A stretch of DNA of 64,000 nucleotides from Tepidamorphus gemmatus (lineage in GTDB: Bacteria > Pseudomonadota > Alphaproteobacteria > Rhizobiales > Tepidamorphaceae). The translations under genes were made by a program, and so were the position numbers. Positions 1 through 64,000 of this stretch are shown here, in pieces. Numbering within the stretch: position 1 is the first letter of the stretch; each line of letters starts with the position of its first letter. The stretch spans positions 434,001 to 498,000 of the forward strand of contig NZ_SMAK01000002.1 of NCBI RefSeq assembly GCF_004346195.1, read 5' to 3'. Under the pieces are notes generated by a model, which saw only the letters and a program-made list of their open reading frames with translations, had not been told where the DNA came from and did no database searches.

Positions 1-199
1 CGCTGTGCTTCCAGCCGGTCGAGCCGAAGGCGACGATGTGCGGATTGGTCGCGAAGGCGTTGAAGAAGCTGTAGGGGGCCAGATTGACCCGCCCGTCCCG
101 GTCGAGCGTTGATATCCAGCCGATCGGCCGCGGCACGACAAGAGCCTTGAACGGATCGTGCTTCAGCCCGTGGCGGTTCTCAACGGCATCGTAGAACAT
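1..199 (-). CDS. Flavin reductase-like FMN-binding protein (N-terminal part; runs off the window)
   Basis: The first 66 residues are visible, starting MFYDAVENRHGL; the rest lies beyond base 1. The segment VVPRPIGWISTLDRDG followed by NLAPYSFFNAFATNPHIVAF is the characteristic start of the flavin reductase-like (DIM6/NTAB) FMN-binding fold, which binds FMN and in relatives reduces flavin or acts on small aromatic compounds. The ATG lies two bases after the stop of the upstream HAD gene, so it is the third gene of a nitroreductase-HAD-flavin reductase operon. The substrate cannot be inferred from this fragment. Confidence 0.8.
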   Translation of the reverse strand, partial: MFYDAVENRHGLKHDPFKALVVPRPIGWISTLDRDGRVNLAPYSFFNAFATNPHIVAFGSTGWKHS

Positions 200-201
200 G
201 T

Positions 202-921
202 TCACCCCCACACCCCGGCCGGACAACCGGCATCGATCCAATCCGGCAGCGCCTCGATACTGGCCAGCACCACATCCGCGAGGGGTTCGAGATCGGCGAG
301 GCCACCGTTTCCGCTGAGCACCGCGATCGCCCAGCCCGCCCCGGCGGCACGCGCCATCTCCAGATCGTGGACATTGTCCCCAACGACGGCGACACAGTCC
401 GGTGTCAGCCGTGCTGCGTCGCAGAAGGCGTGCACCATGTCCGGCCCCGGCTTCGGTCTGGCGACGGAATCGTAGCCGAACACGTGGGGCACAAGCGGTG
501 CCAGACCCTTCGTTTCGAGAAACGCGCGCACCGACACCAACGAGTCGTTGGTGGCGATGCCGTAGGCCAGCCCGCGCCGCTCCAGCTCCCTGAAGAACGG
601 CTCGAGGGCAAACAGCGGCGCCGAGGTGATGGGCCCCATCCGCGCGCAGGTCGTGTCGATATGACGCGCCAGTTCGAGACCACGCGCTGCATCGACGTCG
701 GGCCACCACAGCGCGACCAGGTCGCGCGTCGACCCGGCAGCGAAGACCGATCCGGCTCGCAGTCGCCCGGTCGCTGTATCAAGACCGGCAGCCTCTGCCA
801 TCGCCTCGGCCCGTTCCGCGCCACCGAGCTCCTCCGCCAGGTGGAGGATGACCGGCCCCCAGGTGGCATCGCAGTCGATCAGCGTGCCATCCTTGTCGAT
901 GAGGACGCCCCGTGGCGTCAT
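202..921 (-). CDS. HAD-superfamily hydrolase (phosphoglycolate phosphatase-like)
   Basis: A 239-residue protein. The N-terminus MTPRGVLIDKDGTLID carries the HAD motif I with the nucleophile aspartate in DKDGT. Further on are VGDNVHDLEMARAAG (motif IV acidic pair in the usual VGDN.HD form) and KPGPDMVHAF (the motif III lysine region), in the spacing of Gph/CbbY-type phosphatases with a helical cap at about residues 20-95. The ATG at 921 follows the nitroreductase stop by one base, implying translational coupling; a longer upstream reading frame exists but would run into that gene. Family members dephosphorylate small phosphoesters in the cytosol; the substrate here is unknown. Confidence 0.85.
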   Translation of the reverse strand: MTPRGVLIDKDGTLIDCDATWGPVILHLAEELGGAERAEAMAEAAGLDTATGRLRAGSVFAAGSTRDLVALWWPDVDAARGLELARHIDTTCARMGPITSAPLFALEPFFRELERRGLAYGIATNDSLVSVRAFLETKGLAPLVPHVFGYDSVARPKPGPDMVHAFCDAARLTPDCVAVVGDNVHDLEMARAAGAGWAIAVLSGNGGLADLEPLADVVLASIEALPDWIDAGCPAGVWG

Positions 922-922
922 G

Positions 923-1501
923 TCAGCCGACCCATCGCACGACGATCGAGTCGAGATCCGGCCGATCGCGCTCCACCGGCGCTTCTGCCGGCGTGCCGAT
1001 ATGGATGAAGCCGGCAATCCGCTCGCCCTCCTTCAGGCCGAGCAGCCGCGCGACCTCCGCGTCGTAGGCCGGCCAGCCGGTCAGCCATTGCGCCGCGTAT
1101 CCCGCCGCATGGGCGGCGTGCAGGAGGTTGAGGCATACGGCACCCGCGGAAAGCTGCTGCTCCCAGACAGGGATCTTCGGATGCTCCGCGGCGCGCGACA
1201 CCACGGCGACGACCAGTGGCGCCCCGTCGCGCTTGCTGCGTTCGACCTCTGCCATCTGCTCGGAGGCCGCCTCGTTGCGTGACCGCCAGATTTCCATCAA
1301 CCGTTCGGTGAAGACGGCTCGCTCCGGGCCGCCGATGATGATGAAGCGCCACGGCACGAGCTTGCCGTGGTCGGGCACCCGTGCAGCGATGCGCAGCATT
1401 GACTGCAGACCGGCGTCGTCGGGCGCCGGGGCCACCAGGCGGGCGGCCGGGATCGATCGGCGCGTGGAAAGGTATTGGATGAGGTCGCTGCTGTTCGTCA
1501 C
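923..1501 (-). CDS. Nitroreductase family protein (YdjA-like)
   Basis: A 192-residue FMN-dependent nitroreductase. The RRSIPAARL segment near the N-terminus (family signature RRS for FMN phosphate binding), RIAARVPDHGKLVPWRFIII and LNLLHAAHAAGYAAQWLTGW match the compact YdjA subgroup of about 185 residues. I chose the GTG at 1501 because the protein then begins directly before the family start (TNSSDLIQYLSTRRS); the frame stays open further upstream, but that part is arginine/alanine-rich and looks non-coding. It is the first gene of an operon with HAD and flavin-reductase genes, a sensible redox grouping. Substrate unknown. Confidence 0.85.
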   Translation of the reverse strand: MTNSSDLIQYLSTRRSIPAARLVAPAPDDAGLQSMLRIAARVPDHGKLVPWRFIIIGGPERAVFTERLMEIWRSRNEAASEQMAEVERSKRDGAPLVVAVVSRAAEHPKIPVWEQQLSAGAVCLNLLHAAHAAGYAAQWLTGWPAYDAEVARLLGLKEGERIAGFIHIGTPAEAPVERDRPDLDSIVVRWVG

Positions 1502-1742
1502 GGTCTGGACTTCTGCAAGGGTTCCGGCTGTCGAGGGACGCAGACAGGATGCTGCGACAGAAGAGAAAGCGCGCTGCCGGCAATTGTCCAGCCCTCGTGT
1601 TCCAGCCCTCGCGTGGCATCCGCGTGCAGCTGCCCAAGCCGCGCCACATTCGACCGGCGTATTGAGTCGCGGTTCCTGCCGCGGACGGTCGTTCACAGCG
1701 TCGAATCGCGTAAGATTTCCGGCTCAGGGCGAAACGTCACCG

Positions 1743-3461
1743 ATGCAGTTCATCAGGATGCCAGACTGGCGCATGGTCCGCACCGCCGCCCGGCGGGCGT
1801 GGATCGCCGTCGCGCTTGCCGGCTGTCTTGGCCCAATCGACTCGGCCTCTGCCGGTTCGCTGATGGTCGTCGTCGACGGTTCGAACAGCATGTGGGCCGA
1901 GATCGACGGCGTGAACAAGATCGTCGCCGTTCAGGATGCCATCGATCGCGCACTGTCGACGCAGAACCGCGGCCTGTCGGTCGGCGTCGTCGCCTATGGC
2001 GCCATGCGCCAGAATGCCTGCTCGGACGTTGCGGTGGTGGCACCGCCTAAAGGCATCGCGGCCGAAGCGGCAATCGCGGCGGTGCGGGCGATCCGCCCCA
2101 AGGGAGCCTCGCCCGTCGCTTCGGCACTCGAAACGGCCGCCTCCGTTGCGCCGACGGGCGAGCCGTTGTCGATCCTGCTGATCGCCGACGGCACCGATAA
2201 TTGCGGCGGCGATCCGGTGGCGGCTGCCCGCAGGCTCGCCGCCGAACATGCAGCGATCATTCACGTCATCGCCTTCGAGGCGATACGGCCCGACGGCCTC
2301 AAGGCCCTCGCGCCGATTGCCGAGGCGACGGGCGGAAGCTTCACCTTGGCCACCACGCTGGAGGAGTTCCGTGCAGCCTTCGCCGCCGCCGAGATCGCTG
2401 CGGCCGCCCACGACGGCAGGCCGGCTCCGCCGCTGCCGGCGCCCGACGTGGCTGAGCTCGCGGCCGAGCCCGAGGCGGAAGACCACCCGGCGCTGTTCAC
2501 CGGTTCGGTCGAAGACGGCGCGGGCACGGGCGGCCCGCTGGTCCTCGCCCAGGCAGAAGTCCCCATGCCGCGCGAACGGCCGATACTGCCCGATCCGGCC
2601 GAGAACGACCCCGGGACGATCCGGGCCGGGCAGCCGCTCGACCTCCTGCGCGGCCTCAACGTTGACCCGGGCGCTGCGGTCGACCCGGATGCGCCTCGCC
2701 CGGACCATCGGCTGCAGCTTGCCGCGCGCCTCGTCGAAGGCGGCGAGATGATCGGCAGCGGTGTGATCTGGCGGATCTTCAAGGCGCAGCCGGGCCACGA
2801 CGGCACGTTCGAGCTTCTCGAGGAAAGCGAGGCTCCGACGCCGAGCTTCGTGCTGCCCGCCGACGACTATATCGTCCACGTCGCGTACGGACTCGCCAAC
2901 ACGGCGCGGCGAATCTCGATGCGGGACGGGCCGGCCGACGAACAGATCGACCTCAATGCCGGCGGGCTGCGGCTGCACGCCGTAGGCGCCCTTGACGAAC
3001 CGCTGCCGGACCGCAACCTGATGCTGTCGGTCTATTCCTCCGAGCAGGACGAATATGGCCAGCGCAAGCTGCTGGTCGAACAGGCCACGCCGGGCAAGAT
3101 CATCCGCCTGAACGCCGGCACCTACCATGTCGTCAGCCGCTATGGCGACGCCAATTCCGTGATGCGCACCGATCTGCGCGTCCAGCCCGGGCAGCTGACC
3201 GATGCGACGATCCGTCATCAGGCTGCCGAGGTCACGTTCAAGCTGGTCAACGAGGCGGGTGGCGAGGCGCTGGCGAACACCGCGTGGAGCATCCTGTCGC
3301 CTGGCGGCGACGTCGTGAAGGAAAGCTTCGGCGCGTTCCCGAGCCATGTGCTGGCAAGCGGGGAGTATTCAGTCGTCGCCCGGCACGAGGGTCGGCTCTA
3401 CTCCCAGGACTTCAGCGTCGAACCCGGGCGGGATCGCGAGGTCGAGATCGTCGCCCGATAG
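1743..3461 (+). CDS. Secreted von Willebrand factor type A domain protein
   Basis: A 572-residue protein with a hydrophobic signal segment (about residues 12-37, ending SASAG). The VWA domain follows: MIDAS motif DGSNSM at residues 45-50, the second aspartate in LLIADGTDN at about 149, and GASPVASAL where a MIDAS threonine is usual (serine/alanine here). An acidic, proline-rich linker (about 210-310) leads to two beta-rich modules that look related to each other: each has a tryptophan-Ile strand (WRIF, WSIL), then a YIVHVAY or YSVVARH strand. The protein should act in the periplasm or at the cell surface, binding a ligand through metal. It is divergent from the nitroreductase operon. Function unknown. 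Confidence 0.85.
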   Translation: MQFIRMPDWRMVRTAARRAWIAVALAGCLGPIDSASAGSLMVVVDGSNSMWAEIDGVNKIVAVQDAIDRALSTQNRGLSVGVVAYGAMRQNACSDVAVVAPPKGIAAEAAIAAVRAIRPKGASPVASALETAASVAPTGEPLSILLIADGTDNCGGDPVAAARRLAAEHAAIIHVIAFEAIRPDGLKALAPIAEATGGSFTLATTLEEFRAAFAAAEIAAAAHDGRPAPPLPAPDVAELAAEPEAEDHPALFTGSVEDGAGTGGPLVLAQAEVPMPRERPILPDPAENDPGTIRAGQPLDLLRGLNVDPGAAVDPDAPRPDHRLQLAARLVEGGEMIGSGVIWRIFKAQPGHDGTFELLEESEAPTPSFVLPADDYIVHVAYGLANTARRISMRDGPADEQIDLNAGGLRLHAVGALDEPLPDRNLMLSVYSSEQDEYGQRKLLVEQATPGKIIRLNAGTYHVVSRYGDANSVMRTDLRVQPGQLTDATIRHQAAEVTFKLVNEAGGEALANTAWSILSPGGDVVKESFGAFPSHVLASGEYSVVARHEGRLYSQDFSVEPGRDREVEIVAR

Positions 3462-3470
3462 AGCTGCGGC

Positions 3471-3512
3471 CATGCCGGCTCTGCTGCCATGCCGGCTCTG
3501 CTGCGGCATGGC
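3471..3512. repeat. 17-bp tandem repeat with overlapping hairpin between convergent genes
   Basis: The 17-mer CATGCCGGCTCTGCTGC occurs twice head to tail at 3471-3487 and 3488-3504. The second copy also forms a perfect 9-bp inverted repeat, GCCATGCCG at 3486-3494 against CGGCATGGC at 3504-3512, with a 9-base loop. It lies in the 86-base gap between the convergent VWA and mccA genes, where a bidirectional transcription stop is plausible, though neither side has a T-tract. Confidence 0.6.
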
Positions 3513-3547
3513 TGTGATTGGTCGGGGCCGAAACGGCTCCGGAAACA

Positions 3548-5512
3548 TCAATCGGCGTGGATTGTAATCAGCTTCTGGCCTTCGCCGACCTGTTCACCGG
3601 CCGCCGTACTCACCTCGGTCACCGTGCCGTCCCGTCCGGCGACAAGCGTGTGCTCCATCTTCATCGCCTCGATGACCGCAAGCTTGGCCCCCTTCTCGAC
3701 CCTGTCGCCGGCAGCGACATGCACGGAGATCACCTTGCCGTGCATCGGCGCGCGGATAACCGCGTCGCCATCGCCCGTATCCAGATCGAGCGCGAACGGA
3801 TCGCGGAAGCAGACCGTCGTCTGGATGCCGTCGGCCAGCACGCAGACGCCATCCTCGAAATCGACCAGATCGACCTCGAATTCCCCGTCCGGAGCCGGAT
3901 CCGTCATCCTGACCGCGGGCTCGCCGTCGGCCCATTCCAGATCGACGCTTTCCGGCACGCCGTCCACAAGGATGGGCGTACTGACGGCCCTGACGGTGCC
4001 CAGCTGGAAGCCGTCACAGACGCTCCAGGGACTGTAGCGCTCGTCGGAGCGCAACAGTCGATCGCGCTCGATACGCTCCACCTCGCGCTCGACGAGACGG
4101 ATCGTCCCGAGCGCGATCGCAGCCTGACGCGCGCCGGGCGCGGCGGCGATCAGTTGGTCGAGCTTGCGGTCGATCATTCCCGTATCGAACCGACCGGCGC
4201 GGAAATCGCGATCGTCGGCGAGCCGTCGCAGGAAGCCGATGTTGCTCTTCGGCCCGGCCACGATGCTGGCGGCGAGCGCAGCCGACAGGCGATCAAGGGC
4301 CTCGTCGCGGGTTGCGCCATGCGCGATCACCTTGGCGATCATCGGATCGTAGAACGGCGTCACGGTGTCCCCCTCGCGCACGCCGGTGTCGATCCTCACC
4401 CCCTCCCCGCCGGCAAGCTCGAGCGCATGCAACGTACCGGTCGAGGGCAGGAAACCGTGCTGCGGATCTTCGGCATAGAGCCGCGCCTCGACGGCATGCC
4501 CGTCGAGCGGGATCTCGTGCTGCGTCATCGGCAGCGGCTCGCCCGACGCGACTCGGATCTGCCACTCGACGAGATCGAGTCCCGTGATCTCCTCGGTCAC
4601 CGGATGCTCGACCTGCAGCCGTGTGTTCATCTCCATGAAGTAGAATGGCGTGTCGTCGGCAAGCGGCCGCGACCCGTCGACGATGAACTCGACGGTTCCC
4701 GCCCCCTGGTAGCCGACGGCAAGCGCCGCGGTCACCGCGGCCTCGCCCATGCGGGCGCGCAGCCCGGCAGTGATGCCTGGCGCCGGTGCCTCCTCGATCA
4801 CCTTCTGATGGCGGCGCTGCAGCGAGCAGTCGCGCTCGTACAGGTGGACGACGTTTCCGTGGCAATCGCCGAAAATCTGGATCTCGACATGACGCGGCTT
4901 GGTGACGTACTTCTCGATCAGCACGCGGTCGTCGCCGAAGGCGGCTTTCGCCTCGCGCTTAGCACCGGCGAGCGCGTCGTCGAAATCCAAGGCCCGGTCG
5001 ACACGTCGCATCCCCTTGCCGCCGCCACCTGCGACCGCCTTGATCAACACCGGATAGCCGATCTCGTAGGCCTTCTCGCGCAAGAAGTCCGGCTCCTGCC
5101 GATGGCCATGGAAGCCCGGAACCACGGGCACCTTGGCCTTCTGCATCAGCGCCTTGGCCTCATCCTTGAGGCCCATGGCGCGGATCGCGGAGGCCGGCGG
5201 CCCGACGAAGACGAGACCCGCCGCAAGACACGCTTCCGCGAAAGCGGCATTTTCCGAAAGGAACCCGTAACCGGGATGGATGGCGTCGGCACCGCTGTCG
5301 CGGGCAGCGGCGATGATCGCCTCGCCCCGAAGATAGCTGTCGGAAGCCGGCGCGGGCCCGATCGCAACGGCCCTGTCGGCCAGTTCGACATGCAGAGCGC
5401 GCGCATCGGCTGCCGAGTAGACGGCGACCGTCTCGATGCCGAGACGGCGGGCGGTTCGGATGATGCGGCAGGCGATCTCGCCGCGATTGGCGATGAGCAG
5501 GGTGCGGATCAT
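3548..5512 (-). CDS. mccA: Methylcrotonyl-CoA carboxylase, biotin-containing alpha subunit
   Basis: A 654-residue acyl-CoA carboxylase alpha subunit. Order of domains: biotin carboxylase N-domain (LLIANRGEIACRIIRTARR at 5-23), ATP-grasp with GGGGKGM at 162-168 and EMNTRLQVEHPVTEE, biotin carboxylase C-domain, a linker, and a C-terminal biotin carrier domain with EAMKMEHT (biotinylated lysine about 618). It carboxylates biotin with bicarbonate and ATP for 3-methylcrotonyl-CoA in leucine degradation. I call MccA rather than PccA because of the AMGLKDEAKALMQKAKVPVV region, the mccB gene 3 kb upstream and the nearby isovaleryl-CoA dehydrogenase; a second, PccA-like paralogue is at 32457-34466. 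Serine dehydratase separates it from mccB, which is unusual. Confidence 0.88.
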   Translation of the reverse strand: MIRTLLIANRGEIACRIIRTARRLGIETVAVYSAADARALHVELADRAVAIGPAPASDSYLRGEAIIAAARDSGADAIHPGYGFLSENAAFAEACLAAGLVFVGPPASAIRAMGLKDEAKALMQKAKVPVVPGFHGHRQEPDFLREKAYEIGYPVLIKAVAGGGGKGMRRVDRALDFDDALAGAKREAKAAFGDDRVLIEKYVTKPRHVEIQIFGDCHGNVVHLYERDCSLQRRHQKVIEEAPAPGITAGLRARMGEAAVTAALAVGYQGAGTVEFIVDGSRPLADDTPFYFMEMNTRLQVEHPVTEEITGLDLVEWQIRVASGEPLPMTQHEIPLDGHAVEARLYAEDPQHGFLPSTGTLHALELAGGEGVRIDTGVREGDTVTPFYDPMIAKVIAHGATRDEALDRLSAALAASIVAGPKSNIGFLRRLADDRDFRAGRFDTGMIDRKLDQLIAAAPGARQAAIALGTIRLVEREVERIERDRLLRSDERYSPWSVCDGFQLGTVRAVSTPILVDGVPESVDLEWADGEPAVRMTDPAPDGEFEVDLVDFEDGVCVLADGIQTTVCFRDPFALDLDTGDGDAVIRAPMHGKVISVHVAAGDRVEKGAKLAVIEAMKMEHTLVAGRDGTVTEVSTAAGEQVGEGQKLITIHAD

Positions 5513-5636
5513 GCCGAAGTTATGTCATCGGCGCGAGTGGTCGGCAATCGGCAGGCACGCGGCAAACCGACGGGGCGAACCCCGCGGTGACCGGTCGCTG
5601 TCGCCAGTCGCCCTTGCCGCCCCCCTTACGCCTGCC

Positions 5637-7019
5637 TCAACATGCCACGACGTTGACCGCGAGTCCGCCCTGGCTGGTCTCCTTGTATTTCTCGCTCATG
5701 TCGAGACCCGTCTGACGCATGGTCTCGATGCAGGTATCAAGCGGCACGAAGTGGCTGCCATCGCCGCGCAGCGCCAGCGAGGCGGCGGTGACGGCCTTCA
5801 CCGCCCCGAGCGCATTGCGCTCGATGCAGGGCACCTGCACCAGGCCGCCCACCGGATCGCAGGTCATGCCGAGGTGATGTTCCAGTGCGATCTCGGCGGC
5901 ATTCTCCACCTGGGCATTGCTGCCGCCGAGCGCCGCGGCCAGTCCGGCGGCCGCCATCGCCGATGCCGAGCCGACCTCACCCTGGCAACCGACTTCGGCT
6001 CCCGAAATCGACGCATTGTGCTTGATGATGCCGCCGACCGCAGCAGCCGCCAGCAGGAATGTGCGGACCCCTTCGGTGCCGGCACCCGGGCAATGGTCGA
6101 CATAGTAGCGGATCACCGCGGGGATCACGCCGGCCGCCCCGTTGGTCGGCGCGGTCACCACCCTTCCGCCCGCAGCATTCTCCTCGTTGACGGCCATCGC
6201 ATAGACCGACAGCCAGTCCATCACCGTGTGCTCGAACGGCCGGTTGAGCCCCGCCTCGCGCGCAAGCTGCGCGTGGATGGCGGCGGCGCGGCGGCGCACC
6301 TTCAGGCCGCCCGGCAGCTCGCCGGACGCCGCGAGGCCGCGCCGCATGCACGCATCCATTGCCGCCCAGATTCGGTCGAGGCCGGCATCGAGTTCGGCGT
6401 CGCTGCACCGGCATAGCTCGTTCGCCCGCTTCATCGCGGCGATGGACAGGCCCGACTCCTCGCCCATCCGCATCATCTCCGCGGCCGTCGCAAACGGAAA
6501 CGGCACGGGTGTCGACGCGGCGGCCGGCGATGGCTCCTTCTCCTCGAGTTCGGCCGCGGTCTTCACGAACCCCCCGCCGATCGAGAAATACGTCTCCTCC
6601 GCGACAACATTGCCGTTGCTGTCGAGCGCGCGCAGCCGCATCCCGTTGGAATGGCCGGGCAGCGGCGGCCCATAGTCGAAGACGATATCCCGGTCCGGAT
6701 CGAACCGCAGCGGCGGCAGACCCGGTGCCTCGATCCGGCCCGCGGCGGCGACCGTGGCGATGATCTCGGCGACGCGATCGGGATCGACCGCATCGGGACG
6801 TTCACCGGCAAGCCCCAGCACGATGGACCGGTCGGTGGCATGGCCCTTGCCGGTAAACGCCAGCGATCCGTGCAGGGATACCGACAGGCTCGCAAGTCCC
6901 TGCGGCCGGTCGCGCCGTAGCATGTCGAGGAACAGACCCGCCGCCACCATCGGCCCGACGGTGTGCGAACTCGACGGACCGATGCCGATCTTGAACAGCT
7001 CGAACACGGACAGGAACAT
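5637..7019 (-). CDS. sdaA: L-serine ammonia-lyase (iron-sulfur type)
   Basis: A 460-residue single-chain L-serine dehydratase converting serine to pyruvate and ammonia. The N-terminal beta domain has the [13 protein letters not shown] signature; the alpha domain has cysteine-bearing motifs [15 protein letters not shown] and [19 protein letters not shown], which ligate the catalytic [4Fe-4S] cluster in this family. The ATG at 7019 has a good ribosome site (AAGGAG) seven bases upstream, so the 17-codon extension is rejected. It lies between mccA and a lipase gene on the same strand with gaps of about 100 bases; I see no functional link to leucine catabolism. Confidence 0.93.
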
Positions 7020-7114
7020 CGCGGTCTCCTTGCGCGCACAGCCTACGGCTGCGCCGGACCTGGCCGTCATCTCAGCGCGACATTGCCTGCCTTGCCCGCG
7101 TCACCGGCAGGGGC

Positions 7115-8341
7115 TCACCGCGGCATCGCCGGCAGTGCGCGGCATTGGTCGGGAACCGGCTTTCCGGCGAGCCGGTCCGCCATCCAGGCCACCGCCGCCG
7201 GCGCGCCGAGCTTGCCGGCCGGATCGTGACCAGTACCCTTCAGCCATTCGAAGGCGACAGGCGTCCCACGGGCGCAAAGTTCGTTCGCGAACTGCTGGGT
7301 GACCTGCGGTCGGACCACCTTGTCGGCGCTGCCCTGCACAAGGAATACCGGCGCACCGGCCGGTGCCTTGCCTGGCGAGTTCTCCGCGAGCAGCCTCTTC
7401 CACGGTTCGATGCGGGTTACGTCGCCGACAAGGAATCGCTTCTGCAGGATCTGTTCGAGATCGACGATAACCAGATCCTCGAGATCGCTCTCGATGCAGT
7501 CCGCGGCGATCCCGTCGACCACGGGGCGGACGCCCGGATCGAGGACGGTTCCAAGCGGGGCGCCGTAGACCCGGTTCCACGACCACAGTGCGAACGAGGT
7601 GAGCACCTTGCCGCCCGCGCTTGCCAGATCATCCTTGAGCAGCTGGCCGAGATCGGTCGCCGGTGCCGCCGCGGCGACGCCGGCCAGTGTCAGTTCCGGG
7701 GCGTAGGCTGCCGCGAGCTGCCCGCTGAACAGCGCCGCATGCCCGCCCTGCGAGTGGCCCCACACGGCAAACCGCCGGGACGCCCCGGCCTGCGTCAGAC
7801 GGTTGGCCGCGCGCACCGAATCGAGCACCGCCCTGCCCTCGCTGATGCCGACCAGATATGGATGGGCGCCCGAGGTCCCGAGTCCCGGATAGTCGGTCGC
7901 TGCCACGACGAAACCCTGCTCAAGCATCGCCTCCAACCCCTGGATCTGCTGGAACACCTGCGGCAGGAGCGAGGGGGCGCATCGCGTCGCGACACCTGTC
8001 GTCGGATGCGCCCAGGCGATCACCGGGCGTCCCCCGGTAGGCGCCGGTCCGGAAGGCACAACCACCACCCCGGAGACCGCGATCGGTCGGTTGTCGAGAC
8101 CTGTGGACCGGTAGAGGACGCGATAGGCGCTGCTGCCGCCCGGCGACCCTGAAATTGGTGCCACTCGAAGGATTTCGCCGGGAGGACCGGAGATACGGTC
8201 GGCAGCGATCTCGTAGAACGCGCCGGGATCGGGCGGCTCGATCCCGCAGGAGGTCAGCGCCACGACCGAAGCGACCATTACCGTTCGTCCCGTCCGTCCA
8301 ACGGCAGAGTGCCGCGGACCGGCCATACGGCCCATTCGCAT
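7115..8341 (-). CDS. Secretory lipase-family alpha/beta hydrolase, predicted lipoprotein
   Basis: A 408-residue protein similar to secretory (LIP-type) lipases. The N-terminus has a basic stretch, a hydrophobic core and the lipobox LTSC (residues 30-33), so export and lipid anchoring are likely. Catalytic features: nucleophile elbow GHSQGGH, a later aspartate in VQGSADKVV and a histidine in LKGTGHDPAG. The family hydrolyses triacylglycerols or esters; the true substrate is unknown. The ATG at 8341 has GGGGAGG six bases upstream, deciding the start among three close methionines. Its frame stays open for about 200 bases upstream without coding character. Confidence 0.85.
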   Translation of the reverse strand: MRMGRMAGPRHSAVGRTGRTVMVASVVALTSCGIEPPDPGAFYEIAADRISGPPGEILRVAPISGSPGGSSAYRVLYRSTGLDNRPIAVSGVVVVPSGPAPTGGRPVIAWAHPTTGVATRCAPSLLPQVFQQIQGLEAMLEQGFVVAATDYPGLGTSGAHPYLVGISEGRAVLDSVRAANRLTQAGASRRFAVWGHSQGGHAALFSGQLAAAYAPELTLAGVAAAAPATDLGQLLKDDLASAGGKVLTSFALWSWNRVYGAPLGTVLDPGVRPVVDGIAADCIESDLEDLVIVDLEQILQKRFLVGDVTRIEPWKRLLAENSPGKAPAGAPVFLVQGSADKVVRPQVTQQFANELCARGTPVAFEWLKGTGHDPAGKLGAPAAVAWMADRLAGKPVPDQCRALPAMPR

Positions 8342-8379
8342 CGCACGCCTCCCCGCGGCATGTCTTTTCGCAGGGCAGA

Positions 8380-8556
8380 CTAACCGATCACGGGGCGGGA
8401 TGGCATTCGTTCGTGCCACACGCAACGGACTGAGCCCGAGAACGACAGGGCATATGCCGCGATCGGCACATCCGATGCTGCAGCGACCGCCGGCAGCGGC
8501 ACGGCTATGAAGGCTGCGGCCAGCGCCGCCGGCAGGACCATGCACAGGCCGATCAT
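8380..8556 (-). CDS. Possible small exported protein, 58 residues
   Basis: In the 376-base gap between the lipase and mccB there is one plausible short gene. It begins MIGLCMVLPAALAAAFI, continues hydrophobic to AVAAASD (a good signal-peptidase site near residue 27) and leaves a mature part of about 30 residues with one cysteine. GAGGAG lies 11 bases before the ATG, a longish spacing. I do not recognise it. It could be a chance reading frame; the signal-peptide shape is the main support. The rest of the gap (8557-8702) shows nothing I can name. Confidence 0.35.
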   Translation of the reverse strand: MIGLCMVLPAALAAAFIAVPLPAVAAASDVPIAAYALSFSGSVRCVWHERMPSRPVIG

Positions 8557-8702
8557 GATGTACGCCGCTCCTCGCGGCGGAGGCGCTGCCAGTGTCCGAT
8601 CGGCTGCTGGCTGGTCATTCGACCGCGCCGACGGTCCGGCGCCTCACTTTCGGCAGGGGCAAGGCGCTGAGGTCACGCGACAACCCGCATCGGGTACGGA
8701 CT

Positions 8703-8733
8703 CGTGTTTCGGATCCGCTACATCCGAAACACG
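8703..8733 (-). terminator. 12-bp perfect hairpin spanning the mccB stop codon
   Basis: CGTGTTTCGGAT at 8703-8714 and ATCCGAAACACG at 8722-8733 are perfect inverted repeats with a 7-base loop containing the mccB stop. No T-tract follows on the minus strand, so it may act as an mRNA 3' end stabiliser or a weak terminator rather than a classical one. Confidence 0.5.
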
Positions 8734-10325
8734 CCGAACTTCGTCTCCGGCACCGGCGCATTGAGCGTCGCCGAGAAGGCGAGGGCCAGTACGCGCCGCG
8801 TCTCGCGCGGGGTGATGATGCCGTCGTCCCACAGACGCGCGGTGGCGTGATAGGGGTGTCCCTCGGCCTCGTAGCGGTCGCGGATCGGCTGCTTGAACGC
8901 TTCCTCCTCCTCGGCGCTCCAGGTTCCGCCATCGGCCTCGATGTTGTCGCGGCGCACGGTGGCGAGCACACTGGCCGCCTGTTCGCCGCCCATCACCGAA
9001 ATGCGCGCATTCGGCCACATGAACAGGAAGCGGGGCGAATAGGCGCGCCCGCACATGCCATAGTTCCCGGCGCCGAATGAGCCGCCGACGATCACCGTGA
9101 TCTTCGGCACCTTCGCGCAGGCGACGGCGGTGACAAGCTTCGCCCCGTCCTTGGCAATGCCACCCGCCTCGTAGTCGCGTCCGACCATGAACCCGGTGAT
9201 GTTCTGCAGGAACAGCAGCGGAATGCGCCGCTGGCAGCACAGTTCGATGAAGTGCGCGCCCTTCAGCGCCGATTCCGAGAACAGGATGCCGTTGTTGCCG
9301 AGGATGCCGACCGGCATGCCATGCAGCCGTGCAAAGCCGGTCACCAGTGTCGTTCCATAAAGGCGCTTGAACTCGTCGAACTCCGAACCGTCGACGATCC
9401 GGGCGATCACCTCGCGAATGTCGTACTGGGTCGACAGGTGGCGCGGCACGATCCCATCGAGTTCGGCCGGATCGTAATACGGTTCGACGGGGGACCTGAG
9501 GTCGAGATCGATCGATTTGCGGATATTGAGCCCCGCGACGATCCGCCGGGCGATTCTCAGCGCGTGGTCGTCGTCGATCGCGTAGTGGTCGGCCACGCCC
9601 GAGCGGCGCGCATGAACGTCGGCGCCGCCCAGATCCTCGGCCGTGACCATCTCGCCCGTCGCTGCCTTCACCAGGGGCGGGCCGCCGAGGAAGATCGTGC
9701 CCTGGCGGCGGACGATGATCGTCTCGTCCGACATGGCCGGCACATAGGCACCGCCCGCCGTGCAGGACCCCATCACGACGGCGATCTGCGGGATGCCCTC
9801 GGCGGACATGTTGGCCTGGTTGTAGAAGATCCGGCCGAAATGCTCGCGGTCCGGGAACACGTCGGTCTGGTTGGGCAGGTTGGCCCCGCCGGAATCAACG
9901 AGATAGATGCACGGCAGCCGGTTCTGCAGCGCAATCTCCTGCGCGCGCAGGTGCTTCTTCACCGTCATCGGATAATAGGTGCCGCCCTTGATGGTGGCAT
10001 CATTGCAGACGATGACACATTCGCGGCCCTCGACCCTGCCGATCCCGGTGATCAACCCCGCCGCGTGGATCGCATCCTCATAGAGACCGTAGGCCGCCAG
10101 CGGCGACAGTTCGAGGAACGGCGACCCCGGGTCGATCAGCCGCATCACCCGGTCGCGCGGCAGCAGCTTGCCCCGGCTGACATGGCGCTCGCGCGCCCTG
10201 GCGGAACCTCCCATGGCCGCCTCGGCCCGCTTCGCGGCGAGGTCCTCCACCAGCGCCGCCATCGCAGCGGCGTTCGCCCGGAAATCGTTCGATGCGATGT
10301 TGACGGCAGTCTCGATACGCGGCAT
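8718..10325 (-). CDS. mccB: Methylcrotonyl-CoA carboxylase, carboxyltransferase beta subunit
   Basis: A 535-residue carboxyltransferase, the usual MccB length. It transfers carboxyl from biotin to 3-methylcrotonyl-CoA. MccB-typical segments are visible: [69 protein letters not shown] and [11 protein letters not shown]. The ATG at 10325 has GGAGG seven to eight bases upstream; an open frame further upstream lacks coding character. A DUF3828-like gene diverges from it across 141 bases. Its partner mccA lies 3.2 kb downstream, beyond a lipase and sdaA. A 12-bp hairpin covers its stop codon. Confidence 0.93.
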
Positions 10326-10466
10326 CGGCGACCCTCCCGCGCCAAGCGTTAGACGAACCCCGCCATGCCGGCAAGCGCACCGCCCGGTCGCGACAGGTTC
10401 GCCATGATTCCGCCGCGAGCCGGGAGCACCCGTATCGCATTCGCTCCACTGTCGAGGTCGACCAAG

Positions 10467-10979
10467 ATGGACCGCCGTCTGCTCCTGCCCGCCTGCCTCG
10501 CCGCCTCCTTGTTCCTGTCGATGGCCACACCGGCCGTGTCCGAGGACGATCCGGCGACCTTCGCCGAACAGGTCTACGATGCCGGCTGGGACGCCATCAC
10601 CGCTGACGCCAAGACGCGTCGCGACTGGCTGTCCGGGCCGTTTGCCAAGGTTGTGGCCCGGCACGAAAGACTTCAGGAGGACGAGCGCATCGGCTACGAT
10701 CCCCTCACCCAGGGCGACGAGGCTGATCTCGACACCCTGACCGCAACCGTCACCGACGATAACGCCAAGACGGCCACGGTCGAGGTCGAGCTCGAGGTCG
10801 ACGGCGAAGCGCGGACCATCACGCTGGTTCTGAACCATTCGCCCAAGGGGCTGCGGCTGAGCGACATCAGGCGTCCGGACGGCACCAGCGTGAGAGCCGA
10901 CATGGAAAAGGCGGTCAAGCATGCAGCCGGCGCCGGCGACAAGCCGGTGAAGAAGCAGAAGCCCGAGAAGAAGAGCTGA
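10467..10979 (+). CDS. Periplasmic hypothetical protein, DUF3828-like
   Basis: A 170-residue protein with a clear signal peptide ([20 protein letters not shown], cleavage near AVSED). The mature part contains a short alpha region, then [12 protein letters not shown] and alternating beta strands ([29 protein letters not shown]), which resembles the small periplasmic DUF3828 family; the match is by eye and tentative. The C-terminus is lysine-rich. I placed the start at the signal peptide methionine rather than 102 bases upstream. It is divergent from mccB and convergent with the rhodanese gene. No function known. Confidence 0.7.
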
Positions 10980-11030
10980 TCGAACCCAGGGGCGCGACCC
11001 GACCGCCCGCCGGACTGCGACGGCCGCCAA

Positions 11031-11453
11031 TCAGGATGCAGCTTCGCCCGGCGCCGGTTCGGGACGCTCTATCGGGCCGCCCGCCTTCTCCCAGGCACCG
11101 AAGCCACCATCGATATGGCAAACCGGCCGCATCCCCATCCGCTGGGCTGTCTGGGCCGCCAGGGCCGACCGCCAGCCGCCCGCGCAGAAGAAGACGAAGC
11201 GGGCATCGCGGGCGAATACCGGCTTGTGGTACGGGCTGTCGGGATCGATCCAGAACTCGAGCATGCCGCGCGGCGCATGGACCGCACCGGGAATGCGGCC
11301 GGTGCGCGCCAGTTCGCGGATGTCCCGAAGGTCAACGAAGACCACGTCGTCGCGGCCGTGCAGCCCGATCGCCGTCTCGACGTCGATTGTCTCGATCTCG
11401 GCAAGCGCGTCATCGACGAGCTTCCGGAACCCCGTCGTGATCGTTTGCGGCAC
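11031..11453 (-). CDS. Rhodanese-like domain protein
   Basis: A 140-residue single-domain rhodanese. The FVDLRDIRELARTGRIPGA strand-helix and the active-site loop FFCAGGWRS, with catalytic Cys90 followed by the glycine/arginine/serine loop, are complete, so sulfurtransferase activity (cysteine persulfide) is likely. The sequence GTG at 11453 is preceded by GGGGAGG with five bases of spacing, which fixes an unusual GTG start. It lacks a signal peptide. It ends 51 bases from the convergent DUF3828-like gene. The sulfur donor and acceptor are unknown. Confidence 0.88.
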   Translation of the reverse strand: MPQTITTGFRKLVDDALAEIETIDVETAIGLHGRDDVVFVDLRDIRELARTGRIPGAVHAPRGMLEFWIDPDSPYHKPVFARDARFVFFCAGGWRSALAAQTAQRMGMRPVCHIDGGFGAWEKAGGPIERPEPAPGEAAS

Positions 11454-11593
11454 CCGATCCTCCCCTTCCGTCCCAGCGCCATTGCCGGCCAGTATAGGAG
11501 GCCGGCGGCGGCGCGAGAATTCGGTCGGTGCAGACGTCAGCGGCGCGGCCCCTTCGGACCGCGCCGGTCAATTGCATGATGACAGGGAAAGGG

Positions 11594-11719
11594 TCAGCGC
11601 GCCGCTATGGCGTTTGGCTCGAAGCCGCCGAACAGCGCTGCAATCAGCATCACGCCAACGAGCACCGCCAGCGTCCACGCCGTCACCCGAAGGTACGACG
11701 GCCCTGCGTCACGTTCCAT
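11594..11719 (-). CDS. Small single-pass membrane protein, 41 residues
   Basis: A short gene starting MERDAGPSYLRVTAWTLAV; residues about 13-32 form one confident transmembrane helix (TAWTLAVLVGVMLIAALFGG), followed by a short tail. AGAGG lies seven bases before the ATG. It sits downstream of the YdcF-like gene on the same strand, separated by that gene's terminator hairpin, so it should have its own promoter. I do not recognise the family. The clean ribosome site and typical membrane-helix composition argue for a real gene. Confidence 0.5.
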   Translation of the reverse strand: MERDAGPSYLRVTAWTLAVLVGVMLIAALFGGFEPNAIAAR

Positions 11720-11852
11720 TCAAGATCCTCTTGCGCTCCGCCGGCCCTTGCGCGCTCAGCTCGCGGTTCCGGACGGGCGCTCTGGTTACGATTTATTAGG
11801 ATTTGTTGCAAGGGCCTGCTGCACCGCAATATGGTCATGCACGGATGACACC

Positions 11853-11889
11853 GAAAGCCGGGCCCGCCACTCAACGATCCGGGCCCGGC
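11853..11889 (-). terminator. Intrinsic terminator of the YdcF-like gene
   Basis: On the minus strand GCCGGGCCC pairs with GGGCCCGGC (9 bp perfect, 15-base loop holding the stop codon of the YdcF-like gene), followed by TTTCGGTGT. It is a GC-rich stem with a short T-run. Confidence 0.65.
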
Positions 11890-12674
11890 AGAGGTTCCGA
11901 GCTCTTGCCGGTGAGATAGTAGGCGACCAGCCCTACCCATTCGCGCGTGGCCACATCGATGCGCCGCAATCCTTCGGAGGCGGAATCGAACGGGCGCCAG
12001 ACGTCCTGCCAGCCGCGGGTGCGGAAATCGACCGGGTAGGCTTCAACCGGAAAACCTGCGGCTCGGAAGCTGCCGATGGCGCGCGGCATATGCCAGGCCG
12101 ATGTCACCAGGAGCCAGGTCTCGCCGTCCCCGGGCTGAACCAGTTCACGGGTGTAGACCGCATTCTCGTGGGTGTTGCGCGAGCGGCCCTCGAGTTCGAT
12201 CCGGTCCGGATCGACGCCGAGGCCGGCAAGAAGACGGCCGGCCAGATCGGCTTCTGTGCCCTCGTCGAACAGCAGGCGTCCGGATCCGCCCGTGAACACC
12301 AGCCGCGCCCGTGGATACCGGCGCGACAGCGCGGCGAACTCGACAACCCGTTCCGCCGTTTCGTTCAGGGCGACACTGCCCCGGGCCGAGCTGGTGACGG
12401 TCTCGAACGATCCGCCCAGCAGGATGATCCCGTCCGGCGGAATCGAGTTGGCCTGCCAGGCGGGGAACCGTTCCTCGAGCGGCAGGATCAGCCACTGGCC
12501 GAGCGGCGAGAAGGCACAGACGATGAGGCCCGTCAGACCGAGGCCGAGCAGCCAGCGTCCCAGACGCCGCAGGCGGCCGGCGAGCAGGGCAAGTGCCCCC
12601 GCGGCCGCCATCGTCAGCAGCAGGTTCGAAGGCTGCAGCAGGAACCAGGCGATCTTGGACAGGTAGAAGAACAT
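11871..12674 (-). CDS. YdcF/ElyC (DUF218) family membrane protein
   Basis: A 267-residue protein with two N-terminal hydrophobic segments (about 1-32 and 38-58) and a DUF218 domain from about residue 78: DGIILLGGS, a RARLVFTGGSG strand, then SRNTHENAVYT and LVTSAWHMPRA, the family's conserved acidic/His motifs. Relatives such as ElyC and SanA affect envelope integrity or undecaprenyl-carrier use. The start at MFFYLSKIAWFLLQP fits the family. Its gene ends inside a terminator hairpin. The precise role here is not known. Confidence 0.85.
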   Translation of the reverse strand: MFFYLSKIAWFLLQPSNLLLTMAAAGALALLAGRLRRLGRWLLGLGLTGLIVCAFSPLGQWLILPLEERFPAWQANSIPPDGIILLGGSFETVTSSARGSVALNETAERVVEFAALSRRYPRARLVFTGGSGRLLFDEGTEADLAGRLLAGLGVDPDRIELEGRSRNTHENAVYTRELVQPGDGETWLLVTSAWHMPRAIGSFRAAGFPVEAYPVDFRTRGWQDVWRPFDSASEGLRRIDVATREWVGLVAYYLTGKSSEPLPGPDR

Positions 12675-12844
12675 CCGACGGCCTCCGCGCGACCGTCACA
12701 CCCGACCATGCGACGGAGAACGCCGCAACCCTTCCGGCAAGGGCGACCGCCAGAACGATTTCCGGAGCGCAGACGCCACCTGTCCGTCAGGAACTCCCAC
12801 GGAACAGGCAGTTGGGACGGAACATCGGATGCGCGAACCGATCT

Positions 12845-12973
12845 CTACAGCGACCGCATCGCCGGCTCGGGCGGGTTGATGTCGGCATTGGTGGTGCGCG
12901 TACCGACGCCGATGATCGTCGTGGCGAGCACGGCGGCGACAACAATGGTCAGGAGCGCTGTCTTCGGACGCAT
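12845..12973 (-). CDS. Small membrane-anchored or exported protein, 42 residues
   Basis: The reading frame begins MRPKTALLTIVVAAVLATT, with one hydrophobic helix (about residues 6-24) after a positively charged start, then a short proline/acidic tail ending in MRSL. This is a typical single-pass or signal-anchor layout. No strong ribosome site is visible. It lies 170 bases upstream of the YdcF-like gene on the same strand. I do not recognise it. Confidence 0.45.
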   Translation of the reverse strand: MRPKTALLTIVVAAVLATTIIGVGTRTTNADINPPEPAMRSL

Positions 12974-13150
12974 GGCACGGGACTTCGCACAGGGAAGTTG
13001 TCAACGTGCAGATCGGCTTAGCGTGATCGTGATGAACGAACCCTGAATGCCGCCGGTCCCGGCCCCAGCAAGCTGTCGGCATGGCTAACGCAAGGTAACC
13101 GCCAGCGGCATCGACTGTCTGCGCGCGCCCCGTTCGACGCGGGAGACCTG

Positions 13151-13342
13151 TCAGGTACCGTCCACGGAAGCGGCGACCAGCTGCTGCGTCCGCGCTGGGT
13201 TCAGCGCGTCGCGCCGGTCGAGGCGGTAGCAGCCCAATATACACGGCGCTTCGCCCACCATGTCCGCACCGAAGGGCAGCACCGCCGGCCCGCCGCCGAC
13301 CCAGGCGAAACCCGCCAGTCCGATCCGGCGATGCAAGGCCAT
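13151..13342 (-). CDS. Hypothetical protein, 63 residues
   Basis: A short gene whose ATG is preceded by GGGGAGGGAACC, one of the strongest ribosome sites in the window, which decides the start over an upstream in-frame methionine. The protein begins MALHRRIGLAGFAWVGGG, is glycine-rich and moderately hydrophobic to about residue 38, contains two cysteines (APCILGC) and ends in a polar helix-like tail. No known domain is apparent. It lies 109 bases after the aldo/keto reductase gene on the same strand and may be cotranscribed with it. Confidence 0.5.
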   Translation of the reverse strand: MALHRRIGLAGFAWVGGGPAVLPFGADMVGEAPCILGCYRLDRRDALNPARTQQLVAASVDGT

Positions 13343-13451
13343 GGTTCCCTCCCCGGATGTCGTGGGGCCCGGCCGCAAGCCGCAGTCGCCTCCCCGGCAC
13401 CTGGTCGCCATCCGCCCGACGTTCCGCGCGGAAAGCCCGATACGCTACGCC

Positions 13452-14273
13452 TCAGTCCCAGTCGGGCGCCCAGCTCACCTGCACGACCCGACCGTCCGGT
13501 CGGGCCAGCCCGGCGATGGCCGCCATTTCGGCATCGGTCAGGGTGAAGTCGAAGACATCGAGGTTCTCGGCCAGCCGCGCGGTCGAACTCGTCCGCGGGA
13601 TCGCGATCACTCCCGATTGCTGCACCAGCCATCTGAGCGCCACCTGGCCGGCCGTCTTGCCGTGACGGGCCGCGATCTCCTCGATGACCGGATCTCCGAC
13701 GACCCGGCCCCGCGCCAGCGGACAGTAGGCGGTCAGCGAGAGGCCGTGGCGCCGGCAGGCCGCCATCACCCTGCTCGCGTCGAGGAACGGATGGTACTCG
13801 ACCTGATTGGTCACCAGCGGCTCTGGGCACAGCCGTACCGCCTCCTCGATCAGCGCCACGGTGAAGTTCGATATCCCGATGTGGCGGGCCAGTCCCCGCT
13901 GCTTCACGCGAGCAAGGGCGGCGAGGCTGTCGGCGAGCGGAATCGCCGGGTTCGGCCAATGGATCAGCAAAAGGTCGACGTAGTCGGTGCCAAGGCGGGC
14001 AAGGCTTTCCTCGGCACAGGCCTCGAGTTCCCCGGGCGCAAGGCGATCGTACCAGACCTTGGTCGTCAGGAAGATATCGCCGCGTGGCACGCCGCTGGCG
14101 CGTATCGCCGCGCCGACCTCACGCTCGTTGCCATAGGCCTGCGCGGTGTCGACGTGACGATAGCCCAAGGCGAGGCCCGCCTGTACGATGTCGGCGCATT
14201 GCGCGCCACGCAGCTCCCAGGTCCCGAGCCCAATGGCGGGGATCCTCGCGCCGTTCGCCGTCACCTCGTGCAT
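13452..14273 (-). CDS. Aldo/keto reductase (diketogluconate reductase-like)
   Basis: A 273-residue NADPH-dependent reductase of the 2,5-diketo-D-gluconate reductase type. The catalytic tetrad is complete: Asp42 and Tyr47 (DTAQAYGNE), Lys72 (TTKVW) and His105 (LLIHWP). The cofactor-binding end has IAIPRTSSTARLAEN. The family reduces aldehydes and ketones, including methylglyoxal; substrate unknown. The start follows the family consensus (ANGARIPAIGLGTWEL). It is divergent from the cation diffusion facilitator gene across 75 bases. Confidence 0.9.
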   Translation of the reverse strand: MHEVTANGARIPAIGLGTWELRGAQCADIVQAGLALGYRHVDTAQAYGNEREVGAAIRASGVPRGDIFLTTKVWYDRLAPGELEACAEESLARLGTDYVDLLLIHWPNPAIPLADSLAALARVKQRGLARHIGISNFTVALIEEAVRLCPEPLVTNQVEYHPFLDASRVMAACRRHGLSLTAYCPLARGRVVGDPVIEEIAARHGKTAGQVALRWLVQQSGVIAIPRTSSTARLAENLDVFDFTLTDAEMAAIAGLARPDGRVVQVSWAPDWD

Positions 14274-14348
14274 GCCTGCAACTCCCTGTAGCCATGTGCG
14301 TCGGTCCGGGGCATATCTACCGCGAGAATCGCCGGAGCCAACAATCGG

Positions 14349-15722
14349 ATGTCGTCAGAGAAGCGAAAGGTTGCGCTCTGGTCGTTGCTGGCGAGCGGCG
14401 TCCTCGCCGCGTCCAAGTTCGTCGTCGGCATCATGACCGGCAGCCTCGGAATCATCTCGGACGCCTTTCACAGCCTGCTCGACTTCGGAGCGACGATCAT
14501 CACCTACATGGCGATCCGGGTCAGCGACCGTCCGCCGGACCGCACGCATCATTTCGGCCATGGCAAGATCGAGAGCGTCGCCGCTCTCGCCGAGACGGCG
14601 CTGCTGGTCGGCACTACCGGCTGGATCGTCTACGAGGCGATCAGCCGGCTTGCGGCCGTCGAGCAGCCCCACGTCGAGGTCGGCTGGATCGCGATTGCGG
14701 TGATCGTCGGCTCGATCCTCATCGACTACAACCGGGTGCGCGCCCTGCGCCGGGTGGCAAAGAAGTACAAGAGCCAGGCGCTCGAGGCCGACGCACTCAA
14801 CTTCTCGACCGACATGCTGAGCTCGGCCGTCGTCCTGGTCGGCCTCGGATTGACGTGGCTCGGCTATCCCAAGGCGGACGCGCTGGCAGCCATCGGAGTC
14901 GCCATGTTCATTTGCGTCGCAGCCTGGCGGCTCGGCAAGCGCACCCTCGACGCGCTCATGGACGCCGCTCCGGCAGGCGCCTACGACAAGATCGCGACCA
15001 TCGTGCGCGAGGCCGACGGCATCCTAGGGCTGGAGCGGCTGCGCATCCGTCCGGTCGGGGCGACGCTGTTCGTCGATATCGATGCGACCGTCGGCAGAAC
15101 ATTGCCGCTCGATCGCGTCGCCGCCATCAAGAGTGCGGCCATCGACACGATCCTCGACGCCTTTCCCGAGGCAGATGTCAGCTTCACCGCTCATCCGGTG
15201 GCGCTCGACGACGAAACGGTCCATGACAAGGTCATGCTGATTGCCCGCCGTCGTGCCCTCGCGGTCCATCACATCACTGTCCAGCACATCGGCGAACGGC
15301 TGTCGGTGAGCTTCGACATCGAGGTCGATGGCCGCCTGCCGCTGCGTGAGGCGCACGAAATGGCCGACGGGCTGGAAAAGGCGATCGCTGACGAACTGGG
15401 AACCGATGTCGAGGTCGAAAGCCACATCGAACCTTTGCACGTCGCGACGCTCGACGGCCATGATGTCGAGGAGCCCCGTCGCGAGGCCTACACGGCCCTG
15501 CTCTCCGACCTCTCGCGGATCGACGGCCGGCTGAGCCAGGTGCACAATGTCCGCGCCCGAACGAACGATCACGGTGTCTTCGTCACCTTCCACTGCCGGG
15601 TCGATCCGTCGGCCCCGGTCGAGGCTGTGCATGCCGCAGTCGACGACCTCGAATACGCCTTCCGTCAGCGCGCGCCCGAGGTCTGCCGAGTCATCGCCCA
15701 CGCGGAGCCGCTACCGGAGTGA
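14349..15722 (+). CDS. Cation diffusion facilitator transporter with extended C-terminus
   Basis: A 457-residue metal/proton antiporter of the inner membrane. Six transmembrane segments lie between about residues 10 and 205. The transport-site motif on helix 2 is HSLLD (His41, Asp45, with Asp38 before it) and on helix 5 is NFSTD (Asn151, Asp155), an HxxxD/NxxxD pair unlike the DxxxD/HxxxD of zinc YiiP. After the first cytosolic alpha-beta domain (about 215-290) come two further regions of the same style (about 295-375 and 390-455), whereas ordinary members are near 300 residues. The exported metal cannot be assigned by eye. Confidence 0.85.
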   Translation: MSSEKRKVALWSLLASGVLAASKFVVGIMTGSLGIISDAFHSLLDFGATIITYMAIRVSDRPPDRTHHFGHGKIESVAALAETALLVGTTGWIVYEAISRLAAVEQPHVEVGWIAIAVIVGSILIDYNRVRALRRVAKKYKSQALEADALNFSTDMLSSAVVLVGLGLTWLGYPKADALAAIGVAMFICVAAWRLGKRTLDALMDAAPAGAYDKIATIVREADGILGLERLRIRPVGATLFVDIDATVGRTLPLDRVAAIKSAAIDTILDAFPEADVSFTAHPVALDDETVHDKVMLIARRRALAVHHITVQHIGERLSVSFDIEVDGRLPLREAHEMADGLEKAIADELGTDVEVESHIEPLHVATLDGHDVEEPRREAYTALLSDLSRIDGRLSQVHNVRARTNDHGVFVTFHCRVDPSAPVEAVHAAVDDLEYAFRQRAPEVCRVIAHAEPLPE

Positions 15723-15747
15723 GCGAGCGGCCGCAGCATCGGGCCGA

Positions 15748-16008
15748 TCAGACGGCGTGCCGCTCGGGCTGTATGTTGCAGGACTTGACGCCGGGCAGAC
15801 GCGCGATCTCGGCAGCCTGCCCGGCATCGTCGAGCAGGACCCAGAACATCGATCGGCCAACCGGGTTGCGCGCCCCGGGAGCCAGCGCACCGACATTGCC
15901 GGGCCCGACGACCGCTTCGATGCGTTCGATCGTGGCGGCACGCTCGCTGTCCGAAAGGGCCGACTCAAGGGTTGCGACCGCGTGCTGCCTGTTGCGAGTC
16001 CGGGACAT
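15748..16008 (-). CDS. Small protein downstream of a subtilase, possibly inhibitor-I9-like
   Basis: An 86-residue protein. The start overlaps the last 44 bases of the subtilase gene in another frame, suggesting translational coupling. The C-terminal half, from GRSMFWVLLDDAGQAAEI through ARLPGVKSCNIQPER, has the strand-helix-strand pattern of the I9 propeptide/inhibitor fold that acts as chaperone and inhibitor for subtilases. The N-terminal half is a short helical stretch without a signal peptide. The I9 resemblance is by eye only; the pairing with a protease is what makes it credible. It may instead be an unrelated small protein. Confidence 0.6.
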   Translation of the reverse strand: MSRTRNRQHAVATLESALSDSERAATIERIEAVVGPGNVGALAPGARNPVGRSMFWVLLDDAGQAAEIARLPGVKSCNIQPERHAV

Positions 16009-17581
16009 TACCCTGCTTGCCGACGCCTGGCCTGTTGGTGACCAGATTATAGAGGTTCAATCGACCATGGCCATAGTCCTGGTGGAACGCGTGCCCTCCA
16101 CCGGTCATTGTCGGGGTCGCATCGCTCGTGTGGCGCAGAGCCGCGATCACCTGATCGATACCGCGCTTTCCGTACACCGCCATGTGGATCGCCAGCGCCG
16201 CGGTGACATGTGGCGTCGCCATCGAGGTTCCGTCCCAGGCGTCGAACCAGGTTCCCCTCGGAATCTTCCTGCCGGGCCGCGGTCGGCTGCCCTCATGCTC
16301 GATCTTGAAGCCGCTCCATCCCTCCGTGATCGGCAGTGTCGACCAGATCGCCGTTCCCGGAGCGCAGACCGTGATATGGGGTCCGCGATTGGAGAAGGTG
16401 GCAACACGGTCGAGCGGATCGGTCGCCCCGACTGCCACCACGTCCACATGCGCTGCGGGATACATCCTCGGACTCCCCAGCTGCCTCGAATTGCCCATTG
16501 CCGCGACCAGCAGCGCGCCCGAGCTTTGCAGCGCGTTGAACAGCATCCGCTCCTCCTCGGAGGGCGCTCCGGTACCGCCGATGCTGAGATTCACCACGTC
16601 GAGTTCGGCATCCACGCATTCCGACAATGCCCTCAGATAGAGTCTCGGGTCGACCACGAACCGGTATTCGCCGATCGAGTGGATGAGCGTCGGCTCGTCG
16701 GAGAAGATCTTCCAGACATGAAGCGGACACTCGCACAGCCCACGGATACCGGTCCGCGTGTCGAGGCCGGCGGCGATCGTCCCCGCGACGTGGGTACCGT
16801 GCCCGACGATATCCTTCGGCCCGGACACGACATTCAGGTCCGGGTAGCTGAAGTCGTACCGCATGACCCGTCCGGCGAAGAGCGGGTGGTCGAGGTCGAT
16901 GCCGGTATCGAGCACGGCGACCTTGACCTCCGTCGGCTCCCGGTAGGACGGATCCGCCCGTGCCGCGGGCCAATGAATGGCGTCGAATGACCAGCCGACC
17001 GTCCTGGCCGCCTCGCCTTTAGGATCCACCGGTTCCCGACTCGCCTGGCGTGACCGGGACGGCTGCGCCATGAGGTAGCGAACCGGCACGGCCTCGGCGC
17101 GCATCGACACATCCTCGGCAATCTCGCGCCGCAGTCGGTCGAGCCGCTGGCCGGAGCGCAGCTTGACCAGATTGGTCCCGCGCAGGATCGACTGCCCGAT
17201 ACGTTCGGGATCCCTGACGATCAGAGACGAGGCAAGTGCGAGGTGCACACCGAGAGGATCGCCGGCGAAGGCCGGGGCGACGCTGCCTTCGGCCACCGGA
17301 GCGAGCGGCTGCACCTCCTCGATCTGCCCCTGCCGGGCCAGCGATGCGAGCACGGCAAGCCCTGGATGCTCGGCCTCGACCTCGGCAATGGCAACATCCG
17401 GCGCATCCGCACCGCGCAGCGAGCCCAGTCTGGAGGGGTCGATGTGCAGCGCCTTCGCCGCAGTACGGGCAGCACCAAGCAGGCGGGCCGCCAACGCGCC
17501 TGCCCGCCCATCGACATTGACCAGCAGCAGGTTGTCGTGGGTATCCGCCAGCGCATCGCCGGAAAAGTATGCCATCTGCAT
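15965..17581 (-). CDS. S8-family serine peptidase (subtilase), no signal peptide
   Basis: A 538-residue subtilase. The catalytic triad is complete: Asp225 (VAVLDTGIDLDHP), His261 (GHGTHVAGT) and Ser453 (GTSMATPHV), with oxyanion Asn364 (AMGNS). A region of about 200 residues precedes the catalytic domain; part of it (about 60-95) could be a diverged propeptide. There is no signal sequence, so it probably works in the cytosol or is exported by another route. Only about 85 residues follow the catalytic serine. The ATG has GAGGTAA in front. It is the first gene of a two-gene unit with the small I9-like protein. Substrate unknown. Confidence 0.88.
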   Translation of the reverse strand: MQMAYFSGDALADTHDNLLLVNVDGRAGALAARLLGAARTAAKALHIDPSRLGSLRGADAPDVAIAEVEAEHPGLAVLASLARQGQIEEVQPLAPVAEGSVAPAFAGDPLGVHLALASSLIVRDPERIGQSILRGTNLVKLRSGQRLDRLRREIAEDVSMRAEAVPVRYLMAQPSRSRQASREPVDPKGEAARTVGWSFDAIHWPAARADPSYREPTEVKVAVLDTGIDLDHPLFAGRVMRYDFSYPDLNVVSGPKDIVGHGTHVAGTIAAGLDTRTGIRGLCECPLHVWKIFSDEPTLIHSIGEYRFVVDPRLYLRALSECVDAELDVVNLSIGGTGAPSEEERMLFNALQSSGALLVAAMGNSRQLGSPRMYPAAHVDVVAVGATDPLDRVATFSNRGPHITVCAPGTAIWSTLPITEGWSGFKIEHEGSRPRPGRKIPRGTWFDAWDGTSMATPHVTAALAIHMAVYGKRGIDQVIAALRHTSDATPTMTGGGHAFHQDYGHGRLNLYNLVTNRPGVGKQGNVPDSQQAARGRNP

Positions 17582-17675
17582 GGGTTACCTCAGGAGTTGC
17601 CGACCGAGCCTCTCTGTACTTATACGAGAAATTGAAAGAATAGACACGCTTAAGTTGCTTTTGTCGAGCCGCCGT

Positions 17676-18836
17676 TTAACTCGCCAGCGCGAGCGGCCCA
17701 ACGACGCGGTCGCGGCCGGCATGCTTGGCCCGGTAGAGCGCCTTGTCGGCTTCCGCCAGCAGCTGATCCACGGACGAACGCCCCGTCTGCGCGGCCGCCA
17801 CACCGACACTGACGGTGGAACGGATCACGATCCCGCCGTGCTCGATCGGTTTCAGCGAATACGCGGCCCTGATCCGTTCTGCCACAGCCAGTCCATCGGA
17901 CTCCCCGGCGCCGGGCAACAGCACTGCGAACTCCTCGCCGCCGAGCCGCCCGAATATGTCGTCGACACGCAGACAAGACCGCACCACATCGGCGAAGACC
18001 CTGAGCGCCCGGTCGCCGGTGGCGTGACCGAACCTGTCGTTGATCTGCTTGAAGCAGTCCAGATCGAAGACCAGCATCGCGACGTTTGACGCGGGCCCGC
18101 CCCGGGTCCTCAGACGCTTGGCTGCTGCCTCGATCAGCGCGCCCCGGTTGAGCGCTCCGGTCAGGGTATCCACCGCTGCCGCAGCCCTCTGGCTGGCCAG
18201 CGCGCGCTCCATGGTGATGGCGACGACCAGTACGGCGGCTGCAATACCCAGCATGATCGGCATGAGAACCCAGAGTCCGAACCAGACGTCCGGTGCCATG
18301 ACCTCGGCCGGAGGCGGCAGGATGAGCGTCGCCGGAACACGGATGCCGTAGAGCACGGCCTGGATCGCGTGCGCCACCACCAGCATGTAGCGGGCTGACA
18401 GTGCGTCCGCCCTGCCCCGCCAGAATTCGTAGGCCGTCGCTGCGCAGTAGGAAGCATAGAGCGCCGAAAAGCCTGCTGCCCGCGTCTGGAAGGAGTCGTA
18501 GAAGGCGGGAACACGGCAGGCCACAAGCCAGACTACCGCCCCCAGGAACAGCGTCCACACCGGCATGTGGCGGCCGTCGAAGACGCGGCTTCCGCCCCAG
18601 GCGAACGCTGCCCCGACCAGAATGAGCGCATTGGCCAGATCGATCGAGAGCGGATCGGCAATGCTGCCGCGCAGCAGGATCAGGATGCAGCCGGCCGATT
18701 TCAGCAGGTAGCTTGCGCTCCACCATCCCAGCAAGCGCTGGTCCTGATCCTGATACCAGGCGATCCCGAGCAGGATCGCGATCAGGAACGTTGTTGCCGC
18801 CGCCATGAACACGATGGTGAAGGTGTCGAGCATCAT
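17676..18836 (-). CDS. Membrane-bound diguanylate cyclase (GGDEF domain)
   Basis: About 386 residues. The N-terminal 210 residues hold roughly six hydrophobic segments, forming a membrane sensor I cannot name. The GGDEF domain follows (about 220-380) with FDLDCFKQINDRFGHATGD and the signature GGEEF, so cyclic di-GMP synthesis from two GTP is expected. The inhibitory RxxD site is present (RVDD, five residues before GGEEF), implying product feedback. I chose the first of two adjacent ATGs at 18836; neither has a good ribosome site and an in-frame start 39 bases upstream is possible. Confidence 0.88.
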   Translation of the reverse strand: MMLDTFTIVFMAAATTFLIAILLGIAWYQDQDQRLLGWWSASYLLKSAGCILILLRGSIADPLSIDLANALILVGAAFAWGGSRVFDGRHMPVWTLFLGAVVWLVACRVPAFYDSFQTRAAGFSALYASYCAATAYEFWRGRADALSARYMLVVAHAIQAVLYGIRVPATLILPPPAEVMAPDVWFGLWVLMPIMLGIAAAVLVVAITMERALASQRAAAAVDTLTGALNRGALIEAAAKRLRTRGGPASNVAMLVFDLDCFKQINDRFGHATGDRALRVFADVVRSCLRVDDIFGRLGGEEFAVLLPGAGESDGLAVAERIRAAYSLKPIEHGGIVIRSTVSVGVAAAQTGRSSVDQLLAEADKALYRAKHAGRDRVVGPLALAS

Positions 18837-18948
18837 GACGTAGCGGCAACCCTGCTGTCCCTTCAGCGGACGCACTATGCACGGTTGCCGTTAACGGAAG
18901 ACGAAGAGCCGACGCGGCGTTGCAGCAATCGGCGGCGCTACGGACCGT

Positions 18949-20118
18949 TCAGCGCGTCTCCTCGAACAGCTCCCGTCCGATCAGCCAGCGCCGGATCTCG
19001 CTCGTTCCGGCCCCGATCTCGTAGAGCTTGGCATCGCGCAGCAGGCGCCCGGTCGGGTATTCGTTGATGTAACCGTTGCCGCCGAGGCACTGGATCGCCT
19101 CGAGCGCCATCCAGGTGGCGGTTTCGGCCGCGTAGAGGATCGCGCCGGCGGCATCCTTGCGCGTCGTCTGCCCCCGGTCGCAGGCCTTCGCCACCGCGTA
19201 GACATAGGCGCGGGCGGCGTTCATTCGGGTGTACATGTCGGCGAGCTTGCCCTGCATGAGCTGGAACGATCCGATCGGCTCGCCGAACTGACGGCGCTCG
19301 TGCAGGTACGGAATCACGACGTCCATGCAGGACTGCATGATGCCGATCGGGCCCGCGGCCAGCACCACACGCTCGTAGTCGAGGCCGGACATCAGCACGT
19401 TGACGCCGCGTCCGACCTCTCCGAGTACGTTCTCTTCCGGCACCTCGCAGTCCTCGAAGACGAGTTCGCCGGTATCCGACCCGCGCATGCCGAGCTTGTC
19501 GAGCTTCTGTGCCGTCGAGAAGCCCTTGAACCCCTTCTCGATGATGAAAGCGGTGATGCCGCGGGGACCGGCGTCCGGATCGGTCTTGGCATAGACCACC
19601 AGCGTTTCGGCGGAGGGACCGTTGGTGATCCACATCTTCGAGCCGTTGAGGATGTAGCGGTCGCCCTTCTTCTCGGCCCGGGTGCGCATCGACACGACAT
19701 CGGACCCGGCACCCGGCTCAGACATGGCGAGGGCACCCAGATGCTCGCCCGAAATCAGCTTCGGCAGATAGCGACGCTTCTGTTCCTCGGTGCCGTTGCG
19801 GCGGATCTGGTTGACGCAGAGGTTGGAATGGGCGCCGTAGCTCAGCCCGATCGAGGCCGACCCCCGGCTGATCTCCTCCATGGCAACGCAATGCTCGAGA
19901 TATCCCATGCCGGCGCCGCCATACTCCTCTTCCACGGTGATACCGAGTACGCCCAGCGCCCCGAGTTTCGGCCAGAGATGGCGCGGAAACTCGTTCGTTC
20001 GATCGATTTCCGCCGCAATCGGGGCAATCTCGTCGTCACAGAACGAGCGCACCGCATCGCGCAGCATGTCGGCGGTGTCGCCGAGATCGAAATCGAGAGA
20101 CGGATAGTCGTTTCTCAT
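18949..20118 (-). CDS. ivd: Isovaleryl-CoA dehydrogenase
   Basis: A 389-residue acyl-CoA dehydrogenase. It oxidises isovaleryl-CoA to 3-methylcrotonyl-CoA with FAD, passing electrons to ETF, the step before MccA/MccB. The catalytic glutamate is Glu249 in [14 protein letters not shown], the helix position specific to isovaleryl-CoA dehydrogenases; most relatives use a glutamate near the C-terminus. Other signatures: [36 protein letters not shown] and [26 protein letters not shown] site precedes the ATG. It is not adjacent to mccA/mccB in this genome, which differs from the common liu operon. Confidence 0.92.
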
Positions 20119-20329
20119 TCCCGGACCCTCCTGTTCGGTCGCGACCTGCGTTAGGGCAGTTTGCCAGGTTCAAGCCCGACGCGGATGTCGGCGGATCGGC
20201 AAGGCATCGGATTCGCCTGCAAATCCCGCGATCCGGCTCCTCACCGGCCGGCATCCTCGCGCGCGGTACACGCCCCATGTCCACATCATGCTCTGGCCTG
20301 ACCGGGGCATCCTCAACCCCGCGATTGTC

Positions 20330-21985
20330 TCACCCCAGCTTCACGCTTGCCCGCTCGACGATCGCGGCCTCGTCGAGACCGTCGGGCATCAGGCCGAAGG
20401 CCAGTCCAGCGCCCTCCCCGAGCCGCGTTGCGCAGAAGGCATCCGCCACGAAGGCCGGCGCCGCGCGGATCAGCAGCGAGGCCTGAAGCCCGACCGCCAG
20501 CTCTTCGGCGATCCGTCGTGCATCGGCTTCGGCGAAGCGGCGGGAGGCAATGCGGCCGGAAATGCGGTCGATATGAGCATCGAACCGCGGATCAGTGCCT
20601 TCGGCGAGGCGAAGCTCCGCCATGACCGCCTCCAGCGCGCCAGGTTCGCGGGCGATCGCACGCAGCACGTCGAGTGCCATGACGGTCCCGGTCCCCTCCC
20701 AGATGCCGTTCAGGGGCGCCTCACGGTAGAGCCGGGCCATTTCTCCGGTCTCCACATAGCCGTTGCCGCCGTGCACTTCGAGCGCCTCGGCGACCAGCGC
20801 CGGGGTTCGCTTGCACAGCCAGAACTTGGCGATGGCGACCGCAATGCGCGAGAAGGCGGCGGCCTGCCCGTCACGCGCCGCTTCGTCGAACGCGCGGGCA
20901 ACACGCATCGCCAGCGCGGTCGCCGCCTCGCTTTCCAGGGCGATGTCGGCAAGAACCCGGCGCATTGCCGGCTGGTCGACGAGCTTCTTCTGAAAGGCGG
21001 TCCGGTAGCGCGCATGGTGGATGGCGCGCGCCACCGCATTGCGCATGATGCCGGCCGCGGAGATTGCCGTGTCTAGCCGGGTATGATGCACCATCTCGAT
21101 GATGGTCTTCACCCCGCGCCCCTCCTCGCCGACCATCCTGGCCCAGGTGTGTCGATACTCGATCTCCGACGAGGCGTTGGAGCGATTGCCGAGCTTGTCC
21201 TTGAGCCGCTGGATGAGGAACACGTTGCGCTCCCCGTCCGGCGTCCAGCGCGGCACGAAGAAGCAGGAGAGCCCCGCATCGGTATTGGCGAGAGTGAGGA
21301 ATCCGTCGCTCATCGGTGCCGAGCAGAACCACTTGTGGCCGGTCAGCAGGTATTCGCCGCCCGGTCCGCCGGCACCGATCGCAACTGCACGGGTGGTGTT
21401 CGAGCGCACGTCGGAGCCACCCTGCTTCTCCGTCATCGCCATGCCGATCGTTGCCCCGGTCTTGACGGAGGCCGGCAGAAAGCGCGGATCGTAGCGGTCC
21501 GACAGGATGCGTGGCTCCCAGTCCGCAGCGATCTCCGGTTGCTGGCGCAGCGTCGGCACGGCCGCGAAGGTCATCGTGACCGGACACAGCACGCCGATCT
21601 CGGCGAAATTGAACAGGAAGTGCAGTCCTGCGCGTGCGACGAATGCCCCCTCCCTCGGTTCGGCGAAGGGCAGCGCGTGGATGTTCTCGGCGATCGCCTT
21701 GCCGAGCAGCTCGTGATAGCTCGGGTGGAACTCCACCTCGTCGATGCGGTTGCCGTACCGGTCATGCGTCTTCAGCACCGGCGTGCAGGTGTTGGCGAGC
21801 CGCGCCAGGTCCTGGGTGCGGCCGCTCGCCACCCATTCACCGAGTTCGACCAGCCGGCCATGCGCCCAGCCGCCGCCTTCGCGTGCGATGGCTTCGCCGA
21901 GCGCCGCGTCGTGCAGGAAGGCGTTGAAATCTTCCAGCGGCGGCACCTGGTTCGTTACCTCGTGCGTCGCGCCCGGATCGCGCAT
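20330..21985 (-). CDS. AidB-like acyl-CoA dehydrogenase family protein
   Basis: A 551-residue flavoprotein of the AidB type (longer than the usual 380-400 residue dehydrogenases). Signatures: GMAMTEKQGGSDVRSN, YLLTGHKWFCSAPMSD, EVHGGNGYVETG and LNGIWEGTGTVMALDVLRA, the last typical of AidB. E. coli AidB responds to alkylation and binds DNA; in other bacteria homologues may act on branched acyl-CoAs. TAGGAGAG lies about 11 bases before the ATG at 21985; I prefer this to a start 63 bases upstream. It follows the merR-thioesterase pair on the same strand with a 151-base gap, so it could share their regulation. Confidence 0.85.
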   Translation of the reverse strand: MRDPGATHEVTNQVPPLEDFNAFLHDAALGEAIAREGGGWAHGRLVELGEWVASGRTQDLARLANTCTPVLKTHDRYGNRIDEVEFHPSYHELLGKAIAENIHALPFAEPREGAFVARAGLHFLFNFAEIGVLCPVTMTFAAVPTLRQQPEIAADWEPRILSDRYDPRFLPASVKTGATIGMAMTEKQGGSDVRSNTTRAVAIGAGGPGGEYLLTGHKWFCSAPMSDGFLTLANTDAGLSCFFVPRWTPDGERNVFLIQRLKDKLGNRSNASSEIEYRHTWARMVGEEGRGVKTIIEMVHHTRLDTAISAAGIMRNAVARAIHHARYRTAFQKKLVDQPAMRRVLADIALESEAATALAMRVARAFDEAARDGQAAAFSRIAVAIAKFWLCKRTPALVAEALEVHGGNGYVETGEMARLYREAPLNGIWEGTGTVMALDVLRAIAREPGALEAVMAELRLAEGTDPRFDAHIDRISGRIASRRFAEADARRIAEELAVGLQASLLIRAAPAFVADAFCATRLGEGAGLAFGLMPDGLDEAAIVERASVKLG

Positions 21986-22136
21986 GGCGCCGACTCTCCT
22001 AGTATAGCTGATCTGACCCACCTGCCGGCTGCCTCCGGCGAGGCTCATACTAGCTGAAACGACGGCGGAGGGCGGGCGGCATCCCGCTGCGCCCCCGCCC
22101 CGCGATGGCTGCCCTGGCGGGTCGGCAGATCCCGTA

Positions 22137-22583
22137 TCAGTCGTCGAGACCCTCGAGACAGATCATCGAGAGCAGCGCGGTCGCCACATGCGTCTCGCGC
22201 TCCGCTTCGATGCCGTAGACGTCGGATCGGCACACTGTCAGCGTGCGCCCCGGTTTCACGACCCTGCCCCGCGCGACGAGCCGCTCGCCCCTGGCCGGGT
22301 TGATCAGGTTGATCTTGAATTCGGTCGTCAGCACGCCCGTGCCCTTGGGATAGAGCGACAGCGCCGCATAGCCGGCCGCAGAATCCGCGATCGAGGTCGT
22401 GGCCCCGGCGTGGAAGAAGCCGTGCTGCTGGGTGAGGTCCGGCGCATAGGCCATCGACAGGTCAATTTCGCCCGGCGCAGCGTGCGAGATCTCGATGCCG
22501 AGCAGCCGCATGAATGCCTGACGGGCAAAGCTCGCCCGGACGCGAGGCTCCCAGTCCGGATCGCGTGGTTGAAAACTGGTCAC
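22137..22583 (-). CDS. PaaI-family (hotdog fold) thioesterase
   Basis: A 148-residue hotdog thioesterase. The motif QQHGFFHAGATTSIADSAAGYAA carries the HG.H.G pattern (here HGFFHAG) and the acidic residue near the start of the long helix that together form the PaaI active site. The later strand VLTTEFKINLINPA is family-typical. It should hydrolyse an acyl-CoA ester in the cytosol; the acyl group is unknown but genes around it suggest a branched-chain or short acyl-CoA. Its start overlaps the stop of the MerR-family gene by four bases, so the two form one operon. Confidence 0.88.
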   Translation of the reverse strand: MTSFQPRDPDWEPRVRASFARQAFMRLLGIEISHAAPGEIDLSMAYAPDLTQQHGFFHAGATTSIADSAAGYAALSLYPKGTGVLTTEFKINLINPARGERLVARGRVVKPGRTLTVCRSDVYGIEAERETHVATALLSMICLEGLDD

Positions 22584-23011
22584 TCCCGACCTCCCCTGAT
22601 CGCCGTGAGACGCTGCCTGCAGCCGTCCTCGACGGAATCGAGTTCCGCCAGCGTCTGCTCGATATCCCGCTTCTTCTGTTCGAGCTCGGCCCGACGCTCC
22701 GCGATCCTTGCGAGCAGCCGTTCGAGCTGGCCAATCTCGCCCGGCGCCGCGCCATACATGTCGATGATCTCGCGGATCTCGGCGAGCGAGAATCCGAGCC
22801 TCTTGCCCCTCAGCACCAGCATCAGCCGCGTCCGGTCAGCGGCCCGGTACAGACGCGTTCGCCCCCGGCGGATGGGCGAGATCAATCCTTGCTGCTCGTA
22901 GAAGCGCAGCGTCCGGGTCGTCACCCCCAGTTCGCGGGTGAGCTCCGTGATGGTGAGCAACGGGCGGGTGATGGCGTCCTCGCCGGTCGATGATTGAAGG
23001 GACGAATGCAA
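22580..23011 (-). CDS. MerR-family regulator, LiuR-like
   Basis: About 143 residues. The winged-helix part begins LLTITELTRELGVTTRTLRF and continues to YEQQGLISP; then RTRLYRAADRTRLMLVLRGK and RLGFSLAEIREIIDMY, which closely recalls LiuR-type MerR regulators of leucine and isovalerate use. A coiled-coil dimerisation helix follows (about 95-135). Effector cysteines typical of metal sensors are absent. The start shown is a TTG at 23011; another in-frame TTG at 22960 is possible, and neither has a strong ribosome site. A near-perfect palindrome lies just upstream. LiuR assignment fits the neighbouring acyl-CoA genes but remains an inference. Confidence 0.8.
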   Translation of the reverse strand: MHSSLQSSTGEDAITRPLLTITELTRELGVTTRTLRFYEQQGLISPIRRGRTRLYRAADRTRLMLVLRGKRLGFSLAEIREIIDMYGAAPGEIGQLERLLARIAERRAELEQKKRDIEQTLAELDSVEDGCRQRLTAIRGGRE

Positions 23012-23017
23012 TGATTT

Positions 23018-23039
23018 TTGACTTTGACGTAAAAGTCAA
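23018..23039. promoter_or_regulatory. 22-bp near-perfect palindrome, probable MerR-protein operator
   Basis: On the plus strand the sequence reads TTGACTTTGACG followed by TAAAAGTCAA. It equals its own reverse complement except at one base pair on each side of the centre (20 of 22 positions match). It lies seven bases upstream of the MerR gene start, in an unusually A+T-rich stretch, and is a good candidate for autoregulatory binding. Confidence 0.65.
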
Positions 23040-23067
23040 TATAATTCACAAGATCAAATTGCTTCAA
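23038..23067 (-). promoter_or_regulatory. Possible promoter of the MerR-thioesterase operon
   Basis: On the minus strand TTGAAG (23067-23062) and TATATT (23043-23038) are separated by 18 bases, close to the sigma-70 consensus. The palindromic operator overlaps the last base pairs of this -10 and the start of transcription, so a bound regulator would block it. A second reading with -35 TTGACT inside the palindrome is possible. Confidence 0.4.
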
Positions 23068-23319
23068 TGCATTGAGAAGAATTGAGAAGCGTGCGGATGA
23101 TCCGCTCGTCGGATCGGCCGCCGGAGGATGGCGGCGCCACGGTACCGCGCGACCGCAACGAACCCTGACGCGGTCGGCTCCTCCGCGGGGTGTGCGCGGT
23201 CGCAGTCAGACCGCCGTTCAGAGATGTCGAGGCGCCTGCCGGACTGCCTGCGGCGCACGCGGTCGGCCCCAGGTCGGACGGTGCCTGCGGTCGGGAAGCC
23301 CGTACGGCGCAGCCCGGCC
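23068..23319. other. Intergenic region with no recognised gene
   Basis: Between the MerR-gene promoter and the GH25 gene I see no credible reading frame on either strand: open frames here are arginine/proline-rich shadows. The part nearest the promoter (23068-23095) has two copies of TTGAGAAG. Upstream promoter elements of the merR operon and the GH25 mRNA end are the likely content. Confidence 0.4.
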
Positions 23320-24072
23320 TCAGTAGCGGCCCTGCAGGAACATCCGCCAGTCGGTCTGCGACCCTACGAAGGCATTGCGGTCTACGTCGCCCTGGATGCC
23401 CGGGACCCGCCCCTTGGCCGTGTACTGCCAGAAGGTCCAGCGGCGATCGCCGTAGCGGGTGCTGGGATGACCGGCAACGCTGCGCAGCCAGAAGTGGTGG
23501 CCGGTGAAGGCATCCACCAGCCGGTCGCGGTGGAAGTCGACGGAGGTGTAGATGACCGGCCGCTTGCCGTACCAGCGCTCGGCCCCGTCGAGAAATACCT
23601 GCATCTCGCGCAGGATCTCGTCGCGCTTGGGCTGGCGCCGGCAGGTCTTCGATTCGCCGACCCACTCCATGTCGAGCACCGGCGGCAAAGCGTTGGGGTC
23701 GCGCGGCACGTTCTGGATGAACCAGTCGAGCTGTTCCTGTCCGGTGCGGCACATGTACCAGAAATGATAGGCGCCGCGCGGAACGCCCGCCTCTGCCGCG
23801 GCAATCCAGTTCGTCATGAACATGGGATCGACATGATCGCCGCCCTCGGTCGCCTTGATCCAGGCGAAGGCCACACCGCTGTGGGCGACCTGTCGCCAGT
23901 CGATATCGCCCTGCCAGCGCGAGACGTCGATGCCATGCACCGGGTAATCCTCCGGTGTCAGGATCCTCGGCCCGAAACTCGCGCACGATGCCGTCAAGGC
24001 GACGCTCCCCGCCACCACGAACCGCGCGAACAGCTTGCGCAAGGTTCCAACAACACCCTCAGGCTTCGACAT
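23320..24072 (-). CDS. Glycoside hydrolase family 25 (lysozyme-like) protein, exported
   Basis: A 250-residue protein. A basic, hydrophobic N-terminus (residues about 10-32, ending LTASCASFG) is a signal peptide, possibly a lipoprotein signal although the lipobox (TASC) is atypical. The GH25 catalytic barrel follows: YPVHGIDVSRWQGDIDW, FAWIKATEGGDHVDPMF, GAYHFWYMCRTGQEQLDWF, LDMEW with the acidic catalytic residues, and RRWTFWQYT near the end. The family cleaves the muramic acid bond of peptidoglycan. I placed the start at MSKPEGVVGTLRKL; the upstream extension lacks coding character. Confidence 0.88.
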   Translation of the reverse strand: MSKPEGVVGTLRKLFARFVVAGSVALTASCASFGPRILTPEDYPVHGIDVSRWQGDIDWRQVAHSGVAFAWIKATEGGDHVDPMFMTNWIAAAEAGVPRGAYHFWYMCRTGQEQLDWFIQNVPRDPNALPPVLDMEWVGESKTCRRQPKRDEILREMQVFLDGAERWYGKRPVIYTSVDFHRDRLVDAFTGHHFWLRSVAGHPSTRYGDRRWTFWQYTAKGRVPGIQGDVDRNAFVGSQTDWRMFLQGRY

Positions 24073-24189
24073 CGCAGGACCGCACAGGTTACCTAACTTC
24101 GGACAACCTGCTGCGGTCGCCCGACCTCTAACCAGCCTGCCGGCGGTTAAGGGAACGTAACCCGAATCGCGAAAACGCACAGAACGGGA

Positions 24190-24628
24190 TTAAACTTTCG
24201 TAAGGCATCGAACTGTGGGGCATCGGGCCGTTCGCTCGCGATGGCACACTGGGCGCAGACTGCAGCGGGCGTACTGGACGAAGGGCGTCCTGCGGGCGAG
24301 CCTGTCACACAGCGTGCGCGCGGTGGTGTCATGTTCCTGGGTCGCTCAGTGGATCCGTCCCGCTTCGCGGGCTCCCGCCGCCGCGTAGACAGCCTCGACC
24401 AGCGGCTGGCCCGCGCCGACGCCTCGCGTATCCGCTGCCACGAACAGATCCTCCAGATAGCAGCAGGGGGCGTCCGACCAAGTCGAAGGATGGAACAGGT
24501 AGCGGCAGATCCGGACTACCCGACCGCTGCGGACGGCGACGAGCCCGTGCAGGTCGAACTGGGGATGATCGAGCAGGCGCGACCAGGTGCGCCCGGTCCG
24601 AGGCTGCGGACCACGGGTCGGGCGCGGC
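24190..24628 (-). pseudogene. GNAT acetyltransferase remnant with internal stop and missing N-terminus
   Basis: Immediately after the aminotransferase gene the minus strand encodes TWSRLLDHPQFDLHGLVAV, then ICRYLFHPSTWS, CCYLEDLFVAADTRGVGAG (the acetyl-CoA loop) and AVYAAAGAREAGRIH, a GNAT pattern. A TGA at 24348-24346 stands where relatives have tryptophan (GRIHW or RVYWLT). The same frame continues past it with ATQEHDTTARTLCDRLA, then RRTPFVQYAR, the family's normal C-terminus, up to TAA at 24190. About 45 N-terminal residues are missing at the junction with the neighbouring gene. Two independent lesions make this a decayed gene. Confidence 0.72.
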
Positions 24629-25798
24629 TCACGATACGGCGGACCGCAGCCGCTCGACCACGAAGGCGATCTCGCGGTCTTCGAGGTCGCCGTGGATCGG
24701 CAGACTGAGGACCTCTTCCGCAAGACGTTCGCTCACCGGCAGCCGCAGGCCATCCGGGACCCATTGCGCGAAGGCGGGATGGCGATGCAGCGGGATGCGG
24801 TAGAACAGCCCCGACCCGACGCCCGACGCCGCCAGCCGGTCGCGCACCGTGTCGCGGCCGTCCACGCGTATGGTGTAGAGCGCCCAGGCGCTGGACCGCC
24901 CCTGCGGAACATGCGGAACGATGAATTCGCCGTCCAGGGCGGCCGTGTAGGCGTCGGCAACCTCCTGCCGGCGCTGAAGCTCGTCCGCGAACGCTTCGAG
25001 CTTGACGAGCAGCACCGCCGCCTGGATCGTGTCGAGCCGCCCCGTCATGCCGATGCGCAGCGCCTCGTCGCCTGAGCCCTGCCGTCCATGGGTGCGGATC
25101 ATCCGCACCGCCTCGGCGAGATTGTCATCCTCGGTGAAGATGGCCCCGCCGTCACCATAGGCGCCAAGCGGCTTTGTCGGGTAGAAGCTGGTCGCGGTGA
25201 TCGGCGCCAGCGTTCCCACACGACGGTTGCCGAGCGCGCCGCCGAAGCTCTGGGCGGCATCGGCCAGCACCGTCATGCCGTATCTGGCAGCGATGGCGGC
25301 GATCGTGTCGTAGTCGGCCGGAAGCCCGTACAGATCGACAGGCATCACCACGCGCGGCTGCAGCCGGCCCTCACGTACCACCGTGTCGATTGCGACCTCG
25401 AGGGCGGCCGGGTCGAGGTTGAAGCTGCGCTCCTCGACGTCGACGAAAACCGGAGTCGCGCCGAGCGGCGCCACCGAGGCCGCCGACGCGGAAAAAGTGA
25501 AGCCCGGCACGAACACGGCGTCGCCGGGGCCAACGCCGATCGCCATCAGTGCCATGGTCAGCGCATCCCGTCCGCTCGACACCGCGATGGCATGGCGGGC
25601 GCCGCAAAAGCTCGCCAGGTTGCGTTCCAGCTCCTCGACCTCCGGGCCGAGAATGAACTGGCCATGCTTCAGAACCTCGTCGATCCTGTCCTCGATACGC
25701 GCGCCGAGGCGTTCACGCTGTCGCGCCAGATCGTAGAGGCCGACCGCGGTCACGGGGGTCTCCCCGACCAGGGCCGCGATGGAGCTCGCTTTAACCAC
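24629..25798 (-). CDS. DegT/DnrJ/EryC1 aminotransferase, sugar-nucleotide type (GnnB-like candidate)
   Basis: A 389-residue PLP-dependent aminotransferase. The internal aldimine lysine is Lys209 in TSFYPTKPLGAYGDGGA, with Asp180 and Gln183 (LADAAQSFGG) contacting PLP. HGQFILGPEVEELE and VPGFTFSASAASVAPLGATP resemble the WbpE/GnnB group, which aminates the 3-keto sugar of UDP-GlcNAc derivatives. The start is a GTG. It follows a Gfo/Idh/MocA dehydrogenase by 27 bases on the same strand. That pair matches GnnA-GnnB, which make UDP-2,3-diamino-glucose for lipid A in several Hyphomicrobiales; an O-antigen or capsule amino sugar is the alternative. Confidence 0.85.
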   Translation of the reverse strand: MVKASSIAALVGETPVTAVGLYDLARQRERLGARIEDRIDEVLKHGQFILGPEVEELERNLASFCGARHAIAVSSGRDALTMALMAIGVGPGDAVFVPGFTFSASAASVAPLGATPVFVDVEERSFNLDPAALEVAIDTVVREGRLQPRVVMPVDLYGLPADYDTIAAIAARYGMTVLADAAQSFGGALGNRRVGTLAPITATSFYPTKPLGAYGDGGAIFTEDDNLAEAVRMIRTHGRQGSGDEALRIGMTGRLDTIQAAVLLVKLEAFADELQRRQEVADAYTAALDGEFIVPHVPQGRSSAWALYTIRVDGRDTVRDRLAASGVGSGLFYRIPLHRHPAFAQWVPDGLRLPVSERLAEEVLSLPIHGDLEDREIAFVVERLRSAVS

Positions 25799-25825
25799 GC
25801 TGATCCATTCCTTCTGCCGGGCCGC

Positions 25826-26797
25826 TCAAGCGCCGAGACGTGCTTCGATTCGGGCCCTGTGGTTGCGGATGCTTTCAGTGATGCGGGCCGCCACCCCGAG
25901 CGCCTCCCGACCGACCCGCCCGTCCACCGTGGGTCGGCGGCCGTGGCGGATGCAGTCGACGAACTCGGCGATCTCGTTGGCGAGACCATCCTCGCGCGGG
26001 ATGTCCCACGATTCCGCGGCGATTGCATCTGCACCAACCGTCGCAGGGTCGCCGTTGCGGGTGAACCGCGTCAGCCTGTGGGTAACGAAGTCGCAGACCA
26101 TGTAGCTGTCGGGCTGGAACAGGCGGATCTGCCGTTCGGTCTTCGAGGCGATGCGGCTCGCGGTGATGTCGGCCACTGCACCATTGGCGAAGGTCAGCCG
26201 CGCATTGGCGATATCCTCGGTCGCGTTGAGGACGGGAGCGCCCAGCGCCTGCAGCGATTCGACCGGCGCCCCGACGAGACCGAGCACCAGGTCGATGTCG
26301 TGGATCATCAGATCGAGGACGACGTCGACATCCGTCGCTCGCGGCTTCCAAGGCGAAATCCGCCGGCTCTCGATGAACAGAGGATGCCTCACCTTGCCGG
26401 ACAGCGCCTTGAAGGCCGCCGAGAACCGCTCGATGTGGCCGACCTGCAGGACCACTCCGCGCTGCTCGGCCATCGCCACGAGACGGTCGGCGCTGGCGAC
26501 ATCGTCGGTGATGGGCTTCTCGATCAGGACGTGGATGCCCGCCTCGATGAAATCCCTGGCGACCTCGAAATGCTGGGAGGTCGGTACGGTGATCGACACG
26601 CCGTCGACCTTCCCGATCAATGCCCGGTGGTCGGTTTCCACCGCGCCGCCGAACTCGGCCGCGACCGCCTCGGCCCGCGCCCGGTCGACATCGCACACCG
26701 CGACGAGATCGCAGTCGGCGTTGGCCGCATGGTGCTTGGCGTGGAAGCGGCCGAAGTACCCGAGGCCGACCACTGCGGTGCGAGGACGAAGGTGCAT
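25826..26797 (-). CDS. Gfo/Idh/MocA dehydrogenase (candidate UDP-GlcNAc 3-dehydrogenase, GnnA-like)
   Basis: A 323-residue NAD-dependent dehydrogenase. The Rossmann start TAVVGLGYFGRFHAKHH, the VLIEKPITDD motif with its EKP catalytic lysine, and VGHIERFSAAFKAL are family features; MIHDIDLVLGLVG holds the usual histidine/aspartate. GAGGGCG precedes the ATG at 26797, and an upstream extension of the frame is rejected. It probably oxidises a sugar nucleotide at C3 and hands the ketone to the aminotransferase encoded 27 bases downstream. The GnnA assignment rests on the pairing and organism type, not on a search. Confidence 0.82.
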   Translation of the reverse strand: MHLRPRTAVVGLGYFGRFHAKHHAANADCDLVAVCDVDRARAEAVAAEFGGAVETDHRALIGKVDGVSITVPTSQHFEVARDFIEAGIHVLIEKPITDDVASADRLVAMAEQRGVVLQVGHIERFSAAFKALSGKVRHPLFIESRRISPWKPRATDVDVVLDLMIHDIDLVLGLVGAPVESLQALGAPVLNATEDIANARLTFANGAVADITASRIASKTERQIRLFQPDSYMVCDFVTHRLTRFTRNGDPATVGADAIAAESWDIPREDGLANEIAEFVDCIRHGRRPTVDGRVGREALGVAARITESIRNHRARIEARLGA

Positions 26798-26820
26798 GTC
26801 GCCCTCATGGCACTTCGGGC

Positions 26821-28224
26821 CTACAGAAGCAAGACTGTCGCAAGTCCCAGAAAAGCAAAGAATCCAACAACATCTGTAACAGTCGTGAGGAACACGCTGG
26901 ACGCGATCGCCGGGTCGGCGCCGATCCTGTCGAGGATGACCGGGATCGCGAACCCGAACAGTCCGGCGCAGAACAGGTTGAACACCATCGCCATGGCGAT
27001 CACCCCGCCAAGCTGCGGATCCGCGAACCATACCGCCGCAACGATGCCGATGAAGATGGCAAACACGATCCCGTTCAGGATTCCCACCAGCATCTCGCGC
27101 AGGAACACCCGGCGGCGGTTGTATCCGCCGAGATCGCCGGTCGCGAGCGCCCGTACCGTCACCGTCATCGCCTGGGTGCCGGCATTTCCGCCCATCGAGG
27201 CGACGACCGGCATCAGGACGGCGAGCGCGACCATCTTCTCGATCGAGGCGTCGAACAGGCCGATCACCGAGGCCGCCACCAGCGCCGTGCCGAGATTGAT
27301 CAGCAGCCAGGGAAACCGGCTGCGGGCTGTGTAGAGGACCGAATCCGAGATCTCCTCATCGCCGACCCCCGCCAGACCGCGGATGTCCTCCTCCGCTTCC
27401 TCCTGGATGACGTCGACGATGTCGTCGAAGGTCAGCACACCGACGAGCCGGTCGCTCTCGTCGACGACCGCCGCCGACACGAGGTTGTAGCGCTCGAACA
27501 GCTGCGCCGCCTCCTCCTGATCCATGTCGGCACGCACGGTATGGATCGTCGTGTCCATGATCCTCTCGATCGGCACCGGCCGCTTGGCGCGCAGCAGACG
27601 GCTCAGCGCGACGCGTCCGATCGGCTTGAATGCGGGATCGACGACGATGATCTCGTAGAATTCGTCGGGCAGGTCGTCGGCCTCGCGCATGTAGTCGATC
27701 GTCCGACCGACCGTCCAGAACGGCGGCACCGCGATCAGATCGGTCTGCATGCGCCGTCCGGCGCTGTCCTCCGGATAGTCGAGGCTGCGCTTCAGCAGCG
27801 CCCGCTCGAACGCCGGCATCTGCGCCAGGATCTCGGCCTGCTCCTCGTCGTCCAGATCCTCCAGAATGTAGACGGCGTCGTCGGAATCGAGCTCACGGAC
27901 GCCTTCGGCGACCGCGGCACTCGGGAGGCTTTCCAGAACCTGCTCGCGGATCGTGTCGTCGACCTCGGTGAGCACCGCAAAGTCGAAGTCGTGGCCCAGC
28001 AGCTCGATGAAGCGCGGCCGCTCCTCCTGCGACAGCATCTCGAGCAGGTCGGCGATATCGGCCTCGTGCCGGTCCGCGCACATTGCGCGCAGCGCATCGG
28101 AGTCTGCCGCCGCGATCGCCGCGCGCACCGCCTCGACAAAGGTCTCGGCGATTGCCCCCGTGTCATCGCGCAAGACCGCAGCGACGCCGGCACCCACCGG
28201 CGCCTGATGCTCCGGATGCTTCTG
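26821..28224 (-). CDS. mgtE: Magnesium transporter MgtE
   Basis: A 467-residue inner-membrane Mg2+ channel. In order: an acidic N-domain of helical repeats (about 25-135), two CBS domains (about 150-270), a connecting helix and five membrane helices from about 300. The pore signature MGGNAGTQAMTVTVRAL is present. I chose the GTG at 28224 because AGGGAG lies six bases before it, against an in-frame ATG 45 bases upstream with no such site. It stands 23 bases upstream of the Gfo/Idh gene on the same strand and may be cotranscribed with it; no functional link is evident. Confidence 0.93.
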   Translation of the reverse strand, partial: QKHPEHQAPVGAGVAAVLRDDTGAIAETFVEAVRAAIAAADSDALRAMCADRHEADIADLLEMLSQEERPRFIELLGHDFDFAVLTEVDDTIREQVLESLPSAAVAEGVRELDSDDAVYILEDLDDEEQAEILAQMPAFERALLKRSLDYPEDSAGRRMQTDLIAVPPFWTVGRTIDYMREADDLPDEFYEIIVVDPAFKPIGRVALSRLLRAKRPVPIERIMDTTIHTVRADMDQEEAAQLFERYNLVSAAVVDESDRLVGVLTFDDIVDVIQEEAEEDIRGLAGVGDEEISDSVLYTARSRFPWLLINLGTALVAASVIGLFDASIEKMVALAVLMPVVASMGGNAGTQAMTVTVRALATGDLGGYNRRRVFLREMLVGILNGIVFAIFIGIVAAVWFADPQLGGVIAMAMVFNLFCAGLFGFAIPVILDRIGADPAIASSVFLTTVTDVVGFFAFLGLATVLLL

Positions 28225-28321
28225 CACAATCGACTCCCTGATTTGACCGGCTCGACGAAGCCCGGTCATCCAGCTTGTAGCGCAATGCCGAAGGCCGGCA
28301 AAGCTACTCCGGATGCCGCAA

Positions 28322-29410
28322 TCAGCGGCCCAGCAGCGCGGCGACCTCCTCGCCGACGGCCAGCGACGCGGTCAGGCCCGGCGATTCGAAGCCGTAGAGG
28401 TTTATCAGGCGGTTGCCACACGGCCGGTCGATGCGGAAATCCGGTGCCGCGGCGCCGCCGAGCTTGACGCGAATGCCGGCATAGTCCGGATAGAGTGCAC
28501 CGTCCGGCAAGCCCGGCCAGTAGCTGCGGATCGCCGCATAGAAGGGCTCGGCGCGCGACGGATCGACCGTGTAGTCAAGACGGTCGACCCATTCCACGTC
28601 AGGGCCGAACCGCGCCCGGCCGGCCATGTCAAGCGTCAGGTGCACGCCGAGCCCGCCGGGTTCGGGCAGCGGATAGATCAGCCGCGAGAACGGACAGCGA
28701 CCGGCAAGCGCGAAATAGTTTCCCTTGGCATAGGCGACCGTCGGAATCGTAGCCCGCGGCACCCCTTCGATGGCGGCCGCCACCGCATGAGCGAACAACC
28801 CGGCGGCATTGATGACATGCGCCGCGTGAAGGGTGAACGGCTGATCGCCGCCGAACTCCAGCACGACCCCATCCCGTTCGATCCGCCCCTTGCACAAGGG
28901 CGTGCAGAAGGCGATGGCGGCACCGGCGGCCTCGGCATCACCCTGCAGCGACAGCATGAAGCCATGGCTGTCGACTATCCCGGTCGATGGCGACATCAGC
29001 GCCGCAGCAACATCCAGTGCCGGTTCCAGTTCGAGCGTACGATCACGGTCGAGCAGGACAAGATCGCGGACACCGTTTGCCTCGGCACCGGCGCGGATGC
29101 CGGCGAGCCTGACGGCCTGCTCCGCCGTCGAGGCGACGATCAGCTTGCCGCAGCGGCGGACAGCAACGCCGCGCTCCGCGCAATAGGTGTACAGCCTGTC
29201 ACGTCCGGCGACGCACAGCCGCGCCTTCAGGCTGCCGGCCGGATAGTAGATGCCGGCGTGGATGACCTCGCTGTTGCGGCTGGAGGTGCCGGATCCGATC
29301 TGCGCTTCCGCCTCCGCCACGATGACCTCGCGCCCGGCTTGCGCAAGCGCCCGGGCGACCGCCAGCCCGATAACCCCGGCGCCGACGACGACGCAGTCGA
29401 CCCGGTCCAC
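28322..29410 (-). CDS. FAD-dependent oxidoreductase, L-2-hydroxyglutarate oxidase-like
   Basis: A 362-residue DAO-family flavoprotein. The N-terminal dinucleotide site [18 protein letters not shown] is complete; [22 protein letters not shown] is characteristic of LhgO/L2HGDH proteins, which oxidise L-2-hydroxyglutarate to 2-oxoglutarate at the membrane. Also visible are [12 protein letters not shown] and the C-terminal [15 protein letters not shown]. The start is GTG at 29410 with only a weak ribosome site. It is preceded by a tRNA and its terminator on the same strand and followed, 97 bases on, by mgtE. The alternative would be another 2-hydroxyacid oxidase of the family. Confidence 0.85.
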
Positions 29411-29443
29411 TGCTCAGACCACCGCAACTGGATCTTCATGAAG

Positions 29444-29478
29444 AAAAAAAGCCCCGCCGGTCAGAAGACTGCCGGGGG
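29444..29478 (-). terminator. Intrinsic terminator after tRNA-Leu
   Basis: On the minus strand a GC-rich stem (CCC-CCGG against CCGG-C-GGG, one bulged C, loop around GTCTTCTGA) is followed by CTTTTTTTC. It sits directly downstream of the tRNA 3' end. Confidence 0.75.
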
Positions 29479-29485
29479 TTCTTGA

Positions 29486-29572
29486 TGGTGCGGTCGAGAA
29501 GACTCGAACTTCCACGGGGTCTCCCCCACAGCGACCTCAACGCTGCGCGTCTACCAATTCCGCCACGACCGC
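29486..29572 (-). tRNA. tRNA-Leu (anticodon GAG)
   Basis: The 87-base gene includes an encoded CCA. The acceptor stem GCGGTCG pairs perfectly with CGACCGC; the anticodon stem CAGCG/CGCTG encloses TTGAGGT, giving anticodon GAG, which reads CUC and CUU. The D-arm contains GGTAGAC, a long variable arm (about 15 bases, GGGG/CCCC stem) is present as in class II tRNAs, and the T-loop is TTCGAGT. It is followed by a strong terminator and preceded by no gene on the same strand for about 100 bases, so it should have its own promoter. Confidence 0.97.
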
Positions 29573-29673
29573 ACTGGTTGCCGCGACCGACCGGTCGCGG
29601 ACACGGCCGTCATGTAGCAAACGCGTTGCGCTGGAACAAGGGCTTCGCGTCGTCGCGCCTGCCGGGAAATGTG

Positions 29674-29922
29674 TCAGGTTCTGCGCCGATCGGAGGCGAG
29701 CGGCAACATCCGGGTGATGGAAACCGTGATCTTCTCGCCCTGCACCAGCACTTGCCCCTCGGCGATCGGCACGTTGTTGGCCAGCAGCACGACATCATCC
29801 GATTCGCGGCTGTCGAGCGCGATCACGGCGCCCCGGCCCATCCGAAGCAGCTGATGCACGGGCATGGTCGCGCAGCCGAGCTGGACTGCAAGAGCGACGG
29901 ACACGCTTTCGATCGTGGACAT
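29674..29922 (-). CDS. FliN/FliM C-terminal (SpoA) domain protein, stand-alone
   Basis: An 82-residue protein that is almost entirely one SpoA domain: SVSVALAVQLGCATMPVHQLLRM, then GAVIALDSRESDDVVLLANNVPIAEGQ and ITVSITRML, the pattern of FliN and YscQ C-termini. FliN is a flagellar switch subunit, but no flagellar gene is nearby; in several Hyphomicrobiales a similar orphan sits beside lipB. It is divergent from lipB, 67 bases apart. It could be a true switch subunit encoded away from the flagellar cluster or a diverged relative. Confidence 0.83.
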   Translation of the reverse strand: MSTIESVSVALAVQLGCATMPVHQLLRMGRGAVIALDSRESDDVVLLANNVPIAEGQVLVQGEKITVSITRMLPLASDRRRT

Positions 29923-29989
29923 TGTTCCGCTGACTGCCGCAAACCCCTATATCAACACAGTGCGATCCTGATGCGGACATGGTTAGCGT

Positions 29990-30688
29990 ATGGTTAATCC
30001 CCACACCGCCGAAGATACCGCACGCTGCCTGTCCGGCATCGAATGGCGCATCTCGGACCGTCCAGTCGGCTATCTCGATGCCGTTGCCGAGATGGAAGCA
30101 CGCGTGGCCGCGATCGCGGCTGGTACCGCGCCCGAGCTTGTCTGGCTTCTGGAGCATCCCCCGCTCTACACGGCCGGAACGAGTGCCGCGGATGACGAGC
30201 TGATCGACCCGCGGTTTCCGGTCTATCGGACTGGCCGGGGCGGCCGCTGGACGTACCATGGTCCGGGCCAGCGCATCGCCTATGTGATGCTCGACCTCAA
30301 CGCTCGCGGCCGCGACGTGCGCCGCTTCGTGGCGGATCTCGAAACATGGCTCATCCGCACGCTGGCCGCATTCTCCGTTCGCGGCGAGGTCCGCGAGGAC
30401 CGCGTCGGCGTCTGGGTCCGGCGGCCCGACAAGGGCCCGGGGATCGAGGACAAGATCGCGGCAATCGGCATCCGTGTCCGACGCTGGGTGAGCTTCCACG
30501 GCGTCGCCCTAAACGTTGAGCCCGACCTCGACCACTTCGGCGGCATCGTGCCCTGCGGCATCGCCCGGCATGGCGTCACCAGCCTCGCGGACCTCGGCCA
30601 TGTCGTCACGATGCCGGAAGTCGACATGGCGCTGAAGGACACGTTCGCCGAGCTGTTCGGCCCGCTCAGACCGTCGGCAGTACGGTAA
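29990..30688 (+). CDS. lipB: Octanoyl-[acyl-carrier-protein]:protein N-octanoyltransferase
   Basis: A 232-residue LipB, which moves octanoyl from ACP onto lipoyl domains. The active-site pair is intact: Cys189 in [15 protein letters not shown] and Lys155 in [19 protein letters not shown]. The substrate region [15 protein letters not shown] and [11 protein letters not shown] are family-typical. The ATG at 29990 lacks a clear ribosome site. Its last 23 bases overlap the end of the convergent acylphosphatase gene. No lipA is in the window. Confidence 0.95.
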
Positions 30689-30941
30689 AGCCGTCGGGGG
30701 CGGCCCCGCCCTCGGCCAGGATCGCGACGGAGCGCACGCGCGCGTCGCGCGGTCCGATGCGGCAGCGCGCCAGCATCTCGGCGACCCGCTCCGGATCGCC
30801 GGCGAACAGCGCCTCGACCGCGCCGTCGCGCCGGTTGCGCACCCATCCCGACACCCCCAGCATCTCGGCCTGCTCGCGGGTCCAGGCGCGGTAGTAGACC
30901 CCCTGGACAAGCCCCTCGATACGCACATGAACGGTGCGCAC
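30666..30941 (-). CDS. Acylphosphatase
   Basis: A 91-residue acylphosphatase, the normal length. The signature [20 protein letters not shown] has the phosphate loop and catalytic arginine (YYRAW), and [18 protein letters not shown] holds the catalytic asparagine (RN). It hydrolyses acyl phosphates in the cytosol. It overlaps the end of lipB by 23 bases on the opposite strand and is followed 11 bases later by the cyclopropane fatty acid synthase gene. Confidence 0.93.
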
Positions 30942-30952
30942 GCTGCCTCCGC

Positions 30953-32203
30953 CTATCCCGACCTGCGCCGGCGCGCCGGCTTCGACGGTGCCAGCAGGCT
31001 GCGCTCGTCGTCGACGATGTAGTCTCGGATCACCGGCACCGCGTCCCGCTCACGGCTGAGCAGAAGCTGGAAGACCATGTTCGAGCCGTTCAGGAATCCC
31101 AGCTCCACCGCCGACAGGTAGAACTCCCACATGCGGCAGAAGCGCTCGTCGTAGATCGCCCGGGCAGCCTCGCGGTTGGCGGCGAAGCGCTGCCGCCAGT
31201 GCCGAATCGTCCAGTAGTAGTGCAGCCGCAGGATCTCCGCATCGCAGGCCCACAGGCCGACGCGCTCGAGCGAGGCGAACACCTCCGATAGGGCCGGCAC
31301 ATAGCCGCCGGGGAAGATGTACTTGCGGATGAACGGGCCGGTCGTTCCGGGCGGGCTCATCCGGCCGATCGCATGGATCATGGCGAATCCGTTCGGTTCC
31401 AGCAGGTCGTGCACCTTGCCGAAATACCCATCGAAGTGATTGACGCCGACATGCTCCATCATGCCGACGGAAACCACCCGGTCGAACCGCCCGGTCAGCT
31501 CCCGGTAATCACGCTCGAAGAAGGTGACCCGATCCGCCACGCCTGCCTGTTTCACCCGCCGGCGCGCCACGCGGATCTGTTCCGGCGAGACGTTGATGGC
31601 CGTCACCTCGGCACCGAGCCGTGCCAGCTGGATCGCCAGCGATCCCCAGCCAGAGCCGATCTCCGCAACTCGCATGCCCGGTTCGAGCCTGAGCTTGGCA
31701 GCAACATGCATCAACTTGGCCGCCTGCGCCTGCTCCAGCGTATCGGTCTGGGGATCGCGGAAATAGGCGCAGGAGTAGTTCAGCCCCTCATCGAGGAACA
31801 GCCGATAGAACTTCTCGGAAAGGTCGTAGTGATGGCGCGCATGCCTGGCCGCGACTCCGAGCGGGTTGGCCTGCTGCCAGCGCTTGAGCCCCCGCCAGAC
31901 GCGCCGCAGCAGCTTCTGCGAGCCGGCCGAGGCCAATCCTGACCGGTTGACCGAGAACAGCTCCACAAGGCCATGCACATCGGAGCCGTCCTCGAAGGTC
32001 AGCGTGCCGTCCATATAGGCCTCGGCCGCGACGAGTTCCGGATTGAGCGCGAGCTTCCAGTCGAGAGCCTTGTCGTGCAGGCGCACCGTGACGACCGGTC
32101 CGTCGACCCCGCTGCCGAATTCGCGCAGTTCGCCGTCCGCATCGTATAGCCGCAGGTGTCCGTTGCGGATGAACTTCCTCAGCAGACGGGGCAGAAACCG
32201 CAT
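30953..32203 (-). CDS. cfa: Cyclopropane-fatty-acyl-phospholipid synthase
   Basis: A 416-residue SAM-dependent enzyme that adds a methylene group to unsaturated acyl chains of membrane phospholipids. An N-terminal substrate region is followed by HYDLSEKFYRLFLDEGLNYSCAYF (bicarbonate/lipid-binding signature), the SAM motif VAEIGSGWGSLAIQLA, and GMMEHVGVNHFDGYF. I start at MRFLPRLLRKFI because GAGGAGAA lies just before it; a long upstream open frame is rejected. The C-terminus is arginine-rich. It may be cotranscribed with acylphosphatase, which starts 11 bases after its stop. Some homologues make other modified lipids. Confidence 0.9.
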   Translation of the reverse strand: MRFLPRLLRKFIRNGHLRLYDADGELREFGSGVDGPVVTVRLHDKALDWKLALNPELVAAEAYMDGTLTFEDGSDVHGLVELFSVNRSGLASAGSQKLLRRVWRGLKRWQQANPLGVAARHARHHYDLSEKFYRLFLDEGLNYSCAYFRDPQTDTLEQAQAAKLMHVAAKLRLEPGMRVAEIGSGWGSLAIQLARLGAEVTAINVSPEQIRVARRRVKQAGVADRVTFFERDYRELTGRFDRVVSVGMMEHVGVNHFDGYFGKVHDLLEPNGFAMIHAIGRMSPPGTTGPFIRKYIFPGGYVPALSEVFASLERVGLWACDAEILRLHYYWTIRHWRQRFAANREAARAIYDERFCRMWEFYLSAVELGFLNGSNMVFQLLLSRERDAVPVIRDYIVDDERSLLAPSKPARRRRSG

Positions 32204-32456
32204 CACGTTCTCCTCGCGCAAAGGAAGGTTAGCACCGGGATCGGTACCTCGCGAATCCCGAGGCCGTGCGAACGTGCGAGAGACTCCCCGAGCACTGGCG
32301 GCGGCGCACGGCATGATCACCGGATCAAGGGTCTCGGCACCGCTGCAGACCCGCCCGGGCTCGGCATTGCCCGCCCGCCGGCGGTTCACCCCAACGTCCC
32401 GTTGCCGCCCGCCCGCGACGGTTCGATGGGATCGACGTGAACGGCCGGCGCGATCC

Positions 32457-34466
<2,010 letters not shown>

Positions 34467-34573
34467 GTGGCCGGAACGCCCCCTGCTGGCGGTAACAGAC
34501 CTGTGTGCCAAGGTCTTTTAGTCGCGGCGAACAGGCCCGTAAATGGCCGAGCGGGCCCGGCCTGCCGGATGCG

Positions 34574-35857
34574 TCATGGCCAGGCCGGCATGAATGGCAG
34601 CATGGCCCGGTAGACAAGGGCCATCAGCACCACCGACGCCAGCATCGCCGCCACGTGGCGCCAGGCGAAGGCGGAACTGCCCGAGACGACCGACAGCACG
34701 GACTTGGAGACCGAGTTGGCGCACGCCACCACCAGGATGGCGAGCACGGCGATGGTGGGCGGCACCGTGCTTCCGGCGCCGCGCGCCATCGACAGCGTCA
34801 CCGCGTCGACATCGGCAAGGCCGGCCGCCGCCGCGAGCCACAAAGCGCTCTGCGGACCGAACCAGGCCTGCAGCGCGTTGGCGAGGAACATCACCAACGC
34901 CAACAGGCCACCGAAGCGCAGCACCGTCGCGAATTCGAAGGGATTTCCGAGCGCAATGGTCGTGGACTGCCCCTTGGCCGGGCTTCGTCCCGCACGCAGA
35001 TAGGCGAAGCCGAACAGGCCGGCGACGGCCGCCGCCGTCACGAATGCAGGCGCGAGAAAGGGCCAGAGCCGTTGCTCGATGAGCACCGCGACGACGAGGA
35101 TCCTCCCGAACATCACGGCACCGGACAGGCAGGCGCCGCTGGCCAGCAGCTTCGGATCGGCGGCCGGGTCGCGGCTGCGGCGGGCCATGTCGAGTGTCAC
35201 GGCCGTGGAGGACACCAGCCCTCCGACGAAGGCCGTCAGTACGAGACCGCGCCGTTCTCCGACGAGGCGGGTCGCCGCATAGCCGGCGAACGACACTGTC
35301 GCGATCATGACGGTGAGCAGCCAGATGGCGTGCGGATTGAATGCGCCGAACGGACCGAAGGCCCGGTCCGGCAAGAGCGGCAGCGCCACGAAGGTCATCG
35401 CCAGCAACACGATCGCCGACCGGATCTCCGGCCAGGAAAGCGCCGCCACCCAGCGATGCAGCATGGTCTTGAACGCGAGCAGCGCGGCCGTCACCACGGC
35501 CGCGGCCGCGGCCAGGGCGATGTGGCCGACCACCGCGTAGCCGCCCAGAACGAAAACCAGCATCGCCGCGACCACCGTCGTCACGCTGTAGTCGTTCTCC
35601 TTGCCGGCCTCACGCCATTTGAACAGCGTCACCGCGCCGGCGAAGCCCAGGAAGACGACGGCGAAGATCGCAACGCCGAGTTCGCGCGCAAGAAGCGCGG
35701 TCAGACCACCCAGCAATCCCGACAGGGCGAAGGTGCGAAGTCCCGCCGTTCGTCCGCCTTCGCCCTCACCGCGCTCGCGCCAGCCGCGTTCGATACCGAT
35801 CAGGAATCCGATGGCAAGGGCCAGCCCCAACCTCTCGAACAGCTCCACCGTGTCCAT
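34574..35857 (-). CDS. MgtC/SapB and DUF4010 membrane protein
   Basis: A 427-residue polytopic protein. The N-terminal 140 residues have MgtC-like features: LFERLGLALAIGFLIGIERGW, GLRTFALSGLLGGLTAL and a glycine-rich helix. The remainder, with around nine more hydrophobic segments, matches the DUF4010 arrangement (SSTAVTLDMARRSRDPA, then GLADVDAVTLSMARG). The function of the fused form is unknown. The ATG at 35857 has AGGAGCAGGA in front, which I prefer to an ATG 135 bases upstream. It is 107 bases downstream from pccA's start side and points the same way. Confidence 0.85.
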   Translation of the reverse strand: MDTVELFERLGLALAIGFLIGIERGWRERGEGEGGRTAGLRTFALSGLLGGLTALLARELGVAIFAVVFLGFAGAVTLFKWREAGKENDYSVTTVVAAMLVFVLGGYAVVGHIALAAAAAVVTAALLAFKTMLHRWVAALSWPEIRSAIVLLAMTFVALPLLPDRAFGPFGAFNPHAIWLLTVMIATVSFAGYAATRLVGERRGLVLTAFVGGLVSSTAVTLDMARRSRDPAADPKLLASGACLSGAVMFGRILVVAVLIEQRLWPFLAPAFVTAAAVAGLFGFAYLRAGRSPAKGQSTTIALGNPFEFATVLRFGGLLALVMFLANALQAWFGPQSALWLAAAAGLADVDAVTLSMARGAGSTVPPTIAVLAILVVACANSVSKSVLSVVSGSSAFAWRHVAAMLASVVLMALVYRAMLPFMPAWP

Positions 35858-36029
35858 CGTCCTGCTCCTGCTCCACCGGACGTTCGGGCGCGCCGCAATC
35901 GCTTGTCCGGCCGCCGTCCGCCTGTCGCCGTGACCGAGCGCACCATCGGTTTGTGGAAGACACCGCACTCCATCGGGTCTTTCAGCAGCCACAGGTTGCG
36001 ATTTCCGGGCTGAACCCTATTCTGACTCG

Positions 36030-36107
36030 AGCGATCAGTCTCGCAGACGCTGGTCGCAGACTGAAATTGCGTCAGTCCGCCCCGCCGGTCCATGGCCGGC
36101 GGGGTTT
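36030..36107 (+). ncRNA. Candidate small RNA with promoter and terminator-like hairpin
   Basis: The 421-base gap 35858-36278 lies between two divergent genes and holds no credible protein gene. On the plus strand TTGCGA (35996-36001) and TATTCT (36018-36023) are 16 bases apart. About 12 bases after the first predicted transcribed base comes CAGTCT (36036-36041) that can pair with AGACTG (36058-36063). A perfect 9-bp hairpin, CCCCGCCGG (36080-36088) with CCGGCGGGG (36096-36104) and a 7-base loop, ends in TTT. No plus-strand gene ends here, so the hairpin would finish a short transcript of about 78 bases. I recognise no known family. Confidence 0.35.
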
Positions 36108-36278
36108 GACGACCGGGACAGGACGATACCGGGGCGGCCGATTGCCGGACTGTTGCGATTCCCGATACAGCCCGTTGTCCGATCGCACGATTGAATCTGC
36201 GACGTCATCCCCGACATCTCCCGCATCGTCCACCCCCGAGTCCCCAGGCCAGTCTCCAGGCCCAAACCGAGGTTCGCC

Positions 36279-37208
36279 ATGGTCACCAGTGCCGGACTGC
36301 ATCACATCACCGCCGCGGCCACCAGCGCGCGCGGCAATGTCCGCTTCTACACCCGAGAACTCGGCCTGCGCCTGGTCAAGCGCACGGTCAATTTCGACGA
36401 CCCCGGCACCTGGCACCTGTATTACGGCGACGAGATCGGCAGCCCCGGCACCGCGCTGACCTTCTTTCCGTGGGAAGGCATCCCCCGCGGCCGCCATGGC
36501 TCTGGCCAGGCCGAGGAGATCGGCTTCGCGGTCCCGAGATCTTCGATTGCCTGGTGGTCCGAGCGGCTTTCCGCCCGCAACATCGCCCACGACCAGCCCG
36601 TCAGGCGGTTCGACGAGACGGTGATCGCCTTCAAGGATGCCGACGGCATGCTGCTCGAACTGGTCGGCACCGACTGGGCCGGCGACATTCGCGGCTGGGA
36701 CAATGGCGACATCCCCGCCGAGCACGCGATCCGCGGTTTCTCGGGCGTGTCGCTGTGGCTCACCGACACTGCGCGCACGGCGGAGGTGCTGACGCGCGCG
36801 CTCGGCTACCGGTCGGCGGGCAAGGACAATGGCCGCCAACGGTTTGTCGCGGGCGACGGCAGGCTCGGCGGCGCCATCGACCTGAGGAAGGTGGACGGGC
36901 CGGCAGGCGGCTTCGCTGGCGGCATCATCCATCACATCGCCTTCCGCGCCGCCGACGATGGCGAGCAGGCTGCGATGGTGAGGGCGCTGCGCGAACTGCG
37001 GATCGGCGCCACCGAACAGAAGGACCGCAACTACTTCCGCTCCGTCTATTTCCGCGAACCGGGCGGCGTCCTGTTCGAGATCGCCACCGACATACCCGGC
37101 TTCACCATCGACGAACCGGTCGAATCCCTTGGCACCGAGCTGCGGCTGCCGGACTGGCTCGAGCCGCACCGCCAGCAGATTGCGGCGGCCTTGCCGCCGC
37201 TCGCGTAG
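36279..37208 (+). CDS. Ring-cleaving dioxygenase-like VOC protein (MhqO/MhqA-like)
   Basis: A 309-residue protein with two glyoxalase/extradiol VOC domains. It starts SAGLHHITAAATSARGNVRFYTREL; metal-ligand candidates are the histidine in LHHIT, the histidine in IIHHIAFRA and the glutamate in GGVLFEIATD. LGLRLVKRTVNFDDPGTWHLYYGDE is typical of the Bacillus MhqO/MhqA group linked to quinone and hydroquinone detoxification. An esterase gene follows in the same direction, the arrangement of MhqO and MhqD. No MhqR-type regulator is nearby. Substrate assignment is an inference. Confidence 0.83.
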   Translation: MVTSAGLHHITAAATSARGNVRFYTRELGLRLVKRTVNFDDPGTWHLYYGDEIGSPGTALTFFPWEGIPRGRHGSGQAEEIGFAVPRSSIAWWSERLSARNIAHDQPVRRFDETVIAFKDADGMLLELVGTDWAGDIRGWDNGDIPAEHAIRGFSGVSLWLTDTARTAEVLTRALGYRSAGKDNGRQRFVAGDGRLGGAIDLRKVDGPAGGFAGGIIHHIAFRAADDGEQAAMVRALRELRIGATEQKDRNYFRSVYFREPGGVLFEIATDIPGFTIDEPVESLGTELRLPDWLEPHRQQIAAALPPLA

Positions 37209-37287
37209 GCGCCGGCCTCGGCGACGCCTTCACCACGCCGTCGGCTGCCGCAAAGCCGGTCCCGGATCGGGAGGGCAAGACGGCAGA

Positions 37288-37322
37288 CCGAAGGCGAACC
37301 GCGCATCCAGCCCGGCCTTCGG
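37288..37322. repeat. 8-bp inverted repeat in the leader between the dioxygenase and esterase genes
   Basis: CCGAAGGC (37288-37295) is repeated inverted as GCCTTCGG (37315-37322), with a 19-base spacer. It lies in the 175-base gap before the esterase start and could form a weak attenuating hairpin. No T-run follows. Confidence 0.35.
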
Positions 37323-37383
37323 CCGTCTGGGAGAAGGCAGAGATTGAAGCAGATGCGGCGTTCGGCGCCGACAGGAGAATGAC

Positions 37384-38004
37384 ATGCCCGTTTCCAGCGA
37401 CTTCGGCTTCCGCCACGCGTTCGAATCCGGCGGCGCGCCTGCCCTGCTCCTCTTGCACGGAACGGGCGGCGACGAGACCGATCTCGTCCCGCTCGCCCGG
37501 CATGTCGCGCCAGGATCGGCGATCCTGTCGCCGCGCGGCAATGTCAGCGAGAACGGCTTGCCGCGCTTCTTCCGCCGTTTCGCCGAGGGCGTGTTCGATC
37601 TCGAGGATGTCGCCCGGCGTGCCGACGAACTGGCCGCCTTCATCGCAGATGCGACGGCCGCCTACGACCTGTCGAAGCCAGTTGCAATCGGTTTCTCTAA
37701 CGGCGCCAACATCGCCGCTGCGATGATGCTGCGTCATCCGCAGGCGCTGGCGGGAGCGGCGCTGATCCGCGCGCAGCCCACCCTCACCCCCGGCACCCTG
37801 CCCGATCTCGGCGGAGTCCCGGTCCTGATGCTTGCGGGTGAGCGGGATCCGATCGTATCGGCCTATGACTGCAGCGGGCTGGCGGCAACGCTGGAGGCCG
37901 CGGGAGCCGAGGTGCGTCTCGAAACGCTCCCGGCCGGCCACAGCCTCACCCAGCTCGATGTCGACATTCTGAAGGACTGGCTTGCACGCCTCACCCTGGT
38001 GTAG
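37384..38004 (+). CDS. Alpha/beta hydrolase, phospholipase/carboxylesterase type (MhqD-like)
   Basis: A 206-residue esterase. Nucleophile elbow GFSNGANIA, an aspartate in [10 protein letters not shown] and histidine in LPAGHSLT complete the triad. The oxyanion loop region [19 protein letters not shown] resembles carboxylesterases of the MhqD/YodD group. AGGAGA lies about six bases before the ATG at 37384. It sits 175 bases after the MhqO-like dioxygenase and 34 bases before rimO. In Bacillus the MhqO/MhqD pair answers quinone stress; a direct role here is inferred from the pairing. Confidence 0.87.
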
Positions 38005-38038
38005 GGAGAAGCCTTCCCGACAACCGGACCATTCCGAC

Positions 38039-39355
38039 ATGCCCCGCCAGACGCCGACCGTCGGCATCGTAAGCCTCGGCTGCCCCAAGGCCCTCGTCGA
38101 TTCCGAGCGCATCCTGACCAAGCTGCGCTCCGAAGGCTACAGGATCTCGCCGGACTACGCCGGTGCCGACGTTGTGATCGTCAATACCTGCGGCTTCCTC
38201 GATTCCGCCAAGCAGGAGTCGCTCGAGGCGATCGGCGAGGCGATGTCCGAGAACGGACGCGTCATCGTGACGGGCTGCATGGGCGTCGAGGAAGCCCGCA
38301 TCCGCGACGCCTTTCCCGATGTCCTCTCGGTCACCGGCCCGCACCAGTACGAGGCGGTGGTCAGCGCCGTCCACGCGGCGGTCCCGCCGGTGCACGATCC
38401 CTTCGTCGATCTGGTGCCGCCGGAGGGATTGCGGCTGACGCCGCGACACTACGCCTATCTGAAGATATCTGAGGGCTGCAACAACCGCTGCTCGTTCTGC
38501 ATCATCCCCAGCCTGCGCGGCGACCTCGTCTCGCGACCGATCAACCGGGTGCTGCTGGAGGCCGAGAAGCTTGTAAAGGCCGGCGTGAAGGAACTGCTCG
38601 TCATCAGCCAGGACACGTCCGCCTATGGCCTCGACCTCAAGTATGCCGAGAGCGACTTCCGCGGCCGGCCTGTCCGGACCCGCTTCTTCGAGCTGGCCAA
38701 GGAACTCGGCGAACTCGGTGTCTGGGTCCGCCTGCACTACGTCTATCCCTATCCGCATGTCGACGAGGTCATCCCGCTGATGGCCGACGGCAAGGTGCTT
38801 CCCTATCTCGACATCCCGTTCCAGCACGCCAGTCCGCCCGTCCTGAAGGCGATGCGCCGCCCCGCCCATGCGGAAAGGACGCTGGAGCGCATCCGCCGCT
38901 GGCGCGACATCTGTCCCGACCTTGCCATCCGCTCGACCTTCATCGTCGGCTTCCCCGGCGAGACGGAGGACGATTTCGAGACTCTGCTCGACTTCATCGA
39001 GGAGGCCGGGATCGACCGCGTCGGTTGCTTCCGCTACGAGCCCGTGGAGGGTGCGAAGGCCAATGATCTGCCCGGTTCGGTTCCCGATGAGGTCAAGGAA
39101 GAGCGCTGGGCGGCGCTGATGGAGGCAGCTCAGGAGGTCAGCGCCGCACGGCTCCAGGCGAAGATCGGCCGCGAGATCGACGTCATCATCGACCGCGTCG
39201 ACGGCGACGGCGCCACGGGCCGCTCGGTCTGGGACGCACCCGAGATCGACGGCGGCGTGTTCATCCCCCACGAGGACGACCTCGCCCCTGGCGACATCGT
39301 GCGCGCCCGGGTCGTCAAGGCGAGCGAATACGATCTCGAAGCCGATCTTGTTTGA
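38039..39355 (+). CDS. rimO: Ribosomal protein uS12 methylthiotransferase
   Basis: A 438-residue radical SAM enzyme that adds a methylthio group to an aspartate of ribosomal protein S12. The N-terminal methylthiotransferase domain has three spaced cysteines ([32 protein letters not shown]) for one [4Fe-4S] cluster; the radical SAM motif CNNRCSFC provides the other. [12 protein letters not shown] and the C-terminal TRAM domain (about 370-435) are RimO-specific compared with MiaB. I use the ATG at 38039, nineteen codons into the open frame, which fits the family start [16 protein letters not shown]. Confidence 0.95.
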
Positions 39356-39459
39356 GGGCTGGAGCTGTTCGCAAAAGCCGAGGATGGGCTCTGCGTCAGG
39401 ACGCGCAACCAAGCAGGGAGTCGGAGGGGCTCATCGAACCCGCGGCACGATTCGCCGCT

Positions 39460-40935
39460 CTACCCGTCGACGCTCTCACGCAGCGGGCGCTCTTCCAGCC
39501 CGAGCAGCAGGGCGAGCGAGATCATCAGGCTCGTCGCCACCGCCAGCAAGACGCAGCGGAACGCGACATCGAAATCCGCGGCATCGCGGGCGGCCTCGGC
39601 GACGAGAAGTTCGATCGACGCTCCGGCGATGTTCGGCAGCCCGACCGCAGCGAGGAAGATGGCTCCGACCGCCGTGACCAGCAGCGCGCTGCCGAGCGCC
39701 CTGGTGAAGTTCAGGAGTGACGTCGCGGTGCCGACGGCGCCCGGATGGACTGCGTTCTGCACCGATACGGTGACCACCGGCAGATGCGTGCCGATGCCGA
39801 CACCGAGCAGCCCGAGCAGGATCTCGATCTCCAGAGCGCTGGCGTTCCCGGAACGCACGGCGATCGCAGTTGCGGCGAGAACGGCCAGCGACAGCCCGAA
39901 CATCGGCGCGCGCTTGTAATGGATGACCTTCGACATCAACCGTCCGGACGCAGTTGCCCCGACCACCACGCCTGCCATCAGCGGGATCAGTCCGAGGCCC
40001 GACCGGGCAGCGTCGAAGCCCAGATGCAGTTCGAAATAGAGCGGCATGTAGACGGTCGTCGCGATCATCGCTCCCATGCCGAAGAACGTCACGGCGGTTG
40101 CGGACCGCACCACACGGTTGGCCAGAACGTCGAGAGGGATGAACGGTTCGTCCGCCGCGCGCAGCCGCACCGCCAGCAACGCCGCCATGACCGCCGCCAG
40201 CGCCAGCAGGCCGAGGATCTGTGGCGAGACCCAGGAATAGGTCGTGCCGCCCCAGGTGAGCGCCAGCATCAGCGACAGCGTAGCCGTCATCATCAGCACC
40301 GCGCCGAGAATGTCGAGGCTGTGCGATCGGTGCCGGACCGGCAGCAGCCGCAGGACCCGCGACGTCATCGCGTAGGCGAGTGCCGACAGCGGCACGTTGA
40401 TCCAGAAGATGAAGGACCAGTGCAGGTGCTCCGACAGGAAGCCTCCGAGCACCGGTCCGGCGACGCTGGCCAGCGCGAACACCCCGCCGATGTAGCCCTG
40501 GTAGCGCCCCCGCTCACGCGGGGACACGACGTCGGCGATGATGGTCTGGGCGAGCGAGATCAGCGCCCCGCCGCCGAGCCCCTGGATTGCGCGGGAAAAG
40601 ATCAGCACGCCCATCGTCGGCGCCAGAGCACAGGCGATCGAGCCGGCGGTGAACAGGCCAATCGCCACCAGCACCATCGGCCGGCGGCCATGGATGTCGC
40701 TGAGCTTGCCGTAGAGTGGCGTCACCGCGATGGCGGCGAGGAAGTAGGCCGTCACGACCCAGGACAGGTTCTGCAGGGCGCCGAGATCGCGGCCGATGCT
40801 GGGCAGCGCGGTGACCACGATGGTCTGGTCGAGCGCGCCGAGGAAGATGGTCAGGATCGCGCCGACGACGACCATGCGCACCTGCGCGATGGCGAGGCGC
40901 GGCGTGCCGGTTGCGATGCCGGGTGTGATGGTCAT
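39460..40935 (-). CDS. MFS drug-efflux transporter, DHA2 (EmrB/QacA) family
   Basis: A 491-residue inner-membrane antiporter with about 14 hydrophobic segments. Signatures include ILTIFLGALDQTIVVTALPS (motif near helix 1), SWVVTAYFLAAIAVTPLYGK, the intracellular loop DIHGRRPMVLVA, and GGALISLAQTIIADVVSPRERG. These typify the 14-TM EmrB/QacA drug exporters; the substrate is unknown. I chose the methionine MTITPGIATG because the 88-residue upstream extension is not coding in character. No EmrA-type membrane fusion gene is next to it. It is convergent with rimO and divergent from fghA. Confidence 0.88.
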   Translation of the reverse strand: MTITPGIATGTPRLAIAQVRMVVVGAILTIFLGALDQTIVVTALPSIGRDLGALQNLSWVVTAYFLAAIAVTPLYGKLSDIHGRRPMVLVAIGLFTAGSIACALAPTMGVLIFSRAIQGLGGGALISLAQTIIADVVSPRERGRYQGYIGGVFALASVAGPVLGGFLSEHLHWSFIFWINVPLSALAYAMTSRVLRLLPVRHRSHSLDILGAVLMMTATLSLMLALTWGGTTYSWVSPQILGLLALAAVMAALLAVRLRAADEPFIPLDVLANRVVRSATAVTFFGMGAMIATTVYMPLYFELHLGFDAARSGLGLIPLMAGVVVGATASGRLMSKVIHYKRAPMFGLSLAVLAATAIAVRSGNASALEIEILLGLLGVGIGTHLPVVTVSVQNAVHPGAVGTATSLLNFTRALGSALLVTAVGAIFLAAVGLPNIAGASIELLVAEAARDAADFDVAFRCVLLAVATSLMISLALLLGLEERPLRESVDG

Positions 40936-41140
40936 GCGGCTGTCCGGAATTGTCTGGCGCCTGCAGCCTGAAGGTCCGCACCGCACCCTATCAGCGGCGC
41001 CCGCATTCGGGGAAGCTGCCGGAACGCAGGGCTGCACCCCGCTGCCGGAATATCGCGCGCCCCCTCCGATCCGCGGGGTGACGGGCCGCGACGCGCGACA
41101 TATGGTGCGGCCCGATCGGACCGAGTTGAGGAGCAGAGAG

Positions 41141-41974
41141 ATGGAGCAGCTGTCCGCCAACCGTGCCTTTGGCGGCATCCAGACGGTACATCGGCACAAA
41201 TCGGCTGCCTGCGGCTGCCCGATGACCTTCGCGGTCTACCTGCCGCCGCAGGTGGCCGACGGCCCCTGCCCCGTCCTCTGGTATCTCTCGGGGCTGACCT
41301 GCACCCACGCCAATGTCATGGAGAAGGGGGAGTACCGCCGCGCCGCCGCCGAGCATGGCATCATCGTCGTCTGCCCGGACACCTCGCCGCGCGGCGCGGC
41401 GATCCCCGACGACGCGGCCTACGATCTCGGCCAGGGCGCAGGCTTCTATGTCGATGCGACGCAAGCCCCCTGGGCCGGCCACTTCAACATGTACAGCTAT
41501 GTGGTGGACGAACTGCCCGCCCTGATCTGCCGGCATTTCCCCGCCGACATGGACCGGCAGGCGATCTTCGGCCACTCTATGGGCGGTCATGGCGCGCTCA
41601 CGGTCGCATTGCGCAATCCTGATCGCTTCCGCTCGGTATCGGCGTTCGCGCCGATCACCAACCCGATCGCCGTTCCCTGGGGCCGCAAGGCGCTCACCGC
41701 CTATCTCGGGCCGGACGAAGCCGCCCAGCGCCGTCACGACGCAACCGCGCTGATCGAGGACGGAGCGCGGGTCAGGGAGATTCTGGTGGATCAGGGCGAC
41801 GCCGACCCGTTCCTCACCGAGCAGCTCGATCCGACGGCTTTCGTGCGCGCCTGCCAGAACGGCGGCATCGCCCTGACGCTGAACCTGCGTCCGGGCTACG
41901 ACCATTCCTACTATTTCATCTCGACCTTCATGGCCGATCACATCGCCTGGCACGCGGAGCGGCTGCGGGGTTGA
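41141..41974 (+). CDS. fghA: S-formylglutathione hydrolase
   Basis: A 277-residue esterase-D-type hydrolase that releases formate and glutathione from S-formylglutathione in formaldehyde detoxification. The triad is clear: Ser146 in AIFGHSMGGHGAL, an aspartate in DQGDADPFL and histidine in YDHSYYFIS. LSGLTCTHANVMEKGE and DTSPRGAAIPDD are family hallmarks. GAGGAG lies nine bases before the ATG at 41141. The glutathione-dependent formaldehyde dehydrogenase that usually accompanies it is not in the window. Confidence 0.95.
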   Translation: MEQLSANRAFGGIQTVHRHKSAACGCPMTFAVYLPPQVADGPCPVLWYLSGLTCTHANVMEKGEYRRAAAEHGIIVVCPDTSPRGAAIPDDAAYDLGQGAGFYVDATQAPWAGHFNMYSYVVDELPALICRHFPADMDRQAIFGHSMGGHGALTVALRNPDRFRSVSAFAPITNPIAVPWGRKALTAYLGPDEAAQRRHDATALIEDGARVREILVDQGDADPFLTEQLDPTAFVRACQNGGIALTLNLRPGYDHSYYFISTFMADHIAWHAERLRG

Positions 41975-42199
41975 GGGCGGACGCAATCTGCATCGACGCA
42001 AGGTCACGAACCTTGCCCGCCTGTTCGCTCGCCACACCCAGCCGCCGGAGTGTCGCCGAAAGCCGGGATCGGCAAGAACCCGACCGCGCCGCCGTGGCCT
42101 TCCGGTCCCGGATCGGCGTCGGCGCCCTCCCGGATGACCGACAACGATCGGGACAGGAAGCGGGCGGATACCCAGTCCGCCGGCATGGGGATAGCCCCC

Positions 42200-43732
42200 C
42201 TACAATGGAATGTTGTCGTGCTTCTTCCAGGGATTCTCGAGGTTCTTGTTGCGCAGCATCTCGAGCGCGCGGGCGATCCTGCGCCGCGTCGAGTGCGGCA
42301 TGATCACCTCGTCGATGTAGCCGCGCTCGGCGGCGACGAACGGATTGGCAAAGCGGTCGGTATACTCCTGGATGCGCTTGCCGATCTTCTCCGGATCGTC
42401 GAGTTCCGAGCGATAGAGGATCTCTGCGGCCCCCTTCGGCCCCATCACCGCGATCTCGGCGGCCGGCCAGGCATAGTTGACGTCGCCGCGCAGATGCTTC
42501 GATGACATGACGACATAGGCGCCGCCATATCCCTTGCGGGTGATAACCGTCACCTTCGGCACCGTCGCCTCGGCGTACGCGAACAGGAGCTTGGCGCCAT
42601 GCTTGATGAGCCCACCATATTCCTGCGCCGTGCCCGGCAGGAAACCCGGCACATCCACGAAGGTGACGAGCGGAATGTTGAAACAGTCGCAGAAGCGCAC
42701 GAACCGCGCCGCCTTGCGGCTCGCGTCGGAGTCCAGGACGCCGGCCAGCACCATGGGCTGATTGGCCACGAAGCCGACCGTGCGGCCGCCGATCCGTCCG
42801 AAGCCGGTGACGATGTTCTTCGCGAAAGCTGCCTGGATCTCGAAGAAGTCCCCCTCGTCGGCGACCTTCAGGATAAGTTCCTTCATGTCGTAGGGCTTGT
42901 TCGGATTGTCCGGGATCAGCGTGTCGAGCGACGTCTCAATGCGGTTCGGGTCGTCGAACGCGTCGATCTGCGGGACGCCGGCGAGGTTGTTGGCCGGCAG
43001 GAAATCCATCAGCCGCCGCATCTGGATCAGCGCCTCGACATCGTTGTCATAGGCGCCGTCAGCGATGGAGGATTTCGTCGTGTGGATCGAGGCGCCGCCG
43101 AGCTGCTCGGCGGTCACGGTTTCGTTGGTGACGGTCTTCACCACGTCCGGTCCGGTCACGAACATGTAGCTCGTGTCGCGCACCATGAAGATGAAGTCGG
43201 TCATCGCCGGCGAATAGACGTCGCCGCCCGCGCACGGCCCCATGATCACCGAGATCTGGGGAATGACGCCGGATGCCAGCACATTGCGCTGGAACACCTC
43301 GCCATACCCGCCGAGCGCCGCCACGCCCTCCTGGATGCGGGCGCCGCCGGCGTCGAACAGGCCGATGATCGGGGCGCGGTTCTTCAGCGCCATGTCCTGG
43401 ATCTTGGTGATCTTCTGGGCGTGCGTCTCGCTGAGCGAGCCGCCGAATACCGTGAAGTCCTTGGCGAACACGAACACGGTCCGGCCGTTGATCGTGCCCC
43501 AGCCGGTGACCACGCCGTCGCCGGGAATCTTGGTTTCGGCCATGCCGAAATCGGTGGCGCGGTGCTCGACGAACATGTCGAACTCCTCGAACGAATTCTC
43601 GTCGAGAAGAAGCGACAGGCGCTCGCGTGCGGTCAGCTTGCCGCGCTGGTGCTGCGCCTCGATGCGCTTCAGCCCGCCGCCGACCCGCGCCACCGCGCGT
43701 CGAGCCTCGAGTTGTTCGAGTATTGCCTTCAT
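42200..43732 (-). CDS. pccB: Propionyl-CoA carboxylase, carboxyltransferase beta subunit
   Basis: A 510-residue carboxyltransferase of normal PccB length. RRVxxGGGLKRI-type start ([20 protein letters not shown]), [41 protein letters not shown] and [21 protein letters not shown] are typical of propionyl-CoA carboxylase rather than MccB. The end WKKHDNIPL is conserved in PccB. It transfers carboxyl from biotin of PccA to propionyl-CoA. It is 8 kb from pccA and convergent with fghA; the 225 bases between them show no other gene. Confidence 0.95.
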
Positions 43733-43808
43733 GTCATCAACCCGTCACCAGGATCCTGCCTTGGCCCGGTCCATATCATGCGCGACCGCCGACCGGGAGT
43801 CGCGCCAT

Positions 43809-44573
43809 TCAGACCGGCTTGCCCCCTGCACCAGCCGCCATCGCGACGAGCACCGCCGCGTCGAACTCCCGGCGATTCATCTCACGCCGCCTGCGTGCCT
43901 CGGCATCCTCGCCCCAATGGCTGATCTGCCAGTCCTCGTCCACATGCGCGGCTGTCCAGCCCTGATCCGGCGTCAGCCGGCCACGCGTGACAGCCAGCGC
44001 GATGACCAGCGACCCGGTCAGCGTCGTCAGCACGTGCAGCGCAGCAAGGCCAAGTGGATCGAACGCCAGCAGCAGGTCGGCAGCGCGTGCCAGCGAGGCG
44101 GGGGGCTGTGCCACATGCATCACTCCCTCGGCGAGAACGAAACCCAGCCCGAGTTCGTCGCGTGCCCAGGCGCAGAGCGGGTCCCAGTGGCGCCGCTGCA
44201 ACTCGACCAGCCCCTCCGGATCGCCGGCCCGATAGCAGATCAGGTCGGTTTCGGCGAACCGCGCGATATCCGCCCGGACCGCGTCGGCCCGATCCGCCAC
44301 GCCGTCCAGCGCGGTGTTGACGATCCGTGTCACCGGCATCGCCGCCGGATCTATGGTCTCGCCCTGCGCGCGCCACTCCGCGGCGATCGCTTCGGCAAGA
44401 GCCGGGATTGCCACGGTCAGAGGCCGTCGTCCGGGCGTGCGCAGGGGCCGGCCATCGAGCAGAACGGCGATGCCATCCGCCCGCTGCTCGGTGGCGACAA
44501 CGGTATAGAAGCGCTTCGGCAGCGCCGGTCGCGACAGCGCCTGAGCCTTCGAGATCGGGTTATCGTTGCTCAC
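43809..44573 (-). CDS. ATP12-family F1-ATPase assembly chaperone
   Basis: A 254-residue protein. The ATP12 family helps fold the F1 alpha subunit; bacterial members are mainly alphaproteobacterial. KRFYTVVATEQRADGIAVLL and DGRPLRTPGRRPLTVAIPALAE open the domain, then MPVTRIVNTALDGVADRADAVR, FAETDLICYRA, and DEDWQISHWGEDAEARRRRE at the end. It overlaps the stop of the upstream EamA gene by four bases, so they share an mRNA. The rluC-like gene is normally a near neighbour in this order, as here. Confidence 0.92.
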   Translation of the reverse strand: MSNDNPISKAQALSRPALPKRFYTVVATEQRADGIAVLLDGRPLRTPGRRPLTVAIPALAEAIAAEWRAQGETIDPAAMPVTRIVNTALDGVADRADAVRADIARFAETDLICYRAGDPEGLVELQRRHWDPLCAWARDELGLGFVLAEGVMHVAQPPASLARAADLLLAFDPLGLAALHVLTTLTGSLVIALAVTRGRLTPDQGWTAAHVDEDWQISHWGEDAEARRRREMNRREFDAAVLVAMAAGAGGKPV

Positions 44574-45514
44574 GATGGTCTTCCGTCAGGTCCGATCGCA
44601 TCGGCCGACACACGCGGCGGCCGGTTCACGAGATAAATGCCGAAAGTCACCAGCGCGAGTCCGGCCACCAGGCGCCAGCCGATCGCCTCGCCGAGCAGCA
44701 GGCCGCCGAACAGGACGCCGAACACCGGGGTCAGGAAGGTGAACGCCGTCAGCCGGTTGGCCGGATAGACCTGGATCATCCAGAACCATATCAGGAAGGT
44801 GACGGTCGCAACCACCACCACCTGGAACGCAAAGGCGCCGATCACCACCGCCGAGACGTCGCGCAGGATCGGCCCGAACAGCGGCGCGATCGCCAGCAGG
44901 ACGACGGCCGAGACACCCAGCTGATAGAGCAGCACCTTCTCCGCGGAGATCCGCCGCAGCGACGTCGTCTTGATGAGGATCGTCACCGCCCCCCACAGGA
45001 CGGCTGCGAGAATCGAGAGGAAATCGCCGAAATAGGCGTTTGGCCCAGGCAGGCTGAGCTTGTCGGAGAACACCGCCAGCACACCGAGAAAGGCGAGGAA
45101 GAGGCCACCGAGACTGACCGGTGTGATGCGCTCGCCGGGCACCAGAAAATGCGCGCCGATCGCGACCACGAAGGGCATCGTGTAGACGAAGACCACGCTG
45201 CGGGAGGCGCTGGTGTAGTCGAGTCCCAGCGCGATCAGCGCGAACTCGACGCCGAACAACGTTCCGGCGACGATCCCCGGCACCAGGCTGCCATCGCGCT
45301 CGAACAGCCGCACCTTGCGCATCGCGCACCATGCCAGGATCGCCGCACCGGCAAGCGCAGACCGCAACCCGGTATGGAAGACAGGCTGCAGGCCGAGATT
45401 GACGAACTTCGTCAGGGCGTAGTTCAGCCCCCAGGTCAGGCACAAGAGCAACAGCACGGAAGTCGCGAGGATATCCAGCCTGTCGCGTGATGCGATTGCC
45501 GCTGTATGGGTCAC
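44570..45514 (-). CDS. EamA-domain drug/metabolite transporter
   Basis: A 314-residue inner-membrane protein with about ten hydrophobic helices in two EamA halves (first about 18-150, second about 165-300); LTWGLNYALTKFVNLGLQPV and SLGGLFLAFLGVLAVF are typical. The substrate is unknown. I chose the GTG at 45514, preceded by GGAGA at about six bases, because the preceding 130 codons of open frame lie over a decayed phosphate-transporter gene and look non-coding. It overlaps that gene's last codon by four bases and the ATP12 start by four bases. Confidence 0.82.
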   Translation of the reverse strand: MTHTAAIASRDRLDILATSVLLLLCLTWGLNYALTKFVNLGLQPVFHTGLRSALAGAAILAWCAMRKVRLFERDGSLVPGIVAGTLFGVEFALIALGLDYTSASRSVVFVYTMPFVVAIGAHFLVPGERITPVSLGGLFLAFLGVLAVFSDKLSLPGPNAYFGDFLSILAAVLWGAVTILIKTTSLRRISAEKVLLYQLGVSAVVLLAIAPLFGPILRDVSAVVIGAFAFQVVVVATVTFLIWFWMIQVYPANRLTAFTFLTPVFGVLFGGLLLGEAIGWRLVAGLALVTFGIYLVNRPPRVSADAIGPDGRPS

Positions 45515-46040
45515 GTCGTCTCCGCAGAACTCGGCCCCGCGGACCCGGTGACCGCGTTCGGCATCGATGCCTCCGCCTGTGCCATGCGGAGGGCCGCCTT
45601 GGCAATCCTGCTGACCATGCATCGGTTGGCGTCGATGCGGCGGATCAGGTCGTCCAGCGCCGCGACGGCGATCGTTCCGGCCGCAGTCGCCTCGAGCTTC
45701 AGCTTCAGACCGATGACCGCGACGATCCACGCTGTCGTCGTCGTGCCCACATTGCTGCCGAAGACGATCCATACGGCCTCCATCAACGTCAGCAGCCCTG
45801 CGTTGACGAAGCCAATGGTGGCAACGGCGACGGCGGTGGAGGATTGCACGAGCGCCGTCATCCCGAGGCCGGCCGCCAACCCACGCAGCCTGGTACGCGT
45901 CCACACGGCCAGAATGTCGCGCAACCGGCTGCCGGCGGAGGCCCGGAGGCCGTCAGTGATCAGCTTCATGCCCAGCAGGAACAGGGCTGGAACAGGCCAA
46001 TGCCGCCGATCGGCTCAGCGATCTGTCCGGCACGACCCAT
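45511..46040 (-). pseudogene. Na+/phosphate cotransporter remnant (NptA/PhoU-type), frameshifted and internally deleted
   Basis: The ATG at 46040 follows the RluC-like stop by one base and encodes MGRAGQIAEPIGGIGLF, the usual start of Na/Pi cotransporters. An 11-base insertion at 45985-45995, bounded by a 7-base direct repeat CTGTTCC, shifts the frame and causes an early stop. After it, the +1 frame continues normally as LFLLGMKLITDGLRASAGSR, GMTALVQSSTAVAVATIGF (the QSS motif) and FGSNVGTTTTAWIVAVIGL. Near 45685 it jumps from KLKLEATA to AALDDLIRRIDANR, a C-terminal PhoU-like helix, so roughly 400 central residues are missing. Two lesions make function very unlikely. Confidence 0.78.
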
Positions 46041-46041
46041 T

Positions 46042-47019
46042 CTACTTCTCTTCCGGCGCCCCGGCCGCCTCGAATCCGAGCGCCGCGAAGCTGCGTGCCA
46101 TGTGATCCGGCAGGGGCGCCGTGACATCTACCGGGCGGCCCGTGACCGGATGCGGGAACACGATCCTTCTGGCATGCAGATGCAGCTTGTCGGCCACGCT
46201 GTCGGGAAGGTCTCGGTCGGTTGGATACTTCTCATCACCAACAATCGGATGACCGAGGATCGCCATGTGCGCCCTGAGCTGGTGCTGGCGGCCGGTCACC
46301 GGCTTGAGCGACATCCAGGCGAATTTCTGCGCAGCCCGGTCGATGACGGAGTAGTAGGTGACGGCCGTCTGCGCCGCATCCTGTTCGCCCGGCCGTGCTG
46401 CCCGGACTCGGTCACCAGCCGGCCCGGTCGCCTTCACCAGCGCGGCCTCGACCTTGCCCTGCGGCGGCTTCGGCACACCATGAACGATCGCCCAGTAGAT
46501 CTTGCGTACCGAACGGGTCTGGAACATCCGCCCCATTCTCGCCGCCACCCCCCGCCGCTTGGCGACCACGAGCACGCCGGAGGTGTCGCGGTCGAGCCGA
46601 TGCACCAGACGCGGCCGGCTGTCGGCATCCTCGCCGAGGCCCGCGAGCAGACCGTCGATGTGCCGGGTCGTCCTGGTGCCGCCCTGAACCGCCAGACCGG
46701 ACGGCTTGTTGAGGACCATCAGGTCATCGTCCTCGTAAAGCACGAGCGAGGCGAGCCATGCCTGATCGGCGGCGGAGATGCGCGGCCGGGGCTTCGACGT
46801 CTGGGCGTCTGCCGCCGGCAGCGGCGGGACGCGCACCGTCTGCCCGGTCGCCAGCCTGTCGTTCGCCTTGGCCCGCGCGCCGTCAACACGCACCTGACCC
46901 GTCCGCAGCAGCTTCTGCAGGTAACCCTGTGTGACGTGCGGAAAGTGCTGGCGGAACCAGCGGTCGAGGCGCATGCCGTCCTCGCCGGTCGCCACCTGAA
47001 GCTGACGGACGCCAGTCAT
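46042..47019 (-). CDS. RluC/RluD-family pseudouridine synthase
   Basis: A 325-residue rRNA pseudouridine synthase. An S4 domain (about 16-65, MRLDRWFRQHFPHVTQGYLQ) precedes the catalytic domain with VLNKPSGLAVQGG and HRLDRDTSG, where Asp143 is catalytic; PVTGRQHQLRAHMAILGHP is the usual later motif. It modifies 23S rRNA uridines; I cannot separate RluC from RluD specificity, though RluC is common at this locus. Its stop lies one base before the pseudogene start and its start overlaps the DUF190 gene by four bases. Confidence 0.9.
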   Translation of the reverse strand: MTGVRQLQVATGEDGMRLDRWFRQHFPHVTQGYLQKLLRTGQVRVDGARAKANDRLATGQTVRVPPLPAADAQTSKPRPRISAADQAWLASLVLYEDDDLMVLNKPSGLAVQGGTRTTRHIDGLLAGLGEDADSRPRLVHRLDRDTSGVLVVAKRRGVAARMGRMFQTRSVRKIYWAIVHGVPKPPQGKVEAALVKATGPAGDRVRAARPGEQDAAQTAVTYYSVIDRAAQKFAWMSLKPVTGRQHQLRAHMAILGHPIVGDEKYPTDRDLPDSVADKLHLHARRIVFPHPVTGRPVDVTAPLPDHMARSFAALGFEAAGAPEEK

Positions 47020-47357
47020 GCCGGACGCCTGTGGCCGTAGCGGATCACGCGGACATTCTCGACAGTGATCAGGCAGCTCTGGGTCATCTGCGTCACCTTC
47101 TCGATGAAGGACTCGATCTTGGTGGCCACGTCGACGATCTCGATGATGACCGGCAGATCCTCGGACAGCCGCAGGATCTTCGCGGTATGGAGACGGCTCG
47201 ATCGACCGAACCCCATCGGCCCGCGCAGCACGGTCGCGCCCGCCAGTCCGTGCTCGCGGGCTTTCAGGACGATCGCCTCATAGAGCGGATGGCCGTCTGC
47301 CCGGTCATCCTCGCCGATATAGATCTTGAGAAGGACCGATTGTTCCGACAGCTCCAT
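47016..47357 (-). CDS. DUF190 (PII-like) family protein
   Basis: A 113-residue protein. VLLKIYIGEDDRADGHPLYE and GLAGATVLRGPMGFGRSS (the conserved glycine-rich turn) followed by RLSEDLPVIIEIVD identify DUF190, a PII-like ferredoxin fold often encoded beside CrcB fluoride channels. I chose the ATG at 47357, preceded by GGAGGG, rather than a TTG 12 bases earlier. It overlaps the RluC-like gene by four bases and lies 21 bases after the first crcB gene, consistent with one operon. Its molecular role is not established. Confidence 0.85.
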   Translation of the reverse strand: MELSEQSVLLKIYIGEDDRADGHPLYEAIVLKAREHGLAGATVLRGPMGFGRSSRLHTAKILRLSEDLPVIIEIVDVATKIESFIEKVTQMTQSCLITVENVRVIRYGHRRPA

Positions 47358-47378
47358 CAAACCCTCCAAACCTGCCGG

Positions 47379-47771
47379 TCAGCGGTTGACCCAGGCGGCG
47401 ATTGCGTGACCGAGCCAGACGGCGCCCAACGACAGCACTATGGTCATGCCCAGATAGAGGGCCGCTCCCGCCGCGTCGCCGGCGAGAATAAGCAGCAACG
47501 TGTCGAGGCTCGCCAGCGAAAAGGTGGTGAAGCCACCGCAGATCCCCGACATCACGAACTGCCGCACGGTCGGCGAGACCAACAGACGACCGTCGGGTCC
47601 GGACAGCGTCGCGAACAGACCGATGACGAACGAGCCGACGATGTTGACGGCGAGCGTTCCCCCAACGACCCCGAAGACCGAGCCTCCCCCGAAGAGGAGG
47701 GTCACGACGTATCGTGCGAGGGCTCCGATCGCAGCGCCGCAGCCCACTGCCAGATACATCGCCACCGCCAA
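47379..47771 (-). CDS. crcB: CrcB/Fluc fluoride channel subunit (second of the pair)
   Basis: A 130-residue, four-helix fluoride exporter. GAAIGALARYVVTLLFG, the helix-2 NIVGSFVIGLFAT and the helix-3 break GICGGFTTFSLASLDT, with the conserved phenylalanine/threonine box, are typical. Two crcB genes in tandem usually form a heterodimer. It starts seven bases after the stop of the other crcB gene and is followed by DUF190. Fluoride toxicity control is the known role. Confidence 0.93.
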   Translation of the reverse strand: MAVAMYLAVGCGAAIGALARYVVTLLFGGGSVFGVVGGTLAVNIVGSFVIGLFATLSGPDGRLLVSPTVRQFVMSGICGGFTTFSLASLDTLLLILAGDAAGAALYLGMTIVLSLGAVWLGHAIAAWVNR

Positions 47772-47778
47772 TCCGTCC

Positions 47779-48174
47779 TCACCCCAACAGCCAGGTGGCT
47801 GCGACGTTGCCGACGATAATGGCCACGACGCACCCCCCGGCCGACAGGACGACGTTGAGCACCGCCTTCAGGGACTCTCCCGCACGGGCAAGCGCCAGCG
47901 TCTGCAGACTGAACGACGACACGGTCGTGAAGCTGCCGACGACGCCGATCAGCACCAGCTCCCTGAACCAGTTTGCGTCGAAGGTACCGCCACGATCGGA
48001 GGCCAGCGCGGTGAGGGTGCCCATGGTGGTGCATCCGGTCAGGTTCACTACCAAGGTGCCCCAGGGAAACCGCTCGCCGACGACCCGTCCCACCAGGCCA
48101 GACACGCCGAACCGCAGCATTCCTCCGACGAATCCGCCGGTGACGATCAGCAACAGATGGACCGGATCGAACAC
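47779..48174 (-). CDS. crcB: CrcB/Fluc fluoride channel subunit (first of the pair)
   Basis: A 131-residue CrcB. LLIVTGGFVGGMLRFGVSG, TLVVNLTGCTTMGTLTALAS and VVGSFTTVSSFSLQTLALA carry the pore motifs, slightly diverged from the second copy (glycine/cysteine instead of GSF in helix 2), which fits an asymmetric heterodimer. The start is GTG at 48174, with AAAGG eight bases upstream; the 78-codon upstream open frame looks non-coding. It is the first gene of the crcB-crcB-DUF190-rluC-like operon. Confidence 0.9.
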   Translation of the reverse strand: MFDPVHLLLIVTGGFVGGMLRFGVSGLVGRVVGERFPWGTLVVNLTGCTTMGTLTALASDRGGTFDANWFRELVLIGVVGSFTTVSSFSLQTLALARAGESLKAVLNVVLSAGGCVVAIIVGNVAATWLLG

Positions 48175-48562
48175 GAGCCGCCTTTCCGTTACGGGGCGAT
48201 CGGCAGGCCGCGTGCGCGGCAGCGCTGGCGCACCCCCCGGCCATCGCAGGCACCGTGATACCTCACGGCAGGCGTCGCGATGCGGGGGCTGCCGACAAGG
48301 TCGTCCACGGCAGCCGTCGGCGGATTGACAGGCACGTGCAACATCGGGCTGGTCTCCCAAGATCGGACGGGTGTCGGTTGGCTTGGACCCTCCAGACGGA
48401 ACCGTCAAGCCGCTGCCGCAGCGGCTCCGGTAGCAGCGCCGTTAACCCTTGCATCCCCGAGCAGTGGCGGAGAACTCCGTCAGGGGTTAATTGTCTCTTA
48501 CCATGATCTGCGCCGCGCCTCTCTCGACCTGCTGTGTGGCTCTGCACGACAGGATTGCAGAC
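48175..48562. other. Divergent intergenic region before the crcB operon and CelD/BcsL-like gene
   Basis: This 388-base gap should hold both promoters. On the plus side TTAACCC (48442-48448) and GGGTTAA (48484-48490) are inverted repeats flanking a CGGAG-AA-CTCCG mini-hairpin. I looked for a fluoride riboswitch on the minus strand upstream of the first crcB gene and found only a partial resemblance, so I do not call one. No protein gene is convincing here. Confidence 0.4.
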
Positions 48563-49777
48563 ATGCCCGCCACCATGACCCCGTTGCCCTCTAGATCAGC
48601 CGACGCGTCGGGATTCCGGATCGAGGTCGCGGGGTCGCCGGAGGACATCGAGTCCACCTGGCGGGAGTTCGAGCGCCATGCAGTGGGACATGTCTTCCAG
48701 ACATTCGTCTGGATGCAGAGCTGGTGCCGCACGGTCGGCGCGGCGTACGGGATCGTGCCGCGTATCCTGACCGGCCGCGATGCGGCCGGACGGACGTCGT
48801 TCATCCTGCCGATGGGCATCCGCAAGGCATTCGGTGCCCGCGTCGCCGGCTGGCTCGGCGGCAAGCAGGCCGACTACCACGGCGGTCTCTTCGAGCGACA
48901 CACACTGGAAAGACTGGCCAACGACCCGGCGGCGTTCTCCACCTTCCTCGCCGGAATCCTGGCAGCCCTCGGCGAGATCGACCTGCTGCACCTCGTGCGC
49001 CAGCCGGCGGTGCTGGAGGGGGTCGCCAACCCGTTTCTCGCGCTGCCGTCCTGGCTCAACGCCAACAGCGCCCATGCGACGGTGCTGGAACCCGACTGGG
49101 AGACCTTCTACCGGGCGCGCCGTCCGAGTGGCTGGCGCAGGACCGACCGCAAGAAGGAACAGGCGCTCGCCGCGCGTGGTCCGGTCGCATTCGTCGTCGC
49201 CGACAGCACGGAATCGACGGATCGCCTGCTGACCACGCTTATGGAGCAGAAGCGGCAGGGTCTGGCGCAGCTCGGCGTGCCGGACATGTTCGCGCCAGAG
49301 GCAACGGCGGCATTCTACCGGGATCTGGCCCGGTCGAGCTGCGCCGCTGGTCCCGTCGAGCTGTCCGCGCTGACCGCCGGCGGCGATATCGCCGCGGTAA
49401 GCTACGGGCTCAGGCATCGTGGCATCTACTACTACGTCCTGCACAGCTACGACATTGCGCGACTGGCCGACCTGTCACCCGGACGTCAGCTCATGTATCG
49501 CCTGATGCAGCGCGAATTCGAGGCTGGAACCCGCGTGTTCGACTTCACGATCGGTGACGAGGGCTACAAGGACCAGTGGTGCGAGATCACCACAGCGCTT
49601 TGGGATTCCGAACTGGCGATGACCGCGCAGGGCGCCGTGCTGGCGCGCGGATACCGCCTTGCCGAGGCCGGCAAGCGGCGCATCAAGACCGATCCCGTTC
49701 TCTGGCAGAAAGCCGTCGCCGTGCGCAGGGCCTGGCTCGGCTGGCGTGGCAGCAGGCAGCCGCGGCGAGCCGCCTAG
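48563..49777 (+). CDS. CelD/BcsL-type acyltransferase-fold protein (GNAT/FemAB-like)
   Basis: A 404-residue protein. It has the double-GNAT pattern of CelD/BcsL: HVFQTFVWMQSWCRTVG, SGWRRTDRKKEQALAARGP, then VSYGLRHRGIYYYVLHSYD, LSPGRQLMYRLMQREFEAGT and VFDFTIGDEGYKDQWCE, which is strongly conserved in this group. Members often accompany polysaccharide or cellulose biosynthesis, but none is adjacent here. I start at MPATMTPLP with AGGA about eight bases upstream; other in-frame starts lie up to 72 bases earlier. Its stop and that of the convergent rarA share the four bases CTAG. Confidence 0.78.
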   Translation: MPATMTPLPSRSADASGFRIEVAGSPEDIESTWREFERHAVGHVFQTFVWMQSWCRTVGAAYGIVPRILTGRDAAGRTSFILPMGIRKAFGARVAGWLGGKQADYHGGLFERHTLERLANDPAAFSTFLAGILAALGEIDLLHLVRQPAVLEGVANPFLALPSWLNANSAHATVLEPDWETFYRARRPSGWRRTDRKKEQALAARGPVAFVVADSTESTDRLLTTLMEQKRQGLAQLGVPDMFAPEATAAFYRDLARSSCAAGPVELSALTAGGDIAAVSYGLRHRGIYYYVLHSYDIARLADLSPGRQLMYRLMQREFEAGTRVFDFTIGDEGYKDQWCEITTALWDSELAMTAQGAVLARGYRLAEAGKRRIKTDPVLWQKAVAVRRAWLGWRGSRQPRRAA

Positions 49778-51087
49778 CCGGTCCCGCCGCGTTCGGTGCG
49801 CAGCCGCGCCCAGTAGTCGAGACGTTTGCGGATCTCACGCTCGAAGCCCCGCGCGGGCGGATCGTAGAATCGCTGCCGCTCCATGCCCTCGGGAAAGTAG
49901 TTCTGGCCCGAGAACGCGTCCGGCGCATCGTGGTCATAGGCGTAGCCGGCGCCATAGCCTTCATTCGCCATCAGCTGCGTCGGCGCGTTCAGGATGTGCT
50001 TGGGTGGCAGCAGCGAACCGTGTTCGCGCGCTGACTGGACCGCAGCCTTGTAGGCGATATAGCCTGCATTCGACTTCGGCGCGGTCGCCAGATAGATCAC
50101 CGCCTGGGCGATGGCCAGCTCGCCTTCCGGCGAGCCGAGGAAATCGTAGGCGTCCTTCGCCGCATTGGCGATGATCAGCGCCTGCGGATCGGCTAGTCCG
50201 ATGTCCTCGAACGCCATCCGCACCACACGGCGAGCGATGTAGAGCGGACTTTCCCCCGCCGCCATCATGCGCGCCAGATAGTACAGCGCTGCATCCGGGT
50301 CGGATCCGCGCACTGACTTGTGCAGGGCCGAGATCAGGTTGTAGTGGCCGTCCTGTGCCTTGTCGTAGATGGGCGCCCGCCGCTGCACGACCTCGGCGAG
50401 CCCGGCCGTGTCGAAGGTCTCGCCGTCGCGGGCTGCCCGGAACAGATCCTCGGCCAGGGTCAAGGCGGCGCGCCCGTCGCCGTCGGCCATGGCCGCGAGC
50501 GCGCGCCGGGCGTCCGCGTCAACGGGCAGCGACCGCCCCTCGGCCGCCTCGGCGCGCTCGAGCAATCGGTCGATGGCGACCTCATCCAGCCGCCGGAACA
50601 CCAGCACCTGCGCCCGCGACAGGAGCGCGGCGTTGAGCTCGAAGGACGGATTCTCGGTCGTCGCCCCGACCAGCACCACCGTCCCGTCCTCCATGACCGG
50701 CAGGAAGCTGTCCTGCTGGGCGCGGTTGAAGCGGTGGATCTCGTCGACAAACAGCAGCGTTCCCTGCCCCGCCAGACGCCGCTGCCGGGCCGCCTCGAAC
50801 AGCTTCTTCAGCTCCTGGACACCGGAGAAGATCGCCGAGACCTGCTCGAAGGCATGTCTCGTCTCCCCCGCCAGCAGCCTCGCGACCGTGGTCTTGCCGG
50901 TCCCGGGCGGCCCCCAAAAGATCAGTGAGCCGAGGCTGCCGGAACCGAGCATCCGGGTGAGCATGCCATCAGGCCCGACCAGATGATCCTGCCCCACCAC
51001 ATCGGCGAGCCGTAACGGCCGGAGCCGGTCGGCGAGCGGTCGCGGGACCTGGCGATCCAGACCCGCCGCCTCGAACAGCGTGGCCAT
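49774..51087 (-). CDS. rarA: Replication-associated recombination protein A (MgsA/RarA)
   Basis: A 437-residue AAA+ ATPase acting at stalled replication forks. Walker A GPPGTGKT at residues 59-66, Walker B LLFVDEIHRFNRAQQDS, sensor region LVGATTENPSFE, and the C-terminal tetramerisation part (HYNLISALHKSVRGSDPDAAL, then HILNAPTQLMANEGYGAGY) are all present. The normal length is about 440. It follows degP by 15 bases on the same strand, an arrangement frequent in Hyphomicrobiales, and its last bases overlap the end of the convergent CelD/BcsL-like gene. Confidence 0.95.
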   Translation of the reverse strand: MATLFEAAGLDRQVPRPLADRLRPLRLADVVGQDHLVGPDGMLTRMLGSGSLGSLIFWGPPGTGKTTVARLLAGETRHAFEQVSAIFSGVQELKKLFEAARQRRLAGQGTLLFVDEIHRFNRAQQDSFLPVMEDGTVVLVGATTENPSFELNAALLSRAQVLVFRRLDEVAIDRLLERAEAAEGRSLPVDADARRALAAMADGDGRAALTLAEDLFRAARDGETFDTAGLAEVVQRRAPIYDKAQDGHYNLISALHKSVRGSDPDAALYYLARMMAAGESPLYIARRVVRMAFEDIGLADPQALIIANAAKDAYDFLGSPEGELAIAQAVIYLATAPKSNAGYIAYKAAVQSAREHGSLLPPKHILNAPTQLMANEGYGAGYAYDHDAPDAFSGQNYFPEGMERQRFYDPPARGFEREIRKRLDYWARLRTERGGTG

Positions 51088-51102
51088 CGCGCCCCCGTAC
51101 CC

Positions 51103-52518
51103 TCAACCGGAGAAGGTCGAAGAGATGCGGCGCCCATCGCGGATGATGGTAATCGTCCAGGAACGCCGGCGATTCTCGGTCATCCGCGCCAGCCGGGCGG
51201 TTGATTGCACGCCCTCGCCGTTGATCTCGTCGATGATGTCGCCGACGATGAAGCCTACGCGCTGCGCCGGCGAACCCCGCTGTACGGCGATCACCACCAC
51301 GCCGTCGGCATCCGTATCGAGCGACAGCTCCTCCGCCACGGCCGGTGACAGGTTGGCGACGCGAACTCCGGTCAGCGGCGAGGCGCCACCGATGTCGCGC
51401 ACGTCGCGGGGCGGATCCTCCGGCGCGGCGATGAGCGACACGCCGACCACCTTTTCCCGGCCCCGTGTCCGCACGGTCAATTGCGTCGTCTCGCCGAGTC
51501 CGCGCGTCGCCAGACGGTATCTGAAGGCGTTCGGGTCGGTGATCTCCCAGCCGTCCACGGCCGTGATCACGTCGCCGGTCTTCAGGCCGGCGGCAATGGC
51601 CGGGCCGCGCGGATGCAGCTTGCCGACAAGTACGCCGACCGGCCGGTCCATGCCGAGGCTTTCGGCGATGTCGGGTGTGACCTCCTGGACGCTGGCGCCG
51701 AACCAGGGCCTGCGCACCTCGCCGCCGTTGCGCGCGCTCGCGACGACGAGACGGACCATGTTGGACGGAATGGCGAAGCCGATGCCGTGCGAGCCGCCGG
51801 AGCGCGAGAAGATCGCCGTATTGATCCCGACGACGCGGCCGCGCAGATCAACCAGCGCGCCGCCCGAATTGCCGGGGTTGATCGCCGCGTCGGTCTGGAT
51901 GAAGAAGCCGTAGTCCGACACCCCGACCTGAGTGCGCGCCAGCGCCGAAATGATGCCGCTGGTCACCGTCTGCCCAACGCCGAAGGGATTGCCGATCGCC
52001 AGGACGATGTCGCCGACCTCCAGATTGTCGGAATCATCGAATTCGAGGGCGGGAAAGGGTCCCTGTGCCCGTAACCTCAGGACCGCGAGATCGGTCTTCT
52101 CGTCGCGGATCACGACCTCCGCCTCGAACTCGCGGCGATCCGCCAGCGCCACCTTGATTTCGTCCGCCCCCTCGATCACGTGGGCATTGGTGACGACAAG
52201 GCCGACGGGATCGACGATGACCCCCGACCCCAGCGAGTTCTGCACCCGGCTCGTTTCCCCGCCCGGCACTTGCGGCAGACCTGGGCCGCCGAAGAATCGG
52301 CGAAAGAACGGATCATCGAAGAACGGCGGGTAATTGGGCCGGCGCACCAGCCGACTGGTGTAGACGTTGACGACCGCGGGAGCCGCCCGCTTGACCACGG
52401 CCGCATAGGAATAGGTGAGGTCTTCCGTCGTCGCCGGAACGGCACGCGTCTGCGCGGAGGCCGTGCCCGCGGCAAGCGCAAGCAGCACCAGGGCCGCAAC
52501 CAGGGGAGTACGGTTCAT
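51103..52518 (-). CDS. Periplasmic DegP/Do-type serine protease with two PDZ domains
   Basis: A 471-residue protease with signal peptide (TPLVAALVLLALAAGTASA). The triad is His113 (NAHVIEGA), Asp143 (EKTDLAVLRL) and Ser218 (INPGNSGGAL). Two PDZ domains follow, about 270-365 and 380-470. It degrades or holds misfolded envelope proteins. AAAGGA six bases before the second ATG (52518) favours that start over the one two codons earlier. It probably shares an operon with rarA. The recQ terminator lies just upstream of it. Confidence 0.92.
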   Translation of the reverse strand: MNRTPLVAALVLLALAAGTASAQTRAVPATTEDLTYSYAAVVKRAAPAVVNVYTSRLVRRPNYPPFFDDPFFRRFFGGPGLPQVPGGETSRVQNSLGSGVIVDPVGLVVTNAHVIEGADEIKVALADRREFEAEVVIRDEKTDLAVLRLRAQGPFPALEFDDSDNLEVGDIVLAIGNPFGVGQTVTSGIISALARTQVGVSDYGFFIQTDAAINPGNSGGALVDLRGRVVGINTAIFSRSGGSHGIGFAIPSNMVRLVVASARNGGEVRRPWFGASVQEVTPDIAESLGMDRPVGVLVGKLHPRGPAIAAGLKTGDVITAVDGWEITDPNAFRYRLATRGLGETTQLTVRTRGREKVVGVSLIAAPEDPPRDVRDIGGASPLTGVRVANLSPAVAEELSLDTDADGVVVIAVQRGSPAQRVGFIVGDIIDEINGEGVQSTARLARMTENRRRSWTITIIRDGRRISSTFSG

Positions 52519-52558
52519 CGCCATTCCTTTCGTGCCGCCAATATAGGGGGCCGAACCG

Positions 52559-52596
52559 GGAAAAAGAACGGCCGCAAAGTGCCGCGCAGCGGCCGT
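52559..52596 (-). terminator. Strong intrinsic terminator after recQ
   Basis: On the minus strand ACGGCCGC (52596-52589) pairs with GCGGCCGT (52575-52568), with a 13-base loop, and is followed by TCTTTTTCCC. It lies four bases after the recQ stop and isolates the downstream degP promoter. Confidence 0.8.
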
Positions 52597-52600
52597 CTCA

Positions 52601-54403
52601 TCACTCGTTCAGGACCGACAGGAAGGCCGGCCCGAATGCGGCCAGCTTGGCGGTACCGACGCCGCGCACACCCGCCAGTTCGTCCAGCGAGCGGGGCCGA
52701 TAGGCGGCCATTTCCTCCAGCGTCCGGTCGGTGAAGACCACGTAGGCAGGCACGTTGCGGGCGGCGGCGAGGTCGCGGCGCAGCGACTTCAGGCGGGCAA
52801 CCAGCTCGGCATCGGGAGCCGGCGGGGCGGGCGTCGCCCGGCGCCGCGCACGCCGCCCGCCCGGCTTCGGCGGTTCGAGCCGCAAGCGGAATGTCTCGGT
52901 CCCGTCGATCAGGCCAGCGGCCCGATCGGCCAGCGACAGCGAGCCGTAGCCGCCCGGTTCGACGGCGAGATACCCGTCGGCCACGAGCTGGCGCAGGATC
53001 GTCTGCCATTCCGAGCGGCGCCGGTCGGCGCCGGCCCCGAACAGCGGCAGCCGGTCGTGGCCCCTGCCGATGACCGTTTCGCTCGCCTCGCCCGTCAGAA
53101 GGTCAGCAAGGTAGACCGCCCCGTACCGCTCGCCCGTCGTGCGGACCATGTCGATCGCCAGCCGCGCAGCCGGCGTCGCATCGACGAACTGCGGCGGCAC
53201 CAGACAGATGTCGCAGTTGCCGCAGGGACCCGAGGCCTCGCCGAAATAGCCGAGAAGCACCTGGCGGCGGCACGAGGTGGTTTCACAGAAACCGACCAGC
53301 GCCTCCAGCCGCAGCGCTTCGATGCGCTTGCGTTCCTCGTCACAGTCCTGCTCCTCGATGAAGCGGCGCCGCGTGCGTACATCCTCCCGGCCATACAGCA
53401 TCACCGCATCCGACGGCGCCCCGTCGCGTCCCGCCCGGCCGATCTCCTGGTAATAGGCCTCCAGGCTACCGGGAACATCGCCGTGAATGACGTAGCGGAC
53501 ATTCGACTTGTCGATACCCATCCCGAAGGCAACGGTGGCAACCATGACCACGCCGGCCTCCGCGAGGAAGGTCTCCTGGTTTGCTGCCCTTTCGGCAACG
53601 CTCATGCCGGCATGATAGGGCAGCGCCCGCACGCCGAGACCCTGCAGCGCGGCCGCGGTCTCCTCCACCTTCCTGCGCGAGATGCGATAGATGATGCCGC
53701 TCTCGCCCGGTCGCTCCCGCACCAGACGCTCGATCTGGCGCTGCGCATTGGATTTGGCCAGGACGGTAAGGCGAATGTTGGGACGGTCGAAACCGCAGAC
53801 GATGGTCTCGACTGCGCCGCCGAACAGCCTGTCGCAGATCTCGTCACGGGTGGCGCGGTCGGCAGTTGCCGTCACTGCGGCCAGCGGCACATCGGGAAAG
53901 GCCTCGCGGAGGGCGCCGAGGCCAAGATAGTCCGCTCGAAACGAATGGCCCCATTGCGAGATGCAATGCGCCTCGTCTATCGCGATCAGGCAGACCGGCA
54001 GTCTGCGGAGCGCCGCGAGCATGCGCGGCGCCATCAGCCGCTCCGGCGACAGGTAGAGCAGGCGAACCGCACCGCGCACGACGCGTCGCCAGATCGCTAC
54101 ATTAACCTCGCGCGTCTTGCCGGAATGGATCGCCTCGGCGGCAAGTCCGGCTAGCTTCAGGGCCGCCACCTGATCGTCCATCAGCGCAATCAGTGGCGAG
54201 ACAACGATCGCCAGACCGCCACGGACAAGTGCGGGAAGCTGGTAGCAGAGCGACTTTCCGGCACCGGTCGGCATGATCGCCAGCACGTTGCGGCCGTCGA
54301 TCAGCGCATCGACAATCGGCTCCTGTCCTGCCCGGAACGCGGCAAATCCGAATGCCTCACGCAGGACGGCGAACTTGCGGCTGTCTTGATCGATCTGTCC
54401 CAC
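52601..54403 (-). CDS. recQ: ATP-dependent DNA helicase RecQ
   Basis: A 600-residue superfamily-2 helicase. Walker A PTGAGKSLCYQ begins at residue 45; the DEAH box is in IDEAHCISQWGHSFR; motif VI ends GRAGRDGAPSDA. A zinc-binding region with four cysteines (FCETTSC, PCGNCDIC) and winged helix follow, then an arginine/proline-rich linker and a C-terminal HRDC domain (about 530-600). It unwinds DNA in recombination repair. It lies between rplQ and degP, which are often adjacent in related genomes, and has its own terminator. The start MGQIDQDSRKFAVLRE fits the family. Confidence 0.95.
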   Translation of the reverse strand: MGQIDQDSRKFAVLREAFGFAAFRAGQEPIVDALIDGRNVLAIMPTGAGKSLCYQLPALVRGGLAIVVSPLIALMDDQVAALKLAGLAAEAIHSGKTREVNVAIWRRVVRGAVRLLYLSPERLMAPRMLAALRRLPVCLIAIDEAHCISQWGHSFRADYLGLGALREAFPDVPLAAVTATADRATRDEICDRLFGGAVETIVCGFDRPNIRLTVLAKSNAQRQIERLVRERPGESGIIYRISRRKVEETAAALQGLGVRALPYHAGMSVAERAANQETFLAEAGVVMVATVAFGMGIDKSNVRYVIHGDVPGSLEAYYQEIGRAGRDGAPSDAVMLYGREDVRTRRRFIEEQDCDEERKRIEALRLEALVGFCETTSCRRQVLLGYFGEASGPCGNCDICLVPPQFVDATPAARLAIDMVRTTGERYGAVYLADLLTGEASETVIGRGHDRLPLFGAGADRRRSEWQTILRQLVADGYLAVEPGGYGSLSLADRAAGLIDGTETFRLRLEPPKPGGRRARRRATPAPPAPDAELVARLKSLRRDLAAARNVPAYVVFTDRTLEEMAAYRPRSLDELAGVRGVGTAKLAAFGPAFLSVLNE

Positions 54404-54472
54404 CGGGAGGCGTTTACAGCAGCCGCCGCCGATCTGTCATCCGATTCGGCAAAGCGGCTTCTTGCCGTCGCG

Positions 54473-54498
54473 AACACGAAAGGGGCCCGAAGGCCCCT
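54473..54498 (-). terminator. Terminator of the ribosomal protein operon after rplQ
   Basis: On the minus strand AGGGGCC, a UUCG tetraloop (TTCG) and GGCCCCT form a perfect 7-bp stem, followed by TTCGTGTTCG. The stem plus exceptionally stable loop is typical of operon ends. Confidence 0.8.
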
Positions 54499-54525
54499 CT
54501 GAATGCTCCGCCCGGGCAGGCAGAC

Positions 54526-54954
54526 TCACGCCGCCTCGGTCCCCGAAGCGGTTTCCGCCTCATGCCGGGCGCGGTCCTCGGCACCCTTGGCGCTTTCGTC
54601 GCGGTCGACCAGCTCGATCACCGCGACCGGCGCTGCGTCGCCGTAACGGAAGCCCGCCTTCAGCACACGCGTGTAGCCGCCATTGCGCTGCCTGTAGCGC
54701 GGACCAAGCGTCTCGAACAGCTTCGACACCGCGTCCTTGTCGCGGATCTGGCTGATCGCCTGACGACGCGCATGAAGATCGCCGCGCTTGCCGAGCGTGA
54801 CAAGCTTGTCGACGATCGGCTTCAGCTCCTTCGCCTTCGGCAGCGTCGTGACGATCTGTTCGTGTCGGATCAGCGACGCGGCCATATTGGCGAACATCGC
54901 CTTGCGGTGACTCGAGCTCCGATTGAGCCTCCGGCCCGCCTTTCCATGACGCAT
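54526..54954 (-). CDS. rplQ: 50S ribosomal protein L17
   Basis: 142 residues. [20 protein letters not shown], then [19 protein letters not shown] and the long alphaproteobacterial acidic C-terminus ([14 protein letters not shown]) identify L17. It is the last gene of the ribosomal block, 35 bases after rpoA, and is followed by a strong terminator. Confidence 0.98.
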
Positions 54955-54989
54955 GGAACTCTCCCTGAATTCGGTGGCGCCGGCGGCGC

Positions 54990-56006
54990 TCAGTAGTGGT
55001 CCTCGTACCGCTTGGCCAGTTCCTCGATGTTCTCCGGCGGCCAGTTCGGTACTTCCATGCCCAGGTGCAGCCCCATCTGGGCGAGCACCTCCTTGATCTC
55101 GTTCAGCGATTTGCGTCCGAAGTTCGGCGTGCGCAGCATCTCCGCCTCCGACTTCTGGATCAGATCGCCGATATAGACGATGTTGTCGTTCTTGAGGCAG
55201 TTCGCGGAGCGCACCGACAGCTCCAGTTCGTCGACCTTCTTCAGCAAGGCCGGGTTGAACGCGAGTTCCGGGACCATCTCCTCGATGATCTCCGCCTTCG
55301 GCTCCTCGAAGTTGACGAACACCTCGAGCTGATCCTGCAGGATGCGCGCCGCATAAGCCACCGCATCCTCCGGACTGACCGAGCCGTCGGTCTCGACCTC
55401 CATGGTCAGCTTGTCGTAATCGAGGATCTGGCCCTCGCGGGTGTTCTCCACCCGATAGGACACCCGGCGCACCGGGCTGTAGAGGCTGTCAACCGGAATC
55501 AGACCGATCGGCGCGTCGTCCGGCCGATTGCGATCGGCCGGAACATAGCCCTTGCCGGTGTTGACCGTGAACTCCATGCGGATCTCGGCGCCCTCGTCGA
55601 GCGTGCACAGAACCAGCTTGGGGTTCAGCACCTCGATATCCCCGACCGTCTGGATATCGCCCGCGAACACCTGACCGGGCCCCTGCTTCTTCAGGACCAT
55701 CCGCTTCGGTCCCTCGCCATGCATCCTCAGCGAGATTTCCTTGATGTTCAGAACGATATCGGTGATGTCCTCGCGAACACCGGGGATCGAGGAGAACTCG
55801 TGCAACACACCGTCGATCTGCACCGACGTCACCGCCGCACCCTGCAGCGAGGACAGCAGCACGCGACGAAGCGCGTTGCCGAGCGTCGTGCCGAAACCGC
55901 GCTCGAGCGGTTCGGCCACCAGCGTCGCAAGACGCTTCGGATCGCTGCCCGGCGCGACCTCCAGCTTGGACGGCTTGATCAGCTCTTGCCAGTTCTTCTC
56001 AATCAC
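54990..56006 (-). CDS. rpoA: DNA-directed RNA polymerase alpha subunit
   Basis: 338 residues. The start is GTG at 56006, with GAGGT seven bases upstream, giving [17 protein letters not shown]. The N-terminal assembly domain contains the conserved [22 protein letters not shown]-type loop; a flexible linker and C-terminal domain (about 245-320, [15 protein letters not shown]) contact DNA and activators. The upstream in-frame extension is rejected. It lies between rpsK and rplQ in the alpha operon order. Confidence 0.98.
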
Positions 56007-56106
56007 GGTCGTACCTCGTCGGATAGTGCCTGACGCGCGGCAGGTTCCGCCAACCGCCGCAGCGCAACCGGCGGCCGGGACGATCCCGCCGCCGGTGAAT
56101 GAGAGA

Positions 56107-56496
56107 TCAGACGCGCCGACGCTTGCGCGGCCGGCACCCATTGTGAGGAATCGGCGTCACGTCGCGGATCGCGGTGATCATGAAGCCCGCGGCCTGCAGC
56201 GCCCGCAGCGCCGATTCCCGGCCCGAACCAGGTCCGCGAACCTCGACTTCCAGCGTACGCATCCCATGCTCGGCTGCCTTCTTGGCCGCATCCTCCGCCG
56301 CCATCTGAGCGGCAAAGGGAGTCGACTTGCGCGAGCCCTTGAAGCCCATTGTGCCCGCCGACGACCACGAGATCGCGTTGCCCTGCGCATCCGTGATCGT
56401 AATCATCGTGTTGTTGAAGGTAGCGTTCACATGCGCAACGCCCGAGGTGATGTTCTTGCGCTCGCGGCGGCGTACGCGCGTCGTATCTCTGGCCAT
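56107..56496 (-). CDS. rpsK: 30S ribosomal protein S11
   Basis: 129 residues, starting [56 protein letters not shown] and the C-terminal [16 protein letters not shown] are S11 signatures. The ATG at 56496 is preferred over one 51 bases upstream. It precedes rpoA by about 100 bases. Confidence 0.98.
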
Positions 56497-56625
56497 CTGA
56501 AGTCCTTGCTCTCGATATCCTCGCCGCCGTAATGCCAGCGGCTCCACCTGACAGACTGCCAGCCAACCCGCGGATGGCGGCCTTCACCGCCTGCCGTGGT
56601 TCGCCAGCGCCGATTTCCTATCCGC

Positions 56626-56994
56626 TCACTTCTTCTTTCCGGCGATCGGCTTCGCGGGTCCCTTGCGGGTACGGGCATTGGTATGGGTGCGTTGACCACG
56701 CACCGGCAGGCCGCGGCGATGCCGCAATCCCCGATAGCAGCCGAGGTCCATCAGCCGCTTGATGTTCATCGCCACCTCACGGCGCAGGTCGCCCTCGACC
56801 AGATAGTCGCGGTCGATCGTCTCGCGGATCTGCAGCACTTCTGCGTCGGTCAGCTCGTTCACCCGCCGCTCCGGCGGAATCGAGACCTTTTCGCAGATCT
56901 CCCGCGCCTTGGCCGGTCCGATTCCATGAATGTAGCGCAGCGCGATCTCAACGCGCTTGTTGGTCGGAATGTTGACGCCTGCAATTCGGGCCAC
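56626..56994 (-). CDS. rpsM: 30S ribosomal protein S13
   Basis: 122 residues. [20 protein letters not shown], then IHGIGPAKA near the start and [20 protein letters not shown] at the end are diagnostic. It is preceded by a 201-base gap after adk, which may carry a promoter, and followed by rpsK. Confidence 0.98.
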
Positions 56995-57195
56995 GTTATT
57001 CGCTCCATTCGCACCGGCCCTCGGGCCGGAAGTCCGATCCTGTCCGCGTCAACCACCCGGAACGCACGATACGGGCGACGCGGCCTGCAATCAGGCCCCG
57101 CGGCACCCACCGGCTCGACTCCTTACGGACAAGAGCGGCTGGATACCGCATGGCTCGGGTGGAAGTCAACCTCTCCGATCAGATTCCGTGCCAGA

Positions 57196-57771
57196 TCAGG
57201 CCGCCTCCAGCACGGAGACGATCTGGTTCGTCACATCATCCATCGAAGCCATTCCGTCCACCGTCCGCAGAAGGCCCCTGTCGCGGTAGAATGCGATCAG
57301 CGGCGCGGTCTGCGCATGGTACACCTCGAGACGCTTCTTCAGCGCCTCAGCATTGTCGTCGGCGCGCGGGCCGCCGGCCGACTCGCGGGCACGCTTCTCG
57401 ATCCGCTCGATCAGGATCGAGCCGTCGACCTCGAGTTCCACCACGGCGTCCAGCCTGATTCCCTTTGCCTTCAGAAGCTCCTCGAGCGCCTCGGCCTGGG
57501 CGACGGTGCGCGGAAACCCGTCGAGGATGAATCCCTTGGCGCAATCCGGCTGATCCAGCCGCTCGGAGATGATCTGCACCACGACCTCGTCGGGCACAAG
57601 CTCGCCGCGGGCCATGATGTCCTTGGCCTTCTGACCGACCGGCGTTCCGGCGGCGACCGCTGCTCGAAGCATGTCGCCGGTCGAGAGCTGCCGGATGCCG
57701 TAGCGCTGCTCGATCCGTGCCGCCTGCGTTCCCTTGCCCGCCCCCGGCGGACCCAGCAAGATCAGTCTCAT
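57196..57771 (-). CDS. adk: Adenylate kinase
   Basis: 191 residues, the short form without a lid insertion. P-loop [11 protein letters not shown] at 7-17, [20 protein letters not shown] for AMP binding, and [12 protein letters not shown] are present. It interconverts ATP+AMP and ADP. Its start overlaps the secY stop by four bases, so it is translationally coupled to secY, as in other alphaproteobacteria. Confidence 0.97.
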
Positions 57772-59102
57772 CGGCGCCGTCCCCCCCTAAGCCGCGCCTT
57801 CTTGACCAGCCCCTCGTACTGGTGCGCGAGCAGGTGTCCTTGAACCTGCGACACCGTATCCATCGTTACCGAGACCACGATCAGCAACGACGTGCCGCCG
57901 AAGTAGAACGGAACGTTCCACCACGATACCAGGAACTCGGGCAACAGACAGACCAGCGTCAGGTAGAGGGCGCCCACGACCGTGATGCGGGTCAGTACAT
58001 AGTCGATGTACTGCGCGGTGCGCTCGCCGGGGCGAATGCCGGGGATGAAGCCGCCGTGCTTCTTCAAATTCTCGGCCGTATCGGCCGGATTGAAGACGAC
58101 AGCCGTGTAGAAGAAGGCAAAGAAGATGATGCCGGCCGCATAGAGCAGCATGTAGAGCGGCTGGCCATGCCCGAGCAGTGTCGTCACCGTCGTCAGCCAC
58201 TCCGGGCCCTGCCCGCTCGAGAAATTGGCGACCGTGATCGGCAGCAGCAGCAGCGACGACGCGAAGATCGGCGGGATGACGCCGGCCGTGTTCAGCTTCA
58301 GCGGCAGATGCGAGGAATCGCCCTGGAACACCCGGTTACCGACCTGACGCTTCGGATACTGGATCAGCAGTCGCCGCTGCGCCCGCTCCATGAAGACGAT
58401 GAACGCGATGACGACGACCGCCATCACGAAGATGGCGAGGATGATGACCGTCGACAGCGCGCCCTGGCGGCCGAGTTCGAGGGTGCCCGCAATCGCCGCT
58501 GGTAGCCCGGCGATGATACCGGCGAAGATGATCAGCGAAATGCCGTTGCCAACGCCACGCTGGGTGATCTGCTCGCCGAGCCACATCAGGAAGATGGTGC
58601 CGCCGGTCAGCGTGATGACCGTCGATATGCGGAAGAACCAGCCGGGATCCGTGACGACGTTGCCGGCCCCCTCGAGGCCCACGGCTATGCCGTAAGCCTG
58701 CACCGCGGCGAGGAACACCGTGCCGAAGCGGGTGTATTGGTTGATCTGCTTGCGGCCCTGCTCGCCCTCCTTCTTCAGCTGCTCCAGATGCGGCGAGACC
58801 GCCGTCAGCAGCTGCACGATGATGGACGCCGAGATGTACGGCATGATGTTCAGCGCGAAGATCGCCATGCGGCCCACCGCGCCGCCGGCGAACATGTTGA
58901 ACATGCCGAGAATGCCCGAGGATTGCTGGTTGAACAGCTCCGCGACCGCGCCCGGATTGATCCCCGGCAGGGGGATGTAGGTTCCGAGCCGGTAGACCAG
59001 CAATGCGCCGAGGGTGAACCAGATCCGCTTCTTCAGCTCCGTCGCCTTGGCGAACGCGCCGAAGTTGAGATTCGCTGCGAGTTGTTCAGCCGCCGACGCC
59101 AT
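57768..59102 (-). CDS. secY: Preprotein translocase subunit SecY
   Basis: 444 residues with ten hydrophobic segments. [19 protein letters not shown] starts the protein, then [41 protein letters not shown]-like loop ([20 protein letters not shown]) and [20 protein letters not shown]. It forms the protein-conducting channel with SecE and SecG. The ATG at 59102 lies 55 bases after rplO; an upstream 48-codon open stretch is rejected. Confidence 0.97.
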
Positions 59103-59157
59103 ATCGATCTCCGTCCCGCCCCGTTTCCGTGACCGGTCAGGGCGCCAAGGGCGATCC

Positions 59158-59658
59158 TCAGCCCTGCTCGGCCGCGCCCGCCGCGACCGCCTTGCCGTCC
59201 AGACCGACGAGCTCCACCGAACCGCCGGCCTTCTCGACGGCGGCAACAGCCGCCCTCGAGGCGCCCTGCAGACGGAAGGCGACCTTCGCCTTGAGCTCGC
59301 CCGTCCCCAAGAGGCGAACGCCGTCGCGGATGCGCCGCACGAGCCCGGCCGCCACCATCGCCTCGGCCGTAACCGGAGCGCTCGCGTCCAGCTTGCCGGC
59401 GTCGATGGCCTCCTGCACCCGGTCCAGATTCACGACCGAGAAGGACTTGCGGGAGATACTGTTGAAGCCCCGCTTCGGCAAGCGCCGATGCAGCGGCATC
59501 TGGCCGCCCTCGAAGCCCTTGACCGTGACGCCGGAGCGCGACTTCTGTCCCTTGTGACCCCGGCCGGCTGTCTTGCCGAGCCCGGAGCCGATGCCGCGGC
59601 CGACGCGCTTGCGCGCCTTGCGGGCGCCGGGATTGTCGGCGAGTTCATTGAGCTTCAT
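59158..59658 (-). CDS. rplO: 50S ribosomal protein L15
   Basis: 166 residues: [40 protein letters not shown] and [18 protein letters not shown] are diagnostic of L15. It follows rpmD by 22 bases and precedes secY. Confidence 0.98.
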
Positions 59659-59680
59659 GACACGCTCGCTCCGTAGCCGC

Positions 59681-59878
59681 TCAGTTCTCTTCCACGACGC
59701 GCACCAGGTGGCTGACCTTGCGGATCATCCCCCGCACCGCCGGGGTGTCCGGCAGCGTGCGCCTGCGGTGCATCTTGTTCAGTCCGAGTCCGATCAGAGT
59801 CGCCCTCTGATCGCCGGGACGGCGGATCGGGCTGCCGATCTGCTCGACGGTGATCGTCTTCTCGCTGGTCTTGGCCAT
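59681..59878 (-). CDS. rpmD: 50S ribosomal protein L30
   Basis: 65 residues, starting [40 protein letters not shown] follows. GAGGAGA precedes the ATG at 59878, so the start 33 bases upstream is not used. It lies between rpsE and rplO. Confidence 0.97.
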
Positions 59879-59910
59879 CGGACCGTCTCCTCGAATTTCA
59901 GCAGGCGCCA

Positions 59911-60465
59911 TCAGGCCTCGGCAGCCGCATCGGTGACGCCGTCGCGGCGCCGGCTCTGCAGCGTCGATACCTTGATGCCGCGCCGTGCCGCCACCGCGCG
60001 CGGGCTGTCCTCGCGCTTGAGCGCCTCGAACGTCGCCCGCACCATGTTGTAGGGGTTGGACGAGCCCAGCGACTTCGCCACCACGTCCTGAACACCCAGC
60101 GTCTCGAACACGGCACGCATCGGACCACCGGCGATGATGCCGGTACCGGGAGGCGCTGCCCGCAGCAGCACCTTGCCGGCGCCCCAGCGGCCCGCGACAT
60201 CGTGGTGGAGCGTGCGGCCCTCGCGCAGCGGCACGCGCATCAGCGAACGCTTCGCCGCCTCGGTCGCCTTGCGGATCGCCTCCGGAACCTCGCGCGCCTT
60301 GCCATGGCCGAAACCGACCCGGCCCTTCTGGTCGCCGACGACGACGAGGGCCGCGAAGCCAAAGCGCCGGCCGCCCTTCACCACCTTGGCCACACGGTTG
60401 ATGTGGACCAGCTTGTCGACGAACTCGCTGTCGCGCTCGCGATCTTCTCTCATCGGACCCGCCAC
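59911..60465 (-). CDS. rpsE: 30S ribosomal protein S5
   Basis: 184 residues. [40 protein letters not shown] and [20 protein letters not shown] identify S5. I chose the GTG at 60465, with GAGG about nine bases upstream; an ATG four codons later and a GTG eight codons earlier are alternatives. It follows rplR and precedes rpmD. Confidence 0.95.
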
Positions 60466-60503
60466 GTCGTCATTCCTCTTCCTTGTCACGCCGGACCGTG
60501 GCC

Positions 60504-60866
60504 TCAGAACTCGAGGCCGCCCTCGCGCGCTGCATCGGCGAGCGCCTTGACGCGCCCGTGATAGAGATATCCGCCCCGGTCGAACACGACCTGCTTGATG
60601 CCGGCGTCGATCGCCCGCTGGGCAATCAGCTTGCCGACCGCCTCGGCGGCCGCCTTGTCCGCGCCGGTCTTGATCGACCCGCGCAAATCCTTGTCCAGCG
60701 AGGAGGCTGCCGCGACCGTGTGCCCCTTCGCGTCGTCGATCACCTGGGCATAGATGTTCTTCGAGGAGCGGAACACGCTCAGCCGTGGCCGGCCGTTCGC
60801 CGCCCGCCTGATGGCGCGGCGCACGCGCAGCGCGCGCTTCTCGCGATTCGTCAGACCCTTGCTCAT
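60504..60866 (-). CDS. rplR: 50S ribosomal protein L18
   Basis: 120 residues: [40 protein letters not shown] and [20 protein letters not shown] are L18 signatures. It binds 5S rRNA with L5. It sits eleven bases after rplF. Confidence 0.98.
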
Positions 60867-60877
60867 GTTCGGCCCCG

Positions 60878-61411
60878 TTACTTCTTCTTGCCTTCCTTGC
60901 GGAAGATGAATTCGCCCGCGTAGCGCACGCCCTTGCCCTTGTACGGTTCAGGCTTGCGGTATCTGCGGATCTCCGCGGCGACCTGGCCGACGCGCTGCTT
61001 GTCGATGCCGCTCACGACGATCTCGGTCGGCTTCGGACATTCGATCGAGATGCCTTCGGGGATCGGATACTGCACGTCGTGGCTGAAGCCGAGCGCCAGT
61101 TGCAGGGTCCTGCCCTGAACCTGAGCGCGATAGCCGACGCCGACGATCTCCAGCCTGCGACTGTAGCCCTCGCTGACACCCGTGACGATGTTGGACACCA
61201 GTGTCCGCGACAGGCCCCACATGGCGCGCGCCCGCTTGGACTCGTCGCGCGGGCTGACCTTGATGCCCTCGTCGGTCATCTCGGCCGCCACCTCCTCGTT
61301 CAGCACGATGGACAGCATGCCCTTCGGCCCCTTGGCCGATACGCTCTGTCCCTCGATCGTCGCCGTCACCCCGCGGGGGACGGGGACCGGCTTCTTTCCG
61401 ATGCGCGACAT
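60878..61411 (-). CDS. rplF: 50S ribosomal protein L6
   Basis: 177 residues, starting [28 protein letters not shown]-like [16 protein letters not shown] and the C-terminal [20 protein letters not shown] are diagnostic. The ATG at 61411 is used; the upstream open frame is a shadow. It follows rpsH. Confidence 0.98.
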
Positions 61412-61448
61412 CGAACAGACTCCCGCTCGTTCTCTTCTGCCCTGCCCG

Positions 61449-61847
61449 TCAGAACACCCGGCAGAGCACTTCGCCGCCGACATTCTCCTCGCGCGCCTGC
61501 CAGTCCGGCATGACACCCTTTGGGGTCGACACGATCGATACCCCAAGCCCGTTGTTGACCGTCGGCAGCGTCTTGACGGAGGCATAGACCCGACGGCCGG
61601 GCTTGGAGACCCGCTCGATCGTCCGGATCACTGGCTCGCCGTCGTAATACTTCAGCTCGATCTCGAACTCCGACCGGCCACCATCGAACTCGATCGTCGA
61701 ATAGCCGCGGATGAAGCCTTCTGACTGCAAAACGTCCAGCACCCGCCGCCGCAGCGTGGAGGCCGGCGTCGTCACCTTGGGCTTGCGCCGCATCTGCGCG
61801 TTGCGGATTCGCGTCAGCATATCGCCCAGCGGATCGCTTATCGCCAT
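61449..61847 (-). CDS. rpsH: 30S ribosomal protein S8
   Basis: 132 residues: [20 protein letters not shown] at the start and [20 protein letters not shown] near the end identify S8, a primary 16S rRNA binder. It lies ten bases after rpsN. Confidence 0.98.
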
Positions 61848-61857
61848 GACCCGTTCC

Positions 61858-62163
61858 TCACCAGCTCGACTTGACCAGACCGGGGATCAGGCCCTTCGAG
61901 CCCAGTTCCCGGAGCGCGATACGCGACAGCTTCAACTTGCGGTAGAAGGCGCGCGGCCGGCCCGTCACCTCGCAACGATTGCGGATGCGGGTCTTCGAGG
62001 AATTGCGCGGCAAGGCAGCGAGCTTCAGCCGCGCCTGGAACCGCTCCTCCATCGACAGCGACTCGTCGTTTGCGATCGCCGCGAGCCGCCCGCGCTTTCC
62101 CGCGAACTTCTTCACGAGCTTGACGCGCCTGCGGTTCTTCTCGATCGCGCTCTTCTTCGCCAT
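61858..62163 (-). CDS. rpsN: 30S ribosomal protein S14
   Basis: 101 residues, the long zinc-free form. [20 protein letters not shown] and [20 protein letters not shown], with [19 protein letters not shown], are diagnostic; the four-cysteine zinc motif of the short form is absent. Confidence 0.98.
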
Positions 62164-62198
62164 TACGGAACCTCCTGAGGTTTCCCGCCCCGTTTCCG

Positions 62199-62756
62199 TC
62201 AGTTCCGGAACGGGAAGTTGAAGGCCTTCAGCAACGCCCGCGCCTCGTCATCCGACTTCGCGGTCGTGCAGATCACCACGTCCAGCCCCCAGATCTGGTC
62301 GACCTTGTCGTACTCGATCTCGGGGAACACGATGTGCTCCTTGATGCCGAGCGCGTAATTCCCGCGCCCGTCGAAACTCTTCGGATTGAGCCCGCGGAAG
62401 TCGCGCACCCGCGGCAGCGCGATCGTGACCAGCCTGTCCAGGAATTCGTACATCCGCGCCTTGCGCAGCGTGACCTTGGCGCCGAGCGACATGCCCTCGC
62501 GCACCTTGAATGTGGCGATGGATGTGCGCGCCTTGGTGATCACCGCCTTCTGGCCAGCGATCCGCGTCAGATCCGCTGCGGCCGAGACGGTGCGCTTCTG
62601 GTCGCCGACGGCCTCGCCGATCCCCATGTTCAGCACAATCTTGTCCAGCCGCGGCACCATCATCGGATTCGTGTAGCCGAACTCTGCCAGCAGCTTCGGC
62701 TTCACGACGTCGTTGTAGTGGCGCTTGAGGCGCGGCTCGTAAGCTGCTTCAGCCAT
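62199..62756 (-). CDS. rplE: 50S ribosomal protein L5
   Basis: 185 residues: [40 protein letters not shown] and [20 protein letters not shown] identify L5, which binds 5S rRNA. Its start overlaps the rplX end by eight bases. Confidence 0.98.
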
Positions 62757-63069
62757 CGATCACTTCTCCCGACCGCTTGGCGACACGCACCTTGCGACCG
62801 TCGTTCAGGAACTTGAACCCGACCCGGCTCGGCTTGCCGTCCTTCGGATCGGCCAGCGCCAGATTGGACAGGTGAATGGGCGCTTCCTTGGACTTGATGC
62901 CGCCTTCCTCCTGCGCCGTCTGGCGCTGGTGGCGCTGCACCATGTTGACCCCCGACACGATCGCCCGGTTCTCCTTCGGGAAAACCTTCAGGACGTCGCC
63001 GGTCCTGCCCTTGTCGCGGCCGCTAAGGACCACGACCTTGTCGCCCTTGCGGATCTTCGCCATCGACAT
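62749..63069 (-). CDS. rplX: 50S ribosomal protein L24
   Basis: 106 residues: [20 protein letters not shown] is the KOW-type start of L24, and [20 protein letters not shown] follows. I use the ATG at 63069, whose A is the last base of the rplN stop (TGATG overlap), with GGAGG seven bases upstream; another ATG two codons later is possible. Confidence 0.95.
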
Positions 63070-63437
63070 CACAGCACCTCCGGCGCAAGCGATACGATCT
63101 TCATGTGGTTCTTCGCCCTGAGCTCGCGCGGCACCGGGCCGAAGATGCGCGTGCCGATCGGCTCCTTGTTGTTGTTCACCAGCACCGCGGCGTTGCGGTC
63201 AAAGCGGATGACGCTTCCGTCCGGCCGGCGGATGTCCTTCGCGGTGCGCACGACGACCGCCTTCATGACGTCGCCCTTCTTCACGCGGCCGCGCGGGATG
63301 GCCTCCTTCACCGACACCACGATGATGTCGCCGACCGATGCGTACTTTCGCTTCGACCCGCCCAGCACCTTGATGCACTGCACCCGGCGCGCGCCCGAAT
63401 TGTCGGCGACATCGAGATTCGTCTGCATCTGGATCAT
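63069..63437 (-). CDS. rplN: 50S ribosomal protein L14
   Basis: 122 residues, the invariant L14 length: [20 protein letters not shown], then [20 protein letters not shown] and [20 protein letters not shown]. It begins the classical spc order (rplN-rplX-rplE). Confidence 0.98.
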
Positions 63438-63511
63438 GGCCGGCCTCTTCTTCCTTTTCGTCGTGCGGCCGCAGCCGCACCTTGCCTGTTTCCTGCGCTA
63501 CCGGTCCGGCC

Positions 63512-63742
63512 TCAGTCCGCCAGGGCGACCCAGCGCTTCAGCTTCGAGATCGGTGCGCACTCCTCGATCCGTACCTGATCCCCGACCTTGAACCGGTTCT
63601 CGGCGTCGTGGGCATGGTACTTCTTGCTCGTGCGGACCACCTTGTGCAGCAGCGGATGCGTGTAGCGCCGCTCGACCTCGACAACGATCGTCTTGTCGTT
63701 CTTGTTACTGACGACGGTTCCGCTCAGAATTCGCTTTGGCAT
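63512..63742 (-). CDS. rpsQ: 30S ribosomal protein S17
   Basis: 76 residues: [40 protein letters not shown] and [20 protein letters not shown] identify S17. It lies eleven bases after rpmC. Confidence 0.98.
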
Positions 63743-63753
63743 GTCTTAGGACC

Positions 63754-63957
63754 TCAAGCCTTGCCCGCCGCGCGGCTCTTGCCGCCCAGCACGGTCTGCA
63801 CGCGCGCAATGTCGCGCCGCACCTGGCGAACCCGCGCGGTGTTCTCGAGCTGGCCCGTCGCCTTCTGGAAGCGCAGATTGAACTGCTCCTTCTTCAGCTT
63901 GGCCAGCTCGTCCCTGAGCTCGTCCACGGTCTTCGACCAGACCTCGCTCGCCTTCAT
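63754..63957 (-). CDS. rpmC: 50S ribosomal protein L29
   Basis: 67 residues starting [40 protein letters not shown] and [12 protein letters not shown] are typical of L29. The ATG at 63957 has GGAG about eight bases upstream, so a GTG six codons earlier is not used. Confidence 0.97.
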
Positions 63958-63971
63958 CTCGCTCACTCCGC

Positions 63972-64000
63972 TCACTCGCTGGCGCGCTGCACGAAGCGCG
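63972..64000 (-). CDS. rplP: 50S ribosomal protein L16, C-terminal end only
   Basis: Only the last eight codons and stop are inside the window, reading RFVQRASE-stop. The position just upstream of rpmC and the KTRFVQR-type ending fit L16. The remainder continues beyond base 64000. Confidence 0.75.

Follow-up and report, generated by a model that had tools for sequence, protein, structure and literature searches.

How is a subtilase that has an intact catalytic centre but no leader kept harmless in the cell that makes it, and does a small gene overlapping the subtilase gene take part in this? Such an enzyme is dangerous inside the cell. The question is raised by a gene pair at positions 15,748 to 17,581 of the window, by which we mean the whole stretch of 64,000 nucleotides of Tepidamorphus gemmatus DNA that was analysed.

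The subtilase gene lies on the minus strand (15965..17581) and encodes a protein of 538 residues, which we defined by ORF calling, Pfam, alignment and hydropathy. Its sole Pfam domain is Peptidase_S8 (residues 218–506, 16064..16930, minus strand; E 3.5e-41). The codons of the catalytic residues Asp225 (16907..16909), His261 (16799..16801) and Ser453 (16223..16225) were located from the sequence and the family alignment, and that of the oxyanion-hole Asn364 (16490..16492) from the family alignment, all on the minus strand. The four residues are invariant in 9 of 9 aligned members. The complete triad that the sequence-only reading had described is present, and the S8 domain, the Asp/His/Ser triad and the oxyanion Asn place the protein in peptidase family S8. 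No signal peptide is apparent, as had been claimed, since in a hydropathy check (not SignalP) the highest 15-residue Kyte-Doolittle mean within the first 50 residues was 1.23. The closest relative with a solved structure is an intracellular serine protease, and secreted subtilisins come next. The model of the full-length protein is poor (pLDDT 53.8), and a fold search with it supports the S8 domain only. The label 'cytosolic-looking', which the enzyme had been given earlier, should be held lightly by analogy with PopC of Myxococcus xanthus, which is described in the accessible part of the literature as accumulating in the periplasm and being secreted full-length.

The partner gene (15748..16008) is in a different frame of the same minus strand and overlaps the subtilase gene by 44 bp (15965..16008, from the ORF coordinates), and translational coupling of the two is possible. 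Both open reading frames, including the downstream one for 86 residues, were found where they had first been read. The GC content by codon position is 0.71/0.54/0.80 in the partner gene and 0.69/0.51/0.78 in the subtilase gene. Among rhizobial homologues of the partner, pairwise dN/dS is 0.05–0.22 in 17 of 21 pairs, and dS is saturated in the other four. The partner gene is under purifying selection among rhizobia. Because its codon-position GC is subtilase-like and dN/dS is low among the rhizobial homologues, the 86-residue ORF looks like a real gene. Together, the ORF, alignment, structure prediction, profile search and dN/dS describe its product as a ferredoxin-like, I9-like partner protein.

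Single-sequence searches with the 86-residue protein found nothing beyond its own genome (60 related genomes, plasmids), and the linkage was therefore traced through the subtilase. Sinorhizobium plasmids, Deinococcus and Methylobacterium have a clade of subtilases about 40% identical to the window copy. In the Sinorhizobium and Deinococcus records, a protein of 84–88 residues, annotated as hypothetical or unannotated, is encoded directly after the subtilase. A scan of GTDB species genomes with one clade-specific peptide pattern (62 stretches), by which members without the motif are missed, gave eight subtilase relatives (six from Sinorhizobium/Ensifer, one from Methylobacterium and one from a Labilithrix MAG). 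All eight have the partner, which is also encoded at 9 of 9 fetched plasmid loci of the subtilase family. With a profile of 13 members the partner was found at every one of the 17 family loci fetched from Sinorhizobium/Ensifer, Methylobacterium, Deinococcus and Labilithrix; 12 of these loci had contributed to the profile, and the other five (L003, L011, L014, L016 and L017) are rhizobial and close to contributors. The partner gene is directly downstream in 16 of the 17 loci and is displaced by a rearrangement in the remaining one (L007). Where the genes are adjacent they overlap by 4 or 8 bp in 14 of 16 loci, and two loci have gaps of 35 and 57 bp. Adjacency refers to the fetched loci; at the level of records, 68 Sinorhizobium plasmid records have the subtilase and 69 the partner. 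With the window, Sinorhizobium/Ensifer, Methylobacterium, Deinococcus and Labilithrix (MAG), the linkage extends over five lineages, and partners of the other lineages are only 16–24% identical to the window copy. Subtilase and partner form a conserved module. The sequence-only reading had asked whether the two genes co-occur across genomes, and would have been abandoned on an unrelated fold together with a lack of linkage elsewhere. The linkage is conserved and the predicted fold, described below, is compatible with I9.

As controls, 42 loci with distant subtilases taken from viral contigs were searched with the partner profile, and none gave a match at E up to 1. Several of these controls appear almost identical to one another, and in one (L058) the sequence following the match amounts to just 23 bases. 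The genome that contains the window has two further S8 genes, neighbours on contig C11 at about 95208–98103 (L083, L084), and no partner was found in their fetched flanks. Weak homologues of the partner are present in two genomes of one genus from another class of the phylum (G524 and G473; L067/L068), with E values of 4e-7 and 3e-6, and match mainly over the C-terminal half. Neither genome gave an S8-family match at 1e-10 or any match with the subtilase profile, and the partner can thus occur without this subtilase. One of the two orphans weakly matches Pfam CspB_prodomain (E 0.085, below the cut-off). Weaker matches of the partner profile, most of which lie within much longer frames, were treated as chance. 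One set comes from 4 genomes other than that of the window (E 5e-4 to 0.008), the other from 12 genomes other than that of the window, G524 and G473 (E 2e-4 to 0.01). One genome is common to both lists, and L063 and L069 were the loci inspected.

The predicted structure of the partner has strands at residues 54–59 and 74–79 and a helix at 63–69 (pLDDT 86), which is the right topology for an I9 propeptide fold and bears out the strand-helix-strand second half that had been seen in the letters. Propeptides of Aspergillus alkaline protease, subtilisin E and Tk-subtilisin are all among the fold matches. In VIA-align the partner model matched the propeptides of Aspergillus fumigatus alkaline protease (8gkq_A, Z 7.3; 8gkp_J, Z 7.1) and subtilisin E (3whi_B, Z 6.8), and in Foldseek the propeptide of Tk-subtilisin (2z58_B) ranked 29. 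FtsX, EF-1 beta, S6 and AsnC-type domains score equal to or above the propeptides in VIA-align, where all partner scores are near or below Z 8, a level that may mean a common arrangement only. In Foldseek, where ribosomal protein S6 fills the top rows, all matches are weaker than E 0.001. The predicted fold is in keeping with an I9 propeptide without being diagnostic of one, as other ferredoxin-like proteins match the model equally well or better. Pfam Inhibitor_I9 (PF05922) matches none of the 13 members of the partner family when asked at E up to 10, and has no match in 115 genomes including the window's own. Neither Pfam nor NCBIfam gave a match to the window partner itself. In Pfam, single members of the partner family weakly match NapD, AsnC, FtsX and ACT, which was taken to reflect the common ferredoxin-like fold only. 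The description of the 86-residue protein as I9-like holds for its predicted fold, but it finds no counterpart in the sequence family and is not specific to I9.

About 190 residues at the N-terminus of the subtilase form an extension, and the segments conserved in it are prodomain-like in the family alignments. Within it, the region at about residues 15–172 (17066..17539, minus strand) shows a conserved bipartite pattern and a conserved end, ..VPVRYLMA, which in most members takes the form DPxVxSVSRVPxRYL or one similar to it. The full-length model gives a low-confidence alternation of strands and helices in this region. Judging from the alignments, the region may act as a propeptide in cis. 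No Pfam family matches it above the cut-off. The sole hint of a prodomain family is from Labilithrix, where the region matches Fervidolysin_NPro-like at E 0.006–0.007, below the cut-off, and the unrelated AphA_like scores better in the same protein at a weak E of 0.0004–0.004. The partner profile, with the two orphans included, can be aligned in the same register with the second half of the cis region, an arginine near the end included. The alignment score of 19.0 was reached by none of 300 column shuffles (highest 17.0), and the hhalign P value is 0.013, or 0.019 without the two orphans. When the partner was compared with 31 segments along the subtilase, the end of the cis region ranked first with 18.6, and a segment of the catalytic domain scored 17.8 over 18 columns. 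On these weak statistics, the partner is probably a detached paralogue of the cis prodomain. The proposal that an inhibitor or chaperone is supplied in trans gains from the conserved linked gene, but the subtilase keeps a prodomain-like region in cis, and the partner is an addition to that region and not its replacement.

The subtilase is leaderless and its centre intact, the partner gene overlaps its gene, and the partner combines a predicted propeptide-like fold with an arginine conserved in the tail. A lock in trans explains these features best. We favour, with moderate confidence, the reading that the partner is directed at the active site and holds the subtilase back inside the cell in the manner of PopD. 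The subtilase would be made without a signal peptide, with its own prodomain-like region and an intact catalytic centre. The partner, a free-standing protein with a predicted ferredoxin-like fold that is probably derived from or resembles the second half of the prodomain, would sit on the catalytic domain. Its C-terminal tail after strand 4 (residues 80–86, 15751..15771, minus strand) is a candidate for binding the active site, and the part around Arg83 would be placed in the cleft. Arg83 is invariant across the 13 aligned members; the Sinorhizobium partners extend 4–5 residues past the Ensifer ones, and neither the exact C-terminus nor the length of the tail after Arg83 is conserved. Removal or degradation of the partner would end this restraint of the enzyme inside the cell. 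We infer that the partner binds the subtilase directly and inhibits its activity, and that the subtilase is released once the partner is gone.

By analogy, the closest known system is PopC/PopD of M. xanthus, encoded by the popCD operon, and the next closest is ASP/ORF2 of Aeromonas. According to the accessible part of one report, PopC is a protein of 50.8 kDa that has no signal peptide, an N-terminal part without a recognised domain and a C-terminal subtilisin domain; it occurs in a complex with PopD, which inhibits its secretion in non-starving cells, and on starvation PopD is degraded and PopC is released (PMC6434023). From site positions given in the available text of another report, the start of popD comes about 1437 bp after popC (PMC4320627). 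The window subtilase is similar in having no apparent signal peptide, an N-terminal part without a recognised domain and a C-terminal S8 domain. The partner is directly downstream in the window as well as in the 16 loci mentioned above, and the Labilithrix member belongs to the same phylum as M. xanthus, Myxococcota. The two pairs are likened by description and not by sequence, and the accessible accounts describe an effect of PopD on secretion, with neither a fold of PopD nor a block of catalysis described in them.

Stand-alone propeptide-like inhibitors of subtilases include POIA1, the yeast peptidase B inhibitor, Arabidopsis SPI-1, TgMIC5 and Plasmodium SUB1-ProM, the last of which is encoded beside subtilisin-like genes (PMC6993865, as far as its text was accessible). 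They resemble the window partner in being small free-standing proteins with a propeptide fold, which for the partner is predicted and I9-compatible. They differ in being eukaryotic, and an overlapping operon arrangement with a bacterial subtilase is not described for them. The PDB sequences that the partner profile matched include none of the five. Pairs of a bacterial protease and a dedicated neighbouring inhibitor gene are described for the KLIKK proteases and potempins of Tannerella forsythia in the part of the source available (PMC7296668). There the inhibitor gene directly precedes the protease gene and encodes a lipoprotein, and the proteases are secreted, whereas the window partner gene follows its protease gene and its product has no strongly hydrophobic stretch in a hydropathy check. 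We found no account of the rhizobial or Deinococcus subtilase-partner pair in the literature covered, which leaves out most subscription papers, and an earlier mention is possible.

Three other readings of the partner were weighed against the lock in trans. In Aeromonas sobria, ORF2, the product of the gene downstream of the secreted subtilase ASP, is described in the accessible text as assisting and inhibiting ASP via its C-terminal end (PMC5638518). The window pair shares with this system a protein from a gene downstream of the subtilase, and both the gene order and the overlap fit a partner that is mainly an external folding chaperone, with inhibition as a by-product of binding. ASP is described as having no propeptide in the part of the source available (PMC9549277), whereas the window subtilase keeps its N-terminal region of about 190 residues with the conserved prodomain-like end. 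With ORF2 compared by description, we consider a mainly chaperoning partner rather unlikely. The partner profile matched 6 PDB sequences at E up to 10, and ORF2 was not among them, in a set that may not contain ORF2. That the partner has nothing to do with the subtilase, being a small ferredoxin-like protein carried on a common transcript, is very improbable. Its non-specific fold matches and the weak homologues in two genomes without the subtilase would agree with this, but the linkage in five lineages with no other common neighbour seen, and the absence of the partner from the 42 control loci, argue against it.

The partner might also be an immunity, adaptor or substrate protein that steers the subtilase or protects the producer, with the subtilase acting on a dedicated target such as a leader peptide, an exported peptide or a competitor. 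In Deinococcus sp. QL22, an ORF that resembles a Cys-rich precursor stands upstream of an LxmK-like kinase gene (E 6.9e-30, below the model cut-off) and a HopA1+LanC gene, which the pair follows. This setting would suit such a role, as would the about 500 extra N-terminal residues of the subtilase of Methylobacterium WSM2598. No neighbour beyond the two genes was seen to be common to the lineages, among records of which several are unannotated and with most flanking ORFs outside the family searches, and we regard this reading as improbable.

Several loci depart from the usual arrangement. The QL22 region (L085, NZ_CP097150.1 418000-448000) looks like a lanthipeptide-type, class V-like cluster, and its subtilase may serve in leader removal. 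An unannotated ORF of 189 residues with a Ser/Cys-rich C-terminus (11499-12065, plus strand) lies upstream of the LxmK-like and HopA1+LanC genes and looks like a lanthipeptide precursor. None of the other loci yielded a convincing relative of this ORF, and in plasmids it matched only itself. The Deinococcus region also holds DNA methylase, HNH and restriction genes some 7–15 kb from the pair. An anti-phage role of the pair was set aside; the general 'subtilase' model of PADLOC matches (E 1.4e-19) and IetS matches weakly, and the partner matches nothing. In WSM2598 (L018 4691-7699, plus strand) the subtilase ORF has 1002 residues, and the only hint in its extension is a match to NLPC_P60 (E 0.072) below the cut-off. 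In Methylobacterium nodulans ORS 2060 (L007 2752-5089) a rearrangement near IS66 elements has disrupted the module: the subtilase gene is truncated, and the sequence for its C-terminal end lies upstream of it on the other strand, together with the partner gene. On pSymA of Sinorhizobium meliloti 1021 (L010, from 5869, plus strand), one in-frame stop just after the prodomain-like region leaves a separate prodomain frame and a catalytic ORF, and the gene is intact in strains M162 and ABS7.

Judged by the subtilase, the pair is rare in the genomes searched. The single window subtilase as query found no match at 1e-45 in 239 other genomes of the class, with at most six candidates per genome scored. 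The family subtilase profile found none at 1e-60 in 60 relatives, and none at 1e-55 in 397 phylum-wide genomes with at most three candidates per genome scored. Of the plasmid records with a close subtilase match, 66 of 70 are predicted to be conjugative. A scan of viral contigs with the window subtilase gave no relative, and with the family alignment it gave the 42 loci of distant subtilases that served as controls. Phage records held distant subtilases only, in 18 records, none of them covered to 80%. The patchy distribution and the plasmid location suggest horizontal spread of the subtilase-partner pair.

More tentatively, it is possible that the pair is a horizontally spread double-prodomain module, in which one prodomain acts in cis and a second, detached and paralogous, acts in trans as a removable lock. 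The free-standing propeptide-like inhibitors of subtilases that we found described in the accessible literature are eukaryotic. A bacterial partner family tied by operon to one leaderless subtilase clade would explain how such enzymes are prevented from doing harm within the bacterial cell. The pair is present on the symbiosis plasmid of the genetically tractable S. meliloti and is therefore directly testable. It also provides a concrete structural hypothesis for PopD. If PopD belongs to the same family, the double-prodomain module would account structurally for the C-signal protease switch, which would then extend to the symbiosis plasmids of rhizobia and to a lanthipeptide-type cluster of Deinococcus.
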